Source: Plantibacter sp. VKM Ac-2880 (GTDB lineage: Bacteria > Actinomycetota > Actinomycetes > Actinomycetales > Microbacteriaceae). Taken from it: a stretch of 64,000 bases of DNA. The stretch spans positions 558,001 through 622,000 of the forward strand of contig NZ_JADKSJ010000002.1 in NCBI RefSeq assembly GCF_015351235.1. Reading direction: 5' to 3'. Positions 1-64,000 of the stretch are shown here, piece by piece. The notes beneath the pieces are model-generated. The model saw only the letters and a list, made by a program, of their open reading frames with translations, was not told where the DNA came from and made no database searches. The position numbers and the translations under genes are program-made. Each line of letters starts with the position of its first letter. Positions within the stretch are counted from its first letter, which is position 1.

Positions 1-535
1 TGATCCCCACCTGCAGGAGCGCGGTGGGCACCCTGGGGACGAACTCGTTCGGCTGGTGCACGCGGGCCCGTCGGGCGAGCTCCTCCGTGATCCTGGCGTA
101 GTGCAGCGCCTGCTGATGTCGGCCGTGCACCCGGTAGGCGATCATGAACGCCGTCGCCGCGCTCAGGCTGGTCCGTGCACGCTCGGAGCGGGCACGGTCG
201 CGGAGGTCGTCCGGATGGGTCGGGAGGTCGACCCGGCCTGCCGAGTGGTCGAGTCCGTCCGTCTCGCCGCGGATGTTGAGTCGGATCTCGCGAACGGCGA
301 ACACGACCGGGTGGGCGGAGAGCATCCGCGCAGGGAGGGCGCGCAGCGCCCGGTCGAGCGCGGGCAGGTCGAGGGCGATGAGGATCCCCCACTCGTGCTC
401 GATCACCGAGACGACGGTCTCCCAATCTTCGTCCTCGATGGCCGTCGCGAGGAGTCGGGTGACGGGGGCGACGTCTGCGGGGTGCAGGAACCCGGTCCCG
501 AGGGAGGGAAAGTACCTATTCCGACCGATGTGCAC
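1..535 (-). CDS. LuxR/MalT-like regulator, partial (N-terminal part)
   Basis: Reading frame open from a GTG at 535 to the window edge, about 178 residues; an in-frame stop lies just upstream of that GTG, so the N-terminus is here and the C-terminus is outside. The visible part is alpha-helical and TPR-like, with stretches such as LLATAIEDEDWETVVSVIEH and LPALDRALRALPARML that resemble the regulatory region of MalT/LuxR-type actinobacterial regulators. The LuxR DNA-binding domain would be C-terminal and cannot be seen, so the assignment rests on the helical repeats and on divergence from the neighbouring surface-protein gene. A regulator of that surface protein is an inference. Confidence 0.5.
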   Translation of the reverse strand, partial: MHIGRNRYFPSLGTGFLHPADVAPVTRLLATAIEDEDWETVVSVIEHEWGILIALDLPALDRALRALPARMLSAHPVVFAVREIRLNIRGETDGLDHSAGRVDLPTHPDDLRDRARSERARTSLSAATAFMIAYRVHGRHQQALHYARITEELARRARVHQPNEFVPRVPTALLQVGI

Positions 536-586
536 GCGTCCACCCTAGGTGACCCTCACCTGTCGTGGAAGATCCGGGGCTGGATA

Positions 587-613
587 GGGGGTGGTCTTTC
601 CCCGATCCACCCC
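587..613. promoter_or_regulatory. Inverted repeat between divergent regulator and surface protein
   Basis: GGGGTGG (588-594) and CCACCCC (607-613) form a perfect 7-bp inverted repeat with a 12-nt spacer, in the intergenic gap between the LuxR-like gene (start 535) and the surface protein (start 710). The position suits an operator for the adjacent regulator. No binding evidence; the assignment is inferred from symmetry and place. Confidence 0.35.
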
Positions 614-709
614 GAGAGCGGGCCGTCCACCGGTCTACTGATCGTCGGCCCCTCCTCTGGGGCCAGGTTTTCGGCGGGCGAACCGCCGCTTCACGGGGAG
701 GCAACACAC

Positions 710-3700
710 ATGCAGCAGCACACGGCTCGAAGGCGCCATCGCGCGAGATGGCGGAACCGGTGGCAAGCACCGTCCGCCGGTCGCACCACCATGGGGATCA
801 TCGGGGTGACCCTCCTGTCGGCGCTCTCGCTCGTCGGGGTGGGGTCGAGCGCACAGGCGCTCCCCGGCACCCCCGGAACCGCACAGACCGGTTCGGTCGT
901 CTACTCGGAGGACTTCGAGAGCGGCACCGTCTCCCCCACCTCCCTCCAGGACTACGTCGGTGCGGACGGCGCCCGGTACACCTCCGACCCCTCCTGGCGC
1001 GACCAGACGCAGTGCAACGGCACCATCACGAGCTTCGCCTCCTCCGCCGAGCCCCTCTGCCTCGCCGCGACCGCCTCGGGTGAGGGCCGCACGCGGCAGC
1101 TCGCCTGGGCCCTTGGTGGCGGCGACACCACCAACCACGCCGTCAGCGCATGGACGTCCACGCAGACGCTGACGATGAACCCGCCGAACGCGGTCGAGTT
1201 CGCGACGGTCGACCCGATCGCCCTCGTCAGCGCGAACCGCTACCTCACGACCTCGGTCGACCTCGCCGCCGTCTCCTGCAACGCCTCGCAGCAGCCGATC
1301 CTGGAGTTCTTCCTCGCCGACGACCAGGGCACCGATCACTCGGTCGGCGCGATCAACGGCTGCACCGCTCCCGGCTCCCGGTCGGTCACCGCTCCCGCGA
1401 CCGGTGCAGCCGGGGCCGAGACCGTCCGCGTCGGCACCTACGTGTCGCCCGGGGCCGTCCTGCTCCCGGGAGCGACCGTCGGCATCGTCGCTCGGAACCT
1501 CACCGGTGGTGGCACCGCCGGCAATGACCACGCGTTCGACAACATCCAGGTGCTCGACGTCTCGCCGCAGCTCGACAAGTCCTTCAGCCCGGCCAGCGTC
1601 GTCGCCGGGGAGACTTCGACGCTGACGCTCACGGTCACGAACACCGACGAACTCGCTGCGAAGAACGGCTGGTCCTTCACGGACGCGCTGCCCGCCGGCC
1701 TGACCATCGCCGACGGAGACGCCTCGACCACCTGCCCCTCCGGCGTGGTCACCGCCCCCGAGGGCGGCACCTCGGTCGCCGTCACCGGGAACCTCAGCCA
1801 GGGCATGACGTCCTGTGCGATCACCGTCGAGGTCACCTCGCCGGTGGCAGGAACGTTCACGAACGGGCCCGACAACATCACGAGCGTGGGCCTCAACCCG
1901 CCAGCGGACGCCACGGTGGAGTTCGTGCCGCAGGCTCCCGCGATCACCGTCGTGAAGTCGGCGTCGCCGGTCGCGGCCGAGTACGCCGTCGGTGACGAGA
2001 TCACCTACTCGTTCCTCGTCACGAACACGGGCAACGTCCCGCTCACCGACGTGCAGGTCGACGAGGGGGCGTTCACCGGAACCGGTGACCTCTCCGACGT
2101 CGTGTGCCCGGCCGGTGCTGCGACCCTCGCGCCGGCTGCCGCCATCACCTGTGAGGCGACGTACACGATGACGCAGGCCGACGTGGACGCCGGCACCGTC
2201 ACCAACTCGGCCACCGCGACGGGCACGCCGCCGCAGGGTCAGCCGCCGGTGTCGCCGCCGTCCGAGGTCACCATCCCGGGCGTGGCGCAGGCCCCGGCGC
2301 TCACCGTCGTGAAGTCCGCGACGCCGACCACGGTCTCGACCGCCGGTGAGGACGTCACGTACTCGTTCCTCGTCACCAACACCGGCAACGTCACGCTCTC
2401 GAACGTGTCCGTCGTCGAGGGCGACTTCTCCGGCACCGGCGAGCTGTCCGACGTCGTCTGCCCGGCAGCGGCCGGGTCTCTCGCCCCGGCTGCGACGGTC
2501 ACCTGTGAGGCCACCTACACGGTCACCCAGGCCGACGTCGATGCAGGCTCCGTGACGAACTCCGCCACCGCGACGGGCACCCCGCCCGGTGGTGGCACGC
2601 CCCCGGTCTCACCACCGTCGGAGACCACCGTCGAGTTCCCGGCAGCACCCGCCATCACGGTCGTGAAGTCGGCGACGCCGACCACGGTCTCGACCGCCGG
2701 CGAGGACGTCACGTACTCGTTCCTCGTCACCAACACCGGCAACGTCACGCTCTCGAACGTCGGCGTCGTCGAGGGTGCGTTCACCGGCACCGGCGCGCTG
2801 TCCGACGTCGTCTGCCCGGCAGGGGCCGCGTCCCTGGCTCCGGCTGCGACGGTCACCTGTGAGGCCACCTACACGGTCACCCAGGCCGACGTCGATGCAG
2901 GCTCCGTGACGAACTCCGCCACCGCCACCGGCACCCCGCCGGGCGGCGGCACGCCCCCGGTCTCACCACCGTCGGAGACCACCGTCGAGCTCCCGGCAGC
3001 ACCCGCCATCACGGTCGTGAAGTCGGCCGACACCGCCGCCCAGGACCGCCTCACGGTGGGCCAGGTCGTCACGTACTCGTTCCTCGTCACCAACACCGGC
3101 AACGTCACGCTGACGAACCCGCGCGTGGTCGAGGGCGACTTCTCGGGCGCCGGCGAGCTGTCCGAGGTCGTCTGCCCGACGGACGCCGGCCCGCTGGTGC
3201 CCGGAGCGACCGTGACCTGTGAGGCGACGTACACCGTCGTGCAGGCCGACGTCGACGCCGGACAGGTCACGAACTCCGCGACCGCGACCGCGACGCCGCC
3301 GAGCAGCGTGACGGGCGTCCCGCCGGTCTCGCCGCCGTCCGAGGTGACGATCCCGTCCCCGCCCGTGCCCGGCCTCTCCGTCGTCAAGACGGCGGACGTC
3401 GAGCGCGCGACAGCGGTCGGTCAGGTCATCACCTACTCGTTCCAGGTGACGAACACCGGCAACGTCACGCTTCGTGACGTCGCCGTCTCCGAGAGCGACT
3501 TCACCGGGACCGGCACCCTGTCGGCGATCACCTGCCCCACGGGCACGGCGCTCCTCGCCCCCGGTCTCCAGATCGTGTGCACCGCCACGTACACGGTCAC
3601 CCAGGCGGACCTGAACGCGGGATCCATCCGCAACACCGCGTTCGGCACCGGGACGACCCCGGGCGGCGAGCTGTTCACCTCGGACCCGTCGACGGTCACG

Positions 3701-3829
3701 GTGAGCACGCCGGGCCCCGTCCTCGCCTCGACGGGCGCGAACGTGGCACCGCTGGCGATCGGCGCGGCGGTGCTGCTGCTGCTCGGTGCCGGGCTGGTCG
3801 TCCGACGCCGCCTGCTCACCGGGCGCTGA
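710..3829 (+). CDS. Wall-anchored DUF11/DUF7507-repeat surface protein
   Basis: Large secreted surface protein of 1039 residues. The ATG at 710 is chosen because a GGGGAGG ribosome site lies just upstream and it opens a long twin-arginine-free signal peptide (basic first 25 residues, then a hydrophobic core ending at AQALPG). A globular N-terminal region (about residues 65-280) is followed by one DUF11-like domain and five repeats of about 118 residues, each starting near ITVVKSA and containing TYSFLVTNTGN and CEATYTVTQADVDAG (DUF7507 type). The C-terminus has LASTG, a hydrophobic helix and a basic tail, that is a sortase-type sorting signal with Ala instead of Pro. Such proteins are stalk-like adhesins or S-layer-like components; ligand unknown. 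Repeats 2 and 3 of the five are almost identical in DNA. The longer reading frame from position 56 overlaps the upstream gene and is rejected. Confidence 0.85.
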   Translation: MQQHTARRRHRARWRNRWQAPSAGRTTMGIIGVTLLSALSLVGVGSSAQALPGTPGTAQTGSVVYSEDFESGTVSPTSLQDYVGADGARYTSDPSWRDQTQCNGTITSFASSAEPLCLAATASGEGRTRQLAWALGGGDTTNHAVSAWTSTQTLTMNPPNAVEFATVDPIALVSANRYLTTSVDLAAVSCNASQQPILEFFLADDQGTDHSVGAINGCTAPGSRSVTAPATGAAGAETVRVGTYVSPGAVLLPGATVGIVARNLTGGGTAGNDHAFDNIQVLDVSPQLDKSFSPASVVAGETSTLTLTVTNTDELAAKNGWSFTDALPAGLTIADGDASTTCPSGVVTAPEGGTSVAVTGNLSQGMTSCAITVEVTSPVAGTFTNGPDNITSVGLNPPADATVEFVPQAPAITVVKSASPVAAEYAVGDEITYSFLVTNTGNVPLTDVQVDEGAFTGTGDLSDVVCPAGAATLAPAAAITCEATYTMTQADVDAGTVTNSATATGTPPQGQPPVSPPSEVTIPGVAQAPALTVVKSATPTTVSTAGEDVTYSFLVTNTGNVTLSNVSVVEGDFSGTGELSDVVCPAAAGSLAPAATVTCEATYTVTQADVDAGSVTNSATATGTPPGGGTPPVSPPSETTVEFPAAPAITVVKSATPTTVSTAGEDVTYSFLVTNTGNVTLSNVGVVEGAFTGTGALSDVVCPAGAASLAPAATVTCEATYTVTQADVDAGSVTNSATATGTPPGGGTPPVSPPSETTVELPAAPAITVVKSADTAAQDRLTVGQVVTYSFLVTNTGNVTLTNPRVVEGDFSGAGELSEVVCPTDAGPLVPGATVTCEATYTVVQADVDAGQVTNSATATATPPSSVTGVPPVSPPSEVTIPSPPVPGLSVVKTADVERATAVGQVITYSFQVTNTGNVTLRDVAVSESDFTGTGTLSAITCPTGTALLAPGLQIVCTATYTVTQADLNAGSIRNTAFGTGTTPGGELFTSDPSTVTVSTPGPVLASTGANVAPLAIGAAVLLLLGAGLVVRRRLLTGR

Positions 3830-3859
3830 TCCGGAACTGATCAGGAGCTGATCGACACA

Positions 3860-3889
3860 GACGGGTCGGGCCTTCGGGCCCGGCCCGTC
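3860..3889. terminator. Bidirectional hairpin terminator
   Basis: A 13-bp stem (GACGGGTCGGGCC against GGCCCGGCCCGTC, one T-G pair) closes a TTCG tetraloop, between the 3' ends of the convergent surface-protein gene and the DUF2795 gene. UUCG-capped GC stems are typical actinobacterial terminators. Confidence 0.75.
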
Positions 3890-3915
3890 CGTGCGTGTGC
3901 GTGAGGGTCTCTCGC

Positions 3916-4164
3916 TCAGGCGCCGACGAGCTCGCGCTGCGCGGAGGCGATCCGCCCGTTCCGCGCGAGCTGACGCCGCACGTACCAACCGCCCTCGTAG
4001 CTCTGGTCGGGGAGCGCGGCGAGCGCCGCGAGTTCCTCACTGCCGAGACCGTCGCGCGCGGCTTCGCGGACGAGGTCGTAGCGGGTGGCCGGGTACTCCA
4101 TCGTCGAGAGGAAGACGTCGAGGGCCGGGTTGGTGCTGATGTCGTCGGTGATCACGGTGGTCAT
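3916..4164 (-). CDS. DUF2795 small protein
   Basis: 82-residue soluble protein. The central part (PATRYDLVREAARDGLGSEE, then LAALPDQSYEGGWYVRRQL) follows the DUF2795 pattern, a small helical domain in which a PAT-DLV start, a hydrophobic helix and an LPD-Y segment recur. Function of the family is unknown. It lies 25 nt downstream of the small membrane-protein gene ending at 4190 and probably shares its transcript and the promoter near 4484-4512. Confidence 0.7.
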   Translation of the reverse strand: MTTVITDDISTNPALDVFLSTMEYPATRYDLVREAARDGLGSEELAALAALPDQSYEGGWYVRRQLARNGRIASAQRELVGA

Positions 4165-4189
4165 GTCATGCCTTTCTGCGGTGAAGGGG

Positions 4190-4444
4190 TCAGGGTGCGG
4201 TCGCGCTGAGGACGATCGCGAGGGCGGGGACGGCGAGCAGGGCGGCCCAGCCGACGATGCAGGCGGCCGCGATGCCCACGAGCAGGATGTAGCCGCCGAC
4301 CGCGGTGCCGAGGTCCCGGAGGATGCCGCGTCGCGGTGGCGGGGTGACGCGACGCATGGTGCGCGGCAGTGCGGTGAGGGCGGCCAGTGCCTGACGTGGG
4401 GCGTCTCGTCGGCCGTCGGTCATCACGGCGGGATCGGTGGTCAT
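4190..4444 (-). CDS. Small membrane protein
   Basis: 84-residue protein. The start at 4444 is preferred to the longer frame (4636) because a GGAGCAGGAG ribosome site precedes it and the longer version would run through the promoter. The first 45 residues are basic and Pro-rich; residues 48-82 are one long or two short membrane segments (VGGYILLVGIAAACIVGW onward). No family recognised. It heads a two-gene transcript with the DUF2795 gene. Confidence 0.65.
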   Translation of the reverse strand: MTTDPAVMTDGRRDAPRQALAALTALPRTMRRVTPPPRRGILRDLGTAVGGYILLVGIAAACIVGWAALLAVPALAIVLSATAP

Positions 4445-4483
4445 CTCCTGCTCCAAAGAATCTGTGTTGATCGCGACAGATTT

Positions 4484-4512
4484 TTTATACGACAGACATT
4501 CAGTGATCGCAA
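4484..4512 (-). promoter_or_regulatory. Near-consensus sigma70-type promoter with TCTGTCG repeats
   Basis: On the minus strand TTGCGA (4507-4512) and TATAAA (4484-4489) are separated by exactly 17 bp, about 40 nt before the ATG at 4444. TCTGTCG occurs twice, just before and just after the -10 box, and an ACAGA further downstream is an inverted partner. Few promoters in this window come so close to consensus, and the A/T run is striking against the local GC. Confidence 0.6.
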
Positions 4513-4559
4513 GTCGTCCCTGCAGGGGTTGACGGCGACGCGCTCGTCCGCTCTGGTGA

Positions 4560-5186
4560 TCAGCCGACGGTGTCGTCGACGGCGTTCCAGCGGAGGCGCT
4601 CGGGATCGGCGTCCCACTCCTCGAGCACGCCGGCAACGGAGGCGACCGGGAACGTGGTGATGAGGCGACCCGCGACCCCGTAGACCACTGCGGACGACGA
4701 CCCCGCCGCTCCCACGACCGCGAGGCGGCGTGGTCCGCCCAGGCCGGCCGCCGTCCGCACCGGCCGGCCCAGCGCCGGAAGCGCCACTGTCGTCACCCTC
4801 GCCAGCAGCGTCGCCTCGCGAGCCCACGGGACGAACGCGTCCGCCGGCAGCTCGAACGCGTCGGCGAGCGCGCCGTCGAGCCAGCGCTCGCGCTTCAGGC
4901 CGTACGGGGTCGGCACCGTCGACAGCAGGTAGCCGTAGGTGTGGAGGAGTCCGGCGTTGCCGATCGGCCAGGCGGCACGGAGCCCGGCCCGCTCGTGCAG
5001 CGCCTCGAACAAGCGACGCGCGACGACGGGCGTACCGGTGTGCTCGTCGACCACCGTCGACGCACCCCAGACAGCGAAGCGGCGGGCTTCGGCATCCTCG
5101 TCGATCGCCGGACCGAGCCAGGAGCACTCGTCGAGCACGCTGCCCGGTTCCGCTGCGGCGCGCCGCGCCAGCTCCTCGATCGTCAC
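4560..5186 (-). CDS. Uncharacterised 208-residue protein
   Basis: Soluble protein with no signal peptide or membrane segment. N-terminus MTIEELARRAAAEPGSVLDE, then segments WLGPAIDEDAEARRFAVWGA and WPIGNAGLLHTYGYLLSTV. Not recognised. The C-terminal half (GGPRRLAVVGAAGSSSAVVY) is hydrophobic but too broken for a clear membrane helix. It is divergent from the phosphonate operon; the 144-nt gap carries the PHO-box-like repeat, so it could be co-regulated, which is only inference. Confidence 0.6.
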   Translation of the reverse strand: MTIEELARRAAAEPGSVLDECSWLGPAIDEDAEARRFAVWGASTVVDEHTGTPVVARRLFEALHERAGLRAAWPIGNAGLLHTYGYLLSTVPTPYGLKRERWLDGALADAFELPADAFVPWAREATLLARVTTVALPALGRPVRTAAGLGGPRRLAVVGAAGSSSAVVYGVAGRLITTFPVASVAGVLEEWDADPERLRWNAVDDTVG

Positions 5187-5220
5187 AGCACCACAGCCTA
5201 CGGGGGCCTGTCGTCGACGA

Positions 5221-5238
5221 ATTCACCCGGCGTTCACG
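5221..5238 (+). promoter_or_regulatory. PHO-box-like direct repeat upstream of phn operon
   Basis: TTCAC occurs at 5222-5226 and 5233-5237, exactly 11 nt apart, in the context ATTCACCCGGC-GTTCACG. This matches the form of actinobacterial (Streptomyces) PhoP boxes: 11-nt direct repeat units built on GTTCACC. It lies about 95 nt before the first gene of the operon. A 7-bp inverted repeat (GCGTCCA 5252-5258 / TGGACGC 5275-5281) follows it. Confidence 0.55.
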
Positions 5239-5330
5239 TGGTGTGGTGATTGCGTCCACACTCATTGTTCATCATGGACGCAGCGTCCGCAGGTGCGGTC
5301 GCACGAACGACACGCTCAGAAGGAGCGCCT

Positions 5331-6032
5331 GTGCCCCCCACCATCCTCTTCGACTTCGACGGGACCCTCGCCCTCGGCGACGGACCGATCACGGCCTTCG
5401 CCCGCGCCATCGCCGAGCGCACCGCGGACGCTTCGTTCGCCGCCCGCGCCGAAGCGGCCATCGCGGCCTTCGCAGCCGGCACGGCCGACGCGCGGGACGG
5501 CTACGACGCCGTCACCCGGATCGCCCGCGACCAGGGCGTCGACGCCGTCGTCATCGGGGCCGCCTACGACGACTCCCGCGCGCTCCTCGGCACCGACGAG
5601 GCAGCGGTGGTCTCGCCGGACGGCCTGGCGGACTTCCTCGACACGCTCAGCGGTCACGCCCGCCTCGTCCTGGCCACCAACGCCCCCGGCGACGGCATCA
5701 CCGAACTCCTCGACACCTGGGGGGTCACCGAGCGGTTCGACGCCGTGCACTTCGCCGTCGGGAAGCCGGCCGGACTCGTGCCGCTCATCCGTGAGGCGCT
5801 CGCCACGGGCCCGCTCCTCGCCGTCGGCGACATCGTCGAGAACGACCTGGCACCGGCCGCCGAACTCGGTGCCGACACCGCGCTCGTCGGTGCGACGTCC
5901 GAACGTTCCTCGGCCGACGCGACGATGCGCGGCCACTCGCTCGCCGACCTCTACGACCGGATCCTCGACTGGGCACGAACCGCCTCGTCCGCCCCCGCGT
6001 CCTCCGCTTCCTCCTCCACCCTGCAGTCCTGA
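5331..6032 (+). CDS. HAD-superfamily hydrolase
   Basis: 233-residue phosphatase-like protein. The GTG at 5331 is chosen because AAGGAG precedes it and DFDGTL then falls at residues 7-12 as usual; the longer frame from 5250 runs back towards the PHO-box region. Motifs: DFDGTLALGDG (nucleophile and acid/base Asp), ATNAPG (motif II Thr), GKPAG (motif III Lys), VGDIVENDLAP (motif IV Asp). First gene of the phosphonate operon, 31 nt before phnD. A role in dephosphorylating or cleaving an imported organophosphorus compound is inferred from place; the cap type does not identify phosphonoacetaldehyde hydrolase. Confidence 0.8.
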   Translation: MPPTILFDFDGTLALGDGPITAFARAIAERTADASFAARAEAAIAAFAAGTADARDGYDAVTRIARDQGVDAVVIGAAYDDSRALLGTDEAAVVSPDGLADFLDTLSGHARLVLATNAPGDGITELLDTWGVTERFDAVHFAVGKPAGLVPLIREALATGPLLAVGDIVENDLAPAAELGADTALVGATSERSSADATMRGHSLADLYDRILDWARTASSAPASSASSSTLQS

Positions 6033-6063
6033 TCACCCTCCATCTCCGAAAGGCACCCTGAAC

Positions 6064-7074
6064 ATGCGCAAGATCCTGCTCGTCTCCGGCGTCGCGGCCA
6101 TCACCGCCCTCGCCCTCGCCGGCTGCAGCCCCGCCGCCTCCACCCCCTCCGCCACGGGGACCGCCGCCTGGCCGGACTCGATCACCATCTCCCTCGTCCC
6201 CTCGGTCGAGGGCGAGGACCTCGCCGAGGCGCTCGACCCGCTCACCTCCTACCTGTCGGACAACCTCGGCATCGAGGTGAACGGGGTCGTCGCGACCGAC
6301 TACGCCGCCACCGTCGAGGCGCTCGGCAGCGACCAGGCGCAGGTCATCATCACCGACGCGGGCTCCCTCTACAACGCGACCGAGCGGTACGACGCGAACC
6401 TCGTCCTGCGCGACGTCCGGTTCGGGGCGACCTCCTACGCCTCCGTCGCATACACGAACAACCCCGACAAGTACTGCGACGACGCACCCGTCATGGTCAC
6501 CTACGCGGCGAGCGACACCCCGCTCTCCTACTGCAACGGGATCGAACCCGGCGCCGAGGCCGCGACCGGCTCCGGACCGGCGGCATTGACGTCCCTCGAC
6601 AAGATCTCGAAGGGCACCAAGGTCGCCCTGCAGGCCGCGACCTCCCCCGCCGGCTACCAGTACCCCGTCGTCGCCATGCGCGACGCCGGCATCGACACGG
6701 ACGCCGACATCACCCAGGTGCCGGTCGAGGGCAACAACAACGCGGTCCTCTCCGTGTACAACGGTGACGCCGAGGTCTCCTTCGGCTACTGGGACGCCCG
6801 CACGACCGTCCTCAAGGAGGCGCCCGACGTCGCCGACAAGGTGGTCGCCTTCGCCTACACCGAGATGATCCCGAACGGCGGCGTCGCGGTCTCCAAGTCG
6901 CTCCCGAAGGACCTCACCGAGCAGCTCACCGAGCTCATGGCGGGCTACGCGGACTCCTCCGACGAGGCGAAGAAGGTCATGTTCGACCTCGTCGGCCTCT
7001 CCGGCTGGACCGACAAGACCGCACCGGACGAGATCACCCGCTACGGCGAGATCCTCGACCAGTTCTCGAACTGA
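6064..7074 (+). CDS. phnD: Phosphonate/phosphite ABC transporter binding lipoprotein
   Basis: 336-residue lipoprotein with lipobox LALAGC at about residue 21. The mature part follows PhnD/PtxB type periplasmic binding proteins: ITISLVPSVEGEDLAEALDP near the start, then LGSDQAQVIITDAGSLYNA and VSFGYWDARTTVL. It would capture phosphonate, phosphite or a phosphate ester outside the membrane and pass it to the PhnE permeases encoded behind it. Followed by a 54-nt gap, then phnC. Substrate cannot be read from the sequence. Confidence 0.88.
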   Translation: MRKILLVSGVAAITALALAGCSPAASTPSATGTAAWPDSITISLVPSVEGEDLAEALDPLTSYLSDNLGIEVNGVVATDYAATVEALGSDQAQVIITDAGSLYNATERYDANLVLRDVRFGATSYASVAYTNNPDKYCDDAPVMVTYAASDTPLSYCNGIEPGAEAATGSGPAALTSLDKISKGTKVALQAATSPAGYQYPVVAMRDAGIDTDADITQVPVEGNNNAVLSVYNGDAEVSFGYWDARTTVLKEAPDVADKVVAFAYTEMIPNGGVAVSKSLPKDLTEQLTELMAGYADSSDEAKKVMFDLVGLSGWTDKTAPDEITRYGEILDQFSN

Positions 7075-7128
7075 CCAGGCTCTGTCCGGTCCCCCACCCC
7101 ACCCTTCACCCCTCCAGGAATCCGGTGC

Positions 7129-7953
7129 ATGAACACTGATCAGCATCGCGCGGAGGCCCGAGCCCAGCTCGCGGCCTCCGCGTCGTGGTCCATCCGTCTC
7201 GACGACGTCTCGGTCACCTATCCGAACGGCACGAGGGCGCTCCGCAACGTCTCCCTCGACATCGCCGCCGGCGAGATGGTCTCCGTCGTCGGGTTGTCCG
7301 GCTCCGGCAAGTCGACGCTCATCCGCACGATCAACGGCCTCGTGCCAGCGACGAGCGGGACCGTGACCGTCGGCCCGCACCTCGTCACCGGCCTGCGCGG
7401 CCGCCGGCTCCGCAGCCTCCGTGGGCACATCGGCATGATCTTCCAGGGCTTCAACCTGGCCGACCGCGCCAGCGTGTACCGCAACGTGCTCGTCGGACGG
7501 TTCGCCAGCACCCCCACCTACCGGACGCTCCTCGGGCTCACGACGGCCACCGACCGGGAGCTCGCCCTGCGCTCGCTCCAGTCGGTCGGCATGCTCGACA
7601 AGGTCTGGACGCGTGCGTCACAACTCTCCGGCGGCCAGCAGCAGCGCGTCGCGATCGCCCGTGCCCTCACCCAGCAACCGAGCGTCATGCTCGCCGACGA
7701 ACCGGTCGCGAGCCTCGACCCGCCGACCGCGCACACGGTCATGAACGACCTCCGTCGCGTGAACACGGAGACGGGCCTCACGGTGCTCGTCAACATCCAC
7801 CTCATGGACCTGGCCCGGACCTACACGACCCGCATGATCGGACTGCGTGACGGCGAACTCGTCTACGACGGGTCCGCGGCGGACGCGACCGAGGCGGACT
7901 TCGAACGCATCTACGGCCGTCCCATCCAGCCCGACGATCGGCTCGACCGGTGA
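7129..7953 (+). CDS. phnC: Phosphonate ABC transporter ATPase
   Basis: 274-residue ABC ATPase. Walker A GLSGSGKS (about residue 58), signature LSGGQQQR, Walker [13 protein letters not shown], switch His in VNIHLMDLA. The long N-terminal extension (about 22 residues, [16 protein letters not shown]) is unusual for PhnC. It overlaps the next gene by 4 nt (GTGA), so translation is coupled to the permease. Confidence 0.92.
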
Positions 7954-8759
7954 CCGCCGCCGGCACCGATTGGAAGCTGCCGCCGAAACCGACGGCGAGA
8001 CTCCGCACCGCCCTGATCCTCGGCGCGGTCGCCGCGTTCACGATCGCGACGTGTCTGCCCGCGATCGGTGGGGTGCAGCTCGACTTCGGCGCGCTCATCA
8101 GCCACTGGGACAACGGCTCCGGCCTGCTCCTCCAGCTCTTCCAACCCGATGTCGCGTTCCTGCCGCGGACGATCCAGCCGATGCTGGAGACCCTCCAGAT
8201 GGCGCTGGTGGGAGCGGTGGCGGCCGCACTCCTGTCGGTGCCGCTGACCCTCTGGGCGGCGGCTCCCACGAACCCGAACGCGGTCTCCAGGCGGATCCTG
8301 CGCGCCGTCGTCAACGTCGTCCGCGCCGTGCCCGACCTCGTCTACGCCACGATCCTCGTGGCGATGGTCGGCGTCGGAGCACTCCCGGGCCTCCTGACCC
8401 TGTTCCTGTTCGACATCGGCATCATCGTCAAACTCGTCTCCGAGGCGATCGACTCCGCCGACCACCCCTACGTCGAGGCCGGTCGGGCGGCGGGCGGAAC
8501 GCAGACGCAGATCAACCGCGCCACCGTCCTGCCGCAGGTGTGGCCGCTGTTCGCGAACCAGTGGCTGTACACGCTCGAACTCAACGTCCGCATCTCGGCC
8601 ATCCTCGGCATCGTCGGCGGGGGCGGCATCGGGCGCCTCCTCGACGAGCGCCGGGCGTTCTACGCCTACGACGACGTCTCGATCATCGTGCTCGAGATCC
8701 TCGTGGTCGTCGTCCTCATCGAGATCGCGTCGAACCTGCTGCGCAGGCGCCTCGTATGA
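7950..8759 (+). CDS. phnE: Phosphonate ABC transporter permease (first PhnE)
   Basis: 269-residue inner-membrane permease starting at GTG 7950, overlapping phnC. About six membrane segments; the cytoplasmic coupling loop [21 protein letters not shown] (split here as EAGRAAGGT and QINRATVLP) is the EAA motif of this class. Ends in LLRRRLV. It overlaps the second permease by 4 nt (ATGA), consistent with a PhnE heterodimer. Confidence 0.9.
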
Positions 8760-9646
8760 GCGCCATCGACCTGCGGCCCGAGCTGCCGCGTCACCCCTCG
8801 CGCCTCCTGCCGACCCTCGCCGCCGTCGCGGTCGCGATCGTCGTGGTCGCGGCCACCGCCGGCCTCCCCATCGACTGGAGCGACCTCGGCGCGGTCCCGG
8901 CGCAGCTGGTGCACTTCGGCGGGCTCATGTTCGAGAGCCCGAACTGGGAGAAACTGCCTCGCGCCCTCACCGAGATGTGGCGGTCGATCTCGATGGCCTG
9001 GATCGGCGCGATCCTCTGCGTCCTCATCTCGATCCCGCTCGGGATGCTGGCCGCCCGGTCCGTCGGTCCGGTCTGGCTGCGGCTCCCGCTGCGCGGGGTG
9101 TTCGCCGTCATCCGGGCCGTGCCCGAGGTCATCATCGCGCTCATCCTGCTCACCATCACGGGGCTCACCCCGTTCACCGGGGCGCTCGCGCTCGGCATCG
9201 CCGGCATCGGCACCCAGGGCAAGTGGGTGTACGAGACGATCGAGTCCGTGCAGGAGGGAGCATCGGAGGCTGTCCGCGCCGCGGGCGGTGGCACGGCCGA
9301 GGTCACCCGCTGGGCGCTCTGGCCCGCCGCCGCCCCTGCCCTGCTCTCGCTCGCGCTCTACCGTTTCGAGATCAACCTGCGCACCTCGGCGGTCCTCGGG
9401 CTCGTCGGAGCCGGCGGGATCGGCAGCATGCTGGCCAACTACACCAACTATCGGCAGTGGGATACAGTCGGGATGCTGCTGATCGTGGTGGTCGTGGCCA
9501 CCATGACGATGGACGCGATCTCGGGGGCGATCCGCCGCCGGATCACCCAGGGGCCGGGCGCCCGGCCCACGCGCACCACCCGCACCACCCGCACCACCCT
9601 TCCCGCCCGCACGACGAGGAGCCGCAATGTGGACAGGGTCGGCTGA
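8756..9646 (+). CDS. phnE: Phosphonate ABC transporter permease (second PhnE)
   Basis: 296-residue permease, paralogue of the one before it. EAA loop near SEAVRAAGGGTAEVTRWALW; membrane segments from about residue 20 to 262. The last 25 residues are a hydrophilic tail with repeated RTT units, encoded by tandem CGCACCACC copies, which looks like a lineage-specific extension. The end overlaps the start of the downstream regulator by 20 nt. Confidence 0.9.
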   Translation: MSAIDLRPELPRHPSRLLPTLAAVAVAIVVVAATAGLPIDWSDLGAVPAQLVHFGGLMFESPNWEKLPRALTEMWRSISMAWIGAILCVLISIPLGMLAARSVGPVWLRLPLRGVFAVIRAVPEVIIALILLTITGLTPFTGALALGIAGIGTQGKWVYETIESVQEGASEAVRAAGGGTAEVTRWALWPAAAPALLSLALYRFEINLRTSAVLGLVGAGGIGSMLANYTNYRQWDTVGMLLIVVVVATMTMDAISGAIRRRITQGPGARPTRTTRTTRTTLPARTTRSRNVDRVG

Positions 9647-10499
9647 CGCCCCACCGACGGCGCGCATCGCGATGCTCGCGCCGTCGCTGCAACCGAGCGA
9701 ACGACGCGTGGCCGAGACGGTCGCCGTCGACATCGAGGCGAGCATCGAACGCACCGCGCAGGAGGTCGCCGACCTCGCCGGGGTCGGGCGGGCGACCGTC
9801 ATCCGGACGGCGCAGTCACTCGGCTACGAGGGCTACCCGCAACTCCGGGTCGCCCTCACCCGCGAGGTCGCCCTCGGCACGCCGGCGGCGCGGAACGACG
9901 GCGACGACACCATGCTCGGCTCGTTGCGCGGAGCCATCGACCGGTTCGCCGGTCGGCTCGGGCAGACGACGTCGGCCATGACCGAGGAGACGCTCGAGCG
10001 CTTCGTCCAGGTGCTCGACGAGGCCCCGCGGCTGCTCATCGCCGCGAACGGCCTCTCCTCACCCCTCGGCTCGGACCTCGCCATGCGCCTCATGTCGGCG
10101 GGGCGCCCGGCCGAGTACCTGCCCGACACCATCGGCCAGCGGATCGCGGCGACCCACCTGGGGCCGGGTTCGGCGTGCCTCGTCCTCTCCGGCTCGGGGG
10201 CGAGTCGCGCGTCCGTCGAGGTGGCCGCCGCCGCCCGCGCCAGCGGTGCCACGGTGCTCGCGATCACCTCGTTCCCCCGATCCGCGGTCGCCGAGCTCGC
10301 CGAAGTGGCGCTCATCGTCGCCCCCATCGACGCCACCTTCCGGGACGAGCTCGTGCACACCTCGCGGGCCGCCATCATGCTCGTCACCGAGTCGGTCGTC
10401 GGCCTGCTCGTCGCCCGGCGCGGCGAGCGCGCGCAACGCGCCCAGTCGGCCACGCTCGCCGTCATCAGCGACTCGCTCTCGGACGACGCGTCGGGGTGA
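9627..10499 (+). CDS. MurR/RpiR-family regulator with SIS domain
   Basis: 290 residues. N-terminal RpiR-type helix-turn-helix (LQPSERRVAETVAVD, then TAQEVADLAGVGRATVIRTA, about residues 17-75), then a SIS sugar-phosphate-binding domain (LLIAANGLSSPLGSDLAMRL; CLVLSGSGASRASVEVAAAA; VLAITSF). RpiR proteins sense phosphorylated ligands, which fits a phosphonate or phosphate-ester operon. It starts inside phnE with a GAGGAG ribosome site, so it is the last gene of the operon and may control it. Confidence 0.87.
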   Translation: MWTGSADAPPTARIAMLAPSLQPSERRVAETVAVDIEASIERTAQEVADLAGVGRATVIRTAQSLGYEGYPQLRVALTREVALGTPAARNDGDDTMLGSLRGAIDRFAGRLGQTTSAMTEETLERFVQVLDEAPRLLIAANGLSSPLGSDLAMRLMSAGRPAEYLPDTIGQRIAATHLGPGSACLVLSGSGASRASVEVAAAARASGATVLAITSFPRSAVAELAEVALIVAPIDATFRDELVHTSRAAIMLVTESVVGLLVARRGERAQRAQSATLAVISDSLSDDASG

Positions 10500-10536
10500 T
10501 CCCGGGCCGGGGTCCCGATCGGCGAGAATGTTCCCC

Positions 10537-12039
10537 ATGCCCCAACACCGAGTGCGTCGTCAGCTCCTCACCGCCGCGATCGCCGTCGCCGCCCTCGTCC
10601 TCACCGGCTGCACCGGCCCCTCGGCAGCGCCGACCCCCGACGCCGACGCCACCCTCCGGGTCGGGCTCGTCCTCGAACCGTCCGATCTCGACATCCGCAC
10701 GACCTCCGGTGCCGCGCTCGAGCAGATCCTCATCGACAACGTCTACCAGGGGCTCGTCTCCCGCGCCGAGGACGACCGCATCGTCGACACGCTCGCGACG
10801 AGCCACGAGATCAGCGCCGACGGCCTCACCTACACCTTCGTCCTGCGCGACGGGGTCACCTTCCACGACGGGGCTCCGCTCACCGCCGCGGACGTCGTCG
10901 ACTCACTCACCCAGGTGCAGCAGGACGCCTCGTTCGTCGACCACCTCGCGCTGGAGCAGGTCGAGAGCATCACCGCGGTCGACGAGGGCACCGTCCGATT
11001 GCAGCTCGGCTCCCCCGACGCCAACCTGCTGTGGGCACTCACCGGCCGCGCGGGCCTCGTGTTGCAGCAGGGCGCCACGAACGACCGCTCCACGACCGCC
11101 GTCGGCACCGGGCCGTTCACGCTGCAGGCCTGGAAGCAAGGGGACAGCATCACCTTCGAGCGCAACGACGCGTACTGGGGCGACGCCCCGAAGCTGCGGG
11201 AGGTCGTCTTCAGCTACATCCCCGACGCCGCCTCAGCCGTGAACGCGACCCTCGCGGGCGAGCTCGACGCGCAGATCGGCCTCGACGCCAACCTGCGGGA
11301 CCAGGTCGCACGCGCCGAGGGCTTCACCGTCACCGAGGGCAAGACGACCGACAAGTACACCCTCGCCTTCAACAACCGGCGCGCGCCGCTCGACGACCCG
11401 CGCGTGCGTGAGGCGCTCCGCACGGCGATCGACCACGCCGCGATCGTCGAGGCCGTCGGTGGCGCCGCCGTCGAACAGTACGGTCCCATCCCCGAGCTCG
11501 ACCCCGGCTACGAGGACCTCACCGGGGTCGTCGACTACGACCCCGATCGGGCGAAGTCGCTCCTCGCCGAAGCCGGGCAGGACGACCTCGCCCTCACGCT
11601 CGTCATCCCGAACCACTACGGGACCGCGGCGTCCAAGGTGCTGGTCTCCCAGTTCGCGGCCGTCGGCGTCACCCTCACCGTCGACAGCGTCGAGTTCCCC
11701 ACCTGGTTGAACGACGTGTACACGAACCACGACTACGACCTCAGCTTCGTGAACCACGTCGAGGCCCGCGACTTCCAGAACTGGGCGAACCCGGATTACT
11801 ACTACGGCTACGACAATCCGCGGGTGCAGGCGCTGGCCGCCGAGGCGAGGACGGCGACCGACCCCGCGACGGCGGACGCGAAGCTGCGGGAGGCCGCCGC
11901 CCTGGTGTCGAACGACCACGCCGCCGACTGGCTCTACACCGCGATCACCCTCACCGTGGTGCGCGACGGGGTGACCGGCTTCCCCACGGACTTCGTGAGC
12001 GAGCACCTCGACCTGTCGGACGTCGCGGTCGCCGACTGA
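10537..12039 (+). CDS. Peptide/nickel-type ABC binding lipoprotein (SBP family 5)
   Basis: 500 residues, lipobox LVLTGC. Family 5 signatures: LATSHEISADGLTYTFVLRD, GVTFHDGAPLTAADVVDSL, FNNRRAPLDDPRVREALRTA, and the C-terminal DWLYTA. It would bind an oligopeptide or similar solute outside the membrane. No permease or ATPase of this class is encoded next to it, so it must use a system elsewhere or act as an accessory receptor. The ATG at 10537 is preferred; an in-frame ATG at 10528 is also possible because the ribosome site is weak. 37 nt after the RpiR gene. Confidence 0.85.
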   Translation: MPQHRVRRQLLTAAIAVAALVLTGCTGPSAAPTPDADATLRVGLVLEPSDLDIRTTSGAALEQILIDNVYQGLVSRAEDDRIVDTLATSHEISADGLTYTFVLRDGVTFHDGAPLTAADVVDSLTQVQQDASFVDHLALEQVESITAVDEGTVRLQLGSPDANLLWALTGRAGLVLQQGATNDRSTTAVGTGPFTLQAWKQGDSITFERNDAYWGDAPKLREVVFSYIPDAASAVNATLAGELDAQIGLDANLRDQVARAEGFTVTEGKTTDKYTLAFNNRRAPLDDPRVREALRTAIDHAAIVEAVGGAAVEQYGPIPELDPGYEDLTGVVDYDPDRAKSLLAEAGQDDLALTLVIPNHYGTAASKVLVSQFAAVGVTLTVDSVEFPTWLNDVYTNHDYDLSFVNHVEARDFQNWANPDYYYGYDNPRVQALAAEARTATDPATADAKLREAAALVSNDHAADWLYTAITLTVVRDGVTGFPTDFVSEHLDLSDVAVAD

Positions 12040-12081
12040 TCCAGGAGCCGCTCGTGCCGCTCGTCCTGCTGTCTGCTCGGA

Positions 12082-12687
12082 CTACCGGGGCGTGAGCGGG
12101 GTGATCGACCGGCTGGCCGGGACGGTCTCGCCGTTCTTGCTGCCGCCGATCACCTTGCCCTCGTCGCGGTTGTAGACGAGGTCGTACTCCGTGACCTCGT
12201 CGGAGAGCCAGGCGCCGATCCACCCCGTCTGGGTCTTCCCGGCGGGAACCGCCTGCAGCGGGGTGTAGCCGGCCGCGGACATCGCCGTCACGAGCTCCTT
12301 CGGGTTGCCGAGGCCGAGGGAGATGTAGTCGAGGTTGCCGTTGCGGCGCGTGATGGAGGCCACCGAGGGGTGGACGCTGCCGCCGTAGACGTCTCCCGCC
12401 TCGAGCTTCACCTTGATGAGCACCGGGTGGATACCCGCCGTAGAGCCTGCCGGAGCCGGGAAGTCGGTGACGATCGCCAGCGGGGTCACCTTCGTCCCGT
12501 CGATGTCGTCAGACAGGGTGGTCTCCACGACCGGGGTGCTCGGCGGTTCGGACACGGTCGGGGTGGCCGACGCCGTCGGTGAACCCGCTCCGGCACCACC
12601 CGGCGAGGACGCGCATCCGCCGAGGGCGAGTGCGGAGATCACGACGATGACGGGGAGGAACCGGGTTCGGGCGGTGTGCGAGCGCAT
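12082..12687 (-). CDS. Uncharacterised lipoprotein
   Basis: 201 residues; signal peptide with lipobox LALGGC at about residue 25, then a Ser/Thr/Pro-rich linker of about 30 residues and a compact domain (VTPLAIVTDFPAPAGSTAGI, VYGGSVHPSVASITRRNGN). Not recognised. Convergent with the peptide-binding-protein gene, 42 nt between ends with no clear hairpin. Confidence 0.7.
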   Translation of the reverse strand: MRSHTARTRFLPVIVVISALALGGCASSPGGAGAGSPTASATPTVSEPPSTPVVETTLSDDIDGTKVTPLAIVTDFPAPAGSTAGIHPVLIKVKLEAGDVYGGSVHPSVASITRRNGNLDYISLGLGNPKELVTAMSAAGYTPLQAVPAGKTQTGWIGAWLSDEVTEYDLVYNRDEGKVIGGSKNGETVPASRSITPLTPR

Positions 12688-12732
12688 CGACCCATCCTGT
12701 CATCCGATGGGCCAAGCCCACCAGCGCGGCCA

Positions 12733-13362
12733 CTACCCGCGCTGTCCACCCCGGGTCGCCGAGGACGCCAGGTCGTCCTTCGGGAGCACCGTGCCGTCGG
12801 CCAGTGCCCGCGCCCACGCGTCGGTCGTCGCGACCGCGGCGAAGTTCGAGTCGAGGATGGCCATGAGGGTGGTGTGGACCGTCTCGGCGGTCGCCGACCC
12901 GGCCGCGTTCTCGATCGCGATCGCGCCGGTCGCGTCGGACAGCACCTCGACGGCGATGCCGAGCTCCTCGGCCGCCGCTGCGGACGCGATGATGCAGTTG
13001 TTCGTCATGTAGCCGACCAGGGTCACCGTGTCCGCGCCCTGCTCGCGGAGCCAGGCCTCGAGGTCCGTCCCGGCGAAGACCGAACCGTACTGCTTCACGA
13101 CGGGCTTCCAGGACGGCTGCGCCCGACGCGCGACCTCGGGATGCAGCTCGAAGGCTGCGGTGTCCGGGTCGAACACGGGAGCGCCACGGCCGGCGGAGTG
13201 CTGGACGACGGCGACCGGGAGGCCGGCGTCCGTCGCAGCGTCGATGGCCGCGCCGATCCGTTCGACGGACTCATCGCGCGGCGGGTACTGGATCGCGAGT
13301 GGACCCGCGAAGTACTCCTGCTGGACGTCGACCAGGACCAGGGCGCGGCGGGTGGTGTTCAC
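12733..13362 (-). CDS. Isochorismatase-like cysteine hydrolase
   Basis: 209 residues from GTG 13362, preceded by GAGGAG. Catalytic triad of the family is present: Asp12 in VLVDVQ, Lys90 in VKQYGSVF, Cys123 in GYMTNNCI, with the cis-peptide region before the Cys. Members hydrolyse amides such as nicotinamide or N-carbamoyl compounds, or isochorismate; which one is not decided by sequence. Divergent from the GlxA-type regulator, with a 126-nt shared promoter region, an arrangement often seen for such pairs. Confidence 0.85.
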   Translation of the reverse strand: MNTTRRALVLVDVQQEYFAGPLAIQYPPRDESVERIGAAIDAATDAGLPVAVVQHSAGRGAPVFDPDTAAFELHPEVARRAQPSWKPVVKQYGSVFAGTDLEAWLREQGADTVTLVGYMTNNCIIASAAAAEELGIAVEVLSDATGAIAIENAAGSATAETVHTTLMAILDSNFAAVATTDAWARALADGTVLPKDDLASSATRGGQRG

Positions 13363-13488
13363 GGGGTGTCTCCTCTGTTCGGTGCTGGCGTCAGGACGAC
13401 GACCGGTCCATCGTCTCCCGGAGCCGACGGCCACACCATTGGCACGAATGCACAATACTGATGAGATCAGGCCAGATCGGAGCCGACC

Positions 13489-14436
13489 ATGCGCATCGCC
13501 ATCCACGCCTTCGACGACGTCACCATGTTCCACCTGTCCGTGCCGCAACTGGTGTTCGACGAGGTCCGCCATCAGGGCCTCGCCGACTGGGAGTCGTTCC
13601 TCCTCGCCGACCATGCGGGATCGATCCGCACCGCCGAGGGATACACGATCGCCGACGTCCGGGGGTTGGCGGCGATGACCGACGCCGACATCGTCGTCCT
13701 CCCGTCGTGGACGGAAGACGGGAGCGCGGTGTCGCCGGAGCTCCGGGCGGCCGTCCTCGACGCCCACGGACGCGGCGCCACGATCGTCGGGCTGTGCCTC
13801 GGAGCGATCGCCGTCGCCGACACCGGACTCCTCGACGGCCGGACGGCTGCGACCCACTGGCACGCCGCGGGGCACCTGGCGGAGCGGCACCCGGCGGTGA
13901 CCGTGGACGCGACCGCCCTCTACGTCGATCACGGCGACGTCCTCACCTCGGCCGGTACCGCCTCGGGTCTCGACGCCTGCCTGCACCTCGTCCGCACCCG
14001 GCTCGGTGCGGAAGCGGCGAACCGCGTCGCCCGGAGCCTCGTCGTCGCTCCGCACCGCGAGGGCGGCCAGGCGCAGTTCATCGAACGACCGGTGCCGCGG
14101 GCCGAGGCGCAGGATCCGATCGCGGTAGCGACGGCGTGGGCGTCGGCCCACCTCGACGAACCGCTCACCGTCGATCGCCTGGCCACTGAGGCACATCTCA
14201 GCCGGCGGTCCTTCGTGCGCGCCTTCCGGTCGGCGATCGGCACGACCCCGGCCGCGTGGGTCCGCGCGCGTCGCCTCGACGAGGCCAGACGGCTCTTGGA
14301 GACCACCGACCTCCCGGTCGACCAGGTCGCCGTGGCATGCGGATTCACCCCGGTCACGTTCCGCCAGAACTTCGTCGCCGCGTTCGACAGCACGCCGTCG
14401 CGGTATCGACGCCGGTTCGACGCGCGCCACCGATAG
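13489..14436 (+). CDS. GlxA-type AraC regulator (DJ-1/PfpI sensor domain)
   Basis: 315 residues. DJ-1/PfpI-like N-terminal domain (residues 1-185) with nucleophile-elbow Cys in GLCLGAIAVA; AraC helix-turn-helix C-terminal domain (about 205-312) with LTVDRLATEAHLSRRSFVRA and VAVACGFTPVTFRQNF. GlxA-type regulators sense small metabolites and usually control adjacent catabolic genes; here the divergent cysteine hydrolase is the obvious target. Confidence 0.87.
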   Translation: MRIAIHAFDDVTMFHLSVPQLVFDEVRHQGLADWESFLLADHAGSIRTAEGYTIADVRGLAAMTDADIVVLPSWTEDGSAVSPELRAAVLDAHGRGATIVGLCLGAIAVADTGLLDGRTAATHWHAAGHLAERHPAVTVDATALYVDHGDVLTSAGTASGLDACLHLVRTRLGAEAANRVARSLVVAPHREGGQAQFIERPVPRAEAQDPIAVATAWASAHLDEPLTVDRLATEAHLSRRSFVRAFRSAIGTTPAAWVRARRLDEARRLLETTDLPVDQVAVACGFTPVTFRQNFVAAFDSTPSRYRRRFDARHR

Positions 14437-14445
14437 TCTCGGCGC

Positions 14446-15561
14446 ATGGGGATCAGGGGCGAGGGAAGACGGTCGTTCGGCATCGGTGCGGGGATCGCGG
14501 TGGTGGTCGTGTTGACGGCCTCGTCGTGCGCCTCGACGGCGGCTCCGGGCGCGTCACCGACGTCCGAGGCTCCGAGCTCCTCGACATCGACCGAGCTCCT
14601 GGCGTGCGATGATTTCGCGACGCTCGACACCGTCGCCGCCGTCCTCGCCGCCGAACCGGCCGACGTCGTCGAAGCGGTCCAACCGTCCGACGCCGTGGAC
14701 CAGGCCGTCCTGACCGCTGCCGGTGGGCTCGCCTGCTCGTGGCGGGTGGGCACCGCTCAGCAGTCGATCGGCGACGGCGCCGGCGACTGGGCCTACCTCT
14801 CGATCGAGATCCTGCCGGACGCAGCCGACGACTGGGCCCCGCCCTACGCCGGCGACACCCCGTCGGAGGACACGAGGACGATCGCGGGCGTCGAAGCGAC
14901 CACCGCGTCGGGCGAGACCGGCTGGCGTGTGTCCGCGCCCGTCGGCGAGGCCTGGGTCGATCTGTCCATCACCGCCGCGGGACTCACCAGCACCGGGAGC
15001 CGCTTCGACGACGCGCCCGCCGGTGAAGTCCTCGACAACCTCGCCATCGCCGCCGAGTCGACCTTCACGACGGTGGAGCCTGCCTCGAAGGCCCAGCTCG
15101 CCTGGCCCACGCTGACACCGCGGGAGGGCGACGCCACCTGTGACGGCGGGCTTGACGAAGCCGGCATCGCGGCAGCGCTCCAGTACGGCGACACCCCCAC
15201 GACGTACACGGTCATCGATCCACGCACCCAGCCGATCGTCGATCTGGAGGATGCGGCGAGCGCACGCGTCGGTGCGTTCAGCTGCGAACTCTTCGCGGAG
15301 GGCTTCGGCTACACCGACATCCTCGTGGTCCGAGGCGGTGCCACGATCATCGACGGGCTGGCAGCGCAGCCCGACATCGCGGCGGCGCTCGAGCCCGTCG
15401 CCCTCGAGGGTGCGGTCGACGGTGAATCAGCCCTCGTCGCGCGTCGCAGCGACGGCCCGCGCTCCCCGCTCTCCTTCACCGTCGGTGACACGTTCTACAC
15501 GGTGAACTCCGGCGACGGTGCGCGGACGGTCGCGGAGGCGATCATCGCGCAGACGCGGTGA
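14446..15561 (+). CDS. Putative lipoprotein with duplicated domain
   Basis: 371 residues. Signal peptide with lipobox-like TASSC at about residue 28, then a Ser-rich linker. The mature part seems to hold two related halves, each starting at a Cys (CDDFATLDTVAAVLAAEPAD; CDGGLDEAGIAAALQYGDTP) and containing a second Cys about 45-50 residues on (GLACSW; AFSCEL), probably disulfide-bonded. No family recognised. Begins 9 nt after the AraC gene and may be cotranscribed. Confidence 0.7.
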   Translation: MGIRGEGRRSFGIGAGIAVVVVLTASSCASTAAPGASPTSEAPSSSTSTELLACDDFATLDTVAAVLAAEPADVVEAVQPSDAVDQAVLTAAGGLACSWRVGTAQQSIGDGAGDWAYLSIEILPDAADDWAPPYAGDTPSEDTRTIAGVEATTASGETGWRVSAPVGEAWVDLSITAAGLTSTGSRFDDAPAGEVLDNLAIAAESTFTTVEPASKAQLAWPTLTPREGDATCDGGLDEAGIAAALQYGDTPTTYTVIDPRTQPIVDLEDAASARVGAFSCELFAEGFGYTDILVVRGGATIIDGLAAQPDIAAALEPVALEGAVDGESALVARRSDGPRSPLSFTVGDTFYTVNSGDGARTVAEAIIAQTR

Positions 15562-15696
15562 CGGCACTCGTCGCCTGAGCGGCGCTCCCAGGTGTACGTG
15601 GTCCAGAGCGCCCCGACGGGATCGATCCCGACGCCGTGATCCGGCTGATCGCCGTGTAGATTTCGATCCACACCATCACCCCGGAAAGCAGGCGAC

Positions 15697-17331
15697 GTGC
15701 CACTCCTGGAACACGAGGCGACCCGACCGGGTCGGCTCCGGGTCTTCCTCCGCGCTCAGCTGCCGTTCACCGTCGCGACCGCCGTCGTCGCGGTCGCGAT
15801 CGTCCTCGCGCTCCCGCAGCACGCCACCTCGCCGCTGTTCCTCGGTGGCCTGTCGGTGGCGGCGCTCAGCACCCTGCTGTCCGTCCTCGTGCCCTGGGAA
15901 CGGTGGTCGAGCAACACCATGGCGTGGATCGCCCTGCTCGACCTCGTCGCCGTGGCGTTCCTCCGCACCGAGCTGGTCCACGTCGTGCCGGCGGTCAGCT
16001 TCCTCTGCGTCTTCCCGATCCTCTGGCTGGCCTACGGCTTCACCCAGCGGATGATGGTGGTCGCCGTCGCCGGTGCACTGCTCATCGCCGCGTTCCCCTT
16101 CATCGTCGAACGACGCGTCCCGACCACCCCGCTCGACTGGCTGAGCCTTCTCCTCCTGCCGTTCCTCACCATCGGGATCGCCATCGCGGTGAACATCGGC
16201 GCCCGGCAACTCCGGCGGACACAACGCGCCGTGCGTCAACACGCCACCGAGGTGGAGGAGTCGCTCGCCCGCGCACTCGACGCCGAGACGCTGGCGGACG
16301 CCATCCTCAACACCGTCGAGGCGGGCGTCGCCTTCTACACCCCTGACGGCCAGCTCAGACTGTCGAACCAGCGAGCGGCCGACATGGTCGCCGCCGTCGG
16401 CTTCCGGCTCGACACGCCCCCGTACGCGGGCACGCACGTCCTCGCCGCCGACCGCAAGACGACCATCCCCGCCGAGGAGCAGATCATCCCGCGAGCCCTT
16501 CGTGGCGAGGAGATCGCCGGACACATGGAGTGGTTGGGCCCGGTCGGCGAGCAACACGCGATCCTCGCGACCTCGAGCCGGGTGGTCCGTCCCGACGGCG
16601 AACTCCTCGGGACGGTCGTGGTCGCGCACGACGTCACCGAGCTCGCGAACGCCGTCAGCGTGCGCGAGGAGTTCCTCACCACCGTCTCGCACGAGCTGCG
16701 CACGCCGTTGACGTCCATCCACGGCTACCTCGAACTCGTCACCGACGACGCCGAGGTCGACGCTCCGCAGTTGCTGCCCGCGCTCGCCGTCATCCGGAGG
16801 AACGCCGAGGCACTGGAACGCCGGGTCCAGGAGTTGCTGACGGCCTCGGACACCACCGTCGTGCTGCAGCGGAGCGACGTCGACCTGGCCGTCGTCGCCG
16901 CGGAAGCCGTCGCCGCTGCGGAAGCCACGGCTCCGAACGCGACCATCACGCTGTCCGCCGACGGGCCGCTCGTCGCCGCCGTGGACGCCGTCCAGGTCCG
17001 CCGGGCGGTCGCCGAGCTCGTCGTCAACGCCGCGAAGTTCGCCCCCGACGGCCGCATCCAGGTGACGCTCACCAGGGCGGAGCAGTCGGTGCAGCTCCGC
17101 GTCGCCGACGACGGGGTGGGGATGACCGCGGACGAGCTCCGTCAGGCCTTCGACAAGTTCTACCGCACGCCGTACGCGAACGAGCGCGCCGTCCAGGGGG
17201 TCGGGCTCGGCCTGCACGCCGCTCGGGCCATCGCCGAAGCGCACGGCGGATCGCTCGTCCTCGCCAGCACGCCCGGTGTCGGCACCGAGGCGACGTTCAC
17301 GATTCCCGCCGCGGGCCCTGCGGCCCCATAA
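15697..17331 (+). CDS. Membrane sensor histidine kinase (orphan)
   Basis: 544 residues from GTG 15697. Five or six membrane segments in residues 20-175, a coiled linker, a PAS-like region (about 200-315, ILNTVEAGVAFYTPDGQLRL), HisKA with phospho-acceptor His332 in SHELRTPLTS, then HATPase with N box NAAKFAPDG, G1 DDGVGM, F box FDKFYRTPYA and G2 GVGLGLHAA. No response-regulator gene lies beside it, so the partner is elsewhere. Signal unknown. Confidence 0.9.
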   Translation: MPLLEHEATRPGRLRVFLRAQLPFTVATAVVAVAIVLALPQHATSPLFLGGLSVAALSTLLSVLVPWERWSSNTMAWIALLDLVAVAFLRTELVHVVPAVSFLCVFPILWLAYGFTQRMMVVAVAGALLIAAFPFIVERRVPTTPLDWLSLLLLPFLTIGIAIAVNIGARQLRRTQRAVRQHATEVEESLARALDAETLADAILNTVEAGVAFYTPDGQLRLSNQRAADMVAAVGFRLDTPPYAGTHVLAADRKTTIPAEEQIIPRALRGEEIAGHMEWLGPVGEQHAILATSSRVVRPDGELLGTVVVAHDVTELANAVSVREEFLTTVSHELRTPLTSIHGYLELVTDDAEVDAPQLLPALAVIRRNAEALERRVQELLTASDTTVVLQRSDVDLAVVAAEAVAAAEATAPNATITLSADGPLVAAVDAVQVRRAVAELVVNAAKFAPDGRIQVTLTRAEQSVQLRVADDGVGMTADELRQAFDKFYRTPYANERAVQGVGLGLHAARAIAEAHGGSLVLASTPGVGTEATFTIPAAGPAAP

Positions 17332-17417
17332 GCCGACCAGGCCCGCCGTCGCGGATGGGCCCGCGAATGGGACGGCCGGCGGATGCCGAGGGGCGGACGA
17401 GCGGCCTGCCACGACGA

Positions 17418-17451
17418 CCAGGGGCACCCCGCTCACGCGGGACACCCCTGG
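17418..17451. terminator. Bidirectional hairpin terminator
   Basis: CCAGGGG (17418-17424) pairs with CCCCTGG (17445-17451) and an inner CCCGC/GCGGG pairs around a TCAC loop. It lies between the convergent 3' ends of the histidine kinase and the alpha/beta hydrolase. Confidence 0.7.
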
Positions 17452-17467
17452 CAAACACTCGCCTCGA

Positions 17468-18304
17468 TTACGCCTTGATGAACGCGAGGAGGTCCGGGTT
17501 GATCACGTCGGCATGCGTCGTGAGCATGCCGTGCGGGAAGCCCTCGTAGATCTTCAGGGTGGAGTCGCTCAGCAGCTCGTGCTGCTTGAGCGCCGCGTCC
17601 TTGTAGGGCACGACCTGGTCGTCGTCACCCTGCATGACGAGCACCGGCACCGTGATGGCCTTGAGGTCCTCGGTCTGGTCCGTCTCCGAGAACGCCTTGA
17701 TGCCCTCGTAGTGCGCGATCGCACTGCCGGTCATCCCCTGGCGCCACCAGTTGGCGACGACGGGCTCCGACAGCTCCACACCCTCCCGGTTGAAGCCGTA
17801 GAACGGGCCGGAGGCGACGGCCTGGAAGAACTCGGCACGGTTCGCAGCCAGGGCGCTGCGGAACCCGTCGAAGACCGAGATCGGCGTGCCCTCGGGGTTC
17901 GCGTCGGTCTGGACCATCAGCGGGGGCACCGAGGAGACGAGGACCGCCTTCGCGACCCGGCCCTGCGGCTGCCCGTACTTTGCGACGTACCGGGCGACCT
18001 GTCCGCCGCCGGTCGAGTGGCCGATGTGGATCGCGTCGTGCAGGTCGAGGTGCTCGACGACGGCCGAGACGTCGCTGGCGTAGTGGTCCATGTCGTGCCC
18101 GGTGCCGATCTGCGAGGAGCGCCCGTGCCCGCGACGGTCGCTCGCGATCACCCGGTAGCCCTCGGCCAGGAAGAACAGCATCTGCGCGTCCCAGTCGTCG
18201 GACGACAGGGGCCAGCCGTGGTGGAACACGATCGGCTGGGCGTCGGTGGAGCCCCAGTCCTTGTAGTAGATTTCTGCGCCATCGTCCGTGGTCACAAACG
18301 GCAT
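17468..18304 (-). CDS. Alpha/beta hydrolase, cofactor-free haloperoxidase type
   Basis: 278 residues; start at 18304 with a GGAGG site. Sequence follows the non-haem chloroperoxidase/esterase group: oxyanion region FHHGWPLSSDDW, nucleophile Ser97 in GHSTGG, acid Asp in QGDDDQVVP and His in GFPHGM. These enzymes hydrolyse esters and can perform perhydrolysis; the natural substrate is not known. Cytoplasmic, no signal peptide. Divergent from the LacI gene across a 250-nt gap that carries a perfect palindrome. Confidence 0.88.
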   Translation of the reverse strand: MPFVTTDDGAEIYYKDWGSTDAQPIVFHHGWPLSSDDWDAQMLFFLAEGYRVIASDRRGHGRSSQIGTGHDMDHYASDVSAVVEHLDLHDAIHIGHSTGGGQVARYVAKYGQPQGRVAKAVLVSSVPPLMVQTDANPEGTPISVFDGFRSALAANRAEFFQAVASGPFYGFNREGVELSEPVVANWWRQGMTGSAIAHYEGIKAFSETDQTEDLKAITVPVLVMQGDDDQVVPYKDAALKQHELLSDSTLKIYEGFPHGMLTTHADVINPDLLAFIKA

Positions 18305-18437
18305 GATCAACCTCCGCGTTCGAGTCGGCCCCGAACCGCTCGGAGCCAGTGGGTGAGTGGTGTCCCCGCTCCCCGGTGGATGAGCAGGCGCTTCACGATA
18401 TCCAGCTGGATCGGGGCGCGCCCGGGCCTGCAGGGAT

Positions 18438-18457
18438 GTCTCGACAGCTGTCGAGAC
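18438..18457. promoter_or_regulatory. Perfect 20-bp palindrome between divergent genes
   Basis: GTCTCGACAG followed directly by its reverse complement CTGTCGAGAC. It lies in the gap between the alpha/beta hydrolase (start 18304) and the LacI regulator (start 18556). Unspaced symmetry of this length suits a dimeric regulator such as TetR, GntR or LacI rather than a terminator. Which regulator is unknown. Confidence 0.5.
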
Positions 18458-18555
18458 GAGCTGCTGACCCCGTCGGATCGGGGCGGGGTTGCGAAGCCTC
18501 CGTCGGGCGGATAGCATCACGTCATACGATTAACCGACTCGACGACGAGGACCCC

Positions 18556-19593
18556 ATGGCACGCAGGAAGCAGACGGTCACCATGTGGCAGGTCGCCGAG
18601 CGCGCCGGGGTGTCGCAGGCGACGGTCTCCCTCGTCCTCAACAACATCGAGGGCAATCGGGTCGCCGAGGCCACCCGGAACCGTGTCCTCGACGCCGTGA
18701 AGGACCTCGACTACCGCACGAACGCGTTCGCGAAGTCACTGCGCAGCGGCGAGTCCGGCATGATCGGCTTCATCTCAGACGAGGTCGCCAGCGCACCGTT
18801 CGCCGGCCAGCTCCTCAAGGGCGCCCAGCTCGCAGCCTGGGAGACCGGGAATGTGATCCTGAGCGTCGACACCTACAACGAGCCCGACCTCGAGGCAGCG
18901 GCGATCGACATGATGCGGTCCTACCGGGTGCGGGGCGTCGTCTACGCGTCGATGTACCATCGCCTCGTCGAGCTGCCCGCGTCCCTCGACGGGATCCCGA
19001 CCGTCATCGTCAACGCCCAAGACCGCGCGGGCACCGTTCCGAGCGTCTTCCCCGACGAGGAGCTCGGCGGGTACGCGGCGACGCGGCACCTGCTCGAGGC
19101 TGGCCACACCCGCATCGCCATGATCAACATCCAGGACGTCGACAGTGACCTGCCCGCCGGGATCGGCCGCCTGGCCGGGTTCCGGCGAGCCCTCGCGGAG
19201 GCCGGCGTCCCCGAGCAGCCGGAGTGGATCAGACACGGTTCGGGCATCGTCGAGGACGGCCTCGAGATCACAACCGCGCTGCTCACCGCCGATGACCGCC
19301 CGACCGCGATCTTCTGCGGCAACGACCGCACCGCGTGGGGCGCGTACCGAGCCATCGAACGCCTCGGCCTCTCCGTACCCGACGACTGCGCGATCGTCGG
19401 CTTCGACAACCACGAGATGATCGCGCCCTACCTCGACCCCGGACTGACGACCGTCGAGCTGCCCTATGAGCAGATGGCGCGCGCCGGTCTCGAGATCCTG
19501 CTCGCCGGAGGCGGCGAACAGCCCAGCAGAACCCCGATCGAATGCTCACTGATCCCCCGCGGATCCGTGTCGAAGGCGAAGGTGCCATCATGA
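18556..19593 (+). CDS. LacI-family regulator of fructan locus
   Basis: 345 residues from ATG 18556. Helix-turn-helix with VTMWQVAERAGVSQATVSLV and hinge-helix region NAFAKSLRSGES, then a periplasmic-binding-protein fold (MIGFISDEVASAPFAGQLLK; TAIFCGNDRTAWGAYRAIER; VGFDNHEMIAPYLDPGLTTV). It overlaps the first permease gene by 4 nt (ATGA), so it heads the operon and is probably a sugar-responsive repressor of it. An AT-richer stretch with CATACGATTAACC lies about 35 nt upstream and could be its operator. Confidence 0.9.
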   Translation: MARRKQTVTMWQVAERAGVSQATVSLVLNNIEGNRVAEATRNRVLDAVKDLDYRTNAFAKSLRSGESGMIGFISDEVASAPFAGQLLKGAQLAAWETGNVILSVDTYNEPDLEAAAIDMMRSYRVRGVVYASMYHRLVELPASLDGIPTVIVNAQDRAGTVPSVFPDEELGGYAATRHLLEAGHTRIAMINIQDVDSDLPAGIGRLAGFRRALAEAGVPEQPEWIRHGSGIVEDGLEITTALLTADDRPTAIFCGNDRTAWGAYRAIERLGLSVPDDCAIVGFDNHEMIAPYLDPGLTTVELPYEQMARAGLEILLAGGGEQPSRTPIECSLIPRGSVSKAKVPS

Positions 19594-20558
19594 CCACCGC
19601 ATCACCACCCCGCGTCAGCGCGAAGCCGCGAGCCGTACGGCCCCGTCGAGGGCCGCGCGAGCATCTGAAACGAGCCCTGCGAAGTTGGCAGTTATACGTA
19701 TTACTGCTGCCGGCGACCATCTCCGTGCTGCTCTTCAAGTACTGGCCGATGTACGGCGCGCAGATCGCCTTCCGCGACTACAACCCGGCGGACGGGTTCG
19801 CCGGCAGCCGGTGGGTCGGACTCGAGCACTTCGCGCGCTTCATCGAGTCGTTCCAGTTCGAACGCCTGCTGGCCAACACGCTGACGATCAACGGCCTCGG
19901 GCTGCTCATCGCGTTCCCGGTGCCGATCATCCTCGCGCTCATCGTGAACCAGCTGCAGAGCGAACGGTTCAAGAAGTTCACGCAGACCGTGCTCTACTCC
20001 CCCTCGTTCATCTCGGTGGTGGTCGTCGTCGGCATGATCCACCTGCTGTTCTCACCACGAGCGGGCATCGTCAACAACGCCCTCGTGGCGTTCGGCGGGG
20101 AACCGATCTTCTTCATGGGCTCACCCGACTGGTTCCGTCCGCTCTACATCGGCTCGGACATCTGGCAGAACGCGGGGTTCTCGATGATCGTCTACCTGGC
20201 GGCGCTGACCGCGATCGACCCGGCACTCCATGAGGCGGCGCGCGTCGACGGCGCCAACAAGTGGCAGCGGATCCGCCACATCGACATCCCCGGGATCCTC
20301 CCGGTGATCACGATCCTGTTCATCCTCGCCATCGGCAACCTCTTCAACCTCGGGTTCGAGAAGGTCCTGCTCATGCAGACCGACCTCAACCTGCCGACGT
20401 CCGAGGTCATCCAGACCTACGTCTACAAGGCCGGATTGCAACAGGCGCAGTTCAGCTATTCGGCCGCGATCGGCCTCTTCAACTCCCTGATCAACCTGGT
20501 CCTGCTCCTGACGTTCAACTGGATCGCCAGGCGAGCAGGCCAATCGAGCCTTTGGTGA
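19590..20558 (+). CDS. CUT1 sugar ABC permease (LplB-like)
   Basis: 322 residues, six membrane segments starting near residue 33 (WQLYVLLLPATISVLLFKY). EAA coupling loop EAARVDGANKWQRIRHIDIP. The long N-terminal segment before the first helix and the wording FKYWPMYGAQIAFRDYNP place it in the LplB/polysaccharide permease subgroup. Works with the next gene as a heterodimer; the ATPase is not encoded here, and this class commonly uses a shared MsmK-type ATPase. Confidence 0.9.
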   Translation: MTTASPPRVSAKPRAVRPRRGPREHLKRALRSWQLYVLLLPATISVLLFKYWPMYGAQIAFRDYNPADGFAGSRWVGLEHFARFIESFQFERLLANTLTINGLGLLIAFPVPIILALIVNQLQSERFKKFTQTVLYSPSFISVVVVVGMIHLLFSPRAGIVNNALVAFGGEPIFFMGSPDWFRPLYIGSDIWQNAGFSMIVYLAALTAIDPALHEAARVDGANKWQRIRHIDIPGILPVITILFILAIGNLFNLGFEKVLLMQTDLNLPTSEVIQTYVYKAGLQQAQFSYSAAIGLFNSLINLVLLLTFNWIARRAGQSSLW

Positions 20559-20565
20559 TGACGCG

Positions 20566-21543
20566 ATGACGCACACGATCTCCACCCCGCCCCAGCAGTC
20601 TGAACGGCGCACCGTCCGGACGCCCGTCCGCCCCGGACCGCCACCCGCGCGGCCGGACCGCCGAGGCCGCCTCGCCGACCCGCTCTTCAACGTGGTCGCG
20701 ATCGGCACCCTCGTCCTCGCGATCTGCGCCATCATCTACCCGCTGTACTTCATCGTCATCGCGTCGTTCAGCGAACCGGCGGAGATCCTCAACGGCAACG
20801 TGTGGCTCTGGCCGCAAGGGTTCACCGTCGAGGGCTACGCCCGGATCTTCGCGGACGCGACCATCTGGCGAGGCTTCGCGAACTCCGTCCTCTACACGGT
20901 CCTCGGCACGGCCATCAGCGTGATCTGCATCCTCTGCGGCGCCTACGCTTTGTCGCGCAAGGACCTCTACGGCCGCACCGTCTTCATGCTGTTCTTCATC
21001 ATCACGATGTTCATCGACGGCGGGCTCATCGCCCGGTATCTCGTGGTCCGCGACCTCGGCATGCTCGACACCGTCTGGGCCGTCGTGCTCCCGGGGGCGG
21101 TGGGCGTCTGGAACCTCATCATCGCCCGGGCGTTCTTCGAGAACAACGTGCCGGCCGAGCTCCGCGAGGCCGCACAGCTCGACGGGGCGAACGACTTCCG
21201 GTTCTTCCTGCAGATCGTGTTGCCGCTGTCGAAGCCGCTCATCTTCCTGATGATCATGATCCACCTCGTCGCGAACTGGAACGCCTTCTTCGACGCCCTC
21301 ATCTACCTCGACGACGAGAGCAAGTACCCGCTCCAGCTCGTGCTCCGCAACGTGCTGATCCAGTCCGAGGTCACCTCCGCAGGAGGCACCGGCGGCCTCG
21401 ACTCCTACGCCGCCGCCCAGCGCATCGGCGAGCTGATCAAGTACGGGATGATCGTGATCTCCAGCATCCCGTTGCTGATCATCCTCCCCTTCATGCAGAA
21501 GCACTTCACCAAGGGCGCCCTCCTCGGCGCGGTGAAGAGCTGA
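20566..21543 (+). CDS. CUT1 sugar ABC permease (LplC/YtcP-like)
   Basis: 325 residues, six membrane segments from about residue 45; EAA loop EAAQLDGANDFRFFLQIVLP. The N-terminal 40 residues are Pro/Arg-rich and cytoplasmic. Starts 7 nt after the first permease. Second half of the fructan oligosaccharide importer. Confidence 0.9.
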   Translation: MTHTISTPPQQSERRTVRTPVRPGPPPARPDRRGRLADPLFNVVAIGTLVLAICAIIYPLYFIVIASFSEPAEILNGNVWLWPQGFTVEGYARIFADATIWRGFANSVLYTVLGTAISVICILCGAYALSRKDLYGRTVFMLFFIITMFIDGGLIARYLVVRDLGMLDTVWAVVLPGAVGVWNLIIARAFFENNVPAELREAAQLDGANDFRFFLQIVLPLSKPLIFLMIMIHLVANWNAFFDALIYLDDESKYPLQLVLRNVLIQSEVTSAGGTGGLDSYAAAQRIGELIKYGMIVISSIPLLIILPFMQKHFTKGALLGAVKS

Positions 21544-21658
21544 TCCGGCGCGCCTCCACATCCGCCGCCCGTTCACCGCGGCATCGCCCTCCCACCAGCA
21601 TCCCCGTGCCAGCAGCACCACCGTCCCAGCACCATCACCACACCGAAGGAAAACCATC

Positions 21659-23272
21659 ATGAGACACCGTCGTTTCACCGCCATCACCGCCCTCGCGGCG
21701 GGTGGCGCCCTCCTCCTCGCCGGCTGCACCGGCGGCGGAGGATCCGCCGAGGTCGCGGACAAGTCCGACGACTTCGGCTTCAACCAGACCGGCCTCCCGA
21801 TCGTCGACGACACCCTCACCCTGTCGTTCGGCGGGACGAAGTCCGCGCTCGCCCCGAACTACGGCGACATGCAGCTCGTCCAGCAGTGGCAGACCGACAC
21901 CAACATCGCCATCGACTGGAAGAACCTGCCCGAGCAGGTGTACGCCGAGAAGAAGAACCTGATGCTCGCCAGCGACGAGCTCCCGGACGTCCTCTACAAC
22001 TCGGGGCTCACCGACGCCGAGATCGTCCAGAACGGCGAGAACGGCACGCTGCTGCCCCTCGAGGACCTCATCGAGGAGTACGCACCGACCCTGTCCGGCA
22101 TCCTCGAGGACCGCCCGGACATCCGCGCGGCGATCACGGCGTCCGACGGCCACATCTACACACTGCCCTCCGTCGAGGAACTCGGCATCCTGCAGTACCC
22201 GAACTTCCTCTACATCAACACGGCCTGGCTCGACGCGCTGGGGCTACCCATGCCCAGCACGATCGACGAGTACCATGCCGCCCTCGAGGCGTTCAGGACG
22301 CAGGACCCGAACGGCAACGGCAAGGCCGACGAGATCCCGCTGTCGTTCCGGACGGACTCCTTCTGCGCCAACCCGAACGACCTCATCGCGGCCCTCGGTG
22401 GCCAGCCCGAGAACAACGACCACCGCATCGTGCGTGACGGCGAGGTCGAGTTCACGGCCAACACCGATGGCTACCGGGCCGGCGTCGAAGCCCTGTCCGA
22501 CTGGTACGCCGACGGCCTGATCGATCCCGAGTCGTTCTCGCAGGACGACCTCGCCTACCTCTCGAAGGGCAAGGCCGACACCGCGGTCCTCGGCTCCTTC
22601 TTCTGGTGGGAACTCAAGGAGATGGTCGGTGAGGACCGGATGGGCGACTACGCCATGCTGGGCGTCCTCAAGGGTGTCGACGGCGAGCAGCTCGCGAGCG
22701 TCGCGAACAACCAGGAGATCAACCGCGGCGCGATGGCGATCACCCGGGCGAACCAGTACCCGGCGGCCACCATGCGTTGGGCCGACCGGCTCTTCGACCC
22801 GGTGATGAGCGCTCAGGTGAACTGGGGACCGGTCGGGGTCACCCTCGAGGAGAACGCCGACGGCGTCCTCGTGCAGATCCCCGCGCCGGCGGGCGAAGCC
22901 GAGGGCGAGCGTCGCCAGAAGGTCGCACCAGGCGGCCCGAAGATCACGACGACCGAGGACTTCGAGACCGTGGTCGCCCCGGAACCGCGGGCGAAGGAGC
23001 GTCAGGACCTCGTCAACGAGTTCTACGCCCCGTTCAAGGCCAACGAGGCCTACCCGCCGGTCATGCTCTCCAACGACGAGCTCGACGCGACGTCCTTCGC
23101 CGTGACCGACATCAACACCCTCGTCAAGGAGAAGTTCGCCAGCTGGATCGTGAACGGCACCGTCGATGACGAGTGGGACGGCTACGTCTCGCAGCTCGAT
23201 TCGATGGGGATCGACGACGTCATCGCCACCTACCAGCAGGCCTACGACCGCTTCCAGGACGGCGGCGAGTGA
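21659..23272 (+). CDS. Sugar-binding lipoprotein (LplA-like, SBP family 1)
   Basis: 537 residues, lipobox LLLAGC at about residue 22, ribosome site GAAGGA. Large family-1 binding protein with DELPDVLYNSGLTDAEIVQN and PNFLYINTAWLDALGLPMPS, typical of receptors for oligosaccharides. With the downstream GH32 the likely ligand is a fructo-oligosaccharide from levan or inulin. Followed by a strong hairpin, so its transcript level may exceed that of the gene behind it. Confidence 0.88.
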   Translation: MRHRRFTAITALAAGGALLLAGCTGGGGSAEVADKSDDFGFNQTGLPIVDDTLTLSFGGTKSALAPNYGDMQLVQQWQTDTNIAIDWKNLPEQVYAEKKNLMLASDELPDVLYNSGLTDAEIVQNGENGTLLPLEDLIEEYAPTLSGILEDRPDIRAAITASDGHIYTLPSVEELGILQYPNFLYINTAWLDALGLPMPSTIDEYHAALEAFRTQDPNGNGKADEIPLSFRTDSFCANPNDLIAALGGQPENNDHRIVRDGEVEFTANTDGYRAGVEALSDWYADGLIDPESFSQDDLAYLSKGKADTAVLGSFFWWELKEMVGEDRMGDYAMLGVLKGVDGEQLASVANNQEINRGAMAITRANQYPAATMRWADRLFDPVMSAQVNWGPVGVTLEENADGVLVQIPAPAGEAEGERRQKVAPGGPKITTTEDFETVVAPEPRAKERQDLVNEFYAPFKANEAYPPVMLSNDELDATSFAVTDINTLVKEKFASWIVNGTVDDEWDGYVSQLDSMGIDDVIATYQQAYDRFQDGGE

Positions 23273-23276
23273 CCCG

Positions 23277-23304
23277 TCGGGGGCGGCGTCCGCGCCGCCC
23301 CCGA
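23277..23304 (+). terminator. Hairpin between binding protein and GH32
   Basis: Perfect 12-bp stem (TCGGGGGCGGCG against CGCCGCCCCCGA) with a TCCG loop, directly after the binding-protein stop. The position inside an operon suggests partial termination or 3'-end protection of the upstream message rather than an operon end. Confidence 0.7.
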
Positions 23305-23367
23305 CTCCTCCTCCCCCACCACACCGATCCACCGCCCGCACACCGACCGACATCCGTCAGGAGCACC

Positions 23368-24750
23368 ATGACCACGCCCTCGACCGCCACTGAGCGGTCC
23401 CTTCGCCCGACAGCCCACTTCACCGCCGAATCCACCTGGCTGAACGACCCGAACGGGCTGGTGTTCCACGACGGCGTGTACCACCTCTTCTTCCAGAACA
23501 ACCCCACCGGATCCACCTGGGGCAACATCTCCTGGGGGCACGCGGTGTCCTCCGACCTCGTCACGTGGGAGCACCGTCCCGTCGCCATTCCGGCCGAGGA
23601 CGGCGAGATGGCCTTCTCCGGGAGCGTCGTCGTCGACCACCGCGACACGGCCGGGTTCGCGATCGACGACCGTCCGGCGCTCGTCGCCGTCTACACCGCG
23701 GCCCGCCACCCGGAGGGCGACACTCCCGGCTCCCAGGCGCAGGCCCTCGCGTACAGCACCGACGGCGGGGAGGTCTGGACGCGGTACGCCGGCAATCCCG
23801 TCCTCGACATCGGGTCGACCGAGTTCCGGGACCCGAAGGTGTTCTGGTTCGGCGACGACGGCGGCCACTGGGTGATGGTCGTCGCCGATCCGGTGGAGCA
23901 CCGCATCGGGTTCTACACCTCGCCGAACCTCATCGACTGGACCCTCGTCTCGCACTTCGGCCCGGCGCACGCCACGGGCGGCGTCTGGGAGTGCCCAGAC
24001 CTCTTCCCCCTCCGCATCCGCGGCACGGACGAGGTCCGGTGGGTCCTCGTCGTGAGCCTCAACCCGGGCGCGATCGCCGGTGGGTCCGGCACCCAGTACT
24101 TCGTCGGCGACTTCGACGGACACGTCTTCACCGCTGAGCGGCTCAGCACCTCTGCCGATCCGGCCGAGTACGACTGGCTCGACTTCGGCCGCGACTACTA
24201 CGCGGCCGTGTCGTTCAGCGATGTTCCAGACGGACGCCGACTCATGATCGGCTGGGCGAGCAACTGGGACTACGCCAACGAGACCCCGACGGGACCATGG
24301 CGGTCGGCGATGTCACTCGCTCGCGAGATCTCGCTCGTGCGCACGGAGGACGGCCGGGTGCACGTCGCGCAGACGCCCATCCTCCCGGGGGACGACGTCA
24401 CCCGCTTCGAGCTCGACGTGCCCTGCGCCGACGGCGTGCACACGACGCTGACGCTCACGCCGGAGAAGAGCACCGACGAACGCTTCGTCATCACGGTCGA
24501 CGGCTCGGAGCGCAGGATCAGCTGCGACCGCACCGACGCCGGGAACACGACGTTCCACCCGGCGTACGCCTCGGTCGACTGGGCCGCACTCCCGACCGAC
24601 ACGGGCGACTCCGTGCAGCTGACGATCATCGTCGACGCCCACCTCGTCGAGGTGTTCGTCGGCGACGGCCGCGTGACGTTCACGGAGCAGGTCTTCCCCG
24701 CGGCACCGTTCACGCGGCTCCACCACGGCGAGATCGACGAACGCGGTTGA
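23368..24750 (+). CDS. GH32 beta-fructosidase (cytoplasmic levanase/sucrase type)
   Basis: 460 residues; ATG 23368 with AGGAG. GH32 motifs: nucleophile Asp30 in WLNDPNG, stabilising Asp155 in FRDPKVF, acid/base Glu208 in ECPDLF, and the FSGS motif AFSGSVVVD. Five-bladed propeller to about residue 330, then a beta-sandwich with AHLVEVFVGDGRVTFTEQ. No signal peptide, so it acts on imported oligosaccharides, releasing fructose. Last gene of the LacI-permease-permease-SBP-GH32 locus. Confidence 0.93.
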   Translation: MTTPSTATERSLRPTAHFTAESTWLNDPNGLVFHDGVYHLFFQNNPTGSTWGNISWGHAVSSDLVTWEHRPVAIPAEDGEMAFSGSVVVDHRDTAGFAIDDRPALVAVYTAARHPEGDTPGSQAQALAYSTDGGEVWTRYAGNPVLDIGSTEFRDPKVFWFGDDGGHWVMVVADPVEHRIGFYTSPNLIDWTLVSHFGPAHATGGVWECPDLFPLRIRGTDEVRWVLVVSLNPGAIAGGSGTQYFVGDFDGHVFTAERLSTSADPAEYDWLDFGRDYYAAVSFSDVPDGRRLMIGWASNWDYANETPTGPWRSAMSLAREISLVRTEDGRVHVAQTPILPGDDVTRFELDVPCADGVHTTLTLTPEKSTDERFVITVDGSERRISCDRTDAGNTTFHPAYASVDWAALPTDTGDSVQLTIIVDAHLVEVFVGDGRVTFTEQVFPAAPFTRLHHGEIDERG

Positions 24751-24940
24751 GCGACGGGCACCGAGCGGCCGGAGCTGAGGGTTCCGACCGAGCGTCTGGC
24801 GCCTTCCTCGGCTTCGAGATGCTGTTCGTCCGGTCGCGTGGTGGTACTACCGCGTCGAACGACGGGCCCAGAAGCTGCGAATCGCCCGGGGCCCGCCGCG
24901 GACGCTCCGCTGAGCCGGGCTCCGGCCTAGCCTGAGTGTC

Positions 24941-25771
24941 GTGAGCACTCCATCGAACGCCAGCGGCCTCGGGCCAGAGCCCAGGTGGGCCGGCCCGGAC
25001 TGGGAAGCCAGCGTCGACGTCCACCGACTCGATGCGCTGCGCTGGAGCATCGAGCAGGAGATCAGCACGCTCCGGGGGTTCAGGCGCCGGCTGAAGACCG
25101 ACGGCGAGTACTCCGTCTTCGGGCTGGTCCTCGGCATCCCGTTCCTCGTTCCGCAGCTCTTCGGAGCGATCGAGGCGTTCACCTCGGCACCCGAACCAGG
25201 CATCGGCGCGCTCGGGGAATGGATCTCTCGGCCGGCGGTCGCCGGTTGGGTCGCCGTCGGTCTCCTCCTCATCGTCGTCTCGGTGGTGTCCATCCAGGCG
25301 CGCGTCCGGCGGGAGTTCGCGATCTACCGGCGAGCCGGCTGGGTGGCGTTGCAAGCACCGACGGGCCTGGTCGAATGGACCGGCGAGGGCTCGCCGCGGA
25401 TCGCCTACGACCATCGACTGGTCGGCGGCCCCAGGGAAGTGCGTCCACAGGATCTCGGTCGGGCGTTCATGCTGGTGTCGGGCCCCCGCATGCCGTCACC
25501 GGTGTTCGCACCCGCCCTGCGGGCGGTTCGGGCGACGACGGTCGCGCGCCGGCTGGAGATCTATCGACTGGCGGTCCTGCGGCAGCAGATCGGCTCCCTG
25601 CGTGCCATCCCCGCGCCGCTCGTGTTCGAGCGGACGGACGGGTGCCTGTTCGGTGCGCAGCACGACGGATGGCTCACGGTGGTGATCCCGCGTCCAGTGC
25701 AGGACGGCCAGCGGATCCGCCTCGCCCGGGTCAAGTTGACCCGCGCAGAGCGGGAGAGCCTCACCGTCTGA
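24941..25771 (+). CDS. Two-helix membrane protein, uncharacterised
   Basis: 276 residues from GTG 24941. N-terminal soluble part, two membrane segments (about 62-82, VFGLVLGIPFLVPQLFGAI; about 103-122, VAGWVAVGLLLIVVSVVSI), then a soluble C-terminal domain of about 150 residues. Not recognised. Separated from GH32 by 190 nt holding nothing I can identify. Confidence 0.65.
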   Translation: MSTPSNASGLGPEPRWAGPDWEASVDVHRLDALRWSIEQEISTLRGFRRRLKTDGEYSVFGLVLGIPFLVPQLFGAIEAFTSAPEPGIGALGEWISRPAVAGWVAVGLLLIVVSVVSIQARVRREFAIYRRAGWVALQAPTGLVEWTGEGSPRIAYDHRLVGGPREVRPQDLGRAFMLVSGPRMPSPVFAPALRAVRATTVARRLEIYRLAVLRQQIGSLRAIPAPLVFERTDGCLFGAQHDGWLTVVIPRPVQDGQRIRLARVKLTRAERESLTV

Positions 25772-25873
25772 GGCGGCCCGACGTGTCGAAGGCGCTCGTC
25801 TCCCGGCGGGCGTCGCCGGGAATCCTCCGATCGGTCGATGGTCCGCTGTCGGCCTGGTGCCTACCGTTGCAGG

Positions 25874-26350
25874 ATGCCCCGAGACCTCGCTGCGGACCAT
25901 CCACCCCTGATCGGCGACAGCCGACCCGACCGCGACGGGCTCGTGCGTCGACGCCGGCTCCGAGCCGCTGGAGTCCTGCTGCTCGTCCACGTTGTCCTCA
26001 TGGAGGCGCTCGTCGCCTGCGCGCTGCCGGTGATGCTCGTCCTCGGGGTGAGCCCGGCGGCTGTGCCCGCTGGGATCGAGGTGTTCGCGCTCCCCTATCT
26101 GAACGAGAACCTGGCATTGATGATGGTGATGAGCGGGATCTTCGGGATCCTCCGCACGATCGGTGCGGTCGTCGTCCTCCGGAATCGCGCCTGGGGATTC
26201 GAGCTCTCGGTCCTCAACAGTGCTGTCACGCTCGTCCTGATGATCTTCATGTTGCCCGCCGGTGTCGCCGACGGGCTCCTCGCCGGTGCGGCGTTGACGC
26301 TGCTCCTCATGGCCAGATGCGGCGAGCGCCCGATCCTTCAGGCGCCGTGA
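25874..26350 (+). CDS. Small integral membrane protein
   Basis: 158 residues from ATG 25874; an upstream in-frame start at 25838 is possible but its extra residues (RCRPGAYRCR) look non-coding. Three or four membrane segments (AAGVLLLVHVVLMEALVACA; LNENLALMMVMSGIFGILRT; LNSAVTLVLMIFMLPAGVAD). No family recognised; pattern resembles small DoxX-like or DUF membrane proteins but no motif decides it. Confidence 0.6.
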   Translation: MPRDLAADHPPLIGDSRPDRDGLVRRRRLRAAGVLLLVHVVLMEALVACALPVMLVLGVSPAAVPAGIEVFALPYLNENLALMMVMSGIFGILRTIGAVVVLRNRAWGFELSVLNSAVTLVLMIFMLPAGVADGLLAGAALTLLLMARCGERPILQAP

Positions 26351-26806
26351 GGAGATGAGGGACCGAAGGGACAGCAACGTCGGGCCCGCACGGTGCCGTT
26401 TCCACGAGCGATCCCCGCTTGGAACCGATGAAGCGGGAGGAGCGGGCCACGCAGGTTCAGTCCCCCGACTGCCACGCGACCCGCACGATCGTGATGATCG
26501 TCGATGCCAGTGCCCCCAGTGGCATCGTGCAGGCAGTCCGACCGGCCTCGTCGGACGCCTTCCCTCACGGGTGGGACTCGTCCCGGTGCGCGAGCCCCCG
26601 ACTCCCCGCCGGTCGCACGTCTCCCCGCAGGAGCCACCCTGCCATAACTAAGCGGATCGCACCAGTTAGTGGTCGGGTCCTTCGACAGCGCTCACCCGAT
26701 CCCCCGACCCATGGAACGCGGAGACCGCGACTGGTACCTTCAGAACCTCGCCACGGCCATCGCTTCACGACGGTCCGACCACAGGCGCAGAGTCGAGGAG
26801 ATCCGG
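26351..26806. other. Gene-free stretch upstream of TetR gene
   Basis: 456 nt without a supported gene; reading frames here have poor codon usage. The only structure noted is ACTAA (26647-26651) and TTAGT (26666-26670), an inverted pair in an AT-richer patch about 140 nt before the TetR start, which could be part of a promoter or operator. Confidence 0.4.
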
Positions 26807-27460
26807 ATGCCGGCTACACGTCGCATTCCGACACAGGAGCGCGGTCAGGCGACGCAGCAGGCTGTCGTCGAGGGAGCCGCGAAGGTGTTCGACCGCATCG
26901 GGTTCGGGAACGCGAGTCTCTCGATGATCGCGGAGGCCTCGGGCGTCTCACAGGGTTCGATGTACTTCCACTTCAAGTCGAAGGAGCAGATCGCCCTGGC
27001 GGTCATCCACGAGCAGCACGCCCGATCCTTTCCGGTCATGGCGCAGATCAGCGCGCAGTACGACGGGGTCCTCGAGCGACTCATCCGCGCTTCGCGGGCC
27101 ATCGTCGACCAGCTCGAGCACGACCCGGTCGTCCGTGCCGGCATCCGACTCGCCCTCGACGAAGGCTCGCTCAGCGCACCCGCGGGCGACTTCTACGAGG
27201 ACTGGATCGCCGGGACTGCCCTCGAACTCGCATCCGCGCTCGACGAGGGCGAGCTGCAGAGCTCGATGGAGGCGCCGGATCTGGCGCGGACCCTCATCGG
27301 CTTCTTCACCGGGGTGCAGCTCACCGCCCAGGCGACCCTCGGTCGAGGCGACGTCGCCGGGTCGGTCGACCGGATGTGGCGGCTCACGATCGACGCCATC
27401 GTTCCCGAAGCCGGCCGAGCTGCCGCGAACCGGATCCGCGAGCAGGCGTTCGAGCAGTAG
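26807..27460 (+). CDS. TetR regulator, gamma-butyrolactone-receptor-like
   Basis: 217 residues; ATG 26807 with GAGGAG. TetR helix-turn-helix (LSMIAEASGVSQGSMYFHFK) with the FHF-SKE pattern. The ligand domain has DPVVRAGIRLALDEGS, FYEDWI and FFTGVQLTAQATLGRGD, the order and wording seen in ScbR/ArpA autoregulator receptors of Streptomyces. No AfsA-type butyrolactone synthase is present in the window, so ligand and target are unknown; other TetR ligands remain possible. Confidence 0.8.
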   Translation: MPATRRIPTQERGQATQQAVVEGAAKVFDRIGFGNASLSMIAEASGVSQGSMYFHFKSKEQIALAVIHEQHARSFPVMAQISAQYDGVLERLIRASRAIVDQLEHDPVVRAGIRLALDEGSLSAPAGDFYEDWIAGTALELASALDEGELQSSMEAPDLARTLIGFFTGVQLTAQATLGRGDVAGSVDRMWRLTIDAIVPEAGRAAANRIREQAFEQ

Positions 27461-27528
27461 CTCCCTGCCGAGGCTCGGTCGGGCGCGGTAGCCTCGTGCG
27501 GCAAGCGCGCTGACCGCGAAGGAGAAGC

Positions 27529-28520
27529 ATGACCGAGGTCGCCGCACCGCTGCTGGAGATGCTGTGGGAGAACGACGATCCCGTGAAGGTCATCGCCGCA
27601 CGGTTCGGGCTCGACGACGCCACTGCGGCAGGCAGCTGGGTCGCCGCAACCGTCGGTGAGCACTGGGGCGTCGAGGTCGAATCGGTCACGCGGATCGTGA
27701 TGAGCGGCCACAACGCCCTGGCCTGGATCAGCGCGGCGTCCGGACCGTTCCTCGCGAAGTGGTCCGTCCTCCCGACGAAGTTCCCTCGGCTGACGGCACT
27801 GACCCAGCTCACCGCCTGGCTCGGTGAACAGGGACTGCCCGTGTCGGCACCCGTGCCCTCCCTCGACGGGCGGGTGCAGGTGGAGACCGGCGAGCGGACG
27901 TCGATGAGCCTCCAACGCCAGATCACCGGGCTCCTCCTGGACGTCGCGGAACCCAGCAGGTCCGAGCGGCCGGGGCTGCTCTCGCCAGGCTGCACTCCGC
28001 CTTGGCTCACTACCCGAGCACCGGGGACATCCATGCGTTCACTGGTCCGCCCAAGCCGCTGGCGGCACGGATCACCGACTGGCTGGAGTCCGGCCGTTCG
28101 GGTGTGCTGACGCCCGCAGTGCGTGAGCAGATTATCCGGTTCGTCGCCCGCGCGCCGTCCGAGGAGTTGTCGGCGCAGCTCGTCCACGGGGATTTCCGGT
28201 CCTCGAACATCCTGTGCACCGGACACGACGTCACGGCGGTCTTGGACTTCGAGGAAGCCCGATTCGACCACCCCGTCATGGAGTTGGCCCAATCGGCGGT
28301 GATGTTGGGGACCCGTTTCCGAGACTGGGGACCGGTCCCGCCCGACGTCCACACCTGGCTCCGCGAGGGGTACGAATCCGAGCGCCCGCTGACGAGGGCG
28401 GAGGCCGACTGGTGGAACCTCCTCGTGCTGTGGTTCTCCTTCCTCCTCGTTCCTCCGGGAGAAGATCCGACCGGATGGGGCCCGGCGGCGCGTGCGCTCC
28501 TCCCCGAGATGACCACCTGA
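27529..28520 (+). pseudogene. Aminoglycoside phosphotransferase-family kinase, frameshifted
   Basis: Two overlapping frames together make one APH-fold protein of about 330 residues. The first (27529 to about 27955) carries the N-lobe, AKWSVLPTKFPRLTALTQLT and SMSLQRQITGLLLDVAEP; the second continues with AGAALARLHSALAHYPSTGD and holds the catalytic loop LVHGDFRSSNIL and the Mg-binding LDFEEARFDHPVMEL. One base appears missing near 27951-27958 (within CCCAGCAGG). Both halves look otherwise well conserved, so this is either a very recent mutation or a sequencing error. Substrate unknown; the family phosphorylates aminoglycosides, sugars or small metabolites. Confidence 0.75.
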
Positions 28521-28569
28521 CGCGGGGCGTCGACTGACACGTACCGCGGACGTTGCTGCCGGTGCAGGC

Positions 28570-29076
28570 TCAGGTGAGGACCGGCAGCGCCCAGCCACTC
28601 AGGACCGCACCCGCGGCGAGCACCGCCCCAGCCGCACAGACGAGGCCCGCACTGATCCTCCTGGCGAGACCGAGACGGCCGCGCAGCCGTGTGACGGTGT
28701 CGACGTACTCCTCCAGCTCCCCCGCGAAACGACGCAGCAGCGCATCGTCGGCAGGCGTTGTCGGAGTAGCGGTCGTCGGCTCGGACAGGCGTTCCACCGC
28801 GCGCGCACACGCTGCTATCCGCAGCTGCACCGCGCCCGCGACCTGCTGAACGATGACCCCTCCAGCCAAGATCAACGCACCGAACGAGGTCACCAGGATC
28901 GGCAGCGTTTGCGCCAGTTCCGCCTCCGAGTAGTCGTCGAGCGGACCGACGTACGCCGCGCCCAGAACGAAGCCGACGCCCAACACCGCCACGACGACCA
29001 CCAACGCACCGGGCCAGGTGGTGAGGGGCTCATCGACCAGCTTCCGGAACCGCTGGATGTTCTGCACCTGAACCAT
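28570..29076 (-). CDS. Membrane protein with coiled segment
   Basis: 168 residues. Membrane segments near 23-43 (GALVVVVAVLGVGFVLGAAY), 61-81 and 145-165, with a helical, Glu/Arg-rich stretch between (LLRRFAGELEEYVDTVTRLR). No family recognised. Convergent with the phosphotransferase gene. Confidence 0.6.
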   Translation of the reverse strand: MVQVQNIQRFRKLVDEPLTTWPGALVVVVAVLGVGFVLGAAYVGPLDDYSEAELAQTLPILVTSFGALILAGGVIVQQVAGAVQLRIAACARAVERLSEPTTATPTTPADDALLRRFAGELEEYVDTVTRLRGRLGLARRISAGLVCAAGAVLAAGAVLSGWALPVLT

Positions 29077-29150
29077 GCATCGAACCTACCGGCGTCAGGA
29101 ATCCTCGTACAGCGCCGGTCGGCTCGTCTGGTGCGCCGGGCACCCATCCG

Positions 29151-29164
29151 ATTACCACTGGTAA
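29151..29164. promoter_or_regulatory. Palindrome upstream of HxlR gene
   Basis: TTACC-ACT-GGTAA (29152-29164) lies 32 nt before the HxlR start codon. It shares TTAC/GTAA half-sites with the longer palindrome ahead of the next gene, though spacing differs by one base. Candidate autoregulatory site. Confidence 0.45.
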
Positions 29165-29195
29165 CGTGGTACCTCTCGGTGACCAAAGGAGCGCG

Positions 29196-29621
29196 ATGAC
29201 CTCGAACCCGCCCGTATGGAACGTGATGCTGGACACCTGTCCGTCTCGCACCTCGCTCGCCAGGATCGCGAACAAGTGGACCGCCATGATCGTGATCGCG
29301 CTGAGCGAGGGTCCCGCGCGATTCGGAACGGTCCGGCAGGCGGTCGGTGGGATCAGCGGGAAGGTGCTGGCCAGCACGCTTCGTGACCTCGAGCGCGACG
29401 GCATCCTCACGCGAACCGCCTACGACGAGATGCCGCCGAGAGTCGAGTACGAGCTCACACCGCTCGGGCAGACGCTGCGGGAGCCACTGATGGCGTTGGG
29501 TCTGTGGGCCGAGCAGCACATCGAAGAGGTCCTGGGGGCACGAGACGCGTTCGACGACCGACGTGCCGACGAAACGGGTTCGACGCCGGAGTCCGAGAAG
29601 CTGCCGCGAAGGGGCCTCTGA
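29196..29621 (+). CDS. HxlR-family regulator
   Basis: 141 residues; ATG 29196 with AAAGGAG. HxlR winged helix: CPSRTSLARIANKWTAMIVI, FGTVRQAVGGISGKVLASTL, LERDGILTRTAYDEMPPRVE, YELTPLGQTL. Cys near the N-terminus (DTCPSR) is at the position used for redox or quinone sensing in YodB/QorR-type members. Followed by an NAD(P)H-binding protein gene, a common partner for this family. Confidence 0.88.
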   Translation: MTSNPPVWNVMLDTCPSRTSLARIANKWTAMIVIALSEGPARFGTVRQAVGGISGKVLASTLRDLERDGILTRTAYDEMPPRVEYELTPLGQTLREPLMALGLWAEQHIEEVLGARDAFDDRRADETGSTPESEKLPRRGL

Positions 29622-29626
29622 CCCGG

Positions 29627-29648
29627 CCGGTTACCTTGATGTAACCGG
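29627..29648. promoter_or_regulatory. Perfect palindrome upstream of NmrA-like gene
   Basis: CCGGTTAC (29627-29634) and GTAACCGG (29641-29648) flank a 6-nt spacer, 24 nt before the ATG at 29673. The place, straight after the HxlR gene, makes it a likely HxlR operator that separates control of the two genes. Confidence 0.55.
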
Positions 29649-29672
29649 GGCCCGGTGTGCGCTACTGGGCTC

Positions 29673-30518
29673 ATGAACATTCTCGTACACGGCGCCACCG
29701 GCGCCCAGGGCGGCCCCGTCGCCGCCAAACTCATCGAACTCGGCCACACCGTCAGGGGCGGCGTCCGCAACCCGCAGGCGTATTCGGCTGGAAATGCGAT
29801 CGCTCTCGACCTGGACGACGTCTCCACACTCACCACGGCCTACGAGGACGTCGACGGCGTCTTCGTGCACCTGCCGCTCGGTTCCCCCGAGCAGCTGCAG
29901 GCCTGGGCGAAGACCATCGCCATGGCGATCGGTTCGGCTCGGCCCGCGCGGGTGGTGGTGTCGTCCAGCGGGTACCCGGTCGATTTCACGGCAGAGCACC
30001 CCAGCGCGATCGTGACGCTCCTCCGTGGGCTCGAGGGAAGCGGCGTGTCGACGGCGGTCATCGCACCACGGTTGTACCTGGAGAACCTGCTGGCCCCGCA
30101 CATCGTCGGCGCCGTCCGGACCGACGGCGTGCTGCGGTACCCGCTCCGCGAGGACTACGCCGTCTCCTGGTCATCCCACCTCGACGTCGCAGACGTCGCC
30201 GCCGGCCTGTTCGCCGACACCGACATCACCGGAGTCGTCGATCTCGGTGCGCTGCCAGGCCTCCTCGGCGCGGACCTCGCCCGGAGCTTCGGCGAACACT
30301 TCGGCCGTGAAGTGCGGTTCGAAGCGCAGAGCCCCGCAGAGATGGGCGCGGAGATGGCCGTCCTGATCGGCGAAGAAGCGATCCAGCCGGTGGTCGCGAT
30401 GTACACCCACCGCTTGACCCAACCGTCGGACGTGATCGACGAGTCGAGCAGCGCTCAGGAGCGACTGGGGATCGCGCCCCGCTCCGTGTCGCAGTGGCTC
30501 ACGGATATGGGAGTCTGA
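29673..30518 (+). CDS. NAD(P)H-binding NmrA/SDR-like protein
   Basis: 281 residues from ATG 29673. N-terminal Rossmann motif GATGAQGGP, then DLDDVSTLTTAYEDVDGVFV and APRLYLENLLAPHIVGAVRT, as in atypical short-chain dehydrogenases of the NmrA/QorB group. The usual Tyr-x-x-x-Lys is absent, so it may act as a sensor or quinone reductase. Paired with the HxlR regulator. Confidence 0.85.
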   Translation: MNILVHGATGAQGGPVAAKLIELGHTVRGGVRNPQAYSAGNAIALDLDDVSTLTTAYEDVDGVFVHLPLGSPEQLQAWAKTIAMAIGSARPARVVVSSSGYPVDFTAEHPSAIVTLLRGLEGSGVSTAVIAPRLYLENLLAPHIVGAVRTDGVLRYPLREDYAVSWSSHLDVADVAAGLFADTDITGVVDLGALPGLLGADLARSFGEHFGREVRFEAQSPAEMGAEMAVLIGEEAIQPVVAMYTHRLTQPSDVIDESSSAQERLGIAPRSVSQWLTDMGV

Positions 30519-30547
30519 CCCGCCGCGCGGCCGCCGACCCTGAACTC

Positions 30548-30575
30548 GCCCCGTCCAGCCGACACTGGACGGGGC
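30548..30575 (+). terminator. Hairpin terminator after NmrA-like gene
   Basis: 11-bp stem GCCCCGTCCAG against CTGGACGGGGC with a CCGACA loop, 30 nt after the stop at 30518. Outer TGAACTC/GAGTTCA (30541-30547 and 30586-30592) adds a second paired layer. Confidence 0.75.
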
Positions 30576-30627
30576 CAGCGGACTAGAGTTCAGGCCAGGG
30601 GCGAGTGCGCGACGATGCGGAGGACCG

Positions 30628-31635
30628 GTGAGTTCTGAGACCTTCGTGTTGCTCGCCGTCTCCGTGATGGTCGCCGGGTCGTGCGCGCTGTTGTTCGTCG
30701 TCGACAGCCGCCAGTCGCTGTCCGGCCGGTACATCAACCTCTGGCTCACGGCCTCGATGCTCGCCGTGCTCTGCACCGCGTCCTACCTCGCCGCGACGGC
30801 GCTGGGGGATCCGCCGCTGGCCGTGGCGTTGGGGAACGGTGCGATGGTCGGAGCTGTCGGGTTCGTCTGGTTGGGCTGCCAGGCGTTCAACGGTCGACGG
30901 GTCCGGTTCTGGCAGGTCATCGCCGTGGCACTGATCGCCATGATCCTGACGTTCCTCCCCGATACCCACACCCCGAACTGGGCGGGCGTCATCCCGAAAT
31001 TGCTGGGCCTGAGCCTCTTCGCCACCCTGACCGCGGTCGAATCCCGGAGAGGTCTCTTCGGATCGTTCCGGGTGAGTTGGGCGATGACCATCGTGCAGGC
31101 GCTCCATGCGTCCTACAGCGCAGCACGGGCCGTGATCTTCGGTCTCGGCGGTCCCGATGGTGGCGCGTTCGAGCAGTATTTCAACACCGAGATCACAACG
31201 GTGATCAACCTGGTGTTCGTGGTCGTCACCACCTTGGTCCTGGTGTTCCTGCGGGTCGAAGAGCTCTCCAGTCGGCGCGCGAGCGGAGGCCCCGGTTCCT
31301 TCACGACGGCCCGTCGACTCCAGGCACTCCATCGGGAGCACCCCGGTTCCGTGATCCTCTCCGCCGAGATCGTCGATCTGACCGTGGTCAAAGCCGCCTA
31401 CGGCGTCGCGCACGCGAACGAGCTGGTGAGCCGGCTCATCGACAGTGTCGTCCAGTCGAGCCCTGGTGCCCTCGCGGTCGCCAGCACCCGCCGAGGCACG
31501 GTCCTGCTCCTGCTGCCGCAACAGCACGAGCGCGAGGATCGGGAGGTCGGCGCTGCGATCGAGGACGCCTACTGGAAGCTGTCGGTCGCGCTGGTCGACG
31601 GCTACGCGAGCACCCTGCGGATCACGACGCTCTGA
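30628..31635 (+). CDS. Membrane protein with degenerate GGDEF-like domain
   Basis: 335 residues from GTG 30628. Six or seven membrane segments in residues 1-205, arranged as in membrane diguanylate cyclases. The C-terminal 110 residues follow the GGDEF fold loosely: EIVDLTVVKAAYGVAHANEL in the place of the usual LD-FK-IND-YGH-GD block, and RRGTVLLLLP where GGDEF should be. The active-site motif is missing, so cyclase activity is unlikely; it could be a binding or allosteric protein. Assignment to GGDEF is by pattern only. Confidence 0.55.
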   Translation: MSSETFVLLAVSVMVAGSCALLFVVDSRQSLSGRYINLWLTASMLAVLCTASYLAATALGDPPLAVALGNGAMVGAVGFVWLGCQAFNGRRVRFWQVIAVALIAMILTFLPDTHTPNWAGVIPKLLGLSLFATLTAVESRRGLFGSFRVSWAMTIVQALHASYSAARAVIFGLGGPDGGAFEQYFNTEITTVINLVFVVVTTLVLVFLRVEELSSRRASGGPGSFTTARRLQALHREHPGSVILSAEIVDLTVVKAAYGVAHANELVSRLIDSVVQSSPGALAVASTRRGTVLLLLPQQHEREDREVGAAIEDAYWKLSVALVDGYASTLRITTL

Positions 31636-31665
31636 AGGGTGCCGCGACCGCTCGTGCTGCGATCG

Positions 31666-31875
31666 CTAGCGCTTGTCGCGTCGGAAGCGGGCCTCGCGGC
31701 TCGCAATGTGCACACCGAAGCCCGTCGTCCCGGCAGCGAAGGCGGTGATCACGACGAGGATCGCGAGCTCGTCGCCTGCGGCGTAGGCGAACGCGGCGAC
31801 GAACAGCGTGATCACAGCCGCGACCACGAGCAGCGCACCGACGATCTCACCCCGGCTCCCGAACATCTCCCGCAT
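31666..31875 (-). CDS. Small membrane protein (69 residues)
   Basis: Two membrane segments (IVGALLVVAAVITLFVAAFA and LAILVVITAFAAGTTGFGVH) and a basic tail ending RRDKR. No family. Convergent with the GGDEF-like gene. Confidence 0.55.
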   Translation of the reverse strand: MREMFGSRGEIVGALLVVAAVITLFVAAFAYAAGDELAILVVITAFAAGTTGFGVHIASREARFRRDKR

Positions 31876-31970
31876 GCCCCCAAGCGTGCAACAGGAGCCG
31901 TCGAATCACAACATCCGACAGGTGGATCCTGGTCACGACCGACGCGGCGTGCGCTCGCTAGGAAGGCTCG

Positions 31971-32237
31971 CTAGGCGAGTTCCAGAACGGCGGTCGATCC
32001 GAGCACCATGCCGATGGCCGCTTCGGTCTTCGCGTCGTCGGTGTACGCGCCCAGCCGGATGTCTCGGCGACCACCGCTGATGAAGGTGAGTTCCACGAAG
32101 ACGGTCTCGACGGCCTCTGAGCCCTCGACGTCCTCGTCCCGGTACAACTTCGTCTCCCACGAGACGCTCACGATGCTCTCGGTGTTGAAGAATTCGCGCT
32201 TCTTCCCGGTGCCGACGTCAGCAAGGAACCATGCCAT
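31971..32237 (-). CDS. Uncharacterised 88-residue protein
   Basis: Soluble; alternating hydrophobic pattern (IVSVSWETKLY, AVETVFVELTFISGGRRDIR) suggests a small beta-rich domain ending in a helix (AAIGMVLGSTAVLELA). Start ATG 32237 with a weak ribosome site. Not recognised. Divergent from the acetyltransferase gene. Confidence 0.55.
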   Translation of the reverse strand: MAWFLADVGTGKKREFFNTESIVSVSWETKLYRDEDVEGSEAVETVFVELTFISGGRRDIRLGAYTDDAKTEAAIGMVLGSTAVLELA

Positions 32238-32383
32238 GTTTGTCCCACATTCTCGGGCCGAAATTCGACCAGTGATCGTATTCTACCGGCGACGTCGACG
32301 CGAACCGCTTCGGACGGTTCGCCGGCGAACGGTGTCCTGCCAGAGCATCCCTCGCTCGCTCGGACCGCCGTACGGTGGATCCC

Positions 32384-33004
32384 ATGGACATCACCGCCGT
32401 ACCCGGATCCCCGTCGGCCGATCCGGGAGCACCGATGACGCTCCCGGAGTTACTCGCCGTCCTGAACGCCGGCGAGACCATCGCAGGCGGTTCACCCGGG
32501 CACGCGGTCATGCACGACACCAGCCAGGAAGCCCTCCGGATCGCGGGCGAACTCAACACCGGGTACCACCCACCCGCCCGGGTGAGGGAGTTGCTGGCCG
32601 AGCTGACCGGCCGTCCCATCGATGAGACGGTGACCCTGTTCCCGCCGTTCACCGCCGACTTCGGCAAGAACATCCGGATCGGCGCCCGGGTGTTCATCAA
32701 CTCCGGATGCCGCTTCCAGGACCAGGGCGGTATCTCGATCGGCGACGACTGCCTGATCGGGCACAACGCTGTCATCGCAACGCTCCAGCACGGTATGGAG
32801 CCCAGCAGGCGGGCCGACCTCATCCCCTCCCCCGTCGTCATCGGGCGGAACGTCTGGCTCGGAGCCAACGTCACCGTCCTCCCCGGGGTCACCATCGGTG
32901 ACGACTCCGTCATCGGTGCCGGCTCGGTCGTCACGAAGGACATCCCGGCCGGGGTGATCGCCGTCGGTTCCCCCGCACGCGTCGTCCGGGCCATCGACGG
33001 CTGA
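32384..33004 (+). CDS. Sugar O-acetyltransferase, LacA/Maa type (hexapeptide repeat)
   Basis: 206 residues. N-terminal helical region with ALRIAGELNTGYHPPARVRE, then left-handed beta-helix repeats (FFP-like FPPFTADFGKNIRIGARVFI; IGDDCLIGHNAVIATLQHGM with the catalytic His; PVVIGRNVWLGANVTVLPGV). Would transfer acetyl from acetyl-CoA to a sugar or thiogalactoside. ATG 32384 preferred over GTG 32375. Confidence 0.87.
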   Translation: MDITAVPGSPSADPGAPMTLPELLAVLNAGETIAGGSPGHAVMHDTSQEALRIAGELNTGYHPPARVRELLAELTGRPIDETVTLFPPFTADFGKNIRIGARVFINSGCRFQDQGGISIGDDCLIGHNAVIATLQHGMEPSRRADLIPSPVVIGRNVWLGANVTVLPGVTIGDDSVIGAGSVVTKDIPAGVIAVGSPARVVRAIDG

Positions 33005-33024
33005 CCGCCAGTGCGCGGCATCCA

Positions 33025-33059
33025 GGCTCCGCCGAGTGCAGGCCACGTCACGCGGAGCC
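33025..33059. terminator. Possible bidirectional hairpin
   Basis: GGCTCCGC (33025-33032) and GCGGAGCC (33052-33059) pair perfectly with a 19-nt loop between the convergent acetyltransferase and DUF3349 genes. Confidence 0.4.
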
Positions 33060-33123
33060 CGCACCGCCGCTCGCCCTGTCGCCTCGTGGAACCGCCGACC
33101 GACCCGAACCGCATTCGACCACA

Positions 33124-33837
33124 TCAGACCGCGAAGTCGCTCGGCCACCCGTGGTCGGCGAGGGACCGGCGCACACGTTCCACGTCCTCGTCGCTCGGCA
33201 GCTCTGCGGTGACCTGGGCGATCGCCGTGGCGACGTCGACACGACTGAGCGACGGGTCGCCCTCCGCCGCGAGGCGCGCACCCACCTCGGCGACCTCAGC
33301 GTCACTCAACCGCCTTCGGAGGAGCGCCACGAGGGGGACGAAGTCCTGCTCGGGGAGCCCCGCGGGGTACCCGGCTCGGAGCCAGCGCACGATGCGGGCG
33401 ACCAGCCCTCCGCGCTCCCCGAGCAGGTTCGCGCGACCCGCGCCGGCGTCGGTGTGATCGGCCGCTTCCGCACGGACGTCGTCCGGGCTGCCGAGCGGCC
33501 ACCCCGCGCTCGCGAGCCGGGCTGAGACCCGGACGAGGTCCTCCGGGAGCGCCGGTCCGAGGAGGAGCTGTTCGACACGCGCCCGCAGACGGTCCTGACC
33601 GACGGGCTCGCCGACGGCATCGGCGTTCTCCGCTTCGACGACCAGTCCCGCGACCACCTGGTCCAGCTCCTCGGGGGTGAGGCTCCGTCGAAGGATGCCG
33701 AGCAGCGGCACGTAGTCGTGTTCGGGCACGCCCGTCGGGTATCCGGCGCGGAGCCAACCGACGACCCGCGCCACCACGCCGGACCCACCACTCGCGACCT
33801 CGACGCCGTCCGCGTCTCCGCCGGTCTCGTGCGACAT
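33124..33837 (-). CDS. Tandem DUF3349 protein
   Basis: 237 residues; start 33837. Two copies of DUF3349 (about 20-110 and 140-235), each beginning VARVVGWLRAGYPTGVPEHD or VARIVRWLRAGYPAGLPEQD and containing FVPLVALLRRRL-type text. DUF3349 proteins in mycobacteria are usually single-domain; function unknown. Directly behind a small membrane-protein gene and the pit gene, 2 nt between frames, an order I recall from the M. tuberculosis Rv0545c (pitA)-Rv0544c-Rv0543c region, which argues for a role tied to phosphate transport. Confidence 0.82.
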   Translation of the reverse strand: MSHETGGDADGVEVASGGSGVVARVVGWLRAGYPTGVPEHDYVPLLGILRRSLTPEELDQVVAGLVVEAENADAVGEPVGQDRLRARVEQLLLGPALPEDLVRVSARLASAGWPLGSPDDVRAEAADHTDAGAGRANLLGERGGLVARIVRWLRAGYPAGLPEQDFVPLVALLRRRLSDAEVAEVGARLAAEGDPSLSRVDVATAIAQVTAELPSDEDVERVRRSLADHGWPSDFAV

Positions 33838-33839
33838 GC

Positions 33840-34160
33840 TCAGTCCTTCGGGGTGAAGGTCGGGATGACGTGGTCGAAGCTGACCTCCTGCCCGAACCCG
33901 GTGGCGACGATGATCGTGAGTCCGACCAGCACCGCCGCGACGACGACGGCGAAGCACAGCACGCCGATCGCGCGGAGCAGCGCCGGCGGCAGCGCGGGCG
34001 GCAGCGCGGGCGTGCCGGACCCATTCCGGTCGGCGGAACCGGCGCCACCAGCGACCGCGAACGAGCGGACACCCACGGCGAACAGCGTGGGAAGACCCGC
34101 GCCCAGTACGAGTGCGATGACGGCCACCTGGGCGGCGGCCTCGAGGAAGAGCATGAACAT
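33840..34160 (-). CDS. Small membrane protein of pit operon
   Basis: 106 residues. Membrane segment near the start (EAAAQVAVIALVLGAGLPTL) and another at about 66-88 (IGVLCFAVVVAAVLVGLTII), joined by a Gly/Pro-rich linker containing a short ALPP tandem repeat. Starts 11 nt after pit and ends just before the DUF3349 start. Position equals that of Rv0544c in mycobacteria. Confidence 0.75.
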   Translation of the reverse strand: MFMLFLEAAAQVAVIALVLGAGLPTLFAVGVRSFAVAGGAGSADRNGSGTPALPPALPPALLRAIGVLCFAVVVAAVLVGLTIIVATGFGQEVSFDHVIPTFTPKD

Positions 34161-34171
34161 GTCCGTCGTCC

Positions 34172-35383
34172 TTACGCTGCGGTCTGCTGCGACGAGCGGG
34201 CGGGGGCGTCCTGCCAGTCGTCGTTCACGTTATGGGATCCGATGCTGTCGCGACGCGATCGGAGGTAGATGAAGAGCGCGACGCCGGCGAGGATCGCGAC
34301 CATGAGGATTCCGCCGATCGCACCACCCACGAGGTGGCCGACCCACCACATCACCGCGCCCATGAGCGCGGCGGCCGGGAGCGTGATGACCCAGGCGATG
34401 ACCATCCGCAAGGCCACGCGCCAGCGCACCTGAGCCCCCGGTCGGCCGACCCCGGAGCCGAGGATCGATCCGGTCGCGACGTGGGTGGTGCTGAGCGCGA
34501 AGCCGAGGTGGCTCGAAGCGAGGATCACGGCGGCGGAGGAGCTCTCGGCCGCCATGCCCTGCGGGGTGTTCAACTCCACGATGCCCTTGCCGACGGTGCG
34601 GATGATCCGCCACCCACCGATGTACGTGCCGAGCGAGATCGCCAGGGCACACGCGAGCTTCACCCAGAGCGGAACGGACTCGGTGTCGTCCCAGCCGCCG
34701 GCCGCGATGAGCGCGAGGGTGATGACGCCCATCGTCTTCTGTGCATCGTTCGTGCCGTGGGCGAGCGAGACGAGTGACGCGCTGCCGATCTGCCCGATCC
34801 GGAACCCGCGGTGGAGACGCCCCTGCGCGATGTTGCCGATGACGCGGAAGACGAGCCAGGTGCCGATGGCCGCCACCGCGCCGGCGAGCACGGGCGACAT
34901 GAGCGCCGGGAGGATGACCTTGCCGACGACGCCGTCGAGCTTGGAACCGTCACCGGCCCAGTTCACGCCGTTCAGGCCGAGGCCCGCGAGCGTGGAGCCG
35001 ATGAGGCCACCGAAGAGCGCGTGTGACGAGCTCGACGGCAGCCCGAGGAGCCAGGTGAGCAGGTTCCAGATGATGCCACCGATGAGGCCGGCGAGCACGA
35101 TGAGCAGGAGCGCCGAGCCGCCTCCCTCGAGGAGCGCCGGATCGGGAGCGCCCGACGAGTCCTGGATCTTGACGACCGCGTTCGTGACGGTGAGGGCGAC
35201 CTCGATGCTGAGGAACGCGCCCACGAGGTTCAGCACCGCCGAGAGGGTGACGGCGACCTTCGGCGGCAGCGCGCCGGTGGCGATGGAGGTCGCCATCGCA
35301 TTCGCCGTGTCGTGGAATCCGTTCGTGAAATCGAAGGCGAGTGCCGTGATCACGACGAGCGAGAGCAGGATGATGGGGTCCAC
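34172..35383 (-). CDS. pit: PiT-family inorganic phosphate transporter
   Basis: 403 residues from GTG 35383, where the usual short N-terminus (VDPIILLSLVVITALAFDF) begins; GTG 35440 would add 19 residues but would overlap the PHO-box-like repeat. About ten membrane segments with the duplicated PiT signatures GFHDTANAMATSIATGAL and LVSLAHGTNDAQKTMGVITL. Low-affinity symporter for phosphate (metal phosphate complex). Short hydrophilic central loop, as in bacterial forms. First gene of a three-gene transcript. Confidence 0.92.
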   Translation of the reverse strand: MDPIILLSLVVITALAFDFTNGFHDTANAMATSIATGALPPKVAVTLSAVLNLVGAFLSIEVALTVTNAVVKIQDSSGAPDPALLEGGGSALLLIVLAGLIGGIIWNLLTWLLGLPSSSSHALFGGLIGSTLAGLGLNGVNWAGDGSKLDGVVGKVILPALMSPVLAGAVAAIGTWLVFRVIGNIAQGRLHRGFRIGQIGSASLVSLAHGTNDAQKTMGVITLALIAAGGWDDTESVPLWVKLACALAISLGTYIGGWRIIRTVGKGIVELNTPQGMAAESSSAAVILASSHLGFALSTTHVATGSILGSGVGRPGAQVRWRVALRMVIAWVITLPAAALMGAVMWWVGHLVGGAIGGILMVAILAGVALFIYLRSRRDSIGSHNVNDDWQDAPARSSQQTAA

Positions 35384-35433
35384 GGCGACGAGCTTGCTCC
35401 TCGATCGCTGGATCGACAACGGGTGCTCGGGCG

Positions 35434-35452
35434 GATTCACCGACTGTTCACG
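35434..35452. promoter_or_regulatory. PHO-box-like direct repeat upstream of pit
   Basis: TTCAC at 35436-35440 and 35447-35451, 11 nt apart (GATTCACCGAC-TGTTCACG), about 55 nt before the pit start codon. Same form as the repeat ahead of the phn operon, but on the strand opposite to pit transcription. Confidence 0.45.
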
Positions 35453-35566
35453 TTTCGTGGAAACCGTCGGCCGATTCCGCCCGTTCGGTCTCTGGCGGGC
35501 GGCCTCGGCAGTGCGATGACGCGGAGCCGACACCCTCAGCCAACAGGTGCAGGTTCCTTCTTCGGC

Positions 35567-35597
35567 TTGACCTCAAGTGAACTTGAGGTTTTACGGT
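35567..35597 (+). promoter_or_regulatory. SoxR-type promoter
   Basis: CCTCAAGT-GA-ACTTGAGG (35571-35588) is an 8+2+8 perfect palindrome identical in both arms to the SoxR box. It sits between TTGACC (35567-35572) and TACGGT (35592-35597) with a 19-bp spacer, the overlong spacing that SoxR and other MerR proteins correct. It points towards the ferredoxin reductase gene, start 35734. No soxR gene is in the window. Confidence 0.8.
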
Positions 35598-35733
35598 TGT
35601 CGAGTGGCAGGACTGCTACACGGCGAACGTCGAGTTCTTCGACGATCGGATCGCCGGGCGGCACACCCAGGACGGGGATGCTCGCCTTCGATGATCCGAT
35701 CATCGCCGCGCTTGAACCTCAGGGGGAACACGC

Positions 35734-37116
35734 ATGACCGTCGCTGAACCGCGAGTCGCCATCGTCGGGGCAGGCCCGGCCGGCATCTACGCCGCCGATA
35801 TCCTCCTCGGCCTCGCACCGGCAGCCTCGATCGACCTGTTCGAGAAACTTCCGGCGCCCTACGGCCTGGTCCGGTATGGGGTCGCCCCGGATCATCCGCG
35901 CATCCGCAAGATCACCGACGCCTTGCACGACGTGCTGGTGAGCCCGCGCATCCGCCTGCTCTGCAACGTCGAGATCGGCGTCGACGTCGAGATCGAGGAA
36001 CTGCGGGCGGCCTACGACGGGGTCATCGTCGCGACGGGTGCCGACCTCGATGTCCGCCTCGACATCCCGGGGATCGACCTCCCCGGATCCTTCGGCGCCG
36101 CGGCCTTCGTCGCCTGGTACGACGGGCACCCGGATGTCGGGCGCACCTGGCCTCTCGAGGCGGAATCGGTCGCAGTGCTCGGCGCGGGCAACGTGGCGCT
36201 CGACGTCACCCGGATCCTCGCGAAACACGCCTCCGCGCTGACACACACGGACACCCCCGATGCCGTACTGGATCAGCTCGCCGCCAGTCCACTGCGCGAG
36301 GTGCACCTGTTCGCCCGGCGAGGCCCGGCCGATGTGCGCTTCTCGGCGATGGAGCTGCGCGAACTCGCCGAGCAGGACGACGTCGACGTGATCGTCGACG
36401 CGGAGGAACTCGTCCTGGATGAGCACGCCGAGCGAATGGTCGCGCAGTTCTCGCAGCGCCGCGTCGTCGTGCGCACGATGACGGAGTGGGCCGCGCTCGG
36501 TCCGGCGGTCCGGACGGCCTCGCGCCGCATCCACCTGCACCTGCGTCAGCGTCCGGTTCGTCTGCTGGGCGCGGACCGCGTGACCGGCATCGAGATGGAG
36601 CGCACCGCATCGGATGAGCTGGGACGGATGGTCGGAACCGGCGAGCTGCTGCGCTACGACGTCGGAGCCGTGTACCGGGCCGTGGGCTACCGCTCGGCCG
36701 CGGTTCCCGGGATGCCGTTCGACGCGGATCGCGGAGTCGTCCCCCACACCGACGGGCGAGTCGTGGACGGGGCGGGAGTGCCGATCCCACGGCTGTATGC
36801 CACCGGCTGGATCAAGCGCGGGCCGATCGGGCTCATCGGCTCGACCAAGTCGGATGCTGCGCAGACCGTCCGTCACCTCGTCGACGATCTCGCCGAGACC
36901 GAGCCCATCTCGCGCTGGGAAGAATCGATCGATCGACTCGACCACGCTGTCGACCTCGGCGGCTGGCTGCGCATCGACGCCGCCGAGCGCAGCGCCGGAG
37001 CTGAACGGGGACGGGAGCGGACGAAGATCGTCGACCGCGATGAGATGCTGGCGCATGCGAAACAGGAACAGACGACGGATCAGCGCCGCCGCGGCGTGAC
37101 GGGAACCTTCCGCTGA
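35734..37116 (+). CDS. fprA: Ferredoxin-NADP+ reductase, FprA/adrenodoxin-reductase type
   Basis: 460 residues; ribosome site AGGGGGA. FAD-binding GAGPAGIYAADIL at the start, YGLVRYGVAPDHP, NADP-binding GAGNVALDVTRIL (about residue 150) and C-terminal ATGWIKRGPIGLIGSTKSDA, all typical of FprA. Transfers electrons between NADPH and ferredoxin; family members serve P450 systems and redox defence. Preceded by a SoxR-type promoter with about 135 nt of leader, so expression by redox-cycling compounds is likely. Confidence 0.9.
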   Translation: MTVAEPRVAIVGAGPAGIYAADILLGLAPAASIDLFEKLPAPYGLVRYGVAPDHPRIRKITDALHDVLVSPRIRLLCNVEIGVDVEIEELRAAYDGVIVATGADLDVRLDIPGIDLPGSFGAAAFVAWYDGHPDVGRTWPLEAESVAVLGAGNVALDVTRILAKHASALTHTDTPDAVLDQLAASPLREVHLFARRGPADVRFSAMELRELAEQDDVDVIVDAEELVLDEHAERMVAQFSQRRVVVRTMTEWAALGPAVRTASRRIHLHLRQRPVRLLGADRVTGIEMERTASDELGRMVGTGELLRYDVGAVYRAVGYRSAAVPGMPFDADRGVVPHTDGRVVDGAGVPIPRLYATGWIKRGPIGLIGSTKSDAAQTVRHLVDDLAETEPISRWEESIDRLDHAVDLGGWLRIDAAERSAGAERGRERTKIVDRDEMLAHAKQEQTTDQRRRGVTGTFR

Positions 37117-37140
37117 TCGGTAGGTCGTCCAGCACCGCGC

Positions 37141-37593
37141 TCAGCTGTGCGTCGTGTTCGCCCGGATCTCCTCGACGGTCATCTCCGGTGCGCCGCCGGC
37201 GGCAGCCTCCGGGTCCATCCAGACGAAGTCCCAGTGGTGGCCGTCGAGGTCGTCGAAGCTCTTCGAATACATGAAGCCATGGTCCTGCTCGCCGGCAGGT
37301 GTCGCTCCGCTCGCGATGGCCTTCTCGACGATCGAGTCGACGTCGCCTCTGCTCTCGGCGCTCAGCGCGAGCTGCACCTCGGTGGAGGTGGTGGCGTCGA
37401 TGATCGTCTTGCTCGTGAACTCCGCGAAGAACTCCCGGGTGAGCAACATCGCGGTGATCGTGTCGCTGATGACCACGCTCACCGCGTTCTCGTCGCTGAA
37501 CCCCTCGTTGATCGAGTACCCGAGTGCCTCGAAGAACACCCGAGACCGGACCAGGTCGTTGACGGGCAGATTGACGAAGATCATGGTGGGCAT
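37141..37593 (-). CDS. VOC-family protein (glyoxalase-like)
   Basis: 150 residues from ATG 37593. One VOC module pair: FVNLPVNDLVRSRVFFEALG at the N-terminus, AMLLTREFFAEF, and GFMYSKSFDDLDGHHWDFVW near the end. Metal ligands of glyoxalase I are only partly kept, as in the PhnB/bleomycin-resistance-like group. Substrate unknown. Convergent with fprA (24-nt gap). Confidence 0.85.
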   Translation of the reverse strand: MPTMIFVNLPVNDLVRSRVFFEALGYSINEGFSDENAVSVVISDTITAMLLTREFFAEFTSKTIIDATTSTEVQLALSAESRGDVDSIVEKAIASGATPAGEQDHGFMYSKSFDDLDGHHWDFVWMDPEAAAGGAPEMTVEEIRANTTHS

Positions 37594-37788
37594 CAGGGCC
37601 GTCTCTCTCGAGGGCGCCGGCGGCACGGTGCCGTCGATCGTGTCTGCATCATCGCGAGGGTGGCCGACGACGTCAAGAGGAAATCGAGTAGGGACGGCTT
37701 GAACGCCGTCACGCCTGTGCATGAGCTGTCCGACCGTTCCTCAGGCCGGAGTGACGGCAGGTCGGATCGCTGACGCGATGAGTCCGCG

Positions 37789-37940
37789 TCAGCCCTTCCG
37801 CCGACGGAGGATGCTCCACCAGACGAGCCCGGCGAGGCCGATCGCGAGGTACACCGCGCTGAGGATGTACCCTCCGGCGCTGCCTCCGCCCATGGCCGTG
37901 GTGATCGAGACGAGGAAGGCTGCGAGCAGTCCGAGTTCGG
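37789..37940 (-). pseudogene. Membrane-protein fragment
   Basis: The minus strand encodes SELGLLAAFLVSITTAMGGG and AVYLAIGLAGLVWWSILRRR before a stop: two membrane segments and a basic tail. Upstream of about 37940 the same frame becomes Arg/Cys-rich non-coding-like text, exactly where the XRE fragment starts on the other strand. Read as the 3' end of a broken gene; a short intact gene is possible. Confidence 0.4.
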
Positions 37941-38118
37941 ACGCTTCGTCTCGGCGAAGCGACGGGACGCCGGCCTCGCACAGCGGGAGCTCGCACAGCA
38001 CGTGTACGTCACCGAGTCCGCGGTGTCGAAGTGGGAGCGCGGGCTCTCCTATCCAGACAACTCGCTCGTCCCGCTGTTCGCCGTACTGGTCGCGACCCAG
38101 CCTGCATCGGATGGCTAA
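37936..38118 (+). pseudogene. XRE-family regulator fragment
   Basis: 60 codons reading FGRFVSAKRRDAGLAQRELA and then HVYVTESAVSKWERGLSYPD, an unmistakable XRE helix-turn-helix. There is no ATG, GTG or TTG in frame just before it, and after about residue 48 the sequence departs from the family and stops. Both ends appear lost, leaving only the DNA-binding core. Adjacent to another fragment on the opposite strand, so this is probably a deletion scar. Confidence 0.6.
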
Positions 38119-38394
38119 GGTCCCGAGAGACAGCGGGGCAGAAGCTACGGCGAGACGACAAGAGGGCGGCGCACCCGAAGCGCCGCCCCACACACCAGAG
38201 CAGCGGCTCACGCGGAACCCGAATCCGTGTTCGCAACGCCGCTCCGGTTGGAAGCGATGCTAGGCCCACTGCACAGCGTGCGCAAGGTATTCCGGCTATC
38301 TAGCAATACCGGCGTAACGAATCGCTTCGACCAGTGACCGAGCGCCGCCATCCGCTGGGGACGCCGGGCAACGGAGACCCTCAGTGCTGCACGT
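38119..38394. other. Gene-free stretch, AT-richer scar
   Basis: About 275 nt between the XRE fragment and the ABC exporter with no supported gene. GGTATT (38286-38291) and AATACC (38305-38310) form a short inverted repeat in a patch clearly poorer in GC than its surroundings. Confidence 0.4.
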
Positions 38395-40347
38395 TCAACC
38401 ACCGTCGCCGTGCCGGTCTCGGCTTCCATGAGTGAATCCGACGGACGCTGTTCCGCTGAGCGCTTCATCACCTGCAGGTGCTTCTGGGGTCTCCGCGAAC
38501 TGCGTGCGGTGCAGCTCCTCGTATCGGCCACTCAGGGCCAGGAGCTCCTCGTGCGTACCCCGCTCCACGATCGAACCGTCCTCGACCACGAGGATCAGGT
38601 CTGCGCTGCGGATGGTCGAGAGGCGGTGGGCGATCACCATCGCCGTTCGGCCCTCGAGGGCCTCGCTGAGCGCCGCCTGCACAGCTGCCTCCGATGTCGA
38701 GTCCAGCGCCGCCGTCGCCTCGTCGAGGATGACGACACGTGGCTGGGCGAGGAGGAGCCTCGCGATGGTCATTCTCTGGCGTTCGCCACCCGACAGCCGG
38801 TACCCGCGTTCGCCGACCATGGTGTCGAGCTGGTCCGGCAGCGACCGGATGAGCGGCTCGAGTCGCGCACGGCGAACGGCGTCCCACACCTCCTCGTCGG
38901 ATGCCTCCGGCCTGGCCAGGCGCAGGTTGGAGAGGATGGTCTCGTGGAACAGGTGGCCGTCTTGGGTCACCATGCCCAGGGTGTGCCGCATGGAGGCGAA
39001 GCTGACGTCGCGAACGTCGGTGCCCCCGAGGCGCACGGCGCCGCTGTCGACGTCGTACAGGCGTGAAAGGAGTTGGGCGATCGTGGACTTACCGGCGCCG
39101 GACGTCCCGACGAGGGCGACGGTCTGGCCCGGCTCGATGCTGAAGGAGATGCCGTGCAGCACCTCGTCGCCGCCGCGGGTGTCGAGCGTCGAAACCTCTT
39201 CGAGCGAGGCGAGCGACACCTTGTCGGCGGACGGGTAGGCGAAACGCACATCGTCGAACTCGACGGACACGGGTCCCTCGGGGACGGTGACGGCGTCGGC
39301 CTTCTCCTGGATGAGCGGCTTGAGATCCAGCACCTCGAAGACGCGCTCGAAGCTGACCACAGCGCTCATGATCTCGACCCGGGCGTTCGCGAGGCCGGTC
39401 AGGGGCACGTAGAGCCGGGTGAGCAGGAGCGCCAGGGTGACCACCTCTCCGGTGTCGAGCTGGCCGGCGAGTGCGAGGGTGCCGCCGAGCCCGTACACGA
39501 GCGCGAGGGCGAGGGCGGACACGAGCATCAGCGCGGTGACGAAGACGAACTGCAGCATCGCCGTGCGTACCCCGATGTCTCGCACGCGGGCGGCGCGCAC
39601 GCGGAACTCCTCGGCCTCTTCGTCAGGCCGGCCGAACAGCTTCACGAGGGTGGCGCCGGGTGCCGAGAACCGCTCGGTCATCTGCGTGCTCATCGCCGAA
39701 TTGTGGTCGGCTGCTTCGCGACGCAGCGCTGCGAGGCGACGACCCATGCGGCGCGCGGGGATCAGGAAGATCGGAAGCATGATCACGGCGAGGACCGTCA
39801 CGAGCCAGGACGTGCTGAGCATGACGATCAAGGTGAGGATCAGCGCCACGATGTTCGTGACCACGCCGGACAGCGTGCCGCTGAAGGCCTGCTGAGCGCC
39901 GATCACGTCGTTGTTGAGGCGGCTCACCAGGGCGCCGGTCCGCGTTCGGGTGAAGAATGCGATCGGCATCTTCTGCACGTGGTTGAAGACAGCGGTGCGC
40001 AAGTCCAAGATCACGCCCTCGCCGATCCGTGCCGAGAACCATCGCGTCACGAGCGACACGGCGGCATCGGCGAGAGCAACGAGGGCGATGACGACGGCGA
40101 GCCACACGATGGTCGTGACCGCTCCCCGGGCGACGATGACGTCGACCACCTTTCCGGCGAGCACCGGCGTCGCGACCGCGAGGAAGGCTCCCCCGATGGA
40201 CAGCGTGATGAAGATCACGAGCTTCGACCGGTAGGGCACCGCGAACGTCAGGATCCGCTTCACCGACTCGCGGGAGAAACCGTGCTTGCCATCCTTGGCG
40301 GACGAGATCTTGTAGAGCGAGCTCCAGGCCGCGCTTTCCATGCTCAT
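38395..40347 (-). CDS. ABC exporter (fused membrane and ATPase domains)
   Basis: 650 residues; ATG 40347 with GGAAGGA. Six-helix type IV exporter domain (about 45-345; LVSRLNNDVIGAQQAFSGTL is the typical loop) followed by an ATPase domain: Walker A GTSGAGKS, signature LSGGERQR, Walker B RVVILDEATAALD, H-loop AHRLSTIRSADLI. Half-transporter, so works as a dimer. Substrate (drug, lipid or peptide) unknown. Divergent from the AraC/GyrI gene, which often controls such exporters. Confidence 0.9.
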   Translation of the reverse strand: MSMESAAWSSLYKISSAKDGKHGFSRESVKRILTFAVPYRSKLVIFITLSIGGAFLAVATPVLAGKVVDVIVARGAVTTIVWLAVVIALVALADAAVSLVTRWFSARIGEGVILDLRTAVFNHVQKMPIAFFTRTRTGALVSRLNNDVIGAQQAFSGTLSGVVTNIVALILTLIVMLSTSWLVTVLAVIMLPIFLIPARRMGRRLAALRREAADHNSAMSTQMTERFSAPGATLVKLFGRPDEEAEEFRVRAARVRDIGVRTAMLQFVFVTALMLVSALALALVYGLGGTLALAGQLDTGEVVTLALLLTRLYVPLTGLANARVEIMSAVVSFERVFEVLDLKPLIQEKADAVTVPEGPVSVEFDDVRFAYPSADKVSLASLEEVSTLDTRGGDEVLHGISFSIEPGQTVALVGTSGAGKSTIAQLLSRLYDVDSGAVRLGGTDVRDVSFASMRHTLGMVTQDGHLFHETILSNLRLARPEASDEEVWDAVRRARLEPLIRSLPDQLDTMVGERGYRLSGGERQRMTIARLLLAQPRVVILDEATAALDSTSEAAVQAALSEALEGRTAMVIAHRLSTIRSADLILVVEDGSIVERGTHEELLALSGRYEELHRTQFAETPEAPAGDEALSGTASVGFTHGSRDRHGDGG

Positions 40348-40508
40348 TGCGGTTCCTTCCGTGGGCGCCAGCCCTAACGTAGATGCCGGGTGTCCAAACC
40401 CGAAATCCTCTTCACCTGCACCGTGAAGCACAGACGCGATCCGATCGGACCGCGATAGTAGGGTGCCGATCGTGACGAGACGGAAGTGTGGGTGTCGAAG
40501 GAGGCGGC

Positions 40509-41375
40509 ATGATCGCAGAACTGAACAGACTGGTCGAACTGGTCGAAGGTCGTCTGGACGACGACCTTGACGTTGCATCCTTGGCGAGGGAACTTGGCAT
40601 GACGGAGTACCACCTCCGTCGGATGTTCTCGTCGCTTGCTGGGATGCCGCTGTCGGAGTACATCCGGCGGCGCCGTATGTCGGTCGCGGCAGCAGACGTT
40701 CTCGGAACCGACGATCTGCTGAGCATCGCGGTGCGCTACGGCTACGGATCGACCGAGGCCTTCGGCCGAGCGTTCCGATCGGTGCACGGCGTCAGCGTCG
40801 GCGACGTCAAGCGAGACGGCGGCCCCCTTCGAACACAACCGCAGATCAGGTTCCGCCTGACCGTAGAAGGGAACATCACCATGGACACCCGAATCACCGA
40901 CCGGCCGGCATTCCTGCTCGCCGGCCACGCCACCCGCGTGCCGCTCATCCATGAAGGCATCAATCCACACATCCAAGCCCACATCGCCTCACTGCCGGCG
41001 GCAGAACACGCACGCCTCAAAACTCTAAGCGACACCGAACCGGCCGGCCTGCTCCAGGTCAGCGCCGACGTCGACCCGGACTACACCGAGGGAAGCGAAC
41101 TGACCTACCTGCACGGCGTAGCCGTCACGGGCGCGGCCCCGGTGCCCGACGATCTCGACACGATCGAGGTTCCGGCCGGCTCGTGGGCGGTGTTCCACAC
41201 CGAGGGCGAGTACCCGGCCGCGCTGCAGGAGGCATGGGCTGCGACCGCGACTGATTGGTTCCCGTCGAACCCATGGCGACTCCGGCCCGGCCCGTCCATC
41301 GTCGCGGTGCTCGACCGTGCCGACGACTTCAGCACGGCAGCTTGCGAGCTCTGGCTCCCCGTCGAGCGCGCTTGA
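40509..41375 (+). CDS. AraC regulator with GyrI-like ligand domain
   Basis: 288 residues; ATG 40509 preceded by AAGGAGG. AraC double helix-turn-helix in residues 10-105 (VASLARELGMTEYHLRRMFS; LSIAVRYGYGSTEAFGRAFR). From about residue 125 a GyrI-like/effector-binding domain (ITDRPAFLLAGHATRVPLIH; ELWLPVERA at the end). Same architecture as Rob/TipA-like multidrug sensors. Likely activator of the divergent ABC exporter. Confidence 0.88.
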   Translation: MIAELNRLVELVEGRLDDDLDVASLARELGMTEYHLRRMFSSLAGMPLSEYIRRRRMSVAAADVLGTDDLLSIAVRYGYGSTEAFGRAFRSVHGVSVGDVKRDGGPLRTQPQIRFRLTVEGNITMDTRITDRPAFLLAGHATRVPLIHEGINPHIQAHIASLPAAEHARLKTLSDTEPAGLLQVSADVDPDYTEGSELTYLHGVAVTGAAPVPDDLDTIEVPAGSWAVFHTEGEYPAALQEAWAATATDWFPSNPWRLRPGPSIVAVLDRADDFSTAACELWLPVERA

Positions 41376-41382
41376 CGGAGTG

Positions 41383-41412
41383 GACCTGTCGGCCGCGGGA
41401 CGCCGGCAGGTC
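41383..41412. terminator. Bidirectional hairpin terminator
   Basis: GACCTGTCGGC (41383-41393) pairs with GCCGGCAGGTC (41402-41412), 11 bp with one T-G pair and an 8-nt loop, between the convergent AraC and lipoprotein genes. Confidence 0.65.
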
Positions 41413-41423
41413 CGCCGCCCGGC

Positions 41424-41927
41424 TCAGGACTCACAGGCGTCGAAGTCCGCCTGGGTCGCACCCTCAGGAGTGATCACCCCGACACCACTACGCTCCGGGT
41501 CGGCGACGTCGAAGCCGCGTTCGCGCAGACAGATCGCCAGCTTGAGCTGTTGTTCATCGAACTCCTGGATGGTCAGTTGCTTCACGTCGGAGGGCGGCGG
41601 CGGGCCCACCTGCTTCTCGCATCGGACCGAGGCGGCGTTGAACGCCTCCTCATCGGTGACGTTCGGGCTATAGGAGCCGTCGGGGTCGGGATCCGGGTAG
41701 TCGATCCCCTCGTCGCGCATGCAGGACGCGAACTCGAGCTGCCAATCCTGTTCCGACTGTGCGGACGATTTCCCGGCGCCATTGTCGGACGTGCCCTGCG
41801 TTGTGCTGCCACAACCGGCGAGGACGACCATGAGCAGCGGGGCGGCGAGCATCGCTGCGGCCAAGCGGGGCCGGGGTACCCGCACCGTCGCGCTGCTCTG
41901 ACGGCGGGAAGGAAGTGACGTGAACAT
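41424..41927 (-). CDS. Lipoprotein linked to efflux system
   Basis: 167 residues; ATG 41927 with AGGAG. Lipobox VLAGC at about residue 37. Mature part has paired segments FASCMRDEGIDYPDPDPDGS and AICLRERGFDVADPERSG, with conserved Cys residues (ASC, VRCEKQ, AICL, DACES). Lipoproteins of this kind commonly stand beside PG-binding adaptor/MacB-like efflux genes in actinobacteria; function unknown. Divergent from the adaptor gene. Confidence 0.72.
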   Translation of the reverse strand: MFTSLPSRRQSSATVRVPRPRLAAAMLAAPLLMVVLAGCGSTTQGTSDNGAGKSSAQSEQDWQLEFASCMRDEGIDYPDPDPDGSYSPNVTDEEAFNAASVRCEKQVGPPPPSDVKQLTIQEFDEQQLKLAICLRERGFDVADPERSGVGVITPEGATQADFDACES

Positions 41928-42119
41928 GTTTTCTCCTGGGTGATCGACATCGGTTGTCGATCCACAGCTCAGCACTCCGCGTGTTGCAGAAACGTGTGGT
42001 GAAGACCCAACACTGGCGCAACCCCTGCTCTGGTCAGCTGGACCACATCTGCCGGACACCTGTGGCAGACCTCGCTCCGCCACACCAGCGGCCCGACAGC
42101 GCCACCGGAAGGAACCCCC

Positions 42120-43250
42120 ATGCATCCCACTCTCGACGCCGAACCGGATCTCCACGCCGACGACCAGCCCACCGAGCGAGGACCACGACGCCGCGGCGCA
42201 CTCATCGTGAGCATCACGGTGTTCGCCCTGTTGCTCGGCGGCGGCGCGGCGTTCGCCGTCGTGCAGCAGAACGGCAGCACCGCACCGTCGAAGGCGTACA
42301 CCACCGTGGACACCTCGACGGCCAAGGTCGAACGCGGCGATCTGTTCGGCATCAGCCCGACACCGGGCACCATCGACTACTCCGACAGCCGTGTCATCGG
42401 GGCGGGCGCGAGCGGTACGGTCACGGCGACCGCGCCGGTCGGCAGTCAGGTGTCACTCGGGAACGGTCTGTACTGGATCGACAACGTCCCCGTGCTCCTG
42501 CTGCACGGACCGCTCCCGGCCTGGCGTGCGTTCGGGACCGGGATGACGAACGGACCCGACGTGCTCCAGTTGGAGACGAGTCTCGCCGGTCTCGGCTACT
42601 TCGATCGCACCCCCGACCTCGAGTTCGCCGAATCCACTGAGCGCGCAGTCAAGCGGTGGCAGCAGGCGCTCGGGCTCGGGCAGACCGGCCGACTCGAGCT
42701 CGGCTCGGTCGTCTTCATGACGGGCGACGTGCGCATCGGTTTCATTGCAGCCGCGATCGGCACCCAGATCGGCCAGGGCGGACCCCTACTGACGGTGACC
42801 TCGCTGAACAAGCAGATCGAGGTCGACCTGAAGACCTCTGACCAGCGCCTGGCCGTTCCCGGAGGCGCGGTGACGATCAGTCTGCCGGGCGGCACGAGCA
42901 CGACCGGCACGGTCATCACCGTGGGCGCCTCCACGGAGCGCGAGGCGAACGGGCAGAAGTCCATCGTCATCCCGGTCTCCGTCTCCCTCGACGAGCCAGC
43001 GGCCACCGCAACACTCCAACGGAGCAGCGTGACCGTCGGATTCCCGTCCGAACGTCGCGACGACGTGCTCTCGGTTCCGGTCGAGGCACTCATCGCGCTC
43101 GACGCCGAACGCTACGGCGTCGAGATCGTCGCCGGCGACGGGACGACGAACCGGGTACCGGTCACGACCGGCCTCTTCGCCGACGGCAAGGTTGAGATCA
43201 GTGGTGACGGCGTAGCCGCGGGTGACGACGTCGTGGTGCCGGAAGCATGA
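42120..43250 (+). CDS. Efflux adaptor with peptidoglycan-binding domain
   Basis: 376 residues. One membrane anchor ([20 protein letters not shown]), then a lipoyl/barrel-sandwich region, a PG_binding_1 domain (about 138-185, [18 protein letters not shown] and [20 protein letters not shown]) and the beta-barrel end [21 protein letters not shown] Gram-positive HlyD/MacA-like adaptor that could touch the cell wall. Stop overlaps the ATPase start (ATGA). Confidence 0.85.
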
Positions 43251-43930
43251 GCGACATCGTGCGACTCGAAGGAGTCGGCCGGAGCTACGGCAGCCCGCCG
43301 GTCCACGCCCTCACCGGCGTCGACCTCACCATCACGGCAGGCGAGTTCGTCGCCATCGTCGGACCCAGTGGTTCCGGGAAGTCGACGATGCTGAACCTGA
43401 TCGGCACCCTCGACCGTCCGAGCAGCGGATCCGCCTTCATCGACGGTGAGGACGTCCAACGCCTCCCAGACACGAAACTCTCCGCACTCCGCGCTCACCG
43501 CATCGGGTTCGTGTTCCAGCAGTTCCACCTCGCCGAGGGGACCAGCGCGATCGACAACGTCGCAGACGGCCTCATCTACACCGGCGTCCCCCGCTCCGAA
43601 CGACGCCGACGCGCCATCGCCGCGCTCACTCGGGTGGGACTCGGGCACCGGCTTGACCACCGACCGAACCAGATGTCCGGTGGCGAGCGGCAACGGGTCG
43701 CCATCGCCCGCGCAGTCGTCGGCGACCCGCCGTTGCTCCTCGCGGACGAACCGACCGGCAACTTGGACTCGGCCTCCGGTGCCACCATCGTCGAGCTGCT
43801 CACGGAGCTGAACGACGCCGGTACCACCGTCGTGGTCATCACGCACGACGTCGAGCTCGCAGCACAGCTCCCGCGCCGCGTGTCCATCCGCGACGGCCGC
43901 GTCGTCGCAGATGCAGGAGTGGCAGCATGA
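43247..43930 (+). CDS. MacB/LolD-type ABC ATPase
   Basis: 227 residues: Walker [10 protein letters not shown]-loop [18 protein letters not shown], signature MSGGERQR, Walker [17 protein letters not shown] switch. Typical of ATPases that drive MacB-like permeases by mechanotransmission. Overlaps its neighbours by 4 nt on both sides. Confidence 0.92.
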
Positions 43931-45123
43931 GCCGCGAACCCGGACGCACCTCGAAGTTGCTCGCACGCGACGTCCTGCACCTGGGGACGACGGGCCTTCG
44001 CTCCCGCCCGACCCGGGCGGTCCTGTCCGCCCTCGGGATCGCCATCGGCATCGCCGCGATGATCGCCGTCGTCGGCATCTCCTCGTCCAGCCAGGCGAGA
44101 CTCAACCAACAGCTCGAATCCCTCGGCACCAACCTGCTGCGCGTCACCGCCGGAAAGAGCTTGTCCGGCGAAGATACGAAGCTGCCGCCGAACACCGCCG
44201 CGAAGGTCAGCCAGATCGAGGGTGTGCAGTACGTCGGGTCGACCGCGAGTCTGAGCGAGCGGTCGGTCTACCGCAGCGAACTCATCGAACCCGGCCGGAC
44301 CGGCGGGATCGGGGTGCATGTGGCGTCAGCAGCGTTGGCCGAGGTCGTCGGGGCGGAAGTCGTCTCGGGCGCGTGGTTCAACGCAGCGACCGCTTCCTAT
44401 CCGACCGTGGTGCTCGGTGCGACCACCGCGAAACGACTCGGGATCATCGAGCCCGGTGGGTTGATCTGGCTGGGTGGGCAACGGTTCACCGTCATCGGCG
44501 TGCTCGCACCGGTCGTCCTCGCCGAGGAACTGGACACGTCCGCCCTGATCGGCGAGGGGATCGCCGCAACGTTGTTCGGGTTCGCGGGCAACCCGACCAC
44601 GGTCTATGAACGCTCGACCGACGAGAGCGTCCCCCACGTCCGGGAGCTGCTCGGACCTACCGTGAATCCCGAGGCGCCTCAGGAGGTCAAGGTCTCACGG
44701 CCCTCGGACGCGCTCGCCGCGAAGAACGCCGCCGACCAGGCCTTCACCGGACTCCTGCTCGGACTCGGGTCCGTCGCGCTGCTCGTCGGCGGCATCGGCG
44801 TCGCGAACACGATGGTCATCTCGGTCCTCGAGCGCCGCCGGGAGATCGGTCTGCGACGAGCGCTCGGGGCGACACGGGGGCACATCCGTTCCCAGTTCCT
44901 GACGGAAGCGCTCCTGCTGTCCGCACTCGGCGGCATCGCGGGAGCAGGCCTCGGCAGCCTGGTGACGGTCATCATGGCGACGGCATCGGGATGGCCCGTC
45001 TCGCTCCCGCCGCTCGTGCTCGTCGGAGGCGTGGGAGCGACCCTCGTCATCGGCGCGGTCGCGGGACTCTATCCCGCGATCCGCGCGTCCCGGACGCCTC
45101 CGACGGAAGCGCTCAGCAGCTGA
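43927..45123 (+). CDS. MacB-type ABC permease
   Basis: 398 residues: first membrane helix [20 protein letters not shown], large extracytoplasmic MacB domain (about 60-265), then three C-terminal FtsX helices with [20 protein letters not shown] and [16 protein letters not shown]. With the adaptor and ATPase it would expel a peptide, antibiotic or envelope component. Confidence 0.92.
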
Positions 45124-45200
45124 CGTATGAACTGTCCAGGGACTCTCTCTGTGCGGGCACAGACACCCGAGGTTGATGGCGATGACGCCCCATCAGCGTT

Positions 45201-45257
45201 GACGTCGGCGTGGCTGCGAGGCCGGGCTCCAATCCGCCTCGCAGCCGTACCGACGTC
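45201..45257 (+). terminator. Strong hairpin terminator after MacB-like operon
   Basis: GACGTCGG pairs with CCGACGTC and GCTGCGAGGC with GCCTCGCAGC, giving about 18 paired bases with one small internal mismatch and a 13-nt loop, 78 nt after the permease stop. Confidence 0.75.
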
Positions 45258-45328
45258 CGCACCGGCGAGGTCGACGCGGGCGGGCCTGCCGATCGAGGTT
45301 CTGATCGGACCGTCAGTAGGCTTGCAGG

Positions 45329-45751
45329 GTGCGAATACGTCTCCTGGACATCGACGACTCCGCAGCGCTCGTCCCGTTCCTCGACCAGCTCGGCTACCCA
45401 TCCTCAGAACCGTCCATCCGGGGACGCACTGCGTTCCTGCTATCCGACCCGACAGCCTGTTGCTGGGTTGCCGAGGACCACGACAGGCTCGTGGGTCTCC
45501 TCACCGGACACCTCAGCTGGCACATCGAAATCGATGGTCCCGCAGCACGGTTGACGGCGCTCGTCGTCGACGAACAAGCGCGGGGCCGGGGAACGGCACG
45601 CTTGCTCGTGGCTGCATTCGAGGACTGGGCCCGAGACCACGGGGCCACCAAGGCCGGACTCAGCTCGAACACGAGTCGCGAGGACGCCCACGCGGCCTAT
45701 CAGACGCTCGGTTGGACACTCACGGCGCTGAGCTTCACCAAAACCCTGTAG
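45329..45751 (+). CDS. GNAT-family acetyltransferase
   Basis: 140 residues from GTG 45329. Acetyl-CoA motif A TALVVDEQARGRGTARLLVA, motif B LSSNTSREDAHAAYQTLGW. Substrate unknown (amino group of a small molecule or protein). Stands alone. Confidence 0.88.
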   Translation: MRIRLLDIDDSAALVPFLDQLGYPSSEPSIRGRTAFLLSDPTACCWVAEDHDRLVGLLTGHLSWHIEIDGPAARLTALVVDEQARGRGTARLLVAAFEDWARDHGATKAGLSSNTSREDAHAAYQTLGWTLTALSFTKTL

Positions 45752-45779
45752 GCAGCTACCGCAGAGACCTTCTCCGCTG

Positions 45780-45911
45780 TCACCGCCGACGCCGACGCGG
45801 ACGGGTCGGCACGACCCGTCGATCGGCCTCCGGGCGAAGCGGTCGGCAGGGTGCGCCCTCGGGAGCGTCGTAGGGCTTCACATCCTGGAACCGCACTCGC
45901 GTCTCCGTCAT
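45780..45911 (-). CDS. Possible 43-residue basic protein
   Basis: ATG 45911 follows an AGAGGTGG ribosome site; the product starts MTETRVRFQDVKPYDAPEG and ends in a run of Arg. Against it, the hairpin at 45800-45820 lies inside the frame. No family known; kept as a weak candidate. Confidence 0.25.
   Translation of the reverse strand: MTETRVRFQDVKPYDAPEGAPCRPLRPEADRRVVPTRPRRRRR
45800..45820 (+). terminator. Hairpin terminator after GNAT gene
   Basis: GACGGGTCG-GCA-CGACCCGTC: perfect 9-bp stem with a 3-nt loop, 49 nt past the GNAT stop. Confidence 0.65.
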
Positions 45912-45984
45912 GGCCACCACCTCTCGTTGCCGCGATTCTGCCGACGGTCGTCTCCGGCATCGTCGCCTTCGTCACGGAGGCGTC

Positions 45985-47013
45985 CTAGGGGATGACGTAC
46001 ACCTCGACCGCGAGGTCGGCTGGGATGTCCGTTGGCGCTCGCCATTCGAGCACGACCCATTGGAGGGCGACACCCGTCGTGTCCCGGGTGAGACTGTCAA
46101 GGCTCATCCCGGTCGGGGGTTCGAGAATACTCGGCGAGGGTGAACACACGACCAGGAGACAGCCCCACCGTCCGCCGTTCGACCAGTACTTCTCTGCTCC
46201 GAAGCTGGAGGCTCGTCCAGGCGTTCCCGTTGCCGGGACTGACGCACCCGAATTCGAGAACGCGGTGGTCAATGCGGCCCCGTCTCCTGGGCGGAGCTCA
46301 CACAGTTGGGATCCGCAATACGGGTCTGACCCCGCGCTGCCCGTCGACCGAAACGACTCGAGTAACCAGCTGTATCTCATGGTGACTTTGTCGGCCTGAA
46401 GAAAACCGCGCCCACCGAGGCTGTTCAGTCCGCGATGCAGGTCGCGCAGCTCAGCACCAGGGTTTGTGGATGATGTCGTGTTCGCGTTGACGATGCCACT
46501 CGATGCCGGATTGAGTCGGGCGGCCGCGAAGGAGCCGAGTACGGGTGCCGTGCTCCAGGCGAATTGCTGACCGTTGTTGTATTCCCCTCGCCACGAGGTC
46601 GCCTTGATCATTCCGGCGAGGTGGCTCGTGTCGCTGCAACTCCACAACCGGACGCCCAGCTGGCCGCGGGCTCCCGCGATTGCTTGGACCGGGGCGAAGC
46701 TCGAATCACGCACGACCGGAAGTTCGAGTACGCGCATCGTGGTGGATCCGCCGCCGGCGGCGGGTACCGCGACGGACGGGAATTCCTTGAGCGGATACAC
46801 GTTCGGGTGCGTGGCGGCGGACGGCACCGCGCACCAGTCGCCAATCGTTGCAGCCGAGGTCGAAACGTTCGCCTTCGAGGTGAGGTAGGCACCCGTTGTC
46901 GCTGCGGGGATGCCGACCAGCACGAGCAGCGCCATGAGGGCTGCAGCGATGACCACGCCGAGTGGACTTCTCCGAGGCGCGTGCTGGAGGGCTGCGACGG
47001 CCGGAATGCTCAT
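45985..47013 (-). CDS. Exported protein of SipW cluster (342 aa)
   Basis: N-terminal hydrophobic signal segment (LGVVIAAALMALLVLVGIPA) followed by ATTGAYLTSKANVSTSAATI, which resembles the T-x-A-x-T-x ending of SipW-dependent signal peptides. The mature part has seven Cys residues (DWC, LWSC, YCGSQLC, WGC, VVC), likely disulfide-bonded, and many Ser/Gly/Asn residues. No family recognised. Last of four exported proteins behind the signal peptidase; starts 4 nt after the previous gene. Base composition is lower in GC than neighbouring operons. Could be the tip or minor component of a surface structure, which is inference. Confidence 0.65.
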   Translation of the reverse strand: MSIPAVAALQHAPRRSPLGVVIAAALMALLVLVGIPAATTGAYLTSKANVSTSAATIGDWCAVPSAATHPNVYPLKEFPSVAVPAAGGGSTTMRVLELPVVRDSSFAPVQAIAGARGQLGVRLWSCSDTSHLAGMIKATSWRGEYNNGQQFAWSTAPVLGSFAAARLNPASSGIVNANTTSSTNPGAELRDLHRGLNSLGGRGFLQADKVTMRYSWLLESFRSTGSAGSDPYCGSQLCELRPGDGAALTTAFSNSGASVPATGTPGRASSFGAEKYWSNGGRWGCLLVVCSPSPSILEPPTGMSLDSLTRDTTGVALQWVVLEWRAPTDIPADLAVEVYVIP

Positions 47014-47017
47014 CCTC

Positions 47018-47653
47018 CTACCGCCCAGCCTGAGTGAGGGTACCGTCCATCGTGAACGCGCCGACGGTGGTTCTCATGGAACTGCGTAAGTATGTCGCGG
47101 CGTCGGTGGAAGCGGAGCTGGTGGCGATCACGACGGTGAAAGCCAAGACGCAGCTCCCTCCCGGAGGCAAAGCGGTCGTGGAGGAGACAGGCATGCTGAT
47201 GGCTCCCGGCGTGGTTGTGAGCGCGCCGACAGAACACGGTCCGGAAAGAACAGCGGGCGTGATCGAAAGCAGGTTCTTCGCTGCGAGATCCGCCCAGAAC
47301 GTCCCCGCAGCGAACGTGCTCGCGAGCGTTGCCGGCGTCGCCGAGGTCGAAGCGTTCGTGAGCGAGAAGGTGAACTTCTGGCCGCGCTGACCGGGGACAT
47401 AACCGGTGCTGCCCGCTGGAACGATCGAGCCACTGCTTCCGCTACTTGTTGCGATCCACTCCGACGATTGGGTGATGGAGAGGGTGAGCCCCCCGGCGGT
47501 CACGGACTTCGGGGGCTGGGTCGTGGTGTCATTGAGAAAAGCGAAACTGCCCGGCGTGCCACTGAGGAGGATGATGCCGGCTGTGAGCGCGATCGCCGCG
47601 ACGGCAAGTGGGGTGAGCACGCTCCGACGAGCTCTCTCCTGGATTCGGGACAT
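47018..47653 (-). CDS. Exported protein of SipW cluster (211 aa)
   Basis: ATG 47653. Signal segment LTPLAVAAIALTAGIILLSG then GSFAFLNDTT, the short tail seen after SipW-type signals. Mature domain is Thr/Ser-rich and beta-predicted (GLTLSITQSSEWI; KFTFSLTNASTSATPATLAS) with two Cys (GPCSVG; GSCVLAF). Alternate-type exported family by pattern. Four nt separate it from the next gene. Confidence 0.68.
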   Translation of the reverse strand: MSRIQERARRSVLTPLAVAAIALTAGIILLSGTPGSFAFLNDTTTQPPKSVTAGGLTLSITQSSEWIATSSGSSGSIVPAGSTGYVPGQRGQKFTFSLTNASTSATPATLASTFAAGTFWADLAAKNLLSITPAVLSGPCSVGALTTTPGAISMPVSSTTALPPGGSCVLAFTVVIATSSASTDAATYLRSSMRTTVGAFTMDGTLTQAGR

Positions 47654-47657
47654 CGTC

Positions 47658-48245
47658 CTACTTGGATCTATTCTGCGTGAGGGTGTACTCGATTCCAATG
47701 CTCACCGTCCCTCCTGTGGCGTCTCCGTATTGCCCGTCAGCGCCCCATGGGTAGGAGATTTCGATCACGACGGGGACCGTGCGCTTCCCGTCTTGGCCGG
47801 AGAAGGTGGGAACGGCACCGGCGGTACCGTCGATTGAGACCACCGTAACGGACAGGGCTTTCGAGAGAGCGGTGTCTGCCGGCTTCGGGTTCGCTGGAAT
47901 GCTGAGCTTCGGGGTGACCTGAAGAGTCGCCGTGAGGGTTTGGCCCACCAGCTCGATCGGCAGCGCTGTCGTTCCTGTCAGCACGTCACCCGGCACGAGG
48001 GCCGTGTTGGAGAACGGGACGCTGAAGGTGCTCGGGCGGCCGGGGATCCGCTGGCTCAAGCGCCAGTCGACGGAGCCTGAAGTGAGCGGCCCCAGGTCGA
48101 GGGTTCCGGTTTCGATGCCGCGTTCCGGAGACACTGCTGATTCCTGCCACGTCGCGAGCGTTCCGGACCCGCCGAAGAGCAGCCCGACTCCGAGTGCCCC
48201 GAGGAGGGCGGAAACCGTCAGGCCGCGTGTGGTGGATCGCATCAT
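47658..48245 (-). CDS. Alternate-type signal peptide exported protein (195 aa)
   Basis: Signal with GALGVGLLFGGSGTLATWQE, the motif of SipW-dependent (alternate-type, RER_14450-like) exported proteins. Mature part has LDLGPLTSGSVDWRLSQ, IPGRPSTFSVPFSNTALVPG and a C-terminal ISYPWGADGQYGDATGGTVS that mirrors the next gene upstream (FPFGTTGQYNDAE). Clearly a paralogue of the 187-aa protein. Ends 4 nt before the 211-aa gene. Confidence 0.8.
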   Translation of the reverse strand: MMRSTTRGLTVSALLGALGVGLLFGGSGTLATWQESAVSPERGIETGTLDLGPLTSGSVDWRLSQRIPGRPSTFSVPFSNTALVPGDVLTGTTALPIELVGQTLTATLQVTPKLSIPANPKPADTALSKALSVTVVSIDGTAGAVPTFSGQDGKRTVPVVIEISYPWGADGQYGDATGGTVSIGIEYTLTQNRSK

Positions 48246-48328
48246 CAGCCTTCCCTCGAGTGCTGCTGCGGGGCGCCGTCACCTCCGCTGAACGGCGGCC
48301 AGGTGTCCGGTCACCGGTGGCGTCCAGA

Positions 48329-48892
48329 CTAGCTGGCTGCAGGGACCTGCGTGAGCGTGTACTTCGCGGAGAATACGGCCTTGGCGACCTCAGCGTCGTT
48401 GTACTGACCCGTGGTGCCGAAGGGGAACGTGACGCTGATCACGACAGGGACGGTGGCGTCCTGGGTAGTCGTGGCCGTTGAACCGGCAATGCCATTGACC
48501 GAGACGACCTTCACCTGGAGCGCCCCTTCGAGGGTGGCGTCGCCGTCGACGATCGCGTCGGTGACATCGAGCTTCGCGTTCATGTTCTGTCCGGTGACGT
48601 CGACGGGAACGGAGACCGTGGTCGTGAGGACGTCACCGGGGACGATCGGGCCGGTGAAGGACTGTGCAGCGCCAGCGCCGTTCTTGATGCTCCACGCATC
48701 TGTGATGGTGCCGAGAGCGAGGCTACCGGTCTGGATCTCCTGCGACGTGGCTGCGTTGTCCGTCCAGTAGGCGAGGGTCCCCGCGCCGCCGAGAAGAAGC
48801 GCGACGCCGACACCACCAGCGATCGCGGCGATCGCGACCTTCTTCGTGGAAGAGGACTTCACAGCGGTGGCGGTGGTGGCGTTCATGTTCAT
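48329..48892 (-). CDS. Alternate-type signal peptide exported protein, likely major subunit (187 aa)
   Basis: ATG 48892. Lys-rich start, then AIAGGVGVALLLGGAGTLAY followed by WTDNAATSQEIQTGSLALGT, a textbook SipW-dependent signal. Mature domain of about 145 residues with no Cys, beta-rich, similar to TasA/CalY-like small secreted proteins in form. First exported gene after the long control region with direct repeats, so it may be the most expressed and form fibres; that is inferred by analogy with Bacillus TasA. Confidence 0.83.
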   Translation of the reverse strand: MNMNATTATAVKSSSTKKVAIAAIAGGVGVALLLGGAGTLAYWTDNAATSQEIQTGSLALGTITDAWSIKNGAGAAQSFTGPIVPGDVLTTTVSVPVDVTGQNMNAKLDVTDAIVDGDATLEGALQVKVVSVNGIAGSTATTTQDATVPVVISVTFPFGTTGQYNDAEVAKAVFSAKYTLTQVPAAS

Positions 48893-48999
48893 TCTCTTTT
48901 CGATGCAAGTGGGACTGGCTGGAGCTCGGCGCTGTTCGCCGGTGATTCCCATCAAAGGACACCGACCGCAGGGTTGAGCCACCCAGAGACGAAGGCGTT

Positions 49000-49021
49000 C
49001 CTCAAGATCGCCTCAAGATCG
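49000..49021. promoter_or_regulatory. 11-bp tandem direct repeat upstream of exported-protein genes
   Basis: CCTCAAGATCG twice without a gap (49000-49010, 49011-49021); a third imperfect copy CTCAGGATC begins at 49051. Period of one helical turn suits an OmpR/PhoB-type response regulator. About 110 nt before the 187-aa protein gene. Confidence 0.55.
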
Positions 49022-49175
49022 GCGGAGATCCTCCCCCATCTCAGCATTGGCTCAGGATCTGCTTGAGAGCGCTCTCATTAGCCCCGGACGCCAGCGTGCG
49101 TGACTGAAGCATCTGCATGGTCTGACCACGTCTGCCCAGCGTGCTCAGCGCCGGCCGGGGCGCCCGCTGACGCAA

Positions 49176-49904
49176 TCAGGAGCGACGAGCACGCACCATC
49201 GTGCGGACACCAGAGAACAGGGCAAAAGCGATGAGGCCGATGCCGATGACCCGCGCACCGAGAGTTCGCGCGTCGCTCGTCACCCCTGAGGTGAGGTAGC
49301 CGAGGAACGGGGCCCAGTACCAGGCCTCTCCCCTCACCTGCACAGCACGCACGAGCTCGGGGTCGGATGCGTCGTTCGCGTCGCCTTGCGTTCGGAACTC
49401 GAGCCCCTCCTGCGTGACGACCGTCTCGATGATGCGATGCGTCACCACCTCGGGCTCCCCCGAGCGCAGCTGGTAGGTGACGACGTCACCGACCTCGATC
49501 GTTGCAGGGTCTACCGGTCGGACGACCACCATCGTGCCCGGCGGCATCTCGGGACGCATCGACCCGGTGAGGATCGTGTACGGAGTGGAGCCTGTCACGC
49601 GCGGCACCGCCACGAACGCGACGAGAAGCACGACCGTGACCACAACAACGGTCCAGCTGGCAACGCGGAGTAGGACGCCGCCGATGCGAGCCGGCGTCCA
49701 GCGTTCCGTCTCCTGAGAGAGACGGTCGGCCGCGGCCTCGGTGCCCCGTTCCTCGTCCTGGGCTGGGGCGGCGTCGGAGCGCTTGGAGGCGACGTGAGCA
49801 CCGACCTGTCGTGTGCGCCTCGAGCGGCGCTTGCGCGTCAACTCTTCGCCTGTCGCAGGCCCGCGATCATCATCGGCGTCGGCGCTTCCGTCCTTCGTCG
49901 TCAC
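49176..49904 (-). CDS. SipW-type signal peptidase I
   Basis: 242 residues. Basic, low-complexity N-terminal 70 residues, one membrane helix (about 78-100), catalytic Ser115 in TGSMRPEM, and His156 in VVTHRI in place of the bacterial Lys, the Ser-His arrangement of ER/archaeal/SipW enzymes. GDVVTYQLRS and TQGDANDASDP complete the pattern. A second hydrophobic helix near the C-terminus (VIGIGLIAFALFSGVRTMVR). Would cleave the alternate-type signals of the four exported proteins downstream. AIM24 gene ends 61 nt upstream, so co-transcription with it is possible. Confidence 0.88.
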   Translation of the reverse strand: MTTKDGSADADDDRGPATGEELTRKRRSRRTRQVGAHVASKRSDAAPAQDEERGTEAAADRLSQETERWTPARIGGVLLRVASWTVVVVTVVLLVAFVAVPRVTGSTPYTILTGSMRPEMPPGTMVVVRPVDPATIEVGDVVTYQLRSGEPEVVTHRIIETVVTQEGLEFRTQGDANDASDPELVRAVQVRGEAWYWAPFLGYLTSGVTSDARTLGARVIGIGLIAFALFSGVRTMVRARRS

Positions 49905-49965
49905 GCCATCAGGCTACTGCTCAACGTCGCGGGCTTGTTCGACCGTCTCGCGCCGCGGACGAGCG

Positions 49966-50706
49966 CTAGTTGAATAGACCGCCGAGGAGTCCTTGTCGGC
50001 CATCGCTCGAGCCGCTGTTCCCGCTTCCGCTGGCGGCCTGGGCCGGCTTGGGGCGCCCCTCGCTGGGCTGCACGACGACGAACCCCGGTCCGTGGAACGC
50101 CAGTTGGAAGGCCTCTCCAGTGCCGCCGCGCAACATGGAGCGGAACGTGGTCGTACTCACGATGCTCGGCGTCAGGTTCGACGACCAACATACGGCGGCC
50201 TGCGGATCGACGTAGGTGGGCTGTTGCGAGCAGTCGAGGACGAGTGGTTGGCCGTCGCACGACACCGCGACGGTGCCGCGCCCGGAGATCTGCAAATTGA
50301 ACAAGCCGCCGGCCATCATCCCGGCACCGCGCATCATCGTGATGTCCCAGTCGAGGGTGTGGTCGAACGCGAGGAGACTGTCCCCGTTGACGGTGAGCCC
50401 TTCCTCCGCGAGTTCGACCGTGAAGATGTCCTGTGCGTCCCGGGCGAGGAACACCTCACCCTGGCCGGACATGCGCATGAGCGGTGCGCCCTCGCCAGTC
50501 ACGGCCTGCTTCAGAAATTTGGTCATGGAGCCGGAGCTCTCATGCTCGAACTGGATCTCCCCCTGGTAAGCGACCATCGCGCCCTTCGCGGCGATGACGT
50601 CGAGCCCGCGTGTGTCCACGCGCAGCATCTTGCTCGACTGCCGAACCCAACGTTGTCCCGGGGCGGCGCTCTCACGGTTCGCTTCAGCGAACAGTTCACT
50701 CTGCAT
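49966..50706 (-). CDS. AIM24-family protein
   Basis: 246 residues; ATG 50706 with AAGGAGAG. Beta-rich AIM24/DUF124 fold: VRQSSKMLRVDTRGLDVIAA, MVAYQGEIQFEHESSGSMTK, GEVFLARDAQDIFTVELAEE, LDCSQQPTYVDPQAAVCWSS, AFQLAFHGPGFVVVQPSEG. The C-terminal 30 residues are Gly/Ser-rich ending LLGGLFN, a hydrophobic tip that may bind membrane or partners. Function of bacterial members is not established. Promoter resembles that of the DUF600-like operon. Confidence 0.85.
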   Translation of the reverse strand: MQSELFAEANRESAAPGQRWVRQSSKMLRVDTRGLDVIAAKGAMVAYQGEIQFEHESSGSMTKFLKQAVTGEGAPLMRMSGQGEVFLARDAQDIFTVELAEEGLTVNGDSLLAFDHTLDWDITMMRGAGMMAGGLFNLQISGRGTVAVSCDGQPLVLDCSQQPTYVDPQAAVCWSSNLTPSIVSTTTFRSMLRGGTGEAFQLAFHGPGFVVVQPSEGRPKPAQAASGSGNSGSSDGRQGLLGGLFN

Positions 50707-50738
50707 TGTGCTCTCCTTCGACTGGTCCTGTGTTGCTG

Positions 50739-50788
50739 GTCCACAGCATGGCTGAGCCGGCTGCACGGTTCAATGGGGAGCCCTCCCC
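50739..50788 (-). promoter_or_regulatory. Promoter/operator element of AIM24 gene (copy 1)
   Basis: On the minus strand: inverted repeat GGGGAGGGCTCCCC, then ATTGA, a TTGAAC -35-like box, 17 nt, CATGCT, and GCTGTGGAC; the start codon follows 33 nt after the element. By eye 36 of 50 bases equal the element at 53425-53474 without gaps. Confidence 0.6.
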
Positions 50789-51195
50789 ATCTGTCGGAGC
50801 AGTGAGGATGATCGAGCTCTCGGCGGCGCCTCGCCTTCAGTGCACCGTCGATGCGGCTCTGGTGCTCCTCGTCGCCGTGATCGGGTGCGGACAATTGGGA
50901 ACACCTGCTGAGGGAGGAAGAGGCCGTCGGCGATCATGTCGGCGCACCCATCAACGTCCCAGAACTCCACCCATCAGCAAAGCTCAGTACGTGCAGGAAC
51001 GCGGAAACCGCCGGTAACGAAGGCGACCACCTACTCGGGCCCGCTGCAGGCCGATCGGCGAGTCGGGTCAGACGGGCCCGATCGTCAGGGACGACCGTCG
51101 CGATCGAGAGCATGTCGCGGCGTCGTCCGGGTAAGCAAGCGTCCCCGCCCGCAGCTACGATCGTTCGCATGGTGTTGGCGTCGCCGTTTCGAGCA
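50789..51195. other. Gene-free stretch between two minus-strand units
   Basis: About 400 nt. The only structure found is a hairpin at 51089-51128. A minus-strand frame reading WDVDGCADMIADGLFLPQQV exists but is short and has no support. Confidence 0.4.
51089..51128 (-). terminator. Possible terminator of DUF600-like operon
   Basis: GGACGAC pairs with GTCGTCC and an inner CGCGA with TCGCG, with unpaired bases between; 68 nt past the stop of the 164-aa gene. Confidence 0.4.
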
Positions 51196-51690
51196 TCAGT
51201 TTTCCGCCTCGGCACGAGAACGGGTTTCGGTTGAGACAACTGCGTTGCGGACGATGACCAAGAGTCCCCAGGCGAAGGCGATCGTAGCGAGCACGAATAC
51301 GATCGCCCAGAGCCACTGCCAGAGGTCTGGCGCGGTCGGCTGATCCAGCCGGACATCGCCCGTCTCGTCGTGCACCCACGCTGCGACGGACGCACCGACC
51401 GGGGCGTCGTCGCTGCGCACGACGGCCCGCTGCGCACCGTCCGCTGTCGGATAGGTCACGGTCACCGTCCGGTACTCGGTCCAGTGACGGTTGCGGCTGT
51501 TGCCTTCCATCACCCGTTCCGTGTCCTCGCCGATCACCTGTGCACTCACCGATGTGTGGGTGGCGGTGAGATCAGTGACGAGACGCTGCACTGCGGTGGC
51601 ACCCAGCAGTCCGGAGAATCCCGTCAGGATGACGAGGACGAGCACGGTGACCACCCGCCCGGACACGGACGATCGCGGTTGAGCGTTCAC
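51196..51690 (-). CDS. Two-helix membrane protein, DUF3592-like
   Basis: 164 residues from GTG 51690 (GTGA overlap). Membrane helices at about 13-32 and 123-147 enclose an extracytoplasmic domain with EYRTVTVTYPTADGAQRAVV and VRSDDAPVGASVAAWVHDET, in the manner of DUF3592 proteins. Last gene of the operon headed by the DUF600-like protein. Confidence 0.6.
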   Translation of the reverse strand: MNAQPRSSVSGRVVTVLVLVILTGFSGLLGATAVQRLVTDLTATHTSVSAQVIGEDTERVMEGNSRNRHWTEYRTVTVTYPTADGAQRAVVRSDDAPVGASVAAWVHDETGDVRLDQPTAPDLWQWLWAIVFVLATIAFAWGLLVIVRNAVVSTETRSRAEAEN

Positions 51691-52346
51691 GGCCCGGCCG
51701 GCGGCTCGAAGCCTTGATAGGCGTGGACGGCAGCAATCGTCTTCGCCACCTGGGCGTCGATCCGCTCGAGCGGCCAGGTGGAGGAACCACCGCAGACATG
51801 CATCGACGCAAGCACCGGAAGGTCGTCGGCGCTGATGCCGGCGTGATATGAGACCGGGTGGGATGCGTATTTGGCTGCTTCGTCGGGTGGGAGCTCGAAC
51901 TGCCGCTGCAAGTGCTCTCCAGCGAGGTAACCAGGCGGGCGCCAGAAATCAGCAGGAACGAATCGGTACGGCGCGAGCTCCGCTGTGACGGCATCGTTCG
52001 CCTGCTGACCGGCGAAGTAGTAGCCGGCGTGCACGATCAACCGCACGGGCTCGTAGATGGTCTCGTTCCCGGTGTGCGGAACGGGTGCCATTGTGCGGGC
52101 GAGCGCGAAGAGTCGTTCGTATTCGCCGTAGACCGCGAGGAACGCCACCACCTCTTCCACTTGGGAGAGCTTGACCTCCCGGGTGAACGAGAACGACCTC
52201 GCTGCGGTCTTGGCGTACTGATGCACACGGCGCGGCAACGCCAGCCCGCTGGTGTCCAGGAGCTCCACGATCTGCGGAGCGACGGCATCCGAGAACGCAC
52301 GGAGTTCCTGCTTCGTCGCCCAACCCGAAGCCGGTTCAGTGCTCAT
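51687..52346 (-). CDS. Uncharacterised 219-residue protein
   Basis: Soluble, mainly helical first half (AFSDAVAPQIVELLDTSGLA; LSQVEEVVAFLAVYGEYERL), then HAGYYFAGQQANDAVTAELA and YRFVPADFWRPPGYL. Not recognised. Start and stop both overlap neighbours by 4 nt, so it is made with the DUF600-like protein and the membrane protein. Confidence 0.65.
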   Translation of the reverse strand: MSTEPASGWATKQELRAFSDAVAPQIVELLDTSGLALPRRVHQYAKTAARSFSFTREVKLSQVEEVVAFLAVYGEYERLFALARTMAPVPHTGNETIYEPVRLIVHAGYYFAGQQANDAVTAELAPYRFVPADFWRPPGYLAGEHLQRQFELPPDEAAKYASHPVSYHAGISADDLPVLASMHVCGGSSTWPLERIDAQVAKTIAAVHAYQGFEPPAGP

Positions 52347-53338
52347 CGTCCGCCACCTCCCGGGGCGACGTGGAACCGTTGTAGGAAGTCGTCGTCGACG
52401 ATGCGCCCGACGGTGTCGGACACTGCCTGGGTCATGAGCTCGAGTTGCTCGCCCAGCACGCCCTCCCGGTACAGGGTCGCAACCGTTGCGTCGGCAGGAA
52501 CCGCCGGCACCGTCGGATAGTCGGGCAGGCCTTCCACCTCGAGCGTCCGCTGCTGGTCGTCGGGCAGCGCCTTGAGTGCCAGGTACAGGTGATGCAGGTT
52601 CTCGAGACCGCCCTGATCGATCCGCTCGGCGATGACCCGCCCACTCACCGACTGCAACGGCCCGTCGAGGATCCACAACGCTTTCGCCGCGTCGAGTCCT
52701 GGGTCGACGAGCTCGGCGGAGAAGTCATCGGTGAGCGCCGCGATCTGCTCCGGCACGGCTGCGAGGATGTCCCCGAGGACCGGCCTCCAGGCCGGGGACG
52801 AGTCCCAGAGCTGTTGTGCGAAAGGAAGCGGAACGATCTCGGTGCTGAGCGCATCGGCGAAGTACGCCCGCGGATCACTGATTCTCCGAGGCGTCACCGT
52901 CGTCGGGTACCAGTCCGGCAAGAACTCACCGGTCCTCGGGAATGTCTCGAGATCGCGGAGATAGGAGTCGTCGTTGAGCAGGTCGCTCTCGGACGGTACC
53001 GATTCGAAGATGTCTCGTCCGTTCCCGTACAGGTGGACCCTCCGGTCGTAGTTGAACGTGAAGTCGAAATCACCCGACGGCGCAAGCTCGACATGCGCTG
53101 AAAGCCAAGCGCCACGTTCCGGCAGGTACATCGATTCTCGAAGTTTCGAGAATGCTCTCAGGATGGAATGCGGTAACCGGATGCGTTGTGAAGAACCGTC
53201 CGGACGGGTGACCGTGTTCCCGGCACTTGCGACACCGCCGACCTGCGCGTACCAGAGCGAACCGTGGTCCCATTCACCGTCGATGGCATCGGAGAACGTG
53301 CGCACGATCTCCGCCTGCAGCTCCACGTGCTCGATCAC
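52343..53338 (-). CDS. Protein with YezG/DUF600-like N-terminal domain
   Basis: 331 residues from GTG 53338. The first 150 residues follow the immunity-protein YezG/DUF600 pattern: DHGSLWYAQVGG early, RLPHSILRAFSKLRESMYLP, ERGAWLSAHVELAPSG and DFDFTFNYDRRVHLYGNG. The C-terminal 170 residues (from about AYFADALSTEIVPLPFAQQL) are not recognised and make it twice the usual size. An immunity role would need a toxin partner, none of which is visible. Start overlaps the stop of an 18-codon frame. Confidence 0.65.
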   Translation of the reverse strand: MIEHVELQAEIVRTFSDAIDGEWDHGSLWYAQVGGVASAGNTVTRPDGSSQRIRLPHSILRAFSKLRESMYLPERGAWLSAHVELAPSGDFDFTFNYDRRVHLYGNGRDIFESVPSESDLLNDDSYLRDLETFPRTGEFLPDWYPTTVTPRRISDPRAYFADALSTEIVPLPFAQQLWDSSPAWRPVLGDILAAVPEQIAALTDDFSAELVDPGLDAAKALWILDGPLQSVSGRVIAERIDQGGLENLHHLYLALKALPDDQQRTLEVEGLPDYPTVPAVPADATVATLYREGVLGEQLELMTQAVSDTVGRIVDDDFLQRFHVAPGGGGR

Positions 53339-53391
53339 GAGCAGACATCCCGGATCTCAAGGCTGGCCGCAACCAACAGCTGACTCGTCAT
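53335..53391 (-). CDS. 18-residue leader ORF coupled to DUF600-like gene
   Basis: ATG at 53391, preceded six bases upstream by GGGAGAG; product MTSQLLVAASLEIRDVCS; its TGA overlaps the GTG of the next gene (GTGA). The promoter element lies 34 nt upstream of this ATG, against 33 nt for the AIM24 start, which supports the start. The downstream GTG has no good ribosome site of its own. Could be a leader peptide that couples translation, or an N-terminal small protein. Confidence 0.45.
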   Translation of the reverse strand: MTSQLLVAASLEIRDVCS

Positions 53392-53424
53392 CCGGTGCTC
53401 TCTCCCGCTCGTCCCTGAATGCAT

Positions 53425-53474
53425 GTTCACAGCCTGGCCGAACCGTTCGAATCGCTCAATGGGGACAACTCCCC
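53425..53474 (-). promoter_or_regulatory. Promoter/operator element of DUF600-like operon (copy 2)
   Basis: Minus strand: GGGGAGTTGTCCCC, then ATTGA, TTGAGC, 17 nt, CAGGCT and GCTGTGAAC. Matches copy 1 at 50739-50788 in order, spacing and distance to the start codon. Confidence 0.6.
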
Positions 53475-53475
53475 C

Positions 53476-54173
53476 GACGAATGAACCGTGACACTCGAGG
53501 CTTACCCACCCGGAACGTCCACGACCTCGATCAGCTCGGCGTGACAGGCAAGCTTCCCCAGCACACCGGTGGTGTTCCGCAAGACCGGCCGCCCCGGTCA
53601 CATCCTCGTCCGTGAAGGCTCGGCTTCCCGAGAACGAGGAGCGTTCGCAGCGGCACCTACGAGGCGGGTCCTTCCTCCACCGGCGGCTCCCAGCGGCGAT
53701 CATGGCCGGCTCGGTATTCGTGGGCGCTCAAACGAGTGTGCGCCCCTGGACGCGTGCCCGGCATCAAGTTGGCGAGAGCAGTCCCGCCCTGTCGATTTGC
53801 GTCCGGACGAGGACCCAGCCGCGGGGTACCTTCGAGAGCTCCGCGACAGCCGCCAGGAGGCACTGAAGGCTGGTGTGCCCGAACACTCCGCAGAGCCGCC
53901 ACCACTCAGCTCGAGCGGAGGGATCACTGGACTGACTCGGAAGCTCTCCAGGAGAGTCCTCCGTCCACGCTCAGCCCTTGCCTACCGCGACAGTCATCCG
54001 CCACATCGACCACTATCCGGCGAAGGTTTACAGCTCTAGAACGGTGCGTCGCCGCGGGACCTCCGCTGCTCGACCAGAATGGCACGTGCTCCTGCGGAGC
54101 CTGACGAGTCCGTCCAGATGTTTCGGGATCGCTCGTCGCAGCTGCATGGTGTCCATGGGCCTGGTCGGGCCGG
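53476..54173. other. Gene-free stretch (about 700 nt)
   Basis: No supported gene on either strand. A plus-strand frame has a protein-like stretch (DPAAGYLRELRDSRQEALKA near 53815-53875) without a credible start or family, possibly a remnant. No repeat or hairpin stands out. Confidence 0.4.
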
Positions 54174-55379
54174 TCAGCCGGTGGCGATGAAGGCCCGCCC
54201 GTTCGTGGACACCGTCACCGGCTCCCGCCCAGGCGAGACGAACACCGCTGTCCCGTACTCGAGCACCATGGTCTCCGTGCCCTGTTCCACCCGCGCCGTC
54301 CCGGCGGTGACGACGATTACCGCCGCCTCTCCGCCAGCGAGGCCGGTCGCCGTCCCGGGGCCGATCCGGGCGAGGAGGAAGTCGTCGACCGGCACCGGGT
54401 ACACGACCCCACCGCCGGTGCGCGCAATCGGCTCGACGAACGGGATCGGCAGTGGCTCGAAATTGAGAACGGCGAGGAGCTCCGGCACGTCGACGTGTTT
54501 CGGCGTCAGCCCTCCACGCAGCACGTTGTCGCTCGACGCCATGACCTCGACCCCGAAGCCGGAGAGGTACGCGTGGATGTTCCCAGCGGGCAGGAACAGC
54601 GCCTCACCCTCCTGCAGGGTCACCAGGTTGAGGAGCGCCGCGACGACGATGCCGGGGTCCCCCGGGTACTCTTCGGCGAGCTGCAGGATGAGCTCGCGCT
54701 CGGCCGACCAACGTGCCGGACCGTCGTCGTCCCCGAGACCTTCGCCGACCGTGCCGGTACCGGCGGCACCGACGAGGGCTGCGACCGCGCCGGGCATCTG
54801 TCGTTCGAGCACTGCCCGCACCGTCGATTCCAGCCCCTCATCGACCAGCTGAGCCACGAGCGCCTCGAGCACAACCCGGTCCGGCACGTCGACGAGGCTG
54901 GCCAGATGCGTCAGCAACTCGCGCGACTCCTCGACCGCCCGGAATCCGCAGAGGGCACGGAAACCGTCCTGCAGAGCGACGATGATCTCCGGCTTGTGCC
55001 AGGCGTCCTTGTAGTTCCGATGCGGCGCGTCCAGCGGCACGCCGCGCGAGTTCTCGTCAGCGAACCCGGCCCTGGCCCGGTCGGGGGTGGGGTGGACCTG
55101 GAGGGAAAGCGGCCTCGCAGCAGCCAACAGCTTCAGCAGGAACGGCATCCTGGAACGCCCACCGAGAGCCGCGTCGGGGTCCGACGCGATCCACTCGTTG
55201 AGACTGCTCGAAAGACCGCGATCCTGACCGACGAGTTCGGTCACGCTGCCGGGGTGTGCCCCGAGCCAGAGTTCCGCCTGAGGCGAACCGTCGGCGGGCA
55301 CGCCGAGCATCTCCGGGATCGCCGTCGTCGACCCCCAGGCATATCGCTTGGGGTCGCTGGTGATCCGGTGTAGCCCCAT
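54174..55379 (-). CDS. manA: Mannose-6-phosphate isomerase, class I
   Basis: 401 residues from ATG 55379 (a start 12 nt earlier at 55391 is also possible). Class I ManA motifs: KRYAWGSTTAIPEMLG, ELWLGAHPGS, LSLQVHPTPDRARAGF (zinc ligands Gln and His), HKPEIIVAL (Glu ligand), FLPAGNIHAYLSGFGVEVMA, SSDNVLRGGLTPKHVDV. Zinc enzyme converting mannose 6-phosphate to fructose 6-phosphate. Start overlaps the stop of the mannanase gene by 1 nt; last gene of the mannan operon. Confidence 0.93.
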   Translation of the reverse strand: MGLHRITSDPKRYAWGSTTAIPEMLGVPADGSPQAELWLGAHPGSVTELVGQDRGLSSSLNEWIASDPDAALGGRSRMPFLLKLLAAARPLSLQVHPTPDRARAGFADENSRGVPLDAPHRNYKDAWHKPEIIVALQDGFRALCGFRAVEESRELLTHLASLVDVPDRVVLEALVAQLVDEGLESTVRAVLERQMPGAVAALVGAAGTGTVGEGLGDDDGPARWSAERELILQLAEEYPGDPGIVVAALLNLVTLQEGEALFLPAGNIHAYLSGFGVEVMASSDNVLRGGLTPKHVDVPELLAVLNFEPLPIPFVEPIARTGGGVVYPVPVDDFLLARIGPGTATGLAGGEAAVIVVTAGTARVEQGTETMVLEYGTAVFVSPGREPVTVSTNGRAFIATG

Positions 55380-58114
55380 CAGCGCACCCATCGGCGACCG
55401 CGGGCCAGCAGCAGGCCACCGATCGCGAGGAGCGCGAGCGCACCGACGATCCAGGGCGTGGCCTCCAGGCCGGTGCGGGCGAGGTCTTCCGTCGACACCG
55501 TCGTGTCGGTGCCGCCCGCTCCGCCGGGTTGCCCCGTGCCCGGCTGCCCCGTGCCCGGTTCCGGCTCCACCGCCGCGACCGTCGTGACGATGTCATCGAC
55601 CAGCAGGGTGCCGGCGCCCTCGCCACCGAGGTAGAACCCGATCTGGGTGACGGAGGTCGGGTCGAACGCCGCCTCGCCGGCCCACGCCGGTGGGGCGAAG
55701 GAGGAGAACGGGATCTCGACCAGCTGCCAGCCCTCGCCCTCGATGGGCGCGACCGTCTCCCAGTAGGTCCCTCGCGTCACGAACTGAACGGTGACGTCAT
55801 CGCCCGGTGTCCCCTGCACCCAGAACTCGAGCCCGGTGTAGCCCCACCAATCCTGTGGCGTCTGGAATGTGCGGACGACACCGGCGTATCCGGGACCGGC
55901 GAGATCGTACGCGGCTGTCATCGCCTGCGTTCCGGTGTCCGGGTTCGTCGTGATCGACGGGGTCACCGCACCGCCCCCGGTATTCCGCACGTAGGTGGCC
56001 TGCAACGCGGCGTCATCGGCGTAGGACTCGAAGTCCTCGACGACGAGCGGCTCGCTCGGGAGGGGCTTCATGAGGAAGTCCGCCGCTCCCGTGCTCGAGG
56101 CGGTCGCCCCTGCTCCGTTGACCGCGGTGACCGACCACCAGTACCGCTGTCCTGGAGTGAGGGCGACCGTTGGCGTGATGGAGGGGTTTCCGATGCCGTC
56201 GACGACGACGACCGGGTTCCCGAGGTCGACCTGCGCCGCAAGCGTGAAGCGGTAGTACGCCGCACCGGTCGCCGGCTCCCAGGTGAAGGTCGGGGTCGCG
56301 GTCACGTCGACGGTGCCGGATGCGGGCGAGATCGATGCGAACGCCGCCGGTGGCCCGCTCGGGGCGTCCACCGCCGACCAGATGGTGGCTCGCGAAACGC
56401 TCGCGCCGGCGGCGAGCGTCACCCTGAGGTACGGCCCCACCAGATCGCGCGCGGCCACCGTGCCGTCGGGTCCGACCTCGGACGGTGCGGTCTCCCAGGC
56501 CGAACCGTCAGCGCTGGACTCGACCACGACCGACCCGGATGCGATGAAGGACGCCGCCAAGAGCCGGTCCTGCTTCCAGGTGACGCTGGCTCCATCGGAG
56601 GCTGCGACCACACTCGTCCCATCCGCCCGTGGAACGATCGTCGTGCCGTCGTGCGCCTCGGTGAGCAGCCAGGACTCGAGCGGGTCCACGAGCACGCGGG
56701 TGTCGGTCTCGGTCGCGAGCGGGTCCGACAGCGCCGCATCGGCTCCGGCCCCGTCGATCGCGACGACGCGGTAGACGGCTCCCGTCGGCGAGGTGAAGTC
56801 CGTCGCGGACCCGGCGTCGGCCCGGAGCGTGCCGGTGTCCACCGCGGTCCACGAGGTCCCGTCGAGTGAAAGCTCGAGCCGGTATGAGACCGCGCCGCCT
56901 GCCCCGCGCCATCGGATCGTGTTGATGCCGTCCGCGCGGTCGACCGCCGTGATGAGCGGTGTCCCGACGGCGGGAGTAGCCGGCTCTGCACCGATCGCGG
57001 CCGCGTAGGCGGTGATCGCGGAGACCCGGGCGCGCTCGGCATCGGTGGCACCGGGTGCATGGATCGTGAATCCGTCGTCGTGCGGGACGAGCCCGCCACG
57101 GTCGTTGTTCCCGAACAGCGACCAGAACAGCATGCCGGTCACGTTCGGGTCGGCGACCAGCGGTTCGAGGAGTGCCGGGCTCGCAGCGGTGGAGGCGTAC
57201 TCGCCAGCCAGGTACACCTTGCCCGCGGCGGTGACCGTGGCCGCGTCAGCCGACACGCGTGCGGCGGTGGGCGGGTAGTAGTGCACATCGACGATGTCGA
57301 GTTCCGGCACGGAGAGCGTGTCCGGGTCGATGTCGAATCGCCGACCGGCCGCGACGAGCTGCTGCGGGGCGCGTTCCTTGATGAACGCGACCTGCCGGTC
57401 GATCCACGGGGCGGTCATCCCCTCCAACTCGTTCCCGAGCTCCCACGCCATGATCGTCGGGTCCTCGATGTACGGGACGCCGGTCAGCGCGTTCGTCCGC
57501 TGCAGGATCGCGTCGACGTAGGCCTGGTAGGCGGCGATCGGCCGCTCGTCGGTGTAGAAGTCGGCCGACGTCAGCCCGAACGGGGTCGTGAAGTCGCGAT
57601 GCCCGCCGTGGTAGTACTCCCACTCGTCGGTGAGCGGGAGCACGAGGCGGATGCCGAGCTTGCCGGCGTATGCGACGGCGAAGTCGATCGTCGCGAACGC
57701 CTCCTCGTTCATCTGCCCGAGGCTCGGCATGATGGCCAGGGGGTTCGCGCCGTCCTGGCCCGTCGAGGTCATCATGTGTGTCCGAACCACGGTCGAACCC
57801 ATCCGGGCCGCCGCGTCGAGGGTGTCGGCGATGCGGAAGGCCGTCGGGTAGTCGACCCCGCCCACGTTCTCGTCGAGACCGAGCCAGTAGATGTTCGGGC
57901 CGCTGAACCGGAAGGTCTCACCGTCGAGCACGAGGCGGGAACCGTCACGCTCGACGAACGAGGTGTTGAGTGAGGTCCAGTCGACCGGGGCGGCAGCGGC
58001 CGGTGCCGCGAGCGCCGGAAGCAGCGCGGCGGTGACGGCCGCCGCGACCATGCCGGCGGCCAGGCGGCCGCTCGTGTTGCGGTGGGGTGGGCGGGGGTCC
58101 GGGGTGCGGTTCAT
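55379..58114 (-). CDS. Wall-anchored GH5-like endo-beta-mannanase
   Basis: 911 residues. Signal peptide (MVAAAVTAALLPALAAPAAA), catalytic TIM barrel at about 45-425 with FRFSGPNIYWLGLDENVGG, LVLPLTDEWEYYHGG, acid/base Glu in MAWELGNELEG and nucleophile Glu in YLAGEYAST, a pattern of GH5 mannanases. Then FN3-like modules (about 430-500 and 600-695), a carbohydrate-binding-like domain (about 700-850, LVVEDFESYADDAALQATYV; WWGYTGLEFWVQGTPGDDV), a GTGQPGTGQPGG linker and a sorting signal LARTG-helix-RGRRWVR. Cuts mannan at the cell surface. GH family should be confirmed by profile search. ATGA overlap with the ROK gene. Confidence 0.82.
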   Translation of the reverse strand: MNRTPDPRPPHRNTSGRLAAGMVAAAVTAALLPALAAPAAAAPVDWTSLNTSFVERDGSRLVLDGETFRFSGPNIYWLGLDENVGGVDYPTAFRIADTLDAAARMGSTVVRTHMMTSTGQDGANPLAIMPSLGQMNEEAFATIDFAVAYAGKLGIRLVLPLTDEWEYYHGGHRDFTTPFGLTSADFYTDERPIAAYQAYVDAILQRTNALTGVPYIEDPTIMAWELGNELEGMTAPWIDRQVAFIKERAPQQLVAAGRRFDIDPDTLSVPELDIVDVHYYPPTAARVSADAATVTAAGKVYLAGEYASTAASPALLEPLVADPNVTGMLFWSLFGNNDRGGLVPHDDGFTIHAPGATDAERARVSAITAYAAAIGAEPATPAVGTPLITAVDRADGINTIRWRGAGGAVSYRLELSLDGTSWTAVDTGTLRADAGSATDFTSPTGAVYRVVAIDGAGADAALSDPLATETDTRVLVDPLESWLLTEAHDGTTIVPRADGTSVVAASDGASVTWKQDRLLAASFIASGSVVVESSADGSAWETAPSEVGPDGTVAARDLVGPYLRVTLAAGASVSRATIWSAVDAPSGPPAAFASISPASGTVDVTATPTFTWEPATGAAYYRFTLAAQVDLGNPVVVVDGIGNPSITPTVALTPGQRYWWSVTAVNGAGATASSTGAADFLMKPLPSEPLVVEDFESYADDAALQATYVRNTGGGAVTPSITTNPDTGTQAMTAAYDLAGPGYAGVVRTFQTPQDWWGYTGLEFWVQGTPGDDVTVQFVTRGTYWETVAPIEGEGWQLVEIPFSSFAPPAWAGEAAFDPTSVTQIGFYLGGEGAGTLLVDDIVTTVAAVEPEPGTGQPGTGQPGGAGGTDTTVSTEDLARTGLEATPWIVGALALLAIGGLLLARGRRWVR

Positions 58115-59124
58115 CGTGCCAGGCTCCTTCGTCTGGGATGGTGCATCGGGTCGTGTGGTGGGAGGCCGAGTGCCTCCGGTCGGTGGATGAGTGCTGCAGC
58201 GCCGAGGATCGGCCCCGCACCGTCGAGCGCAGACCCCGTGACGACCACGCCGGCCGCGTAGTCGAGGACGATGGCGTCCTGCACCGCGGCGCGGACCAGG
58301 TCGAGGTAGTCGGTGCTGACGGCCGTGAACCCGCCGCCGATGGCGACCGCTTCGAGGTCGAGGAGGGTCGCGGCACTCGCGATCGCTTGCCCGACCGCGG
58401 TGGCCGAACGGACGACGGCGGACCGCGCGACGGGATCCCCCGCCGCCGCGTCGACGGCGAGTTCCTCCCCGGTGTGTCCGTCCCATCCGTGGGTTCGCGC
58501 CCAAGCGACGCTCCGGGGGCCGGACGCGATGCGCTCGAGCGTCGCGTCGTCGGCCGGCTCCCCCGGCATACGGGAGGCGATCTGTACCTGGCCGATGTGG
58601 CCGGCGTTCCCGCTCCTGCCGGCGATCAGCCGTCCGTGCAGGATGATCCCGCCGCCGACACCGGTCGAGACGATCATCGCCATCGAGTTCTCGGTACCGC
58701 GGGTCGCTCCGAGCCAATGCTCCGCGAGCGCGATGCAGGTGCCATCGAGACGGACCACCACCGGGGCGTCCGGCAACAGCCGTGCGACGTGTGTCCGGAG
58801 GTCGAAGCCGTGCAGTCGCGGGAGGTTCTTCGGGCTCACGGTGCCTCGGCCGAGGTCGACGGGACCCGCCGAACCGATGCCGACGCCGACGAGCGCGGAA
58901 CCGTCCGGCAGGTGCGCGACAGAAGCGAGGACCACTCGGTCGACGGCGTCCTCCAGCGCACGGCGTCCGGCATCGGGCCCCGTCGGCGCCCGGTGCGCAC
59001 TGCCGTCGACCACGACGCCCTCGGCCGTGACGAGCGCGGCCTCCACTTTGGTGCCGCCGAGGTCGAGCGCGAGCGCGACCGACCCCGACGGATCCCGCTC
59101 CCCGGTCAGGTCCGCCAGGGTCAC
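58111..59124 (-). CDS. ROK-family sugar kinase
   Basis: 337 residues from GTG 59124. ATP motif LDLGGTKVEAALV, sugar/catalytic Asp in VVVRLDGTCIALAEHWLGA, STGVGGGIILHGRLIAGRSG, and second phosphate loop IGGGFTAVS. No N-terminal helix-turn-helix, so a kinase, not a repressor. The Cys-rich zinc site of most ROK kinases is absent: NAGHIGQVQIASRMPGEPAD holds no Cys. In this operon the substrate is most likely mannose. GTGA/ATGA overlaps on both sides. Confidence 0.88.
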   Translation of the reverse strand: MTLADLTGERDPSGSVALALDLGGTKVEAALVTAEGVVVDGSAHRAPTGPDAGRRALEDAVDRVVLASVAHLPDGSALVGVGIGSAGPVDLGRGTVSPKNLPRLHGFDLRTHVARLLPDAPVVVRLDGTCIALAEHWLGATRGTENSMAMIVSTGVGGGIILHGRLIAGRSGNAGHIGQVQIASRMPGEPADDATLERIASGPRSVAWARTHGWDGHTGEELAVDAAAGDPVARSAVVRSATAVGQAIASAATLLDLEAVAIGGGFTAVSTDYLDLVRAAVQDAIVLDYAAGVVVTGSALDGAGPILGAAALIHRPEALGLPPHDPMHHPRRRSLAR

Positions 59125-61607
59125 CGCGCCCAGTCCTCGACCAGTTGGTTCGCGGTGCGCACGACGCGGGTCGACAGGAGCTCGTCCTCGTCGAGTCCCA
59201 CCTCGGTCCGCACGTTGAATGTCACGTGCTCACCCGGCAGGAGGGTGACGAGCTGGTCGTCGACGACGGCGGTCGGGTCCAGCTTGTCAACGAGCAGCGT
59301 GAGGTCGCGGAGGAACGACTCGGCGGTGATGGTCACGGCGTAGCCGTCGTCCTGGCGGGCGACCTCGGCGCTGAACTGGGGGGCGGGGATCGTAGAATCA
59401 CGAGCCTCGGCGAAGAACCAGAAGCCGCGCTCAGCCCCGAGTGTGGCGACGAGCATCTCGTCGGCCGCCGAGCTCATGACCGCGACCGCTTCGGGGATCT
59501 CGACGAGTGTCGAGGAGCGTCGGTCCAGGGCGACGGGGACACGCACCGAGGTGAGCTCGGTCCCGTCGAACCGGAGGCGTCGGATGACGAGGTCGTCCGC
59601 CCAGGCGTCCGGGCCGTCGTTGAGCACGGCGACCACGAGGGACTCCCCACGCGGCTGCACAGTCACGAGCCGGTCTGCGTAGACGTGCCGCAGGGCGTAG
59701 AGCAGCGGCTTCGCGCGCTCGTCGCCGTCGACGGCCGCCCAGGACGTGACGGGCCAGCAGTCGTTCAGCTGCCAGATGATCGACCCCATGCAGCGTGGGC
59801 TCCATGACCGGAAGTGCTCGATCGCGACGGTCACCGCGTTGGCCTGGTTGAGCGACATCGCCCAGTGCCAGTCCTCGGTGTCGTCCGGCAGCGGCAGGTG
59901 GGCGACGAGTCCGTCGGTCAGCTTGTCGTTCCCGTCCGTCGCCTTCTGGTGATGGATCATGCCGGGCGACTCCGGCGTGAGCGGGGAGTCCGAGATGGCC
60001 CGGTCGATCGTCGACCACGTCGCCGGACCCTGCCAACCGAACTCGGCCACGAAGCGAGGCGAGACGTCGCGGTAGGCGGGGTAGTCGACGCGGTTCCACA
60101 GCTCCCACAGGTGCACGGATCCGTGGTCCGGATCGTTGGCGGGGATGTCCGGCGTTCCCGACCATGGGCTGCCCGCTGTGTAGTTGCCGGCCGGGTCGAG
60201 CTCGGCGACGAGCCGTGGCAGCAGGTCGAGGTAGTAGCCCATGCCCCACGTGCGGCCCTGGACCCGCTTCTCCCAGCCCCACTCTTCGAAGCCCCAGATG
60301 TTCTCGTTGTTGCCGTTCCACAGCACGAGGCTCGCGTGCGGCATGATGCGCGCGATGTTGTCGCGCGCCTCTGCCTCGACCTCGCTCCACAGCGGTTCCT
60401 CCTCGGCGTAGGCCGCGCAGGCGAAGAGGAAGTCCTGCCAGACCATGATCCCGCGCTCGTCGCAGAGTTCGTAGAAGTCGTCGGACTCGTAGTAGCCGCC
60501 GCCCCAGATGCGGAGCAGGTTGAGGTTCGCGAACTCGGCCTGGTCCATCCGGCGGGCGAGCCGCGCGCGGTCGACGCGCGTCACGAAGGCGTCATCGGGG
60601 ATCCAGTTGGCGCCGCGCACCCAGACGGCTTCGCCGTTCACGACGAAGCGGAACGAGGTGCCCTCGGCGTCGGGTTCGAGTTCGACGGCGACGGTCCGGA
60701 ACCCGATCCGCTTCGACCATTCGCCGAGGCGTGCCTCGTGCTGCCCGAGCAGGACGTCGAGGTCGTACAGCGGCTGCTCGCCGTACCCGCGCGGCCACCA
60801 AAGTTCGACGTCCGGCACGGCGAGCTCGAGCACGACGGAATCCGCGCCGGCTGGGAACACCAGATCGGCGTTCACCTCGGCGATCGTCGCTGTGAGGGCG
60901 AGCGCCGCGTCACCGTCGCCGGCGCGTTCCACGTCGACGTGCAGGGCCACCTGGCCCTCGCCACCGTCAACCGTCACGACTGGACGCACCGAGGCGAGCC
61001 GGGCCGTCGACCACGACTGGAGGCTCACGGGCTTCCAGAGTCCTGACGAGGCGGCGTCGAGTCCCCAGTCCCAGCCGAAGTTGCACGCGGCCTTCCGGAT
61101 GGCGTTGAACGGGTGGGAGTAGGTGTGGGGGCGGTAGCCGATCTCGAGGCTGGCCAAGTCCGCCGCGGCGATCGGCGAGGCGAAGTGCACGACGAGTTCG
61201 TTCTCGCCCTCGCGTAGGACAGCACCGACGTCGATACGGTACGTGCGGTGCTGGTTCCGCGTGGTCGCGACCACCGCACCGTTCACGGACACCGTCGCGA
61301 TGGTGTCGAGTCCCTCGAAGACGAGGTCGTGCCGCTCGTGGCCGTCCGGCTCCCAGGTGAAGGTGGTGCGGTACTCCCAGTCCGTCGATCCGATCCAGGT
61401 CACGAGGTGCTCGTTGCGGTCGAGGAACGGGTCGGGGATGAGCCCGGCGTCGAGGAGGTCGGTATGCACGAGGCCGGGCACCGTCGCGGGGATACTCGTC
61501 CCGACGAAGGCCTCGGGGATCGCGCCGCCGACCGCACGCAGGCTCCACCCCTCGTGCAGGAGGCGGGTGGTCAGGGGACGGACGGTGGCGGTGTCGATGA
61601 TGCTCAC
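59121..61607 (-). CDS. GH2 beta-mannosidase
   Basis: 828 residues from GTG 61607 with GGAG upstream. GH2 sugar-binding domain (WSLRAVGGAIPEAF; WEYRTTFTWEPDGHERHDLV), jelly roll, then TIM barrel with RIWGGGYYESDDFYELCDER, acid/base Glu in LWNGNNENIWG and nucleophile Glu in FVAEFGWQGP. Wording (YRPHTYSHPFNAIRKAACNF) matches beta-mannosidases. No signal peptide: cleaves imported manno-oligosaccharides in the cytoplasm. GTGA overlaps with permease and ROK genes. Confidence 0.93.
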   Translation of the reverse strand: MSIIDTATVRPLTTRLLHEGWSLRAVGGAIPEAFVGTSIPATVPGLVHTDLLDAGLIPDPFLDRNEHLVTWIGSTDWEYRTTFTWEPDGHERHDLVFEGLDTIATVSVNGAVVATTRNQHRTYRIDVGAVLREGENELVVHFASPIAAADLASLEIGYRPHTYSHPFNAIRKAACNFGWDWGLDAASSGLWKPVSLQSWSTARLASVRPVVTVDGGEGQVALHVDVERAGDGDAALALTATIAEVNADLVFPAGADSVVLELAVPDVELWWPRGYGEQPLYDLDVLLGQHEARLGEWSKRIGFRTVAVELEPDAEGTSFRFVVNGEAVWVRGANWIPDDAFVTRVDRARLARRMDQAEFANLNLLRIWGGGYYESDDFYELCDERGIMVWQDFLFACAAYAEEEPLWSEVEAEARDNIARIMPHASLVLWNGNNENIWGFEEWGWEKRVQGRTWGMGYYLDLLPRLVAELDPAGNYTAGSPWSGTPDIPANDPDHGSVHLWELWNRVDYPAYRDVSPRFVAEFGWQGPATWSTIDRAISDSPLTPESPGMIHHQKATDGNDKLTDGLVAHLPLPDDTEDWHWAMSLNQANAVTVAIEHFRSWSPRCMGSIIWQLNDCWPVTSWAAVDGDERAKPLLYALRHVYADRLVTVQPRGESLVVAVLNDGPDAWADDLVIRRLRFDGTELTSVRVPVALDRRSSTLVEIPEAVAVMSSAADEMLVATLGAERGFWFFAEARDSTIPAPQFSAEVARQDDGYAVTITAESFLRDLTLLVDKLDPTAVVDDQLVTLLPGEHVTFNVRTEVGLDEDELLSTRVVRTANQLVEDWAR

Positions 61608-62524
61608 TTGGTTGCTCCAGAGGTCAGGCCGTTGTAGATGTATCGCTGCAGGAAGAGGAAGGCGACGAGCGTCGGGATGATCACGAGGATCGTCCCGGCC
61701 GCGATGATCTGCCACTGGGCGCCGAACGGTCCCATGAACCGGAACAGCGAGGTGGAGATCACCCCCAGGTCCTGCGACGGCATGTACAGGAAGGGGATGT
61801 AGAACTCGTTGTAGATGGCGATGCCCTTGATGATGACCACCGTCGCGACGGCGGGCTTCAGCAGCGGGAGGATGATGCGCCAGTAGATCGTGAATCGGTT
61901 CGCGCCGTCGAGCATCGCCGCCTCGTCGAGGGAGACGGGGATCGACTGCATGAACTGCAGGAAGATGTAGATCGCGACGATGTCGGTCCCCATGAAGAGC
62001 AGGATCGCGGCGCCGCGGGTGTTGAACAGCTCGAGTGCGGATACCACCTGGAACGTGGCCACCTGGGTCGTGACCGACGGCACAAGCGTCGCCAGGAGGA
62101 ACAAGCCCATGACGAGCTTCCGTCCGCGGAAACGGAACCGGTCGAGCGCATAGGCCGACATGGTGCCGATCAGGATCGTCCCGGCGACGGACACGAGCAG
62201 GATGATCGCGGTGTTGAGGAAGCCGGTGACCATGCCGCCCTGGTCGAAGGCGACGACGAAGTTGTCGAAGTTGAACCAGTTCGACGGCGGGGTGAGCGGC
62301 CCGGTCGTCCGCTGCTCGCGGTCGGTCTTGAACGCGAGCATGAAGATCGTGGCCAGTGGGACCACGGCGAAGAGGCTCGCAATGATGAGCGAGGCGTACT
62401 TGACCGTCGTCGCGGTGAGGGCGGCGGCACCCTGTGGGCGCTTCGGCCCGCGCCGCGTCCGTCGCAGTGCGCGTCGGGGCTCGGGTGTGGCAACGGAGAC
62501 CTGTCGGTCGGCGGTGGCGGTCAC
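61604..62524 (-). CDS. CUT1 sugar ABC permease (MalG-type)
   Basis: 306 residues from GTG 62524. Basic N-terminal 35 residues, six membrane helices, EAA loop DEAAMLDGANRFTIYWRIIL. Partner of the next permease; imports manno-oligosaccharides by context. No ATPase gene in the operon. Confidence 0.9.
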   Translation of the reverse strand: MTATADRQVSVATPEPRRALRRTRRGPKRPQGAAALTATTVKYASLIIASLFAVVPLATIFMLAFKTDREQRTTGPLTPPSNWFNFDNFVVAFDQGGMVTGFLNTAIILLVSVAGTILIGTMSAYALDRFRFRGRKLVMGLFLLATLVPSVTTQVATFQVVSALELFNTRGAAILLFMGTDIVAIYIFLQFMQSIPVSLDEAAMLDGANRFTIYWRIILPLLKPAVATVVIIKGIAIYNEFYIPFLYMPSQDLGVISTSLFRFMGPFGAQWQIIAAGTILVIIPTLVAFLFLQRYIYNGLTSGATK

Positions 62525-63480
62525 GATTCGCCTCCCTTCTCGTCGGGGAAGACCCGGCGTTGGACGAAGGTGATGATCAGGACGATCAGCAGCAGGACGA
62601 CGGCCATCGCAGACGCCAGACCCACCTTCGAGAACTTGAACGCCGTGTTCACGGTCTGGATCACGAAGGTCTCGGAACCGTTGGCACCGCCGGTCATGAC
62701 GTACGGCATCTCGAAGGCGGACAGTGCTCCGGCGATGGCCAAGATGAACGAGAGGCCGAGGATGCGCCGGATACTCGGCAGGATGATGAACCGGAACTTG
62801 TGCCACGAGTTGGCACCGTCGAGGTCCGCGGCCTCGTACTGCTCGGACGGGACCGACTGGATCGCGCCGAGGAACAGGACGAAGTTGAGGCCCATGTACC
62901 GCCAGACGGACGTGGCGGCGAGGGAGGCGTTGACGAACGAGGGGTCGCCGAGCCACTGCGGGGTGTCCTGCACACCGATTGCCGCGAGGAGGGCGTCGAG
63001 GGTGCCGCCTGGGCGGAGGAAGTAGAGGAAGACCAGCCCGATCGCGACCCCGTTGATGAGGTAAGGGAAAAAGATGACGCCCTTGAAGAGGTTCTTGAAG
63101 CGGGTCCGGAAGCTCAGCAGCGTGGCGAGGTACAGCGCCAGGACGAGCTGGGCGACAGCTCCGACGAGGTAGTACAGGCTCACGAAGAAGACCTGGAAGA
63201 TCTCCGGTTTCGTGAAGATCTGCACGAAGTTGTCGATGCCGACGAACTCCTGCTCGGGCTCCAGTCCGTCCCACGAGGTGAGGCTGTACCAGAACATGTT
63301 CGCGACCGGCACGTAGGTGAGGACGATCAGGAAGGCGAGCGGCACCACGAGGAACAGCCACGGCGTGACTCGGGAGCCGGTGGCCTTCGGGGGCCGGCCC
63401 GGCCGCAGCGTGCGTGCGCGGCGTGGATGGTTCGTCACCACCGCTCGAGTGGCGGGTGATGCTCCCTGGACTGTGACCAT
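62521..63480 (-). CDS. CUT1 sugar ABC permease (MalF-type)
   Basis: 319 residues from ATG 63480. Six membrane helices; EAA loop YEAADLDGANSWHKFRFIIL; GIDNFVQIFTKPEIFQVFFV after helix 1 is typical of MalF/UgpA-like permeases. Separated from the binding-protein gene by a strong hairpin. Confidence 0.9.
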   Translation of the reverse strand: MVTVQGASPATRAVVTNHPRRARTLRPGRPPKATGSRVTPWLFLVVPLAFLIVLTYVPVANMFWYSLTSWDGLEPEQEFVGIDNFVQIFTKPEIFQVFFVSLYYLVGAVAQLVLALYLATLLSFRTRFKNLFKGVIFFPYLINGVAIGLVFLYFLRPGGTLDALLAAIGVQDTPQWLGDPSFVNASLAATSVWRYMGLNFVLFLGAIQSVPSEQYEAADLDGANSWHKFRFIILPSIRRILGLSFILAIAGALSAFEMPYVMTGGANGSETFVIQTVNTAFKFSKVGLASAMAVVLLLIVLIITFVQRRVFPDEKGGES

Positions 63481-63513
63481 GCTCGTTGCCTTCTTCGCTG
63501 AATGTGGTGGTGA

Positions 63514-63548
63514 GCACCCGGGCCCGCCGTCGGGACGGGCCCGGGTGC
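63514..63548 (-). terminator. Hairpin between binding protein and permeases
   Basis: Perfect 13-bp stem GCACCCGGGCCCG against CGGGCCCGGGTGC with a 9-nt loop, 14 nt after the binding-protein stop. Same arrangement as in the fructan locus; probably sets unequal expression. Confidence 0.75.
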
Positions 63549-63562
63549 CGATCGGAGGGGTG

Positions 63563-64000
63563 CTACTCGGCGACGTCGGCGCGGGCCGCTGCCCAGCGCT
63601 CGTTGAGGTCGGCGAATGCGCTCTCCTTGTCGCCGTCGGCTGCGCCACGGGCGACGTCGATGAGCTTCTGGCGGTAGGTGTTGCCGAAGAGGTCGATCTC
63701 AGCGGCGTTCGCGATGTCGTTGATCACGGCCTCCTTGCCCACGGGGTCCGGAGCGAGCTCCAGGTAGGTGACGCCGAGGTCGGAGAAGTCGGCCAGCGTG
63801 TCCGGTGCCGGGTCGCTGATGACGGGGCTGATGGCTCCCTGGCTCGCGGCGAATCCGGACTCGTTCGTGAACCAGTCGATCCAGGCCTTCGCGGTCGCCT
63901 TGTTCTTCGAGTACTTGCTCACCGCCAGGAACTTGTCGGAGGCGGTGACGGAGGTGAAGCCCTCGTCGGTCTTCCACGGCATCGGCCAGAAGCCGATCAC
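63563..64000 (-). CDS. Sugar-binding protein, partial (C-terminal part)
   Basis: Last 145 residues of a family-1 binding protein whose start is beyond the window: GFTSVTASDKFLAVSKYSKN, KATAKAWIDWFTNESGFAAS, and ERWAAARADVAE at the end. First visible gene of the mannan operon on the minus strand; would bind manno-oligosaccharides. Confidence 0.85.
   Translation of the reverse strand: MIGFWPMPWKTDEGFTSVTASDKFLAVSKYSKNKATAKAWIDWFTNESGFAASQGAISPVISDPAPDTLADFSDLGVTYLELAPDPVGKEAVINDIANAAEIDLFGNTYRQKLIDVARGAADGDKESAFADLNERWAAARADVAE

Follow-up and report, generated by a model that had tools for sequence, protein, structure and literature searches.

TasA-type fibers are best studied in Bacillus. In the archaeal bundling pilus, subunits are linked by a donor strand. 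The TasA donor strand is described as residues 28 to 38, with F29, I32, and F39 packing into the next two subunits, and the same source describes donor-strand linkage of the subunits of chaperone-usher pili (PMC9674648). In Bacillus cereus, the operon is given as sipW-calY1-bc_1280-calY2 (PMC10151520), and BC1280 (CapP) is described as a chaperone-like protein needed for the assembly of TasA-CalY filaments (PMC13082335). Our literature searches, judged mostly from listings, found no description of such a fiber system in Microbacteriaceae.

The window analyzed here is a stretch of 64,000 nucleotides from Plantibacter sp. VKM Ac-2880. On its minus strand, from 49904 to 45985, a SipW-type signal peptidase gene lies with four closely packed genes for exported proteins (Table 1). 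The frames of P1 to P5 are all open at these coordinates, all were scored as coding by a codon-usage script, and the gaps between P3 and P4 and between P4 and P5 are 4 bases each. The start of P4 is uncertain, lying at a TTG at 47698 or at 47620, the later start chosen by the codon-usage script. We propose, at what we judge to be evenly balanced chances, that this operon makes a SipW-processed, TasA-like surface fiber with P2 as its main subunit and P5 as its terminal unit.

Table 1. Features of the SipW-type locus (positions in the window)
Feature	Coordinates	Strand	Basis
P1, SipW-type signal peptidase, GTG start	49176..49904	-	TIGR02228 over cut-off; gene order
P2, SipW substrate, probable main fiber subunit	48329..48892	-	TIGR04089, TIGR04088, AlphaFold2 model
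P3, second SipW substrate, near relative of P2	47658..48245	-	TIGR04089, hhalign
P4, third SipW substrate, diverged kin of P2/P3	47018..47653	-	hhalign; start uncertain
P5, lineage-specific exported protein, conserved Cys, diverged SipW-type signal	45985..47013	-	no family match
Tandem operator-like repeat CTTGAG-N5-CTTGAG, 11-bp period	49001..49017	-	unique genome match

P1 passed the S26B-type profile TIGR02228 (84.3 bits; cut-off, 51.85) and scored 74.2 bits against the Bacillus SipW equivalog NF046067, under the cut-off of 190, and is not a member of the latter. It contains the motifs TGSM and THRI, which we take to supply the catalytic Ser and His of an S26B peptidase, a type in which Ser-His replaces Ser-Lys. 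The initial annotation, which had described a Ser-His, SipW-like peptidase followed by four exported proteins in an arrangement with the logic of Bacillus sipW-tasA, agrees with these results, with the relatedness of the substrates, and with the gene order in relatives, whose conservation it had named as a check. P5 is present in 15 genomes, 14 of them among 349 sampled genomes of the family and one from another family. The order sipW-P2/P3-P4-P5 is kept in 14 of the 15 P5 loci, with the P1 gene first of the set in each, and the 15th is interrupted by a contig end. Because it recurs in this way, the gene order is more than chance. At one locus (L043), nothing precedes P4. A six-frame search recovered genes missed by the gene caller, namely the whole of L069, P5 of L081, and P6 of L074. 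The P5 of G494 was found later and is absent from the P5 row sets behind the alignment, signal, and anchor counts given below. In G008, P4 and P5 are both absent and P1, P2, P3, and P6 remain.

The tandem repeat lies 125 to 109 bases ahead of the P2 start codon. It is the sole match in the 4.03-Mb genome and did not occur in any of 100 shuffles of the window. After it had been noticed in the window, it was looked for in 15 upstream regions and was found ahead of P2 in G023 and three Mycetocola as well, a total of 5, and was absent from the other 10. Since the site has this layout and a gene for an OmpR-type regulator stands beside the operon in several relatives, our guess is that an OmpR-type regulator might bind the 11-bp tandem before P2. 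The regulator most closely related to the adjacent one is at G000:C2:168520-168951.

P2 passed both TIGR04089 (90.3 bits; cut-off, 60) and TIGR04088 (35.6 bits; cut-off, 19), and P3 passed TIGR04089 (78.4 bits) and missed TIGR04088 (16.1 bits), in keeping with the two clear alternate-type signals called earlier. P4 scored 29.0 bits against TIGR04089, under the cut-off. Comparison by hhalign gave 100% for P2 against P3, and P4 aligned across almost its full length with P2 (98.5%) and P3 (98.2%). By sequence comparison, P2, P3, and P4 are one superfamily, of which P4 is a diverged member. The layout of P2 comprises a putative signal up to about A41, a predicted donor strand at about residues 42 to 50, and a modeled beta-sandwich at residues 51 to 184; all 20 rows of the alignment (A3) share W43 and I53. 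Structure prediction, also suggested as a check, returned a beta-sandwich for P2 (AlphaFold2; pLDDT, 76; pTM, 0.64) and a weak model for P5 (pLDDT, 64), and Foldseek searches of the PDB gave no match at an E value of 0.001 or better for either. The archaeal bundling pilus 7ueg was a weak match to P2 (E value, 0.17), TasA was absent among the PDB matches listed for P2, and sequence searching gave no match to any solved fiber subunit. The lack of filament evidence, of a matched solved fiber subunit, and of a Foldseek match at that level would also fit four SipW-exported monomers or wall-bound adhesins that form no fiber, a reading that we consider unlikely.

The TasA/camelysin model PF12389 (gathering cut-off, 22.5) was missed by all four exported proteins of the window, with scores of 19.7 bits for P2, from the signal and first strand alone, 10.8 bits for P4, and none for P3 and P5. 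One relative (L062:6606-7166) narrowly passes it at 23.1 bits. Of the profile searches that had been proposed, the alternate-signal search therefore placed P2 and P3, and the TasA/CalY search placed none of the four; homology between TasA and the mature portions is only partial. The P2 score and the Pfam name Peptidase_M73 could be read to mean that P2 to P5 are camelysin-type proteases, but the score is below the cut-off, it comes from the signal and first strand, and the family name reflects annotation rather than tests, so we regard this as very improbable. Read by eye, the C termini of P2 to P5 contain no LPxTG-type motif and tail, and a sorting signal occurs only in the P6 of relatives. 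A sortase-assembled pilus was rejected, since the shaft subunit P2 is without an LPxTG-type sorting signal.

A strong hydrophobic residue is found at the place of W43 in all complete rows of P2 (8/8), P3 (12/12), and P4 (12/12), and a second hydrophobic anchor follows 10 or 11 residues on, again in 8/8, 12/12, and 12/12; the cut P4 row of L043 and the slot-4 row of L059, which begins past the signal, were excluded from the anchor counts. Given a predicted cut site, P2 to P4 thus keep the pair of anchors that a TasA-like donor strand should have, comparable to F29 and F39. Of 13 P5 rows, 2 have the second anchor at +10 and 1 has it at +11 (the P5 row of G007, without its N terminus, does not enter the signal and anchor counts), and the P5 of the window, P0005, has it at neither position. 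Elsewhere, just 4 of the 7 slot-4 rows retain a second anchor, so that its absence does not set P5 apart.

P5 had no match in NCBIfam, a best Pfam score of 13.9 bits (cut-off, 27), no score with TIGR04089 (cut-off, 60), and no match in the PDB by sequence. The third and fourth exported proteins had been described as matching no known family; this holds for P5 and not for P4, which hhalign makes kin of P2 and P3. P5 aligns with the P2-P4 superfamily at the signal only (14.9%, 36 columns). The signal is weak, P0005 scoring 15.1 bits as a SipW-type signal and the 13 rows ranging from 1.0 to 23.7. The 130 control proteins for this scoring included dozens of unlabeled SipW substrates; among controls that by eye are not SipW substrates the best score was 12.6, which 6 of the 13 P5 rows exceed, and 5 of 13 exceed the 14.4 of one P6 protein counted as a nonsubstrate. 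Judged from these alignments, P5 has no relation to P2 to P4 beyond a weak signal that is of their type. It contains 6 Cys residues; the initial annotation had called it Cys-rich with a diverged signal. All 14 aligned rows (P0005 included) have C126, C233, and C238, at least 90% have C61, and the C terminus is well conserved (LQWVVLEW region). We infer that the Cys residues are paired and that P5 is the terminal unit of the fiber.

Among 20 related loci without P5, 11 contain an S4-type long protein, and that of L073 bears ricin-B lectin domains, which suggests that the P5 slot is an end-piece that varies. Slot-4 proteins from elsewhere (S4) align to the P2-P4 superfamily at 96.5% over 154 columns; slots S3, S4, and S6 were chosen by eye and then profile searched, so that matches in the source rows are expected. 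Alternatively, P5 may be an assembly factor like TapA of Bacillus subtilis or CapP of B. cereus, starting or pacing polymerization near the membrane or wall rather than forming a tip. Like CapP, P5 is an unrelated exported protein within such an operon, and it is lineage restricted, as TapA (PMC10151520) and CapP (PMC13082335) are said to be. However, TapA is described as having a TasA-like N-terminal strand (PMC9674648, PMC10151520), whereas P5 is mostly without the second anchor; the CapP C-terminal domain is described as disordered (PMC13082335), whereas that end of P5 is conserved; and lectin domains in a slot-4 protein fit an adhesin better than a chaperone. We therefore consider an assembly role for P5 rather unlikely.

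The set had been described as one of five genes, and all five are present in the window, but 13 of 14 relatives have a further gene after P5, the sixth of the set, encoding P6 with its sortase signal; the window genome lacks it. L-x-x-T-G is found in 11 of 11 aligned P6 rows, the alignment having taken in 11 of the 13 P6 proteins found. P6-type proteins (P6 plus S6) align to the P2-P4 superfamily at 96.6% over 109 columns, a kinship that depends on the set, since hhalign gave 94.7% for P6 with P3, 50% with P2, and 0.7% with P4, and 6.4% for S6 with P3. With P6 absent, the window genome might have only a partial, decaying, or recently gained operon that has no anchor. P1, P5, and the adjoining AIM24 gene have no orthologue in 6 of 6 congeners, and G007, the one other genome whose locus lacks P6, has P5 split across two frames. 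We hold this to be quite unlikely, as the five frames are open and coding-like, the tandem repeat is intact and unique, and the gaps flanking P4 are 4 bases each.

In the proposed fiber, P1 would cut each precursor after the Ala preceding the first anchor, and each N-terminal strand so released would complete the beta-sandwich of the next subunit. P2, the probable main subunit, perhaps with P3, would form the shaft, and P4 would be a minor or adaptor subunit. P5 would accept a strand and offer none, and would so end the fiber as a tip or adhesin braced by Cys residues. In relatives, the distantly related P6, by its LxxTG sorting signal, would tie the fiber to the wall via sortase; the window genome would have to retain or release the fiber some other way. 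More tentatively, and with some doubt, Microbacteriaceae may have donor-strand fibers free of chaperone and usher with exchangeable terminal proteins, P5 being a new disulfide-braced tip family that replaces a modular tip in one lineage, and with a related sortase-anchored base subunit tying them to the wall except where its gene was lost. Should these loci build fibers, a large actinobacterial family would have a fiber system whose end-piece varies and which, in most P5 loci, comes with a partner held by sortase, and how a single-membrane cell starts, ends, and wall-ties a donor-strand fiber would become testable.

Shared with the B. cereus operon sipW-calY1-bc1280 (capP)-calY2 are a dedicated SipW peptidase in first place, a pair of related subunits, an additional exported protein, and subunits that need no sortase. 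The locus differs in its three related subunits, in P5 coming last with conserved Cys residues, in its actinobacterial host, and in the P6 with a sortase signal that 13 of the 14 relatives add; CapP is likened here by description. Like B. subtilis tapA-sipW-tasA, it has a SipW-type peptidase adjoining its substrates and an N-terminal donor strand, that of TasA and the would-be strand of P2 to P4, but there one main subunit is joined by TapA, whereas here P2 to P4 miss the Pfam TasA/camelysin cut-off. P2 and P3 are by score members of NCBIfam TIGR04089 (exp_by_SipW_III, alternate-type signal), and P4 and P5 are not; among the 348 Microbacteriaceae genomes sampled for this family, 137 have a match (136 over the cut-off), compared with 14 of 349 for the P5 subtype. 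As in the archaeal bundling pilus (7ueg) and chaperone-usher pili, subunits would be joined by donor strands, but the window operon contains no chaperone or usher gene.

A SipW-type signal peptidase gene (P1) and the genes of four exported proteins (P2 to P5) form an operon in the window (G000:C2:558001-622000), which belongs to a genome of 4.03 Mb in 7 contigs. P1 and P2 are 283 bases apart, P2 and P3 83, and P3-P4 and P4-P5 4 each. A codon-usage script read all five genes as coding and placed the start of P4 later.

Coordinates of the operon, its neighbors, and features of related loci
Feature	Sequence	Position	Strand	Remark
P1	window	49176-49904	-	transcribed first
P2	window	48329-48892	-	second
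P3	window	47658-48245	-	third
P4	window	47018-47653	-	fourth
P5	window	45985-47013	-	last
AIM24-family gene	window	49966-50706	-	PF01987, 140.4 bits; adjoins sipW
Large secreted protein	window	55379-58114	-	in run of sugar-related genes
Second SipW locus	L014	4888-8055		same genome (G000:C2)
Small exported protein	L066	7326-7811		161 aa
Small exported protein	L071	4759-5271		170 aa
Fused peptidase	L060	7785-8912		
Fused peptidase	L062	9213-10334		
Response regulator	L015	9681-10493		Mycetocola lacteus
Hpt-like protein	L015	10519-10899		24.2 bits
Response regulator	L012	5101-5853		G007
Hpt-like protein	L012	4682-5071		22.5 bits

P1 exceeded the cut-off of TIGR02228 (84.3 versus 51.85 bits, NCBIfam), confirming its initial annotation as a SipW-like peptidase; against the Bacillus SipW equivalog model it scored 74.2 bits, below the cut-off of 190. 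Membership in the alternate-signal family TIGR04089 (cut-off 60) held for P2 (90.3 bits) and P3 (78.4 bits) but not for P4 (29.0 bits) or P5 (no match). Likeness to TasA was only partial: P2 reached 19.7 bits with the TasA/camelysin family PF12389, under the cut-off of 22.5 and within residues 16-62, whereas one relative from another locus passed it (23.1 bits, residues 12-89). At E 0.01, 9 of 20 P2/P3 rows matched.

The initial annotation had assigned the third and fourth exported proteins to no family. This stands for P5 and fails for P4, since hhalign comparison of family alignments gave 98.5% for P2-P4 and 98.2% for P3-P4 (P2-P3, 100%). P5 reached at most 12.5% with each of P2, P3, P4, and P6, the last being a protein with a sortase signal encoded in relatives. 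P6 gave 94.7% with P3, 50% with P2, and 0.7% with P4. Larger sets drew on the third-slot (S3), long (S4), and anchored (S6) proteins of SipW loci without P5, with slots picked by eye. The P2/P3/P4/S3 superfamily matched P6-type proteins (P6 plus S6) at 96.6% over 109 columns and S4 at 96.5% over 154 columns; P5 matched it at 14.9%, in the signal region alone, and S6 alone matched P3 at 6.4%.

P5 relatives were present in 14 of 349 sampled family genomes, this one counted, and in 7 of 85 genera. An order-wide sample contained P5 in 2 of 396 genomes (this one and G494, from another family), and a named-genome scan returned three Mycetocola species whose loci were already among the 14, giving 15 genomes in total. 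Gene order was read from profile searches on six-frame ORFs. The order sipW, P2 and/or P3, P4, P5 is kept on a single strand in 14 of the 15 loci; in the remaining one (G287) the contig starts inside P4. Both P2 and P3 occur in 9 of the 14 ordered loci and one of them in 5, and opposite-strand genes separate sipW from P2 in L033, L034, L016 (same place as L035), and L037.

Downstream of P5, 13 of the 14 relatives carry a sixth gene, encoding P6. Near the end of P6 is an L-x-x-T-G motif, invariant in 11 aligned rows, followed by a hydrophobic stretch and then basic residues. A six-frame profile search found no P6 at the locus in this genome or in G007, where P5 is broken across two frames; all 13 P6 profile matches in this genome are to the C-terminal part. 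The large secreted protein of the window, glycoside-hydrolase-like by eye, ends in a match to the sorting-signal part of that profile (E 3.6e-5).

Matches to TIGR04089 came from 137 of the 348 genomes sampled in the family and were spread over 49 of 85 genera. Twenty such loci, with 5 fetched later, served as a contrast set. Among the first 20, SipW was present in all, P5 in none, and an S4-type long protein in 11. Seven (L059, L061, L063, L064, L069, L072, and L075) have the order P2/P3, S3, S4, S6, SipW, with SipW last, as does one of the later 5 (L082). Slot by slot, P4 matched third-slot proteins at 98.1% and P6 matched anchored proteins at 98.6%; P5 did not match the long proteins (4.6%). 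In the long protein of L073, ricin-B lectin domains scored 45.1 bits (cut-off 25.6), and an fn3 match stayed under its own cut-off (21.8 versus 25 bits). Elsewhere in SipW loci without P5, L066 and L071 encode, after the third-slot protein, members of a small exported family with a GxWLxCRGP-like motif. L060 and L062 encode SipW-like peptidases fused to C-terminal parts with SipW-type-looking signal starts (AAFSD and AAFTD); from sequence, these look like peptidases joined to their own substrates.

In a SipW tree of 37 rows, the P5 type clustered with 3 label changes, a number as low in 0 of 500 shuffles. G008, which keeps sipW, P2, P3, and P6 and has neither P4 nor P5, falls within the P5-type cluster and likely reflects loss. 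L060 forms a long branch joining G494. Starred branches force at least two label changes, so the tree does not establish a single origin of the P5 type.

Six congeners contained no match to TIGR04089, P5, or the AIM24 gene and no ortholog-level match to P1 (best E 3.6e-15, 28% identity). The absence of P1, P5, and the AIM24 gene implies either acquisition of the stretch in this genome or its loss from the congeners. The P1 matches in congeners sit in frames of 465-513 aa, similar in length to a 431-aa protein of the second SipW locus, which lies about 95 kb from the operon, beyond the window. That locus encodes two SipW-type substrates and then the 431-aa protein, which has an N-terminal SipW-type peptidase (TIGR02228, 59.1 bits) and a C-terminal LPRTG with a hydrophobic tail.

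Upstream of P2, 125-109 bases before its start, is CTTGAG-N5-CTTGAG, the sole such site in the genome and absent from 100 shuffles of the window. It recurs upstream of P2 in G023 and three Mycetocola and was absent from ten other upstream regions inspected. A response-regulator gene (OmpR-type domains tested in L015 alone) lies downstream of the operon in the G023 and Mycetocola loci; our guess is that its product binds the repeat. A relative of the regulator is encoded elsewhere in this genome (62% over residues 6-150) and in all six congeners, which are without the operon. Next to the operon in M. lacteus and G007 lie genes for a response regulator and for a small Hpt-like protein, the latter under the cut-off of 24.6 bits.

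A signal profile built from the N-termini of P2 to P4, S3, and S4 gave 15.1 bits for the window P5 (P0005) and 1.0-23.7 across 13 P5 rows with an N-terminus. The P5 signal is weakly supported, since the best control judged by eye not to be a SipW substrate reached 12.6 and one P6 protein 14.4. Cleavage of P2 after A41 would make W43 the second residue, with I53 10 further on; both are invariant across 20 P2/P3 rows. The mature TasA chain is described as starting at residue 28 (PMC10151520), and F29, I32, and F39 of its donor strand as packing into the next subunits (PMC9674648). In complete rows, the second hydrophobic anchor trails the first by 10 or 11 residues in P2 (8/8), P3 (12/12), P4 (12/12), and S3 (13/14), and in only 4 of 7 S4 rows. 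For P5 the second anchor stands at +10 in 2 of 13 rows and at +11 in 1.

A limited, mostly title-level literature search found no account of loci of this kind from actinobacteria. The nearest system is the Bacillus cereus operon sipW-calY1-bc1280-calY2, as described in PMC10151520. BC1280, renamed CapP, is presented as a chaperone-like factor for TasA-CalY filaments (PMC13082335), and by analogy P5 may be a CapP-like assembly factor. We moderately favor P5 as a tip, since its slot varies between loci and in one case carries lectin domains, and since the second anchor of the strand, which would be required of an initiator, is mostly missing from P5.
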